Origin: a virus
Virus record (IMG/VR): IMGVR_UViG_3300009159_000246
Location: 1-28,001 of that record
Direction: 5' to 3' (one strand)
DNA length: 28,001 bases
Shown: positions 1 through 28,001 of the stretch, piece after piece
How positions within the stretch are numbered: position 1 is the stretch's first letter
Layout: every line of letters starts with the position of its first letter
Notes under the pieces: model-generated
The model's database searches: none
Seen by the model: only the letters and a program-made list of their open reading frames with translations
Told to the model about the DNA's origin: nothing
Translations under genes and position numbers: made by a program

Positions 1-2544
1 GCACCTGAAGGGCAAAATCTCAACGCCAACTATGCAAATTTTGCCGGTGAAGCATTTAATGTGTCAGGGGCAAACGTAAGTGGCCAAGTGGCCAATGCAT
101 TGATTGCTGGCACAGTTTATACAAACGCACAACCCAATATTACCAGCGTTGGTAATTTATCAAACCTAACTGTTACTGGTAACATAACAAGTTCTGCTAA
201 TATTAGTGGAACATACATTTTGGGCAATGGTGCGTTCTTAACTGGGTTACTAGAAGCCTATGGCAATGCAAACGTGGCCAATTATTTGCCCACGTATTCG
301 GGTAACTTGAACAGTGTATCTGCAATACCAGGGTCAGCTGTTACCGGAACAGTGGCTTTGGCAAACATAGCATACTCAGTCGCAGGTGCCAATGTAAGTG
401 GCCAAGTGGCCAATGCTGCCTATGCAAACATATCGGGTGTTGCATATAGTGTATCAGGTGCAAACGTAAGTGGTCAAGTGGCCAATGCTGCCTATGCAAA
501 TATAGCCGGAACTGCATACTCAGTCAATGTTGCTAATGTTTCTGGCATTGGTAATATTGCCACAATTAATCTAGATGGTAATGTAGCAAATGTACTTCGT
601 GGTGATGGTTCATTTGCACCTGAGGGCGGAAACCTCACTGCCAACTATGCAAATTTTGCCGGTGAAGCATTTAATGTGTCAGGGGCAAACGTAAGTGGCC
701 AAGTGGCCAATGCATTGATTGCTGGCACAGTCTACACTAACGCACAGCCTAATATTACGTCAGTCGGCACCCTATCGGACCTGACTGTTACTGGTAATAT
801 TAGTGGTGGCAATCTGATTAGTATAGGTAACATTAGTGGTAATTATATTTCGGGTAACGGCACTCAACTAACTGGAATTCTTGGCAGCAATGCTGACATG
901 GGCCCTAATACTGCAGGTGCATTGATTAGCAATGCAGTAACATTAACCACAACCACAACAGTGACAAACGGAATAGCATTACTCAATCAAGTGTTGGGGA
1001 AATTAGTCCCGCCATCGCCACCTAATTTCCCCAACAATACCACAATCACATTGTCAGGTATAGCAACTTACCGAATGGCTAACATTACACAAGTTGACAA
1101 TACCCCGGGCGCCAATCGTGCAGTGGCTGCTGGAACTTCTGTAGCCAATGTGTTGCGTGTAGCAACGTATGCAACTAATACAATATCCACAGTTGGCCCA
1201 GGTGATTCAGGAATTGTCACCGCAGTTCGTAACGGTGCTAATGTGGGCAACGTGACTCTTAACACAGGCGCAAGCCCTACAGCCAACGGCATATATGGCG
1301 GTAATCTTGTGATTACCAATAATTACGATTACCATGCAGCCAATGCCAACATTGCGGCAGGCTTCTGGTATGTGTTCTCTGCAGCCGTAAGCGGAACAAC
1401 TGCACCGGCTGGATGGAATGAGCTGTATATTGCTGACTCGGCTACAAGTAATACCAACACCACAGTTTGGTACTATGATAATTCAAGCCCGTCTGCTCCA
1501 AGCTTTAGTTCAGTCACAATGGCTCCCCCAGGATCAGCTAACTTGCTGTACAGCAGTACCATACCGCATTACACCAACAACAACAATTTTACCATTGGAT
1601 TTAATGTAGCCAATGTTAGTGGTAACACTTATCCTACATCCAACACACTAGCGTCTGGATCTTCGGGTGGAGCATTTGCGGCACCGTCTAGCATCACCTA
1701 CAGCGCATCAAATATTGGTAGTAATGTACTAAACTCATTTGCAAGTGCTAGTGCTAATACCACTGCTAGTGTTACCACAGGATTTGGTGGCAGCTCAACT
1801 GGCCCGTCAATGAGTGTGAACAATAGCTATTCTACTGGCACACTGACATTGACCACAGCACTGGGTAATACTGTGTTATGGAAGTCAGGAACTGCCACAG
1901 CTATCGATGAAGCTAACGTTGTGATTGGTTCCACAATTGGTACAGGATCAGGCAATGCATTTCGAATTGTAAATCCAGGATCAGGAAACACTCCAACATA
2001 TACCAGTAATGCGGCAGCATTTAATAGTCAATCAAGCACCCTTGAAACATACGATGCCACGGTGGTTGGTTCGGGATCTGCAGGTGTTCTCAAGCACGAC
2101 CAAACAAATTATGCAACTGGATATTTGCCAGCAGGACCAAATTTAAGTTCAGGAAGAACTGGAACCCAATACTTTACATTTAAGTTTGTACGTACCGCAG
2201 TTAGTAAATTTGATATTAGATACACAGGTACTATTGCTGGTATGTGGGTAGCATTACCGGGATCGGTTATTGATTCAAGCTCAAGTGCCAATGGCTGGAT
2301 AGACATGAGTGTGGCATATGGTGGCGCTGGATATCCAGGCGTCAACACACCAGGCAACGGCAGTGATGGTTGTGCGCTAGGAGGAACGGTAACATTAAAT
2401 TCAGCGGTGACCAATTCTAGCAAGACATGTACTTTTGGAACTATCAGTAGTTCAAGTACCGCAACAAACGAAATTTATGTAAGAATTGCTCTTGCATCCG
2501 GACAGTCTGTGACTGCTCTTACATTACAGACGGCGAGTAACTAA
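1..2544 (+). CDS. Tail fibre-like protein 1, partial (5' end outside window)
   Basis: The reading frame is open from base 1, so the gene begins upstream; 847 residues are visible. The GTG at 61 lies mid-repeat and is not a start. Residues 1 to ~300 are repeats built on GANVSGQVANA, QPNITSVG and GNG..LTG, typical of fibrous phage tail proteins. From about residue 310 to the end is a non-repetitive domain of ~540 residues with PPSPPNFP, NANIAAGFW, KHDQTNY.TGYLP and GNGSDGCALGG. The same domain ends the gene at 6088-9243, so it is a paralogous C-terminal, probably receptor-binding, module; that role is inferred. The stop overlaps the next start by one base (TAATG), suggesting translational coupling. 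No enzymatic motif is seen. Confidence 0.8.
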   Translation, partial: APEGQNLNANYANFAGEAFNVSGANVSGQVANALIAGTVYTNAQPNITSVGNLSNLTVTGNITSSANISGTYILGNGAFLTGLLEAYGNANVANYLPTYSGNLNSVSAIPGSAVTGTVALANIAYSVAGANVSGQVANAAYANISGVAYSVSGANVSGQVANAAYANIAGTAYSVNVANVSGIGNIATINLDGNVANVLRGDGSFAPEGGNLTANYANFAGEAFNVSGANVSGQVANALIAGTVYTNAQPNITSVGTLSDLTVTGNISGGNLISIGNISGNYISGNGTQLTGILGSNADMGPNTAGALISNAVTLTTTTTVTNGIALLNQVLGKLVPPSPPNFPNNTTITLSGIATYRMANITQVDNTPGANRAVAAGTSVANVLRVATYATNTISTVGPGDSGIVTAVRNGANVGNVTLNTGASPTANGIYGGNLVITNNYDYHAANANIAAGFWYVFSAAVSGTTAPAGWNELYIADSATSNTNTTVWYYDNSSPSAPSFSSVTMAPPGSANLLYSSTIPHYTNNNNFTIGFNVANVSGNTYPTSNTLASGSSGGAFAAPSSITYSASNIGSNVLNSFASASANTTASVTTGFGGSSTGPSMSVNNSYSTGTLTLTTALGNTVLWKSGTATAIDEANVVIGSTIGTGSGNAFRIVNPGSGNTPTYTSNAAAFNSQSSTLETYDATVVGSGSAGVLKHDQTNYATGYLPAGPNLSSGRTGTQYFTFKFVRTAVSKFDIRYTGTIAGMWVALPGSVIDSSSSANGWIDMSVAYGGAGYPGVNTPGNGSDGCALGGTVTLNSAVTNSSKTCTFGTISSSSTATNEIYVRIALASGQSVTALTLQTASN
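25..116 (+). repeat. 92-bp exact direct repeat, copy 1
   Basis: Bases 25-116 are identical to 640-731 in the same frame of fibre gene 1. They encode the segment ANYANFAGEAFNVSGANVSG and the following repeat. Confidence 0.9.
640..731 (+). repeat. 92-bp exact direct repeat, copy 2
   Basis: Identical to 25-116 (offset 615 bases, a multiple of 3). Loss or gain of the 615-base unit by recombination would keep the frame. Confidence 0.9.
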
Positions 2545-5500
2545 TGGCAATCTCAACAGCGCAGTATATTGATCTTTTATTCAAGAAACTCAACGGAGTT
2601 GCAAAGACTGCTACGGCTACCCAAAAGAGCCCGTCAAACGAAAGCATTGCAAGCCCACCATTATTACGTGGCGACATCATATGGATGCAGTCGGATCAAA
2701 TTCCAGCAACTGCCCAAGTTGTTGCAGGAGTTACACAAGGGTATCTATCAACTGGTCGCATTGAATGTACTCCAGATACTACAGTTCCTACCATTGGCGG
2801 TATCTATCCCACTTGGCTAACTAATTTAACTGATTGGATACCACAAGAATTTGGGTCAACTTGGCCGGTCAAAATCTATGTTGACACAGCCGGGGCAGCC
2901 AATCCTGCGGCAACTGGAACACAAATCTTCTCTCCAGGTATTGGCGGCGCAGGTGAATTCTTCTTTGACACACAGGCTGGCTTATTAAACTTCATTGGTG
3001 AAACCATTCCAAGCACGCTCACTGCTGGTAAGAGTATTTTTGTTATTGGTTATAGATACGTTGGTCTGCTAGGCGTAACTAACTTGCCAGGCGGAACCAG
3101 TATTGGTAATTTAGAAATTACTGGTAACACTATTGTTAGTCTCAATACCAATGGTGATATTGTATTAGATCCTGATGGTACCGGCAATGTTAGAATTGTT
3201 GCAGATACCGCAGTAACTGGAAATATCACAGTATCTGGCGAATTAAGCGCAGTTGGTAATATTTCCGGCAACTATATCTTAGGTAACGGTGCATTTATAA
3301 CTGGATTGCCTGCGTCTTACGGCAATGCTGATGTGGCCAATTATTTGCCCACTTACTCAGGTAACTTGAACAGTGTATCTGCAATACCAGGGTCGGCTGT
3401 TACCGGAACAGTGGCCCTGGCAAACATAGCCTACTCAGTTGCAGGTGCTAATGTAAGTGGCCAGGTGGCCAATGCATTAATTGCTGGTACAGTTTATACA
3501 AACGCACAGCCTAATATTACGTCAGTTGGAACTTTATCAAACCTAACTGTTACCAGCAATATTAGTGGTGGTAATATTTTAACAACTGGATCAGGTGGAG
3601 AAATTGTTGGTACTGGTAATATTACTGGTGGTAACCTAATCAGTATAGGCAATGTTAGTGGAACATATATATTAGGCAACGGCGCCTTCTTAACTGGGTT
3701 ATATGGCAATGCCAATGTAGCCAATTACTTGCCCACTTATTCGGGTAACTTGAACAGTGTATCTGCAATACCGGGCTCAGCTGTTACTGGCTCAGTGGCC
3801 TTGGCAAACATAGCCTACTCAGTTGCAGGTGCAAACGTATCAGGTGAAGTAGCCAATGCTGCCTATGCAAACATATCAGGTATTGCATATAGTGTGTCAG
3901 GTGCCAATGTAAGTGGTGAAGTGGCCAATGCCGCTTATGCAAATATATCAGGTATTGCATATTCAGTTAATGTTGCTAATGTTTCTGGTATTGGTAACAT
4001 TGCTACAATTAACCTAGACGGTAACATAGCAAATATACTCCATGGTGATGGTTCATGGGGACCTGAGTTAGGGAATCTCAATGCCAATTACGCAAATTTT
4101 GCTGGTGAAGCATTCAATGTATCAGGTGCAAACGTATCGGGTGAAGTAGCCAATGCCGCTTATGCAAACATATCGGGTATTTCCTACTCAGTTGCAGGCG
4201 CCAATGTATCGGGTGAAGTAGCCAATGCTGCCTATGCAAACATATCAGGCATTGCATATAGTGTATCGGGTGCCAATGTAAGTGGCCAAGTAGCCAATGC
4301 ACTGATTGCTGGTACTGTTTATACAAATGCACAGCCTAATATTACGTCAGTTGGAACTTTATCAAGTTTAACTGTTACCAGCAATATTAGTGGTGGTAAT
4401 ATTTTAACAACTGGATCAGGTGGAGAAATTGTTGGTACTGGTAATATCACCGGTGGTAACTTGTTCAGCGTAGGCAATGTCAGTGGAACATACATTTTAG
4501 GCAATGGTGCCTTCTTAACTGGGTTGCCTGAAGCATACGGCAACGCAAACGTGGCCAATTACTTGCCCACTTATTCAGGTAACTTGAATAGTGTGTCAGC
4601 TATACCAGGCGCGGTAGTAACCGGCTCAGTGTCGTTGGCAAATATAGCAAACATAGCCTATTCAGTTTCGGGTGCCAATGTATCGGGTGAAGTGGCCAAT
4701 GCCAATTATGCAACTTATTCAGGTACAGCATATTCAGTTGCAGGTGCTAATGTAAGTGGTCAAGTGGCCAATGCATTAATAGCAGGCACAGTTTATACAA
4801 ATGCACAACCCAACATTACGTCAGTTGGTACATTAACTAGCCTAGATGTATCTGGTAATGCCAACGTAGGTAATATTGGCGCAAACAATGCAGTATTTAC
4901 GGGTACAGGATCATTTGGCGCCAATGTAAACATGAACAGCAGTTGGATAAACAGTATTGGCTATCCAAGTGCTCCAACAGATGCGGCATCTAAAGCATAC
5001 GTTGATACTATGATATCAAGTGGACTTGCTTATCACCCACCAGTGTATGTTGCAACCACATCAAATCTAGCAATTGCAACCAGCGGTACAACAGCGTATG
5101 TTCAACCCAACGGAGCTGGCAATGGCGTTGGTTCTTACATCAGCACAACTGGTGCATTCTTGTTAATTGACAGCGCAAACGTACAAACAGTTGGAACACG
5201 TATTCTTGTCAAGGATGAGGCTAATGCCACCTGGAACGGTGTGTACACTTATGCTAATACTACTGCTATTGTTCGTGCAACTGATGCTGATGAATATGGC
5301 CCAGACAGCACAGAGCAACTGAGTGTTAATGATTTCTTCTTTACTCAAGGCGGCATTGTAAATGAAGGTACTGGATTTGTTGTCAGTGCCCCTCCAGGCA
5401 ACATCACGTTTGGTACTAGTAACATTGTTTTTAGTATATTCACTACATCACAAGTTTATGATGCAGGAACTGGGCTGACACTTAGTGGTACTACATTTAG

Positions 5501-6071
5501 TATCACTAACACAGCAGTTACCGCACAGTCGTATGGCAGTAGTGATAGTGTCCCAACATTCACAGTCAATCAACAAGGGCAACTCACAGCGGCTGCCAAT
5601 GTGGCAATTGCTGCCAATGCCGCAAACTTAACAGGAACAACTCTTGCAAGTTCGGTGGTGAATTCATCATTGACCAGTGTTGGCACATTGGCCAATTTAA
5701 CTGTAAGCGGAAATGCCAGTGTTGGTAATTTAACCATAACTGGGGCAGGTGGGGCAATCTCTGTAACTGGAAATATCACTGGCGGCAACTTGATCAGCAC
5801 TGGTAATGTTATAGTTGGCGGTGGTATAAATGTTGCTAACAGTTTTGGCACACTTGGGCAAGTACTAACCTCTACTGGCTCCAATGGAGCAACTTGGTCC
5901 AGTCAATTCTATGTAGGAAACGCACCACCACAGGCCCAATCAATTACCCCAAATTATGGAGATTTATGGTACTATATTGGTGACGATGGTGTCAACACAT
6001 TGTATGTTTGGCTAACAGATGGCTCTAGTGATTATTTCTTTGATCTCTTGCCACCAGTGTTTATTAATTAA
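2544..6071 (+). CDS. Tail fibre-like protein 2
   Basis: 1175 residues. Residues 1 to ~185 form a non-repetitive N-terminal domain (SPSNESI, LLRGD, PTW.TNL, NFIGETIP, VIGYRYVGL) that recurs at the start of the gene at 9247, so it probably attaches the protein to its neighbours in the tail. Residues ~190-790 are fibre repeats (GANVSGEVANA, YLPTYSGNLNSVSAIPG, QPNITSVGTL). Residues ~795-970 carry the module with SKAYVD, GTRILVK and NATWNGVYTY that also occurs in the genes at 10168 and 16837. The C-terminus has G.VLTSTGSNGATW and ends in a Trp/Tyr-rich ~50-residue tail. Start: ATG overlaps the previous stop by one base and no Shine-Dalgarno is visible, so reinitiation is likely. Exact fibre type (long, short, baseplate) cannot be decided. 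Confidence 0.85.
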   Translation: MAISTAQYIDLLFKKLNGVAKTATATQKSPSNESIASPPLLRGDIIWMQSDQIPATAQVVAGVTQGYLSTGRIECTPDTTVPTIGGIYPTWLTNLTDWIPQEFGSTWPVKIYVDTAGAANPAATGTQIFSPGIGGAGEFFFDTQAGLLNFIGETIPSTLTAGKSIFVIGYRYVGLLGVTNLPGGTSIGNLEITGNTIVSLNTNGDIVLDPDGTGNVRIVADTAVTGNITVSGELSAVGNISGNYILGNGAFITGLPASYGNADVANYLPTYSGNLNSVSAIPGSAVTGTVALANIAYSVAGANVSGQVANALIAGTVYTNAQPNITSVGTLSNLTVTSNISGGNILTTGSGGEIVGTGNITGGNLISIGNVSGTYILGNGAFLTGLYGNANVANYLPTYSGNLNSVSAIPGSAVTGSVALANIAYSVAGANVSGEVANAAYANISGIAYSVSGANVSGEVANAAYANISGIAYSVNVANVSGIGNIATINLDGNIANILHGDGSWGPELGNLNANYANFAGEAFNVSGANVSGEVANAAYANISGISYSVAGANVSGEVANAAYANISGIAYSVSGANVSGQVANALIAGTVYTNAQPNITSVGTLSSLTVTSNISGGNILTTGSGGEIVGTGNITGGNLFSVGNVSGTYILGNGAFLTGLPEAYGNANVANYLPTYSGNLNSVSAIPGAVVTGSVSLANIANIAYSVSGANVSGEVANANYATYSGTAYSVAGANVSGQVANALIAGTVYTNAQPNITSVGTLTSLDVSGNANVGNIGANNAVFTGTGSFGANVNMNSSWINSIGYPSAPTDAASKAYVDTMISSGLAYHPPVYVATTSNLAIATSGTTAYVQPNGAGNGVGSYISTTGAFLLIDSANVQTVGTRILVKDEANATWNGVYTYANTTAIVRATDADEYGPDSTEQLSVNDFFFTQGGIVNEGTGFVVSAPPGNITFGTSNIVFSIFTTSQVYDAGTGLTLSGTTFSITNTAVTAQSYGSSDSVPTFTVNQQGQLTAAANVAIAANAANLTGTTLASSVVNSSLTSVGTLANLTVSGNASVGNLTITGAGGAISVTGNITGGNLISTGNVIVGGGINVANSFGTLGQVLTSTGSNGATWSSQFYVGNAPPQAQSITPNYGDLWYYIGDDGVNTLYVWLTDGSSDYFFDLLPPVFIN
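5689..5732 (+). repeat. 44-bp exact repeat shared between fibre genes 2 and 5
   Basis: Identical to 13328-13371, 7.6 kb away in another gene. It encodes ANLTVSGNASVGNL. Identity at synonymous positions suggests recent copying or gene conversion. Confidence 0.85.
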
Positions 6072-6087
6072 GTTAAGGTTTAGAAAA

Positions 6088-9000
6088 ATGGCTTTTCCAG
6101 TAAATCCGGTCAATGGGCAACTATACACAACAGGTGGTATCACATACCAATGGAGTAGTGCAAGGTATTCCTGGACCAAGGTAGCAACCACAGCAGCCAA
6201 TATCGGCAATGTGATCATTTCCAATACTTCGGTTACTGCTAATACCGCCACCTCCACGGCAATCCTAGACGCCAACCTTGTTACTGTTTCAAACACAGCA
6301 AGTAGTACCAACACAGCTATTACTAGTAATGTGGTTACAATTGCGGCTCCAACTAGCAATACAGCAATTACTAGTAATACTATTGCGGTTTCAAATGTAA
6401 CAAGTAGCACTAACACAGCAATTACCAGCAACACTGTTACTGTTTCAAATCCAACAAGCAACACAGCAATTACTAGCAACGTTGTTACGGTTTCAAACAC
6501 AGCAAGTAACACCAACACAGCTATTACCAGCAATACTGTCACTGTTTCAAATGCAACTAGTAGTACCAACACAGCAATTACTAGCAACGTTGTTACGATT
6601 GCGGCTCCAACTAGCAATACTGCTATTACCAGCAATACTGTTACTGTTTCAAACACAGCAAGTAATACCAACACAGCTATTGCTAGTGATGTTGTTACAA
6701 TTGCGGCTCCAACTAGCAATACTGCCATTACCAGCAATACTGTCACTGTTTCAAATGCAACTAGTAATACCAACACAGCTATTGCTAGTGATGTTGTTGT
6801 AGTTTCTAATCCAACAAGTAACACCAGCATCACTAGTAATGTTGTTACAATTTCAGTACCAACTAGCAATACAGCAATTACTAGCAATACTGTCACTGTT
6901 TCAAACTCAACTAGCAACACCAACACAGCAATTACTAGTGATGTTGTTGTAGTTTCTAATCCAACAAGTAACACCAGCATCACCAGTAATGTTGTTACAA
7001 TTGCGGTGCCAACCAGCAATACTGCTATTACCAGCAATACCATTGCAGTTTCAAACTCAACTAGCAACACCAACACAGCTATTACTAGTAATGTTGTTGT
7101 AGTTTCTGCACCTACAAGCAATACCAGTATCACTAGCGATACCATCATTGTAGGTAATACAACCAGCAACACCACAGTTAACATAGACTCAGTTAACACA
7201 ACATTGTTTACTGGTAATACAATAACTGTATCAGGCAACACCACCAGCGGCAATGCTAACCTAGGTAATCTAGCAATAGCCAATTACTTTGTTGGCAATG
7301 GATCGGGGTTAAGTGGTATACAAGGCAGTAACGTATCGGGACAAGTGGCCAATGCATTGATTGCTGGAACTGTTTATACTAACGCACAACCCAATATCAC
7401 CAGTGTTGGCTCCTTAACTGGGTTAACCATAAGCAACACAACCGGAATTGTTGATTTTTCTAATACTGCTAATATTAGTTTGGGAAATATCAGCAATTTA
7501 CATATTTCGGGTGGAACGTCGGGATATCTATTAACCACAAATGGGTCAGGCAATTTGTCCTGGGCATCAGCCGCTGCCGCAGGCGTTGTTGGTAACGTTA
7601 TTCCCTTGGGCACCAACGTCCTGGGAAATCTTGTTAGTAACGCAGTTGCTTTAACTACCTCAACAAGTGTAACTGATGGTATCACACAATTAAACACAGT
7701 ACTAGGAAAACTAGTACCACCTAGTCCGCCCAATTTCCCTGCAAGCCAGTCAATCACTGTTGCAAGTTTGTCAACATATCGCATGACAAATTATGTGCAG
7801 ACTGACAACACAGCAACGGGTGGAAAATCAGTAGCAGGAGGCACAACAGTTTCAACTGTGCGTAGAGCAAGTTCTTACTCGGTAAACACTATTACCACAG
7901 CTGGCCCTGGGGACACCGGAACAATTGCAGTTAAATTAAATGGTACAGATGCAGGTAACCGAACATTGACAACTGCACTAGATGGAAATGGCACATACAG
8001 CAACTTGATAATCACCAACAACTACGATTACAACAATGCCAATGCCAACATTGCGGCAGGATTTTGGTCAGTATTTTCTGCCACTGCTAGTGGTACAGTG
8101 CCGCAAGGCTGGAACGAAGTTTATATCTCTGACAGTGCGGCCAGCAACACCAACACATACACTTGGTTCTATGATTCTAGTGCCCCCGGAACACCTGCAT
8201 TTAGTTCTGCCAGCATAACTGCACCGGTATCACCATCGTACACATATTCAAGTACAGTACCTCACTATGACAACACAAATGCATTTGGTATTGCATTTAA
8301 CGTAAACAAGTTGAGTGGCAACATGTATCCAACAAGCGATACATTTGCTACAGGAACAGCCGCAGGAGCATTTGGCGCACCCGCTAGCGTGACCTATGCA
8401 GCCGCCAACATTACTACTCCACTTGCGCAAAATTTATATGTATCTAGTGGCAATGCATCTGTTTCCACAACATCAACTATTATTTCTGGCTTTGGTGCAA
8501 GTTCAACTGGCCCACAAATAAGCATAACAAACAGTTACAACACAGGAACAAACACATTTACTCCTGGCGCAAACGTGTTGTACAAAACAGGAACCACGAG
8601 CTCAGCTACCAGGATTGAAGAAGCTAATGTTTACGTGGGATCAACAATTGGATCAGGATCAGGCTTAGCATTTAGGATTGATAACCCAGGGTCAGGTAAC
8701 ACCCCAGTATACACCGGAAGCGAATCTGCCTTTAACAGCCAATCAAGTACATTACAGACTTACGATTCTACAGTAGTTGCAAACGTATTAAAACATGATC
8801 AAACCAATTACTCAACTGGCTACTTACCAGTAGGTCCTGACTTGAGTTCAGGACGTGCTAGTTCACAGTATTTTACATTTAAAATTATACGAACGTCGGT
8901 ATCTAAATTTGACGTCAAGTGGTCAGGTAATATTGCCGGCTTATGGGTAGCCTTGCCCGGCAGCACAATTGACACAACAAGTAGTGCGAACGGCTGGATC

Positions 9001-9243
9001 AACATGGCAGTGGCCTATGCCGGCGCCGGCATCCCTGGAGTAAATACACCGGGTAACGGAAGTGACGGTTGTGCATTAGGCGGCATAGCACCATTGAACT
9101 CAGTACAAACCAATAAATCTGTCACTGCAACATTTGGTACAGTGAGCAGTTCTAGTACTGCAACAAACGAAATTTATGTTAGGGTAGCCCTAACAAGCGG
9201 TCAATCAGTTACTGCACTTTCATTACAAACTGCGAGTAATTAA
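6088..9243 (+). CDS. Tail fibre-like protein 3 with alternating SNT/TSN repeats
   Basis: 1051 residues from the ATG at 6088, chosen over an in-frame ATG at 6019 because 6019 lies inside the previous gene and residues 1-32 from 6088 (MAFPVNPVNGQLYTTGG, then W20 and W30) look like a genuine phage structural N-terminus; AAGG lies about 10 bases upstream. Residues ~54-365 are an unusual array in which ~15-residue units (PTSNTAITSNTVTVS type) alternate with ~17-residue units (NATSNTNTAITSDVVVVS type). Residues ~365-500 are ordinary fibre repeats. Residues ~505-1051 are a close paralogue of the C-terminal domain of the first gene in the window (PPSPPNFP, NANIAAGFW, KHDQTNYSTGYLP, GNGSDGCALGG). Inferred fibre with a receptor-binding tip. 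Confidence 0.85.
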   Translation: MAFPVNPVNGQLYTTGGITYQWSSARYSWTKVATTAANIGNVIISNTSVTANTATSTAILDANLVTVSNTASSTNTAITSNVVTIAAPTSNTAITSNTIAVSNVTSSTNTAITSNTVTVSNPTSNTAITSNVVTVSNTASNTNTAITSNTVTVSNATSSTNTAITSNVVTIAAPTSNTAITSNTVTVSNTASNTNTAIASDVVTIAAPTSNTAITSNTVTVSNATSNTNTAIASDVVVVSNPTSNTSITSNVVTISVPTSNTAITSNTVTVSNSTSNTNTAITSDVVVVSNPTSNTSITSNVVTIAVPTSNTAITSNTIAVSNSTSNTNTAITSNVVVVSAPTSNTSITSDTIIVGNTTSNTTVNIDSVNTTLFTGNTITVSGNTTSGNANLGNLAIANYFVGNGSGLSGIQGSNVSGQVANALIAGTVYTNAQPNITSVGSLTGLTISNTTGIVDFSNTANISLGNISNLHISGGTSGYLLTTNGSGNLSWASAAAAGVVGNVIPLGTNVLGNLVSNAVALTTSTSVTDGITQLNTVLGKLVPPSPPNFPASQSITVASLSTYRMTNYVQTDNTATGGKSVAGGTTVSTVRRASSYSVNTITTAGPGDTGTIAVKLNGTDAGNRTLTTALDGNGTYSNLIITNNYDYNNANANIAAGFWSVFSATASGTVPQGWNEVYISDSAASNTNTYTWFYDSSAPGTPAFSSASITAPVSPSYTYSSTVPHYDNTNAFGIAFNVNKLSGNMYPTSDTFATGTAAGAFGAPASVTYAAANITTPLAQNLYVSSGNASVSTTSTIISGFGASSTGPQISITNSYNTGTNTFTPGANVLYKTGTTSSATRIEEANVYVGSTIGSGSGLAFRIDNPGSGNTPVYTGSESAFNSQSSTLQTYDSTVVANVLKHDQTNYSTGYLPVGPDLSSGRASSQYFTFKIIRTSVSKFDVKWSGNIAGLWVALPGSTIDTTSSANGWINMAVAYAGAGIPGVNTPGNGSDGCALGGIAPLNSVQTNKSVTATFGTVSSSSTATNEIYVRVALTSGQSVTALSLQTASN
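6250..7190 (+). repeat. Tandem repeat array in fibre gene 3 (~96-base period)
   Basis: Roughly ten 32-residue double units, each a 15-residue PTSNTAITSNTVTVS type plus a 17-residue TSNTNTAITSDVVVVS type, with some units shortened. Codon variation shows the array is not freshly expanded. Confidence 0.8.
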
Positions 9244-9246
9244 AAA

Positions 9247-10158
9247 ATGGCTGTATCACAAGCACAAATTGTTGACTTACTATACAAACAAGCGTTTGGT
9301 GTTACCAAGACTGACACCGCCACCAACAAGAGTCCCAGTAACGAATCTATCCCCAGTCCTCTATTGCTACGTGGCGATACTGTGTGGACTCAGGCAGATC
9401 AGATTCCAAGTATTGCTGTTGCAACCGTGGGAATTGTTCAAGAATACACTGGCCCAAATGCAGTGCAGTGTGTACCAGACACTACAACTGTGCCAATTGG
9501 CGGTGTTTACCCCACCTGGAAAACAAATCTAATCTACTGGATCCCCACAGAATTTGGGTCAACTTATAATGTTCAGATCTGGGTGGATAATCCAGGTGCT
9601 GCCTACCCACCAGCAACCGGAACACAGATTTTTGCCGATGGATCAGCTGGCACTGGACAATATTACTACAACTATCAATCAGGTGTGCTCAACTTTATTG
9701 GTGAGACTATCCCGGCACCGTTGACCTCGGGAAAAGTATTATACGTTGTTGGTTATAGATATATTGGACTTGTGGGCATAACAAATTTGCCCAGCATCAC
9801 GGTTACAGGTACTGTTAACGCTACAAATTTTGTAGGAAATGGTGCTGGACTTACAAGCACCTTTACAGATCGCGGCCCGGACTCAAATAATTGGGACACA
9901 CTGACGCAAATGGGTGCATACAAGGTAAATAGAAGTAATTGGAGCGGTACAGTGGGTACACCCTTGGATAGCACAGTATATGTGGGATTATTGCAAGTTT
10001 TGACGTCTATGGACACCACAACACAGGTGTTTTTTCCAGGAACTGTTGAAACTGGCGACGAAAAGATACAATGGAACCGAACTTTATGGAACGGTACCTG
10101 GACAGCTTGGACTAAGATTATCAATAACAAACAGATTATTGATGCAGGAATTTTTTAA
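9247..10158 (+). CDS. Short tail fibre-like protein 4 with knob-like C-terminus
   Basis: 303 residues. Residues 1 to ~185 are a paralogue of the N-terminal domain of the 2544-6071 product (KSPSNESIPSP, LLRGDTVWTQADQIP, NFIGETIP, VVGYRYIGL). A short linker with GNGAGLTS follows. Residues ~211-300 (NNWDTLTQMGAYKV, then WNRTLWNGTWTAWTKI) match the pattern of pyocin-knob-type domains, which sit near the tips of many phage fibres. Compared with gene 2, the whole repeat shaft and YVD module are missing, so it looks like a shortened or domain-swapped paralogue. It starts 3 bases after the previous stop without a clear Shine-Dalgarno. Family naming of the knob rests on pattern only. Confidence 0.8.
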   Translation: MAVSQAQIVDLLYKQAFGVTKTDTATNKSPSNESIPSPLLLRGDTVWTQADQIPSIAVATVGIVQEYTGPNAVQCVPDTTTVPIGGVYPTWKTNLIYWIPTEFGSTYNVQIWVDNPGAAYPPATGTQIFADGSAGTGQYYYNYQSGVLNFIGETIPAPLTSGKVLYVVGYRYIGLVGITNLPSITVTGTVNATNFVGNGAGLTSTFTDRGPDSNNWDTLTQMGAYKVNRSNWSGTVGTPLDSTVYVGLLQVLTSMDTTTQVFFPGTVETGDEKIQWNRTLWNGTWTAWTKIINNKQIIDAGIF

Positions 10159-10167
10159 GGATTAAAA

Positions 10168-13100
10168 ATGTCAAATACACTGTTACTAAAACGAAGTGCG
10201 GTAGCAAATGCAATACCCACAACAGGCAATCTTGCGCTGGGCGAGCTTGCAATCAACACCAACGATGGCTTGTTGTATACCAAAATTGATACCGGCACGC
10301 CTGCTGTTATTGATTTAACCAAGACACAAGCAACTGGCGATGCTACTGGTAACCGAGTAGGCTCCAGTGGCGTACTGAATTTAACGCTGAGCAATAGTGG
10401 TGTATTGGCCAACACTTATGGTAACGCCACATCAATCCCCACATTCACAGTTGACGCAAAGGGTCGAATCACCAGCGCCACTGACAATCCCATTAGCTTT
10501 AGTACCAACAGCATCAGCAATGGTACCAGCAACGTAAGTATCCCCACAAGTAATGGTAACATTATTCTGGTAGCAGGTGGTACAACTACAGGTACTATTA
10601 CCAGTACTGGTGCTAACATTGCCGGTTACCTTGATGTAACCGGCAATGCCAACATTGGCAATATTGGCACAACTGGCATCTATACTGATGGATTGTATCA
10701 TGCCAACGGCACACAGTGGGACTTCCAACAGCCAGCTGGTGCAAACACAGAAATTCAATTCAATGACGGTGCTGGTGGATTTGGTGCAAGTGCAGCCTTT
10801 ACATTCAACACAGCGTCTAACGTATTAACAGTTGGCGGCAATGCCAATGTGGGCAACTTGTCAGCTACTAATATTGCTGGCACATTGACCACAGCAAGTC
10901 AAACAAATATCACAGCAGTTGGTAACCTTAGTACACTAACTGTTGTTGGCAATGCCAATGTTGGTAACATTGGTGCCACCGGTGTTGTTGCAACAGGCAA
11001 CATCTCAGGTGCCAATGTAATTGCAACCAATGCATTTGTTGGTAACATCAGCATAACTGGCGATGCCAACGTTGCCAATCTCAATGCCAGCGGAAATATT
11101 ACTGCGGCCAATATAACCAGCAATGCGTTTTTGTCTGCTCAAACTTTAGATATTGCTGGCAATGCATTCGTTGGTAACATCACAGGAAACGGTAGTGCTA
11201 CGTTTACTACTGTTGGTGGTACATTAACAACCAATGCTCAACCAAATATCACAAGTGTTGGCACATTGACCACACTAAGTGTAACTGGCAATGCTAGTGC
11301 AGGTAATTTAAGCACAGGTGGATCAGTAACTGCTACCGGTAATGGTACATTTGGTAACTTGTCCACTAGTGGTGCGGGAGGATCAATCACTGGAACTGGC
11401 AACATTCAAGGTGGTAATTTAATCAGTACAGGCAACATTAGCACTGCTTCTGGTTACTTTATTGGTAACGGTAGTCAGCTAACTGGCGTTACAGCTAGTT
11501 CTGTTAATGCAGCCAATTTAACTGGCAACACACTAGCCGCAGGCGTAATCTTCTCTAGCTTGACTACTGTTGGCACCTTGGTTGACTTGACAGTAACTGG
11601 TAATGTAAGCGCAGGCAATGTGTCAGGTACAACTGGTACGTTTACCAATATTAGTGGCACACTAACAACCAATTCACAGCCCAACATTACTGTGGTTGGC
11701 ACACTAGGTAACCTAAGCGTTACCGGTAATGCATCAGTTGGTAACTTATCAGCTACCTACTTGGTTGGTACACTAGAAACTGCAAGTCAACCCAATATTA
11801 CTCAAGTTGGTACACTGGCTAATTTGAGTGTAACTGGTAACATTAGTGCCGGCAACTTGTCAGCTACCGATATTAGCGGTACATTAACAACTGCCAGCCA
11901 ACCAAATATCACTCAAGTTGGCACACTAGCTAACTTAACAGTCACTGCCAACATCAACGGTGGCAATTTACTATCAAATACATTGATTGGCAACAATGTT
12001 GCTATTATATCAACTGGCAATTTGTCACTGCAACAAACTGGCAATATCAATGTCAACAACAGTGTTATTAACAACCTGGCAGAACCTTCGCAAGCACAAG
12101 ATGCTGCCACAAAATACTATGTTGATAGTGTTGCGGCTGGCTTGCACATTCACCAACCAGCCAACTTGGCCACAGGCAGTGACCTTGCTACGTACCTTGG
12201 TATCCCAGCTGGCAATGTGGTTTACAACCAACCCAATGGTGTAGGTAACGGTGTAGGCGCAACGCTGACATTTACTGGTAACTCACTAACTGCACTTGAT
12301 GGTATTGCTGTTACTAGCGGCATGCGACTCTTGGTTAAAAATCAAGGCAATGCTGTTACCAACGGTGTGTATTCAACATCAGCTAACTTGTTTGTGCTGA
12401 CACGTAGTACAGGTGAAGACATTGGTGGCGAGCTAGACGGTGGCGACTATATCTTTGTTGAATCTGGTAACATATATGCTGACACATCATGGGTACAGAC
12501 CACAGACACTGTGGTTATTGGTACCGATCCTGTTGTTTGGGCACAGTTTGGTGGTGCTGGACAATACACCGCAGGCACAGGCCTGGGCTTGAATGGTACT
12601 CAGTTCTACTTGGCTAACACAGCAGTAACACCTGGTTCATATGGTAATGCTAGTACAATTCCTACATTTACTGTTAACCAGCAAGGACAGCTCACAGCAG
12701 CCGGTTCAGCAAGCCCAATTGAGGCACCTGCTGCCAACTTGACAGGTACAACGTTAAACAGCACCATTGTTACATCTAGTTTGACCACAGTTGGTACACT
12801 GGGATCACTGAGTGTCACTGGCAACATATCAGCTGGCAATGTATCTGCTACCCTAGTAGGTGGTACATTAACAACAGCTAATCAACCCAACATTACCAGC
12901 GTTGGTAACTTGCTCAACCTAGAAGTTGCAGGCAACGTTACAGCAGGTAACTTGAGTGGTACAAGCATTGTTGGTACGCTGACTACAGCCGCACAAAACA
13001 ACATCACCAGCCTTGGTAATTTGGTGAGCTTGAATGTTAATGGCAACATAGCAACAGGTAACATATCAGCTACTGGTATAACTGGTACATTGTTAACCAA

Positions 13101-14190
13101 CGCACAGCCAAACATTACCAGTGTTGGTAACTTAACTACGTTGGCAGTTACTGGTAATGCCGACGTTGGTAATTTAAACACAAACGGAAACGTTAATGCT
13201 GCCTACTTTATTGGTAATGGTAGCCAGTTAACTGGCGTTACAGCCTCTTCTGTTAATGCAGCCAATTTAACCGGCAATACATTAGCATCGGGTGTAATCT
13301 TCTCTAGTTTGACCAGCGTTGGTACACTGGCCAATTTAACTGTAAGCGGAAATGCCAGTGTTGGTAATTTAGAAGCTGCTTCTGGAAATATTATAGCCGG
13401 AAATATTGTTGCCACTGGTATCGTGTTTGCAACTGATCTTTTTGCAACAAACGAAATAGCCGGCAAAGACATAAACGCTAGTGGCAACATTGTTGCTGGC
13501 AATATAACCAGCAATGCACTGTTGTCTGGTGCAACTCTAAGTGTAACTGGCAATGCCAACGTGGGCAACATTGGTGGTACTAGTGCGGTATTCACAAACC
13601 TAACCGGTACGCTACTAACCAACGCACAACCAAACATTACTAGTATTGGTTCACTTGACTCGTTGGATGTAACTGGTAATATCACAGCTGGTAATTTGGC
13701 AACTAGTGGATCTGGTGGCGATTTGACATTAACGGGCGGCAATATTATTGGTGCCAATGTCGTATCTGCAAACACATTTAGTGCTACTGTTAGTATAAGC
13801 ACAGTCGGACTTAATGCAACTGGTAACGCCAACGTTGGTAATTTAGGCACAGCTGGGAATATCAGTGCCAGTTACTTCCTGGGTAACGGTAGTCAGTTAA
13901 CTGGTGTTTATGGAAATGCTGAAACACTGACAGGTACATTCCTGGCAAGCAATGTTGTTGGCTCTAGCTTGACTAGTGTGGGTAATTTGTTGGTAGCTAA
14001 TGTTACTACACTAACTGTGTCTACGTTGGCTAATATTACAGCAACCACAAACTCTACTTCAACTACTTCGGGTGCACTCACAGTAGCTGGTGGTTTAGGT
14101 GTTGTAGGTAATATTTACGGTGGAGATATTTACAAGAACGGCGTTATTGTTCTAAATGCTAATGACACAATTGATGGTGGCTCTTTCTAA
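10168..14190 (+). CDS. Tail fibre-like protein 5 (tropism-determinant-like N-terminus)
   Basis: 1340 residues, the longest gene in the window. Residues 1 to ~45 (LLLKRSAVANAIPTTGNLAL, GELAINTNDGLLY) follow the pattern of the N-terminal domain of major tropism determinant-like fibre proteins. Residues ~190-220 contain NTEIQFNDGAGGFG, a motif common in phage fibres. Most of the chain is ~35-45-residue repeats of the form GTLTT..QPNITSVGTL..L.VTGN.NVGNL. Residues ~630-800 hold the YVD...LLVKNQGN..TNGVY module. The last ~50 residues include STSTTSGALTVAGGLGVVGN. TAAGGA lies just before the ATG. It starts 9 bases after the previous gene and ends 2 bases before the next. Not known: which tail organelle it belongs to. 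Confidence 0.85.
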   Translation: MSNTLLLKRSAVANAIPTTGNLALGELAINTNDGLLYTKIDTGTPAVIDLTKTQATGDATGNRVGSSGVLNLTLSNSGVLANTYGNATSIPTFTVDAKGRITSATDNPISFSTNSISNGTSNVSIPTSNGNIILVAGGTTTGTITSTGANIAGYLDVTGNANIGNIGTTGIYTDGLYHANGTQWDFQQPAGANTEIQFNDGAGGFGASAAFTFNTASNVLTVGGNANVGNLSATNIAGTLTTASQTNITAVGNLSTLTVVGNANVGNIGATGVVATGNISGANVIATNAFVGNISITGDANVANLNASGNITAANITSNAFLSAQTLDIAGNAFVGNITGNGSATFTTVGGTLTTNAQPNITSVGTLTTLSVTGNASAGNLSTGGSVTATGNGTFGNLSTSGAGGSITGTGNIQGGNLISTGNISTASGYFIGNGSQLTGVTASSVNAANLTGNTLAAGVIFSSLTTVGTLVDLTVTGNVSAGNVSGTTGTFTNISGTLTTNSQPNITVVGTLGNLSVTGNASVGNLSATYLVGTLETASQPNITQVGTLANLSVTGNISAGNLSATDISGTLTTASQPNITQVGTLANLTVTANINGGNLLSNTLIGNNVAIISTGNLSLQQTGNINVNNSVINNLAEPSQAQDAATKYYVDSVAAGLHIHQPANLATGSDLATYLGIPAGNVVYNQPNGVGNGVGATLTFTGNSLTALDGIAVTSGMRLLVKNQGNAVTNGVYSTSANLFVLTRSTGEDIGGELDGGDYIFVESGNIYADTSWVQTTDTVVIGTDPVVWAQFGGAGQYTAGTGLGLNGTQFYLANTAVTPGSYGNASTIPTFTVNQQGQLTAAGSASPIEAPAANLTGTTLNSTIVTSSLTTVGTLGSLSVTGNISAGNVSATLVGGTLTTANQPNITSVGNLLNLEVAGNVTAGNLSGTSIVGTLTTAAQNNITSLGNLVSLNVNGNIATGNISATGITGTLLTNAQPNITSVGNLTTLAVTGNADVGNLNTNGNVNAAYFIGNGSQLTGVTASSVNAANLTGNTLASGVIFSSLTSVGTLANLTVSGNASVGNLEAASGNIIAGNIVATGIVFATDLFATNEIAGKDINASGNIVAGNITSNALLSGATLSVTGNANVGNIGGTSAVFTNLTGTLLTNAQPNITSIGSLDSLDVTGNITAGNLATSGSGGDLTLTGGNIIGANVVSANTFSATVSISTVGLNATGNANVGNLGTAGNISASYFLGNGSQLTGVYGNAETLTGTFLASNVVGSSLTSVGNLLVANVTTLTVSTLANITATTNSTSTTSGALTVAGGLGVVGNIYGGDIYKNGVIVLNANDTIDGGSF

Positions 14191-14192
14191 CA

Positions 14193-16805
14193 ATGACCAA
14201 TCGCGTACTGATCAAGCGAAGCTCGGTCGCAAACTCCGTACCCTCGGCATCGGCCCTGGAGTACGGGGAGTTTGCGCTCAACTACTCTGACGGCAATTTA
14301 TTCTTTAAAAATTCCGGCAATGTAGTAACCACGCTGGCTAGTACACAATTTGTTAACGTAAGCGGTAACGTAACCGGAAACTATTTCTTTGGTAACGGCA
14401 GCCAACTAACTGGTGTTATCGCCAGTTCAGCCAATGCTGAATCACTAACAGGCACATTTTTACCAAACAATGTTGTTACATCAAATTTAACCACAGTTGG
14501 TGCCCTGGGCACATTGAGTGTAACTGGCAACGCCAACGTTGGAAATTTAGGTACCACAGGCAATGTCACCGCTGGATACTTTTTAGGCAACGGTAGCCAA
14601 TTAACTGGCATCCTAACAACTGCAAATGCTCAAACACTAACTGGCACATATTTGTCAGCTAATGTGCTTGGGTCTAGTTTGACCAGTGTCGGTACACTGG
14701 GCAATTTGAGTGTTACTAGTAATGCCAATGTAGGCAATCTAAACGCTACAAATATCAGTGGAACATTAACAACAGCCGCACAACCTAATGTTACTTCTGT
14801 AGGTACGTTGTCGGGACTGACAGTATCTGGTGAATCAAACTATACCGGTAACGTTAACATTACTGGTAACCTTGCTGTCACTGGTAACTTAAATTATCAA
14901 AATGTAACTGATCTTGTGGTGGGCGATCCGTTGATTTTTATCGGCGCCAACAACAATGCTAATTTATTTGACCTTGGTGAAGTTACTCAGTGGAATGATG
15001 GCACGCTTCAATATGGTGGTATTGTACGTGATGCAAGTGATGGTGTGTGGAAGGTGTTTGGTAATGTTTATACAGAACCCACTACCACAGTTGATTTTAC
15101 CAATGCCATATACCAGCCATTACGTACAGGAGCTGCCACCTTTGCTGGCGCCAACATCAATGGCGCATTAACTGGTGCAACATCAGGTGCATTTAGTGGC
15201 AACGTAACTACCGGAAACGTATCTGGTGAAACTGGCGCATTTACCAATGTTGGCGGCACGCTAACAACTGCCAGCCAAACAAACATAACCAGCGTTGGTA
15301 CTCTAGTGTCACTAGGTGTTACAGGTAATGCCAATGTTGGTAATATCAGTGCTACAAATGGTGTATTCTCTGGCGCAGTAACTGGCATTACCACAATTGA
15401 TGCAAGCGGCAATGCCAATGTAGGTAACTTGGGCACTAACGGCAATATTACAGCTGGTTATTTTATCGGCAATGGAAGTCAGTTGACTGGCGTTATTGCT
15501 AGCTCTGCAAATGCTGAAACACTAACTGGTACGTTCCTAGCAAATAATGTTGTCACATCTAATTTGACCACAGTTGGCACCCTCAACTCATTAAATGTTA
15601 CTGGTAATGCCAATGTGGGCAACATTGGTGCCACAAACGCAGTAATAACCAACTCACTCAGCGCCGGCAACATCACAGTGTCGGGTAATGTTTCAGCCAC
15701 TTACGTCGTAGGCGACGGTAGTTACTTGACTGGCATTACTAGTTTGCAAAGCGACTATTTGTTTGCTAATGTAGTATCTAGTGTAAGCCCTTATTACCAA
15801 TCTGATTATATTGGCAGCTATGTTGCTGGCACGGTGGCCACTGCAACTCAATCAGTTGGCGGTACAGCAGTTATGCTTGCTGAATTTTTGACCAATGCAG
15901 GGTACCCAAATCAGTCATATTTGCCAATGGGCACAATTGGTGTACAATACCAAACACAAAAAGACAGCGGTAGCTCGACGTATGTTACATACGCTGAAAT
16001 TTGGAAGCGCACATCCTCTGGCACAGAGACCTTGTTATTAACGTCTGATGTGACCCCCACATCTTCAGTTAACACTCTAATTCAGCAACAGACATCGACT
16101 ACAAATAACAGCAATATTCCATTAAACCCAACTGATCGAATTGCAATCAAGATTTATGCACAAATTAGTTCGGGGCCCACTTCTGGTATTACTTTGAGCT
16201 GGGACGGGGCTACGCAGTCTGGATTCTATCTTCCAGCACCAACGGCTTCAGTTGCACAGTTCATTCCCTATCAAAATGCTGTGAGCAACGTGGCTCTTGG
16301 CAGCTATGGTCTCTCTGCTGGGTATTTAACAACAGCAGGCAATGCCACAGTTGGCAATTTAATCGCGGGCTCGGGCAACATTATATCGGGTAACTTAATT
16401 GCCACTGATGTAATATTTTCCGGCGCAATAATAGCATCTGGCAACATGACCGCCAACAATGTTACTGGAATAAACATTGTATCTGCTAATACCTTTGTGG
16501 GAAATGGTAGCCAATTAACTGGACTCCCAACTCCAACTGCAATATCTAGTGGTAACAGCAACGTTTCTATTGCTTCAGCATCAGCCAATGTTACCATGGG
16601 CATAAATGGCGACGCAAATACTGTGGTGATTTCCCCGGGCTCGATATTTGTAAACGGACTATTTGCAAGCCCAAAAACAATTACATCAAATGTACAAATG
16701 GCAGAAGATTCTACTGCCATAATAATTAGCCCGCTAACCATTGCATCTGGGTATAGCATGACTGTGCCAACTAGCTCAACACTATACGTTTGGATACCTA
16801 GTTGA
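14193..16805 (+). CDS. Tail fibre-like protein 6
   Basis: 870 residues. Residues 1 to ~50 (VLIKRSSVANSVPSASALEY, GEFALNYSDGNLFFK) are a diverged copy of the N-terminus of the preceding gene, so both probably attach at equivalent sites. The body has fibre repeats (GNGSQLTG, GTLTTAAQPNVTSVG). Residues ~245-310 form a distinct module (NVTDLVVGDPLIFIG, LGEVTQWNDG, GIVRDASDGVWKVF). Residues ~512-690 (from LQSDYLFANVVSSVSPYY through ISLSWDG-like GITLSWDGATQSGFY) look like a separate globular beta-rich domain with no repeats; I do not recognise it. The start lies 2 bases after the previous stop with no visible Shine-Dalgarno. Bases 14221-14280 are 39/60 G+C against 24/60 in the next 60, unlike the neighbours. 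Confidence 0.85.
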   Translation: MTNRVLIKRSSVANSVPSASALEYGEFALNYSDGNLFFKNSGNVVTTLASTQFVNVSGNVTGNYFFGNGSQLTGVIASSANAESLTGTFLPNNVVTSNLTTVGALGTLSVTGNANVGNLGTTGNVTAGYFLGNGSQLTGILTTANAQTLTGTYLSANVLGSSLTSVGTLGNLSVTSNANVGNLNATNISGTLTTAAQPNVTSVGTLSGLTVSGESNYTGNVNITGNLAVTGNLNYQNVTDLVVGDPLIFIGANNNANLFDLGEVTQWNDGTLQYGGIVRDASDGVWKVFGNVYTEPTTTVDFTNAIYQPLRTGAATFAGANINGALTGATSGAFSGNVTTGNVSGETGAFTNVGGTLTTASQTNITSVGTLVSLGVTGNANVGNISATNGVFSGAVTGITTIDASGNANVGNLGTNGNITAGYFIGNGSQLTGVIASSANAETLTGTFLANNVVTSNLTTVGTLNSLNVTGNANVGNIGATNAVITNSLSAGNITVSGNVSATYVVGDGSYLTGITSLQSDYLFANVVSSVSPYYQSDYIGSYVAGTVATATQSVGGTAVMLAEFLTNAGYPNQSYLPMGTIGVQYQTQKDSGSSTYVTYAEIWKRTSSGTETLLLTSDVTPTSSVNTLIQQQTSTTNNSNIPLNPTDRIAIKIYAQISSGPTSGITLSWDGATQSGFYLPAPTASVAQFIPYQNAVSNVALGSYGLSAGYLTTAGNATVGNLIAGSGNIISGNLIATDVIFSGAIIASGNMTANNVTGINIVSANTFVGNGSQLTGLPTPTAISSGNSNVSIASASANVTMGINGDANTVVISPGSIFVNGLFASPKTITSNVQMAEDSTAIIISPLTIASGYSMTVPTSSTLYVWIPS

Positions 16806-16806
16806 T

Positions 16807-16814
16807 GGTAAATA
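16807..16814 (+). promoter_or_regulatory. Putative T4-type late promoter, GGTAAATA
   Basis: GGTAAATA lies 22 bases before the ATG at 16837, in the 31-base gap after the preceding gene. A start ~6 bases downstream would leave a short leader carrying GAAGGA. T4 late promoters need only a TATAAATA -10 box; this variant also precedes the gp13-like and sheath genes. Confidence 0.5.
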
Positions 16815-16836
16815 CAGGATAGAAGGATAGATTAAC

Positions 16837-19800
16837 ATGGCACTTACACTAGACGGAACAGCGGGCATAACAGCATCCGGCAACATCACTGGTAATTACA
16901 TTCTGGGAAACGGCTCACAACTGTCCGGAATTATCACCAGCGTCAGCAGTCTAAGTAACGGCAGTTCAAATGTAGCAGTTGCTACTTCTGGTGGAAATGT
17001 TACTGTGGGCGTTGGTGGAACTCCTAGTGTGGCAATATTTTCAACCGCTGGCGCCAACGTAACAGGTACTCTAGGCGTAACTGGCAACATCACAGGCGGA
17101 AATTTAAGCGGCACAAGTATTGTGGGTACATTAACTACAGCAAGCCAAACAAATATCACCAGTGTTGGCACACTTGGCTCACTAAGTGTTACTGGCAACG
17201 CCAATGTAGGCAATCTAGGTGCAACTACAGTAGTTGCAACTAATCTAACTGGAACACTGACCACAGCCGCACAACCCAACATCACTTCGGTGGGCACACT
17301 GGCCACAGTAAGTGTGACCGGAAATGCCAACGTTGGCAATCTAGGAACAAACGGCAATATCACAGCCAGTTACCTTTTTGGTAACGGTAGCCAACTTTCT
17401 GGTATTGATGCATCAGGAATACAAAACGGCACAAGCAATGTCAAGGTCACTAGCTCAGGCGGAAATGTTACCACCAGTGTTGGCGGACAAGCCAATGTAC
17501 TGATCATAACCAGCACAGGCGCAAATATCATAGGTACTTTGAATAATGGTACCGGTAATGCCAACTTAGGTAATCTAGGTGCGACCAATGTTGTTGCCAC
17601 AAATCTAACAGGTACATTAACCACAGCCGCACAAACAAATATCACCAGTGTTGGCACACTTGGCTCACTAAGTGTAACTGGCAACGCCAACGTGGGTAAC
17701 TTGGGTACAACAAGTATTGTGGCTACCAACTTGACTGGTACATTACAAACCGCCACGCAAACAAACATTACCTCATTAGGTACATTGGGCACACTAAGTG
17801 TTACAGGCAATGCCAATGTAGGCAACTTGGGCGCAACAAGTGTTGTTGCAACAAACTTAACTGGTACTTTAACAACAGCCGCACAAACAAATATTACCAG
17901 TGTTGGTACTTTGGGTACATTGAGTGTTACAGGCAATGCCAACGTGGGTAACTTGGGTGCTACTAACATTGTTGGCACGTTGACCACATCAAGCCAGACA
18001 AACATTACCAGCGTTGGTACTTTGGGTACATTGAGTGTTACAGGCAATGCCAACGTGGGCAACTTGGGTGCAACTACAGTGGTTGCAACCAATCTAACTG
18101 GTACTTTAACAACAGCGGCACAACCCAATATTACCAGTGTTGGAGCATTGAGTTCGCTGTCGGTCACAGGTAACGCCAACGTTGGCAACATTGGTGCCTC
18201 CAATGCAGTGTTCTCTAGCACAGGTTCATTTGGTGGCAACATCAACATGAACAGTCAGTACATCAACAATGTTACGAACCCTGTGGCCAATCAAGATGTA
18301 GCTACCAAAGCCTATGTTGACCAATACATAACAAGTGGTATTACCTATCACGAACCAGTTGCTGTAGCCACAACTACAACACTGGCAGTGGCCACCGGTG
18401 GCACAGTTTCATACAACAACGGAACTGCTGGTATTGGGGCAAAATTGACTACAACTGGCACATTCCTGTTGATTGATGCTGCCAACGTACAAACTGTTGG
18501 CACACGTATCTTGGTCAAGAACGAAGCCAATGCCACCTGGAATGGCGTTTATACCTATGCCAACACCACAGCAATTGTTCGCTCACTTGACGCCGACGAG
18601 TACGGTTCGGATAGTACAACACAGTTAAGTATCAATGACTATTTCTTTACCACAGGTGGTACTGTCAACGAAGGCACGGCTTTTGTTGTTAATGCGCCAG
18701 CTGGAACAATCGACTTTGGCAACAGCAACATTACGTTTAGTACATTCAGTACAGCACAAGTGTACGATGCTGGAACTGGATTAACATTAACCGGAACATC
18801 GTTTAGCATCAGCAATACTGCTGTATCTACCGGTAGCTATGGTAGCTCAACAGCAATTCCAACATTTACAGTTAACCAACAAGGACAGCTCACAGCGGCT
18901 AGTACTGTGGCTGTTCAAGCACCCGCAAGCACACTAACCGGCACAACGTTGAGTTCAAATGTTATCACATCAAGTTTGACAAGTGTTGGCACATTAACAT
19001 CACTTGCAGTTACAGGTAATATCACAAGTGGTAACGTATCAGGTACAACAGGTACATTTACCAACGTAGCAGGTACATTAACCACAGCGGCTCAAACTAA
19101 CATTACGTCAGTTGGTACATTGGGTACATTGAGTGTTACTGGCAATGCCAACGTAGGTAACTTGGGTGCTACAAGTGTTGTTGCTACCAACCTAACAGGT
19201 ACATTACAAACTGCAAGCCAACCCAACATTACGTCAGTTGGTACACTTGGGTCATTAAGCGTTACTGGCAATATTACTGGTGGTAACATATCAGCAACAA
19301 ATCACACAGGAACTACTGTAAACGTTACTGGTAACATTACTGGTGCTTATTTGTTCGGTAATGCCAGCCAATTAACTGGTATTAGCTCAAGCAAAATTTA
19401 TAATGGCACATCAGAAGCAAACATTGGAGCCAGTGGAGGTAATGCTAATATTTCAATTGGTGGAGTTGCTAACGTTGTAGTTGTTACTAGCACAGGTGCA
19501 AATATTACAGGTACATTGAATGCTACAGGTAATGCTACCTTTGGTAATATTACTGCAACAAATTCGTCTGCTACATTAACCACAGCCGCACAACCTAACA
19601 TTACATCACTTGGTACGTTGACATCATTGAGTGTAACTGGCAATATCGCAGGCGGCAATTTATCAGGTACAAGTATTGTTGGTACATTAACTACTGCCTC
19701 TCAAACTAATATCACTAGTGTTGGTACTCTTGGATCTTTAACAGTTAGTGGTGCAATTACAGTCAACTCGGGTGCAGCCGCAACTGCTATTGTCAATGGT

Positions 19801-20220
19801 GCCACAACTGGCGTTGGTAATATTGGTAGCTCAACTACTACATTCAATACAGTGTTTGCCAAGGCCACCACAGCACAATACGCTGACTTGGCAGAAAAGT
19901 ACACAGCTGACGCTGAATATGCACCTGGGACAGTTTTGCATTTTGGTGGTTCAGCAGAGGTTACACTTTGCGATATAGACATGTGCTCTAGAGTAGCAGG
20001 TGTTGTCACAACAGATCCAGCTTACTTAATGAACAGCCACTTAGAGTCTGCGCACACCGCGGCAATTGCGTTGCAAGGACGTGTGCCAACCAAGGTAATG
20101 GGCACAACACGCAAAGGTGACATGATGGTGTCTACTGGTAACGGATATGCACGAGCTGAAGCCAATCCCAAGATTGGTACTGTTATCGGCAAAGCTCTAG
20201 AAGACTTTACGGGGATATAG
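16837..20220 (+). CDS. Tail fibre-like protein 7 with autoprocessing/chaperone-like C-terminus
   Basis: 1127 residues. The shaft is made of 42- and 37-residue repeats (VTGNANVGNLGAT.VVATNL, then TGTLTTAAQTNITSVGTLG), partly near-identical at DNA level. Residues ~469-645 hold the YVD, TRILVKNEANATWNGVYTY module. After more repeats, residues ~1005-1127 form a non-repetitive domain (VFAKATTAQYADLAEKYTAD, PGTVLHFGG, VAGVVTTDPAYLMN, GRVPTKVMG, GTVIGKALEDF). Such domains end many aquatic phage fibres and resemble G2-type intramolecular chaperone/autoprotease domains; whether it cleaves is not shown. GAAGGA lies 9 bases before ATG and a late-type GGTAAATA lies at 16807, so this gene may have its own promoter. 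A terminator follows the stop. Confidence 0.88.
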   Translation: MALTLDGTAGITASGNITGNYILGNGSQLSGIITSVSSLSNGSSNVAVATSGGNVTVGVGGTPSVAIFSTAGANVTGTLGVTGNITGGNLSGTSIVGTLTTASQTNITSVGTLGSLSVTGNANVGNLGATTVVATNLTGTLTTAAQPNITSVGTLATVSVTGNANVGNLGTNGNITASYLFGNGSQLSGIDASGIQNGTSNVKVTSSGGNVTTSVGGQANVLIITSTGANIIGTLNNGTGNANLGNLGATNVVATNLTGTLTTAAQTNITSVGTLGSLSVTGNANVGNLGTTSIVATNLTGTLQTATQTNITSLGTLGTLSVTGNANVGNLGATSVVATNLTGTLTTAAQTNITSVGTLGTLSVTGNANVGNLGATNIVGTLTTSSQTNITSVGTLGTLSVTGNANVGNLGATTVVATNLTGTLTTAAQPNITSVGALSSLSVTGNANVGNIGASNAVFSSTGSFGGNINMNSQYINNVTNPVANQDVATKAYVDQYITSGITYHEPVAVATTTTLAVATGGTVSYNNGTAGIGAKLTTTGTFLLIDAANVQTVGTRILVKNEANATWNGVYTYANTTAIVRSLDADEYGSDSTTQLSINDYFFTTGGTVNEGTAFVVNAPAGTIDFGNSNITFSTFSTAQVYDAGTGLTLTGTSFSISNTAVSTGSYGSSTAIPTFTVNQQGQLTAASTVAVQAPASTLTGTTLSSNVITSSLTSVGTLTSLAVTGNITSGNVSGTTGTFTNVAGTLTTAAQTNITSVGTLGTLSVTGNANVGNLGATSVVATNLTGTLQTASQPNITSVGTLGSLSVTGNITGGNISATNHTGTTVNVTGNITGAYLFGNASQLTGISSSKIYNGTSEANIGASGGNANISIGGVANVVVVTSTGANITGTLNATGNATFGNITATNSSATLTTAAQPNITSLGTLTSLSVTGNIAGGNLSGTSIVGTLTTASQTNITSVGTLGSLTVSGAITVNSGAAATAIVNGATTGVGNIGSSTTTFNTVFAKATTAQYADLAEKYTADAEYAPGTVLHFGGSAEVTLCDIDMCSRVAGVVTTDPAYLMNSHLESAHTAAIALQGRVPTKVMGTTRKGDMMVSTGNGYARAEANPKIGTVIGKALEDFTGI
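17040..18200 (+). repeat. Tandem repeat array in fibre gene 7 (126- and 111-base units)
   Basis: Units of 42 residues (for example 17188 to 17314) and 37 residues. Bases 17902-17948 and 18013-18059 are identical (47 bases, 111 apart). Encodes VTGNANVGNLGAT...TGTLTTAAQ.NITSVGTL. Confidence 0.8.
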
Positions 20221-20250
20221 GAACTATTGAAGTTGCAGTGGGACGTATAT

Positions 20251-20281
20251 AAAAAAATAGGTACTGCAAAGTACCTATTTT
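20251..20281. terminator. Bidirectional intrinsic terminator
   Basis: A 12-bp perfect stem, AAAATAGGTACT (20254-20265) with its complement at 20270-20281, closed by a GCAA (GNRA) tetraloop. A7 on the left and TTTT on the right give U-tracts on both strands, so it can stop the fibre transcript and the converging minus-strand Nudix operon. The Nudix TAG stop lies inside the right arm. Confidence 0.85.
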
Positions 20282-20715
20282 GTTGAGTGTAATCGATTTT
20301 TTAGTATTGATAACTTGGCTTGTACAACATCAAAGTTTACAGTGTTCCATAATCCAGGGTGTAGAGGACGCGGTAACGATCCAGACGCAAGCCAAGCATA
20401 CCCCACATGTTCATGGTTTAAGGTTGGTTGAAACTCGGTGGCCACACAAGAAAAAAATGTATGGTAAGAAAACTTACCATCGGGAGATGTAAACATTTCC
20501 AAGGGAACAAGGCTAACATGCTCGGGCATGAATCCTAGTTCTTCCTCGCACTCTCTAACCATGGCATCATGCAGGCTTTCTCCTGCTTCTACTTTGCCAC
20601 CTGGCAGCCCCCAGGTTCCTGGATGTCGTGTGTCTTGGCGCATAAGGTACAGGTACCGGTCAGTATCGGCACAATAAAACCAAACGCCAACAGCATTTAC
20701 AGTACTAAACTCCAT
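20275..20715 (-). CDS. Nudix hydrolase
   Basis: 146 residues. A complete Nudix box spans residues 40-62: G40, E46, R54-E55, E58-E59, G61-F62, preceded by GTWGLPGG. Such enzymes hydrolyse a nucleoside diphosphate linked to another moiety (oxidised dNTPs, ADP-ribose, NAD(H), dinucleoside polyphosphates, mRNA caps); the box needs Mg2+ and the sequence does not reveal the substrate. T4 (NudE) and other T4-like phages carry Nudix enzymes. It is the last gene of a minus-strand operon; its first 19 bases overlap the end of the gp15-like gene, and a strong GGAGG lies 3 bases before the ATG inside that gene. Its TAG stop lies within the stem of the terminator hairpin. Co-expression with late structural genes is odd for a metabolic enzyme. 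Confidence 0.93.
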   Translation of the reverse strand: MEFSTVNAVGVWFYCADTDRYLYLMRQDTRHPGTWGLPGGKVEAGESLHDAMVRECEEELGFMPEHVSLVPLEMFTSPDGKFSYHTFFSCVATEFQPTLNHEHVGYAWLASGSLPRPLHPGLWNTVNFDVVQAKLSILKNRLHSTK

Positions 20716-22082
20716 TCTCCTCCAGGATACAAACCTTCATAACTCTTGACCCATTCCGTGCCAGTCCAGCGATACTGTAATCCAGTAGTGATATTTGTTA
20801 CAAATTGTGCATTATCAAAATGTGCACCTGCTTCAAATGATACTACCCACTCGTTAAATGTGCCATCATATTCAATGATATCATTTGCCTTGGCCTGGCA
20901 TTGTCCCCAAGCAGTTGGCGGCACAGGGTTATCGTAGTTACCTATTGCATTCAACAACAGATATCTTTGTCCCATGTGAGCTGGCGGTAATCCTGAACCT
21001 GGACCAGATAGCAACGGATCAATAACAGCATCAATCGGGGGTAATGTGTTTTGTGGTATAGTATCCTGATCAACTTCAAATAGCAAAAATCTATCATCAG
21101 TTGGATCGTAACTGACAAATCCAATAATTTCGTTATCATCCCAGGGGTTGTCCAATCGCACTTGGCTCACGCCAGGTCTTAGTGTACCATACAAGCCCAC
21201 AATTGAATTCCAAAATTCATTACTGGGCGGATTGTCTTGAGTCTCGGTATTGTCATTTCCGGGTACAATTGTTGCTGATTGTTTTAGTGCTTGCAACTTG
21301 TTACCAATTAGCAATACTTGATAACCATAAGGTGTAAGTTTTTGTCTTGTGCCCAACAACAGATCATTATTCAATATAGCATTGGCCGCATCGCCTTGTG
21401 CATCGTACACTGACATAATGATACGTTCTACCACACCCAGCTTCTTGACCTTGGCTGGACTGGAAATCCATATGGGTAAAGAAAATGTCATGGTCATGAT
21501 GTCGATGGGATTTTCAGTCCCCATGGGAATACTTCTGCTGGTCCAAGTTGTTGACTGTAATTCAACAACGCTCAAACTGGTCCAATCAAGAAAGTTATCA
21601 GTTGACTGTATTTCCAGTGCTGGGTTAAACAATGTGGCAATTTGTTCAAACAATTGAAATTTTTGATTGGTGTTTGAAGTCCAAAAATCACAATTGATAG
21701 TCATCTTGTAAGGCACAGGCATTAACCGTTCGATAGTAAATGCATTGCCTTGTGTGGTTTCATATGAGTCGGTTGCAGGATCGTACGTTCTCTGTCGCAC
21801 TTGTTGTTTGCTTACAAAGTACGGTTCTTGCATCCTTGGACGATCATATTCCATGCCCGTGATGTAAAACGTAATTAACGGAGTTGAAGGTAACGCACTA
21901 GCAGAGTTCTGTTGTAGTATAGTTTGTGCTTGGCGAGTAGCATCACCGTAACGCACAGGAACTCTAATCAAAGTCCCGGCATTGGGGTTGTTACTACCAT
22001 ATTCAATTTGAAAGTTGCTAAAAATTCGAGCAAACTGTAACAGGAATCGTCGTATCTGCTCGTCATAAAAAAATTGTTGCAT
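20697..22082 (-). CDS. 15: Tail sheath stabiliser/completion protein, T4 gp15-like
   Basis: 461 residues. The first ~240 align by eye with T4 gp15, which caps the tail and stabilises the contractile sheath at the neck: FFYDEQIRRF near the N-terminus, FSNFQIEYG, IRVPVRYGD, then a middle region with ERLMPVPYKMTINCDFWTSN and a beta-rich TMTFSLPIWISSP. T4 gp15 is about 270 residues, so the ~200-residue C-terminal part is an addition; it contains EFWNSIVGLYG, MGQRYLLL, NDIIEYDGTFNEW and ends in a Trp-rich QYRWTGTEWVKSYEGLYPGG. I associate this extension with aquatic T4-like phages. The gene starts 3 bases after the gp14-like stop with only a weak AGGA about 10 bases upstream, so coupling is likely. 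Confidence 0.85.
   Translation of the reverse strand: MQQFFYDEQIRRFLLQFARIFSNFQIEYGSNNPNAGTLIRVPVRYGDATRQAQTILQQNSASALPSTPLITFYITGMEYDRPRMQEPYFVSKQQVRQRTYDPATDSYETTQGNAFTIERLMPVPYKMTINCDFWTSNTNQKFQLFEQIATLFNPALEIQSTDNFLDWTSLSVVELQSTTWTSRSIPMGTENPIDIMTMTFSLPIWISSPAKVKKLGVVERIIMSVYDAQGDAANAILNNDLLLGTRQKLTPYGYQVLLIGNKLQALKQSATIVPGNDNTETQDNPPSNEFWNSIVGLYGTLRPGVSQVRLDNPWDDNEIIGFVSYDPTDDRFLLFEVDQDTIPQNTLPPIDAVIDPLLSGPGSGLPPAHMGQRYLLLNAIGNYDNPVPPTAWGQCQAKANDIIEYDGTFNEWVVSFEAGAHFDNAQFVTNITTGLQYRWTGTEWVKSYEGLYPGGEWSLVL
20716..20723 (-). promoter_or_regulatory. Strong Shine-Dalgarno for Nudix gene inside gp15
   Basis: The minus strand reads GGAGGAGA immediately before the Nudix ATG at 20715. It lies within the last codons of the gp15-like gene and supports an independent start despite the 19-base overlap. 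Confidence 0.7.
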
Positions 22083-22085
22083 TAA

Positions 22086-23723
22086 TTATCGTCCTGGTGG
22101 TCTTGGATTTGGTGGCTTGTTGCCATTTTGGTCACCATTGTCAGCTCTAGGCTTTAGCAACTCACTAAGGCTCTGACGACTTGGAATATTGCCCAAGTCT
22201 GTTGTTGACACAGTGTATGTATTGTTAACAAAGCCCGAGCGTAAAGTTTGATTCATCGGACCATTGGTTAGATTTGTTCTAACATTGTCTTCTATCTTGA
22301 CCCAGGTTGCACCATTGAAACGGAACAATCTATTGGGGAAATAATCTAGTCGCAAACAATATGCACCGGATTGCGGATTAGGTGGGAAGCTTACGCCGGG
22401 AGTTACAGGCAACCCATTGGGTGCAATTCCGTCACCGGTCAAGTAGCCCATGGTATAACCATCGGCTCTAGGAGTTACAGCAGCCTCATCTGCTTGAATG
22501 TAACTAGAGTCCACAGTAATAGTAGTAGTCTCAGTAACTGGCTGAACAGTGGATACAGTATAAGAAATTGTATCTGAGTCACCTAACATTTGCATATTCC
22601 AATTGCTACCATCATATCGATACAGTCGACTAGGGAAGAAGTCCAACCGCAATGCATAATCGTTCACTGCTGGGTCAGCTGGAAACGCTATACCAATGGT
22701 GGCATTTACGGGGGTCTGACCAGTACGATTAACTTCGCCAGTGGTGTATTGAACTGGTGTAGTGATAGTAGTTGTTGCAGGAAACTCGTTGGTAGAACCG
22801 TCGGCAGTGACCCCTGCAGGATCAGCTGGTGAACCATCTTCATTGGTGGGGAATATGTAAAATTTTACAGTATCGTAGCCAGATAAAGGAACTTCAAGTT
22901 CGGCTTGTGCCAACAATGCATCATTAATTTCGAGATCTTTAGGTCTAGTACTTGCCACATCAGCCTCTGTTGGTGGATCAATTGGTTCCCAGTAATCGGT
23001 GTCTGTGATTTCTGTTCCTACTGGTGTATCTATTTTGGCTCTAAAATACTTGTCGCCATAATTTACAATACTGCCTGCTGGGTAAAAATTACCTGGATCC
23101 CAAATTTGTTCTGATATAAATGGTTTGTTGATAATTTCTTGGTATTCTTGTGCGTTGACCATGGGGGTGGCCTTGACTCGCCACAAGTGTGGCATCCAAG
23201 TTTGAGAGAAGCCTTCGCTGGCAAAATTAGCGTCTTGTATAACATAGTATCTAGGAAGTGCTCGGGGTATAGCAGGATCCAACGGATTCATATCACGCAA
23301 ATTGGGCACTTCTAAAACATCACCACTCATGAGCTTGCGCCCAAATGTGTCAATCATGTCGTTGTAATGAAAGGTAATGAACAATGTGTCATTGTTTAAA
23401 AACAATCCAAATTGTGTAAGATCAAAATCAATGTCTTGTGATCGATACACACCGCGCATTTGATACACGTCTGGATCATAGGCTCTATCTCGATTTTCCA
23501 ACAGCAACAAGTCTTGTATAAACAACGGATCTTCTGTTGGGTATTGCGGTTGTGTGACATCATAGTTGCCGCTCTCAAGCGAGTCCTCACCAGCAGTTTT
23601 TGGTCCCAGGTATTTGTGTACGTAGAGATCCAGCCCGCCTACGGTGTACATTTCCGAGATGGTTTTATCAAAAAATTTGTAATCATTCGTCCTATTAGGA
23701 CGCCACATACTGAGTCTTGGCAT
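22086..23723 (-). CDS. 14: Neck protein, T4 gp14-like
   Basis: 545 residues. Residues 1-190 (YKFFDKTISE, YVHKYLG, LENRDRAYD, QDIDFDLTQFGLFLNNDT, MSGDVLEVP, HLWRVK) fit the gp14 family, which with gp13 forms the neck that completes the head and joins it to the tail; assignment is by pattern and by the adjacent gp15-like gene. Beyond residue 200 it is larger than T4 gp14 (~256 residues). Residues 208-248 (WDPGNFYPAGSIVNYGDKYF ending DYWEP) resemble a small carbohydrate-binding module of the CBM5/12 type. Two copies of a short module (LRLDFFPSRLYRYDGSNW and LRLDYFPNRLFRFNGATW) lie ~96 residues apart. The C-terminus is Pro/Asn-rich. A TATAAATA late promoter motif ends 7 bases before the ATG, and no Shine-Dalgarno is visible. 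Confidence 0.75.
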   Translation of the reverse strand: MPRLSMWRPNRTNDYKFFDKTISEMYTVGGLDLYVHKYLGPKTAGEDSLESGNYDVTQPQYPTEDPLFIQDLLLLENRDRAYDPDVYQMRGVYRSQDIDFDLTQFGLFLNNDTLFITFHYNDMIDTFGRKLMSGDVLEVPNLRDMNPLDPAIPRALPRYYVIQDANFASEGFSQTWMPHLWRVKATPMVNAQEYQEIINKPFISEQIWDPGNFYPAGSIVNYGDKYFRAKIDTPVGTEITDTDYWEPIDPPTEADVASTRPKDLEINDALLAQAELEVPLSGYDTVKFYIFPTNEDGSPADPAGVTADGSTNEFPATTTITTPVQYTTGEVNRTGQTPVNATIGIAFPADPAVNDYALRLDFFPSRLYRYDGSNWNMQMLGDSDTISYTVSTVQPVTETTTITVDSSYIQADEAAVTPRADGYTMGYLTGDGIAPNGLPVTPGVSFPPNPQSGAYCLRLDYFPNRLFRFNGATWVKIEDNVRTNLTNGPMNQTLRSGFVNNTYTVSTTDLGNIPSRQSLSELLKPRADNGDQNGNKPPNPRPPGR

Positions 23724-23730
23724 AGTGATG

Positions 23731-23738
23731 TATTTATA
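23731..23738 (-). promoter_or_regulatory. 14: Late promoter TATAAATA for gp14-gp15-Nudix operon
   Basis: The minus strand reads TATAAATA, identical to the T4 late consensus, ending 7 bases before the gp14-like ATG at 23723. No Shine-Dalgarno lies between, so initiation 5-7 bases downstream would give a leaderless mRNA. Confidence 0.6.
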
Positions 23739-23748
23739 GAAAATTCGG

Positions 23749-23777
23749 TTGACCAGAAATACGCAAATTGCTATAAT
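23749..23777 (+). promoter_or_regulatory. Sigma70-type early promoter for 85-residue gene
   Basis: TTGACC at 23749-23754, 17-base spacer, TATAAT at 23772-23777, with GC directly before the -10. The ATG is at 23803 with AAAGGAG between. It lies back to back with the minus-strand late promoter. Confidence 0.75.
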
Positions 23778-23802
23778 TATGGCTTAACAACAAAGGAGCC
23801 GT

Positions 23803-24060
23803 ATGCTTACAGATGCACAGTCAAATTTAATCAATAATACTAAAGTTTACACTTTAGATTACGAAGCCGAGGCAATCAAAAGCTACAATGCCGGCGAGGG
23901 AGATAAAATGGACCAGCTCGAGGCCCGGGCAGATGCCATCATCACCGAGCTCACAAGCTACGACATGCGTGACGATTTGGGCGGTATCACAGTGTATTTT
24001 CGAGGTAAAACTTTAGTAGCATTTTACGATTACGAGCAGTTTAGGGGTACTGTGTTCTAA
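23803..24060 (+). CDS. Small acidic protein of unknown function
   Basis: 85 residues, not recognised. Strongly acidic, probably helical from residue 20 to 52, followed by DLGGITVYFRGKTLVAFYDY, which looks like two beta strands. No Cys, no signal peptide and no membrane segment. It is convincing as a gene because AAAGGAG sits 4 bases before the ATG and a sigma70-type promoter (TTGACC-17-TATAAT) lies just upstream, transcribing away from the minus-strand neck gene. That promoter type suggests expression by host polymerase early in infection; a small early protein of a T4-like phage often acts on host functions, but nothing here shows that. A perfect 15-bp inverted repeat follows the stop. Confidence 0.8.
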   Translation: MLTDAQSNLINNTKVYTLDYEAEAIKSYNAGEGDKMDQLEARADAIITELTSYDMRDDLGGITVYFRGKTLVAFYDYEQFRGTVF

Positions 24061-24070
24061 AAACAACACC

Positions 24071-24108
24071 TATAGCAGTGATTGACAGCAAAATCAATCA
24101 CTGCTATA
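24071..24108. repeat. Perfect 15-bp inverted repeat over early promoter
   Basis: TATAGCAGTGATTGA (24071-24085) and its exact reverse complement (24094-24108), separated by 8 bases. The left arm covers the start of the -35 and the right arm most of the -10 of the 379-residue gene's promoter. It also lies 10 bases after the stop of the 85-residue gene. It could be an operator, or an RNA stem ending the upstream transcript, though no T-run follows. Confidence 0.85.
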
Positions 24109-24110
24109 AT
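24082..24110 (+). promoter_or_regulatory. Consensus sigma70-type early promoter for 379-residue gene
   Basis: TTGACA at 24082-24087, 17-base spacer, TATAAT at 24105-24110, with TGC just before the -10 (extended -10). Both hexamers match the bacterial consensus exactly. It lies within a 15-bp inverted repeat. Confidence 0.8.
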
Positions 24111-24139
24111 TATAAAGTATATCAAATATAGGAGCCCAC

Positions 24140-25279
24140 ATGATAGTAGCAACAAAATCTATAAAACTTTTGAACCCCAGAAGTAGTGATACCAACGTCA
24201 TGGGGCCAGAGCCCACTTGGAAAGTCCAACCAACTGAACACCGCATCAGCGCCTTGAGCAAGGCGTTTGGCTGGTACAATTATTTTTACGGCAAGAAAGA
24301 TGCCCGTGACATGATTGTTAACTATTTGGAATTGCATGGACGTAAAAATGATGTACGTCTTTTACGTGGAGTCCCGGATTCAGCAATTCGATTGACCACT
24401 GGTTGGCTGTGCCGCATGAGCATGGTGGGACTAGAACTCACGGACCATGAACAGATCAAGCTAGATAACTTGCTCCGAGAACTTTTGGAAACAAAACAAG
24501 TTGAGGTAGCAGAAGAAGTTGTGGTTGAAGATGCTACACCACGAATCACTATCCAAGATCGGTTGCGTGAAAAAGTAAGCGAGTGTGCTGGCGAGCTCGA
24601 GGGCTTGTTTGATGACTTTATTGCAAGTGGCGCCAAGCTTAATGCAGACTACAAACCCGTGGTACTCATGCGTAGCCTAAACATTGCCCCACAGATGGTC
24701 AATGACATTAAACAAATTTGGATCCGTAAACAAGCCGAGTTTGATGAAGCAGTGGCAGGTAAAGACGCCGACTTGGTGCAAGGATACGGCTATCTTTCCA
24801 AAGTACAATTAAAGAATTGCGTGAAGTTCTGTGAGCTTGTGATTTCAGACTGTGGTGCCTATGTGCAGATTAAAAAGGTTGAGCGTAAGCCACGCAAAGT
24901 CCGGGCAGTGCCACCCGAGAAACGTGCCGCAAAGTTCAAGCACATTGTAGAATTTGCTGAACTCAAGCTTAAAGGATTGCCTGCCGCAAGCTTGGTGGAC
25001 AAGGCAGAAGCTTGGTTATATGATACCAAGAAACGCAAGTTGATTCACCTTGTAGCCGACAGCCATACTCAGGCATTTACTGTAAAGTCCAACTCAATTA
25101 TTGGGTTTAGTACAGTAGAAAGCCAGCAAAAAACTCTACGCAAGCCAGCAGATGTTCTCAAAGCCCTGGGTGCCGCAGGCAAGCCGGCCGCTAGAAAGAT
25201 CTACAAGGACTTGACTACCACAGAAACACCGTTTAACGGGCGTGGCACAGAGAACTTGATCATTCTAAAGAGTTGGTAA
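24140..25279 (+). CDS. Conserved-looking phage protein of unknown function
   Basis: 379 residues, family not recognised. The N-terminal third contains HRISALSKAFGWYNYFYGKK and RLTTGWLCRMSMVGLEL; the middle (residues ~120-230) looks helical and acidic; after residue ~245 it is basic (RKPRKVRAVPPEKRAAKFKH), then SLVDKAEAWLYDTKKRKLIH, which could be a nucleic-acid or protein contact surface, and the end contains GRGTENLIILKSW. No catalytic motif is evident. AGGAG lies 5 bases before the ATG and a perfect-consensus promoter (TTGACA-17-TATAAT) lies 30 bases upstream, so it is probably early. It is followed directly by the gp13-like late gene, whose late promoter motif overlaps its stop codon. Role unknown; binding of nucleic acid is only a guess from the basic stretch. 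Confidence 0.85.
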   Translation: MIVATKSIKLLNPRSSDTNVMGPEPTWKVQPTEHRISALSKAFGWYNYFYGKKDARDMIVNYLELHGRKNDVRLLRGVPDSAIRLTTGWLCRMSMVGLELTDHEQIKLDNLLRELLETKQVEVAEEVVVEDATPRITIQDRLREKVSECAGELEGLFDDFIASGAKLNADYKPVVLMRSLNIAPQMVNDIKQIWIRKQAEFDEAVAGKDADLVQGYGYLSKVQLKNCVKFCELVISDCGAYVQIKKVERKPRKVRAVPPEKRAAKFKHIVEFAELKLKGLPAASLVDKAEAWLYDTKKRKLIHLVADSHTQAFTVKSNSIIGFSTVESQQKTLRKPADVLKALGAAGKPAARKIYKDLTTTETPFNGRGTENLIILKSW

Positions 25280-25282
25280 ATA
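25275..25282 (+). promoter_or_regulatory. Putative late promoter of gp13-like gene, GGTAAATA
   Basis: GGTAAATA overlaps the stop codon of the 379-residue gene and directly abuts the hairpin at 25283-25302. Transcription starting ~5-7 bases downstream would begin inside the hairpin's left arm and still include the AGGAG Shine-Dalgarno. Confidence 0.55.
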
Positions 25283-25302
25283 TTAGGGACAGGAGTCCCT
25301 AA
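25283..25302 (+). promoter_or_regulatory. 13: RNA hairpin enclosing gp13 Shine-Dalgarno
   Basis: TTAGGGAC (25283-25290), loop AGGA (25291-25294), GTCCCTAA (25295-25302): a perfect 8-bp stem. The AGGAG Shine-Dalgarno occupies the loop plus one stem base, and the A of the ATG closes the stem. In a read-through transcript it should hinder ribosome binding; a late transcript starting inside the left arm could not form it. Confidence 0.6.
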
Positions 25303-26063
25303 TGGCTGACGAAACACTAGACCCGCTTAAAAAACAACTGATAGAATACGTACAACTCCAACTTGGTGATCAAATTATTGACATTGAGTTGGACCCTTCT
25401 CACTACGAAGCCGCATACCAGCGCACTCTAGGCGTGTATCGTCAACGAGCTCAAAATGCATATGAAGAGAGCTACAGTTTTATGCAATTAGAGAACAATG
25501 TCAACGTGTACACCTTGCCTCAAGAAGTTGTTAGTGTTAGGCAAATCTTTCGTAAAACAATTGGTGTAACTGGGTCAGGTGGCTACAGTTTTGACCCATT
25601 TGGTGCCGCTACCCTTAATGTGTACTTGTTAAACATGAACCAGGCCATGGGCGGCCTAGCCACATACGATTTCTATCAACAGTATGTTGAACTAGCGGCA
25701 CGTATGTTTGGCGGCTATATCAATTATACCTGGAATCCTGTTACCAAAAAACTACAACTAATACGTGACCCTAGAGGAAACGGAGAAGTGGTATTGCTTT
25801 GGACATATAATCTACGCCCAGAAATAACTTTGCTAAGTGATTATCAAATCAGCCAGTGGTTCCGTGACCACATGGTAGGCGCTTCTAAATACATCATTGG
25901 TGAAGCACGTGAAAAGTTTGGAACCATTGCTGGCCCACAAGGTGGCGGCACTCTAAATGGTGCACAAATGAAAACAGAAGGCCAAGCCATGATGGACAAG
26001 TGCATAGAAGATCTCAAACTCTATGTAGATGGATCTCAACCACTTACCTTTGTAATCGGCTAA
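25302..26063 (+). CDS. 13: Neck protein, T4 gp13-like
   Basis: 253 residues. The pattern LIEYVQLQLGDQIIDIELDP near the N-terminus, YTLPQEVVSVRQI, LATYDFYQQYVELAARMFGG and the C-terminal HMVGASKYIIGEAREKF followed by GTLNGAQMKTEG fits the gp13 neck family of T4-like phages, which seals filled heads and accepts the tail together with gp14. The family in T4 is about 310 residues, so this is somewhat short. Its partners gp14 and gp15 lie 1.5 kb away on the opposite strand, unlike T4 where 13-14-15 are collinear. AGGAG lies 6 bases before the ATG, within a hairpin that could control translation; a GGTAAATA late motif ends 19 bases before the ATG. Confidence 0.8.
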   Translation: MADETLDPLKKQLIEYVQLQLGDQIIDIELDPSHYEAAYQRTLGVYRQRAQNAYEESYSFMQLENNVNVYTLPQEVVSVRQIFRKTIGVTGSGGYSFDPFGAATLNVYLLNMNQAMGGLATYDFYQQYVELAARMFGGYINYTWNPVTKKLQLIRDPRGNGEVVLLWTYNLRPEITLLSDYQISQWFRDHMVGASKYIIGEAREKFGTIAGPQGGGTLNGAQMKTEGQAMMDKCIEDLKLYVDGSQPLTFVIG

Positions 26064-26070
26064 TTCTCGA

Positions 26071-26099
26071 TTGTAAGTCAACACAGTCTGTGCTATAAT
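26071..26099 (+). promoter_or_regulatory. Sigma70-type early promoter for exonuclease-dNMP kinase pair
   Basis: TTGTAA at 26071-26076, 17-base spacer, TATAAT at 26094-26099, extended by TGC. It lies in the 41-base gap after the gp13-like gene, and only 5 bases separate the -10 from the ATG at 26105. Confidence 0.7.
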
Positions 26100-26104
26100 A
26101 ACGC

Positions 26105-26632
26105 ATGGACATTATGATTGACATTGAAACTTGCGGAACTGGGCCAGAAGCTTGTATTCTCACAATTGCGGCTCAGTGTTTTAATCCACTTGAGCGTGAG
26201 GATTTTGAGTCCATGCGAAGCTACTATGCTCGTGTTGATCCTGGGAGCCAACCTGAACGACGAGTACAAGATGACACAATAGCATGGTGGGCCACACAAC
26301 CTCCCGAAGCACAAGAAGAAGCCTTTGGTGAAGAAGGCAGAATTCCACTAGAACAGGCACTCCAGGAACTGGGCAAGTACATCTGGCACAGCAAGAGATT
26401 CTGGGCCAACGGTCCCACATTTGACGCAAACATACTAGAGCATGCTTACAAGAGTTATAACATTGCTTTGCCCTGGCAGTTTTATGTGGTGCGCGATGCT
26501 CGCACAGTTTACAGTTTGTGTCCGGGGCTTAACAAATACCCGGCTAGTCACCATGCGTTAGAAGACTGCCGCAGGCAAATTTTGTTGCTGTGGGACACAT
26601 TGGAATATTTAAACGTCAAGGAACTGGTATGA
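26105..26632 (+). CDS. dexA: DEDDh 3'-5' exonuclease, DexA-like
   Basis: 175 residues. Exonuclease motifs: D6-x-E8 (MIDIETCG), D107 (GPTFDANILE) and H149-x4-D154 (SHHALEDC), giving the DEDDh two-metal site. DTIAWWATQPPEA (residues 57-69) closely follows the corresponding segment of T4 DexA, a DNA 3'-5' exonuclease; the Rv2179c-like RNase family shares the fold, so RNA cannot be excluded as substrate. A promoter -10 (TATAAT) ends 5 bases before the ATG at 26105 and there is no Shine-Dalgarno, so the mRNA may be leaderless; an alternative start is the ATG at 26114. It overlaps the dNMP kinase gene by ATGA, so both are made from one transcript, fitting a host-DNA-recycling role. Confidence 0.88.
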   Translation: MDIMIDIETCGTGPEACILTIAAQCFNPLEREDFESMRSYYARVDPGSQPERRVQDDTIAWWATQPPEAQEEAFGEEGRIPLEQALQELGKYIWHSKRFWANGPTFDANILEHAYKSYNIALPWQFYVVRDARTVYSLCPGLNKYPASHHALEDCRRQILLLWDTLEYLNVKELV

Positions 26633-27276
26633 TTGTGGGTGTGTGTGGATTTATTGGATCAGGCAAAGATACAGTAGCGGACTACTTGATGAACGTGCAT
26701 GAGTTCAGGCGTGATAGTTTTGCTAGTACTCTTAAAGATGCTGTGAGTTTGGTATTTGGGTGGGACCGTACCTTGATTGAAGGGCGTACCAAACAAAGCC
26801 GTGAGTGGCGTGAGCAAGTAGATGAATGGTGGGCAAAACGCCTAAACATGCCTCATTTGACTCCACGTTGGATCTTGCAATACTGGGGCACCGATATTTT
26901 GCGTAACTATTTTCATGATGATCTTTGGATAGCCAGCTTGGAAAACAAACTGCGCAACAGTCAAGACAATGTGGTAATAAGCGACTGCCGATTCCCTAAC
27001 GAAATACGTGGTATTCAACAAAGCGGCGGGTATGTAATTAGAGTTTCTAGGGGTGAAGAGCCTTGGTGGTACGAGTTTGCTGTAAAAGCAAATGCAGGCA
27101 ATCTAGATGCACAAGCAGTGCTAGAATCCCACAATGTACATGCTAGTGAAACATCATGGGTGGGCACTGAGTTTGATCATGTGCTAGACAATAACGGAAC
27201 CCTTGAAGACTTGTTTACACAGATCAATGATCTGGTTCAAGATCTCCACGGCGCCAAGGCAGGTCTAGTTTTGTAA
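26629..27276 (+). CDS. 1: Deoxynucleoside monophosphate kinase, T4 gp1-like
   Basis: 215 residues from the ATG at 26629, which overlaps the exonuclease stop (ATGA) and has AAGGA 6 bases upstream; an in-frame ATG at 26590 would give 13 extra residues before the P-loop and is less likely. P-loop G7-x4-G12-K13 (CGFIGSGKDT), followed by ADYL as in T4 gp1. TPRWILQYWGTDILRN and the C-terminal NNGTLEDLFTQI also match T4 gp1 segments. The enzyme phosphorylates dNMPs, in T4 including hydroxymethyl-dCMP, to dNDPs for phage DNA synthesis. With the exonuclease upstream it would turn degraded host DNA into precursors. The last 53 bases overlap the convergent HNH gene; a plus-strand terminator lies ~107 bases after the stop. 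Confidence 0.92.
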   Translation: MIVGVCGFIGSGKDTVADYLMNVHEFRRDSFASTLKDAVSLVFGWDRTLIEGRTKQSREWREQVDEWWAKRLNMPHLTPRWILQYWGTDILRNYFHDDLWIASLENKLRNSQDNVVISDCRFPNEIRGIQQSGGYVIRVSRGEEPWWYEFAVKANAGNLDAQAVLESHNVHASETSWVGTEFDHVLDNNGTLEDLFTQINDLVQDLHGAKAGLVL

Positions 27277-27568
27277 CTTCTTGAACGCAATTCAAACACA
27301 CTGTTTTGAGATTGCGTAATTCACAATTGTTGAGATTACCATCAACATGATACACTGACAATTGCCCAGTATACCTGGCCTTAAACCCGCAACGATCACA
27401 TGCGGGTTTTTTCTTATACCCTGCCATATGCCATCGTGGTGAAACTGGTTTGAGTTTGCGTCCTTTGCGTATGCAAGCATCGCACTTGGATCTATAGTAT
27501 GTTCGATCATACTTGTGATAGGCTATGGCTCGAGGTCGGGCATTGCAAACAGTACATAAGGGTCTCAT
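27224..27568 (-). CDS. HNH-type zinc-binding protein, putative endonuclease
   Basis: 114 residues from the ATG at 27568; an in-frame ATG at 27583 would add MINNT but lies upstream of the late promoter motif. Four Cys pairs: C5/C8, C29/C32, C57/C60 and C91/C94, plus YHVDGNLNN at residues 73-81 and NLKTVCLNC at 86-94, which is the HNH-nuclease signature (H74, N80/N81, and the C91-x2-C94 zinc site). Small HNH proteins are common in T4-like phages as free-standing homing endonucleases or packaging-linked nicking enzymes; which this is cannot be told. A GATAAATA motif ends 5 bases before the ATG without Shine-Dalgarno. It lies antisense between dNMP kinase and sheath genes and overlaps the former by 53 bases. 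Confidence 0.75.
   Translation of the reverse strand: MRPLCTVCNARPRAIAYHKYDRTYYRSKCDACIRKGRKLKPVSPRWHMAGYKKKPACDRCGFKARYTGQLSVYHVDGNLNNCELRNLKTVCLNCVQEVTKLDLPWRRGDLEPDH
27383..27412 (+). terminator. Intrinsic terminator after dNMP kinase, inside antisense HNH gene
   Basis: AAACCCGCA (27383-27391), 9-base loop, TGCGGGTTT (27401-27409) and a T6 run at 27407-27412. It is oriented for the plus strand, 107 bases after the dNMP kinase stop and before the sheath promoter. It overlaps the HNH codons around the KKPACDRCGF zinc site, so chance cannot be fully excluded. Confidence 0.65.
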
Positions 27569-27573
27569 AGTGT

Positions 27574-27581
27574 TATTTATC
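27574..27581 (-). promoter_or_regulatory. Putative late promoter GATAAATA for HNH gene
   Basis: The minus strand reads GATAAATA followed by ACACT and the ATG at 27568. The layout (late box, then CACT directly before ATG, no Shine-Dalgarno) copies that of the gp14-like gene. Confidence 0.5.
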
Positions 27582-27588
27582 AAGCAAA

Positions 27589-27600
27589 CCTATATATAGG
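27589..27600. repeat. 12-bp palindrome between divergent HNH and sheath genes
   Basis: CCTATATATAGG is self-complementary. It lies ~20 bases upstream of the HNH ATG and ~32 bases before the sheath late motif. It could be a protein-binding site or a symmetric promoter-like element; no function is shown. Confidence 0.6.
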
Positions 27601-27631
27601 CACCTTAACGGGGACTTCTTTTACCATTCAC

Positions 27632-27639
27632 GGTAAATA
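27632..27639 (+). promoter_or_regulatory. Putative late promoter of tail sheath gene, GGTAAATA
   Basis: GGTAAATA ends 31 bases before the sheath ATG; the leader would contain AAGGA at 27659-27663. TTTACC at 27620-27625 makes a 6-bp inverted repeat with GGTAAA of the motif. Confidence 0.55.
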
Positions 27640-27670
27640 TCATTAGCAATTTTTTATTAAGGATTCAATT

Positions 27671-28001
27671 ATGGCACTAGTTTCTCCCGGCGTACAAGTA
27701 ACCGTTGTAGACGAGTCGAATTACATTCCAGCCGCTACCAATTCGGTACCTTACATTTTGTTGGCCACTGCGCAAAACAAAATCTCAGGAACTGGCACTG
27801 GTGTGGCTGCAGGCACCCTCAAAGTGAATGCTGGCAAGGTATATTTAATTACCAGCCAGCGTGATTTGGCTGCCACATTCGGTAACCCGTTCTTCTACAA
27901 AACATCAGCAGGTACTCCTATCAACGGATATGAGCTCAACGAATATGGTTTGTTGGCTGCGTTCTCAGTATTGGGCATTTCAAATCGTGCTTATATTCAA
28001 C
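27671..28001 (+). CDS. 18: Tail sheath protein, T4 gp18-like, partial (3' end outside window)
   Basis: 110 residues are visible and the frame is still open at the right edge. The start MALVSPGVQVTVVDESNYIP is the standard N-terminus of T4-like tail sheath subunits (a strand that interlocks neighbouring subunits), followed by the typical PYILLATAQNK and a segment ending NEYGLLAAFSVLGISNRAY. The sheath polymerises around the tube and contracts during infection. AAGGA lies 7 bases before the ATG, and a GGTAAATA late motif lies 31 bases before it, leaving a short leader. It should be one of the most highly expressed late genes. Confidence 0.93.
   Translation, partial: MALVSPGVQVTVVDESNYIPAATNSVPYILLATAQNKISGTGTGVAAGTLKVNAGKVYLITSQRDLAATFGNPFFYKTSAGTPINGYELNEYGLLAAFSVLGISNRAYIQ

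Follow-up and report, generated by a model that had tools for sequence, protein, structure and literature searches.

In bacteriophage T4, the ribosome binding site (RBS) of genes e, soc and 49 is sequestered on a long early RNA, and a gene-adjacent late promoter gives rise to an RNA without the 5′ arm of the hairpin (PMC3014915). A late promoter combined with an RBS-sequestering hairpin is also found inside early or middle transcription units at the homing endonuclease genes I-TevI, I-TevII, I-TevIII, segB and Aeh1 mobE (PMC2988022). For CBB and GAP32, which belong to the same broad jumbo group as the phage studied here, the description, as far as it is drawn on here, gives a late motif ATAAATA together with a gp55-like sigma, the T4-like late box lying 5′ of structural genes; it covers the promoter motif without an RBS hairpin (PMC5259590).

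The 28,001-nucleotide viral sequence that was analysed (the window) carries both elements in front of a virion structural gene. This gene (25302-26063, + strand) encodes a 253-aa gp13-like neck protein matching the head-tail adaptor family Ad2 (phrog_211, E 7e-27), whose cultured relatives are the jumbo myoviruses Atu_ph07, XaC1, RaK2, 121Q and PA5oct. No DNA-level match was found by blastn of the region against cultured phages, and a viral-contig scan with the 121Q gp13 returned 121Q itself as the sole match. We consider it very probable that the hairpin and late box of gp13 form a timing switch of the T4 gene e type, as the sequence-only reading had suggested; that reading now gains support from covariation, from relatives in which the left arm comes first and from a conserved upstream early promoter. 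Like gene e, the window combines an RBS sequestered on the predicted long RNA with a late promoter adjoining the gene; it differs in that the left arm of e precedes the late box and the box lies in the loop, whereas here the box core comes first, the stem is 3′ of it and late transcription is predicted to begin within the arm, and in that the target is a neck gene of a jumbo myovirus instead of a lysozyme (PMC3014915). The evidence supports a mechanism identical to the one described for e, soc, 49 and the I-Tev genes of T4; new are the gene on which it acts, the lineage, the placement of the hairpin after the box and how widely the arrangement is conserved. A literature search found neither a jumbo-phage version of this switch nor leaderless late genes in T4-like phages, which does not prove their absence.

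The late-promoter box GGTAAATA occupies 25275-25282 (+), with the core TAAATA at 25277-25282, and its TAA is the stop codon of a co-directional 379-aa ORF (24140-25279, +). It is followed by the left arm of the hairpin, TTAGGGAC (25283-25290, +), identified by fold and covariation, by the Shine-Dalgarno (SD) sequence AGGAG (25291-25295, +) and by the right arm GTCCCTAA (25295-25302, +), which runs into the A of the ATG (25302-25304). Box, stem, SD and ATG were all re-located where the sequence-only reading had placed them; AGGA (25291-25294) is the loop and the last G pairs within the right arm. The 8-bp stem is present but was understated in that reading, because folding in context predicts ten pairs that include the whole AUG and the last two box bases, U25303 and G25304 pairing with the box end. 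The isolated hairpin has a predicted energy of -11.5 kcal/mol (z -3.98), and none of 200 shuffles was as good. In a shuffled 28-kb window, 0.06 perfect 8-bp stems with an SD core inside a loop of 3-8 nt are expected, and the box plus SD hairpin before gp13 is far above chance. In RNA starting upstream, the SD, the AUG or both are paired in the predicted folds.

Such RNA would come from the 379-aa gene (phrog_11903), whose predicted early sigma70 promoter (24082-24110, +) is a consensus TTGACA-17-TATAAT with TG (12/12 match); no terminator-like site on the + strand was found in the window sequence before gp13, in agreement with what had been noticed at the outset and as a switch of the gene e type would need. 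Among 51 distinct regions of relatives, 32 keep a promoter matching at least 10 of 12 positions (random 150-mers, 4.6%), always with a 17-nt spacer and at -51 to -62, and no TAAATA occurs in the last 60 nt of the distinct upstream regions of these relatives. A 17-pair inverted repeat (24070-24109) overlaps the -35 element of this promoter and is terminator-like on the - strand. Further upstream lies a virion structural gene (phrog_11591; 22086-23723, -). In Atu_ph07 and Phosso the phrog_11591 gene adjoins gp13 directly, in antisense orientation, so the early cassette sits inside what is elsewhere a divergent pair; this is an unrooted comparison with regard to the direction of change between the hairpin and antisense arrangements. 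The rest of the window includes several very long genes with GNITGG/NVSGQVANA repeats (61-20220), which are probably tail fibres or structural adhesins.

The box GGTAAATA differs at two positions from the T4 late box TATAAATA. The window shows no excess of near-matches to TATAAATA (29, with 38 expected), and the motif was therefore dropped as stand-alone proof. Its status as a late box is supported because TAAATA is invariant in 30 of 30 aligned leaders and because a gp55-type sigma (phrog_234) is found in relatives, namely G001 (a genome of the window's own clade), G002, G003, 121Q, RaK2, XaC1, PA5oct and Atu_ph07. The gp45 sliding clamp profile PF02916 matched T4 alone among the phages searched, in a search that could overlook a diverged clamp.

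The position of the late start can be predicted from spacing. In distant relatives with an antisense neighbour, gp13 looks leaderless and is arranged as TAAATA-N5-ATG, which would put the transcription start about 6 nt past the box; this corresponds to 25288 in the window (range 25287-25289, +), inside the left arm. In G001, 25 genes have the ATG at offsets of 4-7 nt from the box, with about 0.66 expected per offset. Such leaderless candidates are in strong excess in the window's clade and not to that degree in 121Q, RaK2, XaC1 and T4; in the window itself the ORFs at 22086-23723 (-) and 27224-27568 (-) are candidates. Judging by motif and spacing, the late RNA from the adjacent promoter would lack most of the 5′ arm. 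The mean predicted cost of opening the RBS in 63 hairpin leaders falls from 15.9 kcal/mol on the long RNA to 4.1 kcal/mol with an RNA start at nt 5 and 3.4 kcal/mol at nt 6. The exact start matters, since five base pairs of the window's stem are predicted to survive a start at 25286.

We propose that early RNA from the promoter at 24082-24110 would read through the 379-aa gene into gp13 and fold the hairpin, so that the SD and AUG would be locked and little gp13 would be made. At the late stage, RNA polymerase carrying the gp55-type sigma of the phage would use GGTAAATA and start at about 25288 within the left arm, and the resulting short RNA, with a leader of about 14 nt, could not form the stem and would be translated. 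On this model gp13 is probably made only late, and exact late start sites are predicted.

Comparison of the relatives supplied the compensatory changes that the earlier reading had named as a check, covariation exceeding that of shuffled leaders in three leader groups, which are composed of mutually related leaders whose counts are not independent events. In the AAGGA-loop type, in which the left arm follows the box (16 distinct leaders), covariation was 0.323, compared with 0.094 after shuffling and no more than 0.048 when the register was slid, and four of seven pairs had changed on both sides; in the window type (8 distinct leaders) it was 0.357 against 0.156, with 0.250 in the +1 slid register. 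Both types peak in the true register. For the 121Q/RaK2/XaC1 type, where the end of the left arm falls within the box (12 leaders), the values were 0.223 and 0.117. Pairing is kept by compensatory change across relatives, as a switch of the gene e type requires.

The geometry itself varies. The stem follows the box core in the window, and the left arm lies 5′ of the box or overlaps it in ten leaders (L025, L030, L031, L032, L034, L045, L294, L299, L300 and L311) as well as in 121Q, RaK2 and XaC1. An arm so placed cannot be part of the late RNA, and these relatives are hard to explain except by a hairpin confined to read-through RNA. A small intervening gene is present in L025, L031, L032, L034 and L045, where the left arm is 5′ of the box and the RBS is still sequestered; in L025 and L031 it separates gp13 from the 379-aa homologue, the after-box arm has decayed and a before-box arm pairs with the same RBS. 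The T4 trick is conserved and often re-invented across the giant relatives of this phage. A device known from a handful of T4 genes thus appears to be conserved, and repeatedly re-made, at a structural gene throughout a widespread group of jumbo phages, and more than 60 leaders with two geometries, together with hairpin-free relatives, offer a natural series for testing how phages exclude late proteins from early infection.

A hairpin, called where the early value exceeds the late one by at least 5 kcal/mol, is present in 67 of 144 distinct gp13 leaders, 64 of which lie behind a co-directional ORF by automatic call. For two of the remaining three (L013 and L045) the antisense call came from shadow ORFs and a co-directional gene in fact lies upstream, and L027 has no readable context; all hairpin leaders with readable context follow a co-directional gene. 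An antisense neighbour is found with 12 leaders that have an SD without a hairpin and with 31 leaderless ones. This is an association and not a set of many independent trials, because it is mostly whole clades that differ in this respect. Uncompensated loss of pairing, which the sequence-only reading had named as evidence against its proposal, does occur, but in a small minority: six co-directional relatives have an SD and no strong hairpin (L007, L029, L042, L056, L067 and L320), and three others have a weak one (L035, L283 and L291). In three of the six, a Radical SAM gene lies between the 379-aa homologue and gp13 (L042, 1238-2233; L067, 1032-1895; L007, 599-1486), beginning 4-6 nt after the old late box. 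The hairpin is lost in L029 with the 379-aa gene directly upstream, and this may be a recombinant or a chimeric contig.

The main rival explanation is translational coupling, in which ribosomes that terminate at 25279, at the end of the 379-aa gene, open the left arm on the long RNA, and gp13 is made in step with that gene instead of being silent early; we regard it as unlikely. In the window 3 nt separate the upstream stop from the left arm, and in many relatives the two are no more than about 3-9 nt apart; the footprint of a terminating ribosome would reach into the arm and could open it. Unlike in classic coupling hairpins, however, the left arm does not reach into the upstream ORF in almost any relative (L030 being an exception), other hairpinned late genes have a distant upstream stop (392 nt at G001 253237 and 227 nt at T4 I-TevII), and coupling leaves a late start at or after the left arm unexplained. 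If the late RNA instead began 5′ of the left arm, a hairpin at its 5′ end could stabilise it or present the SD, which does sit in the loop, and five or more pairs would survive if transcription began no later than 25286; we hold this to be very improbable, because the leaderless relatives point to a start about 6 nt past the box and the left-arm-first relatives have an arm that precedes or overlaps the box and is absent from the late RNA.

Still less credible is a DNA palindrome or RNA-processing site unrelated to translational control, such as a protein operator or RegB-like cleavage at the loop GGAG. Inverted-repeat covariation can also arise from DNA dyads, and 40 of 63 hairpin leaders do contain GGAG; the other 23 lack it, the arm sequences vary with no fixed motif besides SD and box, and the arm position switches around the box. 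T4 RegB had no credible match in the relatives searched.

Pairing at late boxes was also assessed genome-wide, by swapping pre-start segments among the late-box genes of the same genome, with genes called by a simple script and not a trained gene finder. The first metric covered opening of the SD core only and underrates hairpins with the SD in the loop, so an SD-to-AUG metric was added and both are reported. By the latter, opening exceeded the permuted value in G001 (3.98 against 2.44, p below 0.0002), XaC1 (4.55 against 2.06), PA5oct (2.94 against 1.61), 121Q (2.43 against 1.36), RaK2 (2.36 against 1.38) and T4 (4.60 against 2.80, p 0.0056), and more weakly in G003 (3.72 against 2.29, p 0.017). 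Enrichment was not significant in G002 and G004, and G005 showed none in the first metric (n 7-11 in these three genomes). Controls without a box were not enriched, except in PA5oct (p 0.04). T4 served as positive control: its top matches include gene e (66502-66997), which ranks first, and intron endonuclease loci, I-TevII being identified from annotation; the loci we take to be e and I-TevI are both among them. We advance only tentatively, as a possibility somewhat short of even, that a genome-wide design operates in these jumbo phages, whereby late genes would stay silent on early read-through RNA in either of two interchangeable ways, through RBS hairpins that the late start truncates or through leaderless genes without an internal ribosome site, the hairpin geometry being swapped upon insertion of a neighbouring gene.

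A gene of 181-187 aa in 121Q (35077), RaK2 (139478) and XaC1 (270508), the genomes of leaders L114, L117 and L113, has a CTCCAAG/CTTGGAG pairing that sequesters the RBS around the late box, and is probably a second target shared by these three phages.
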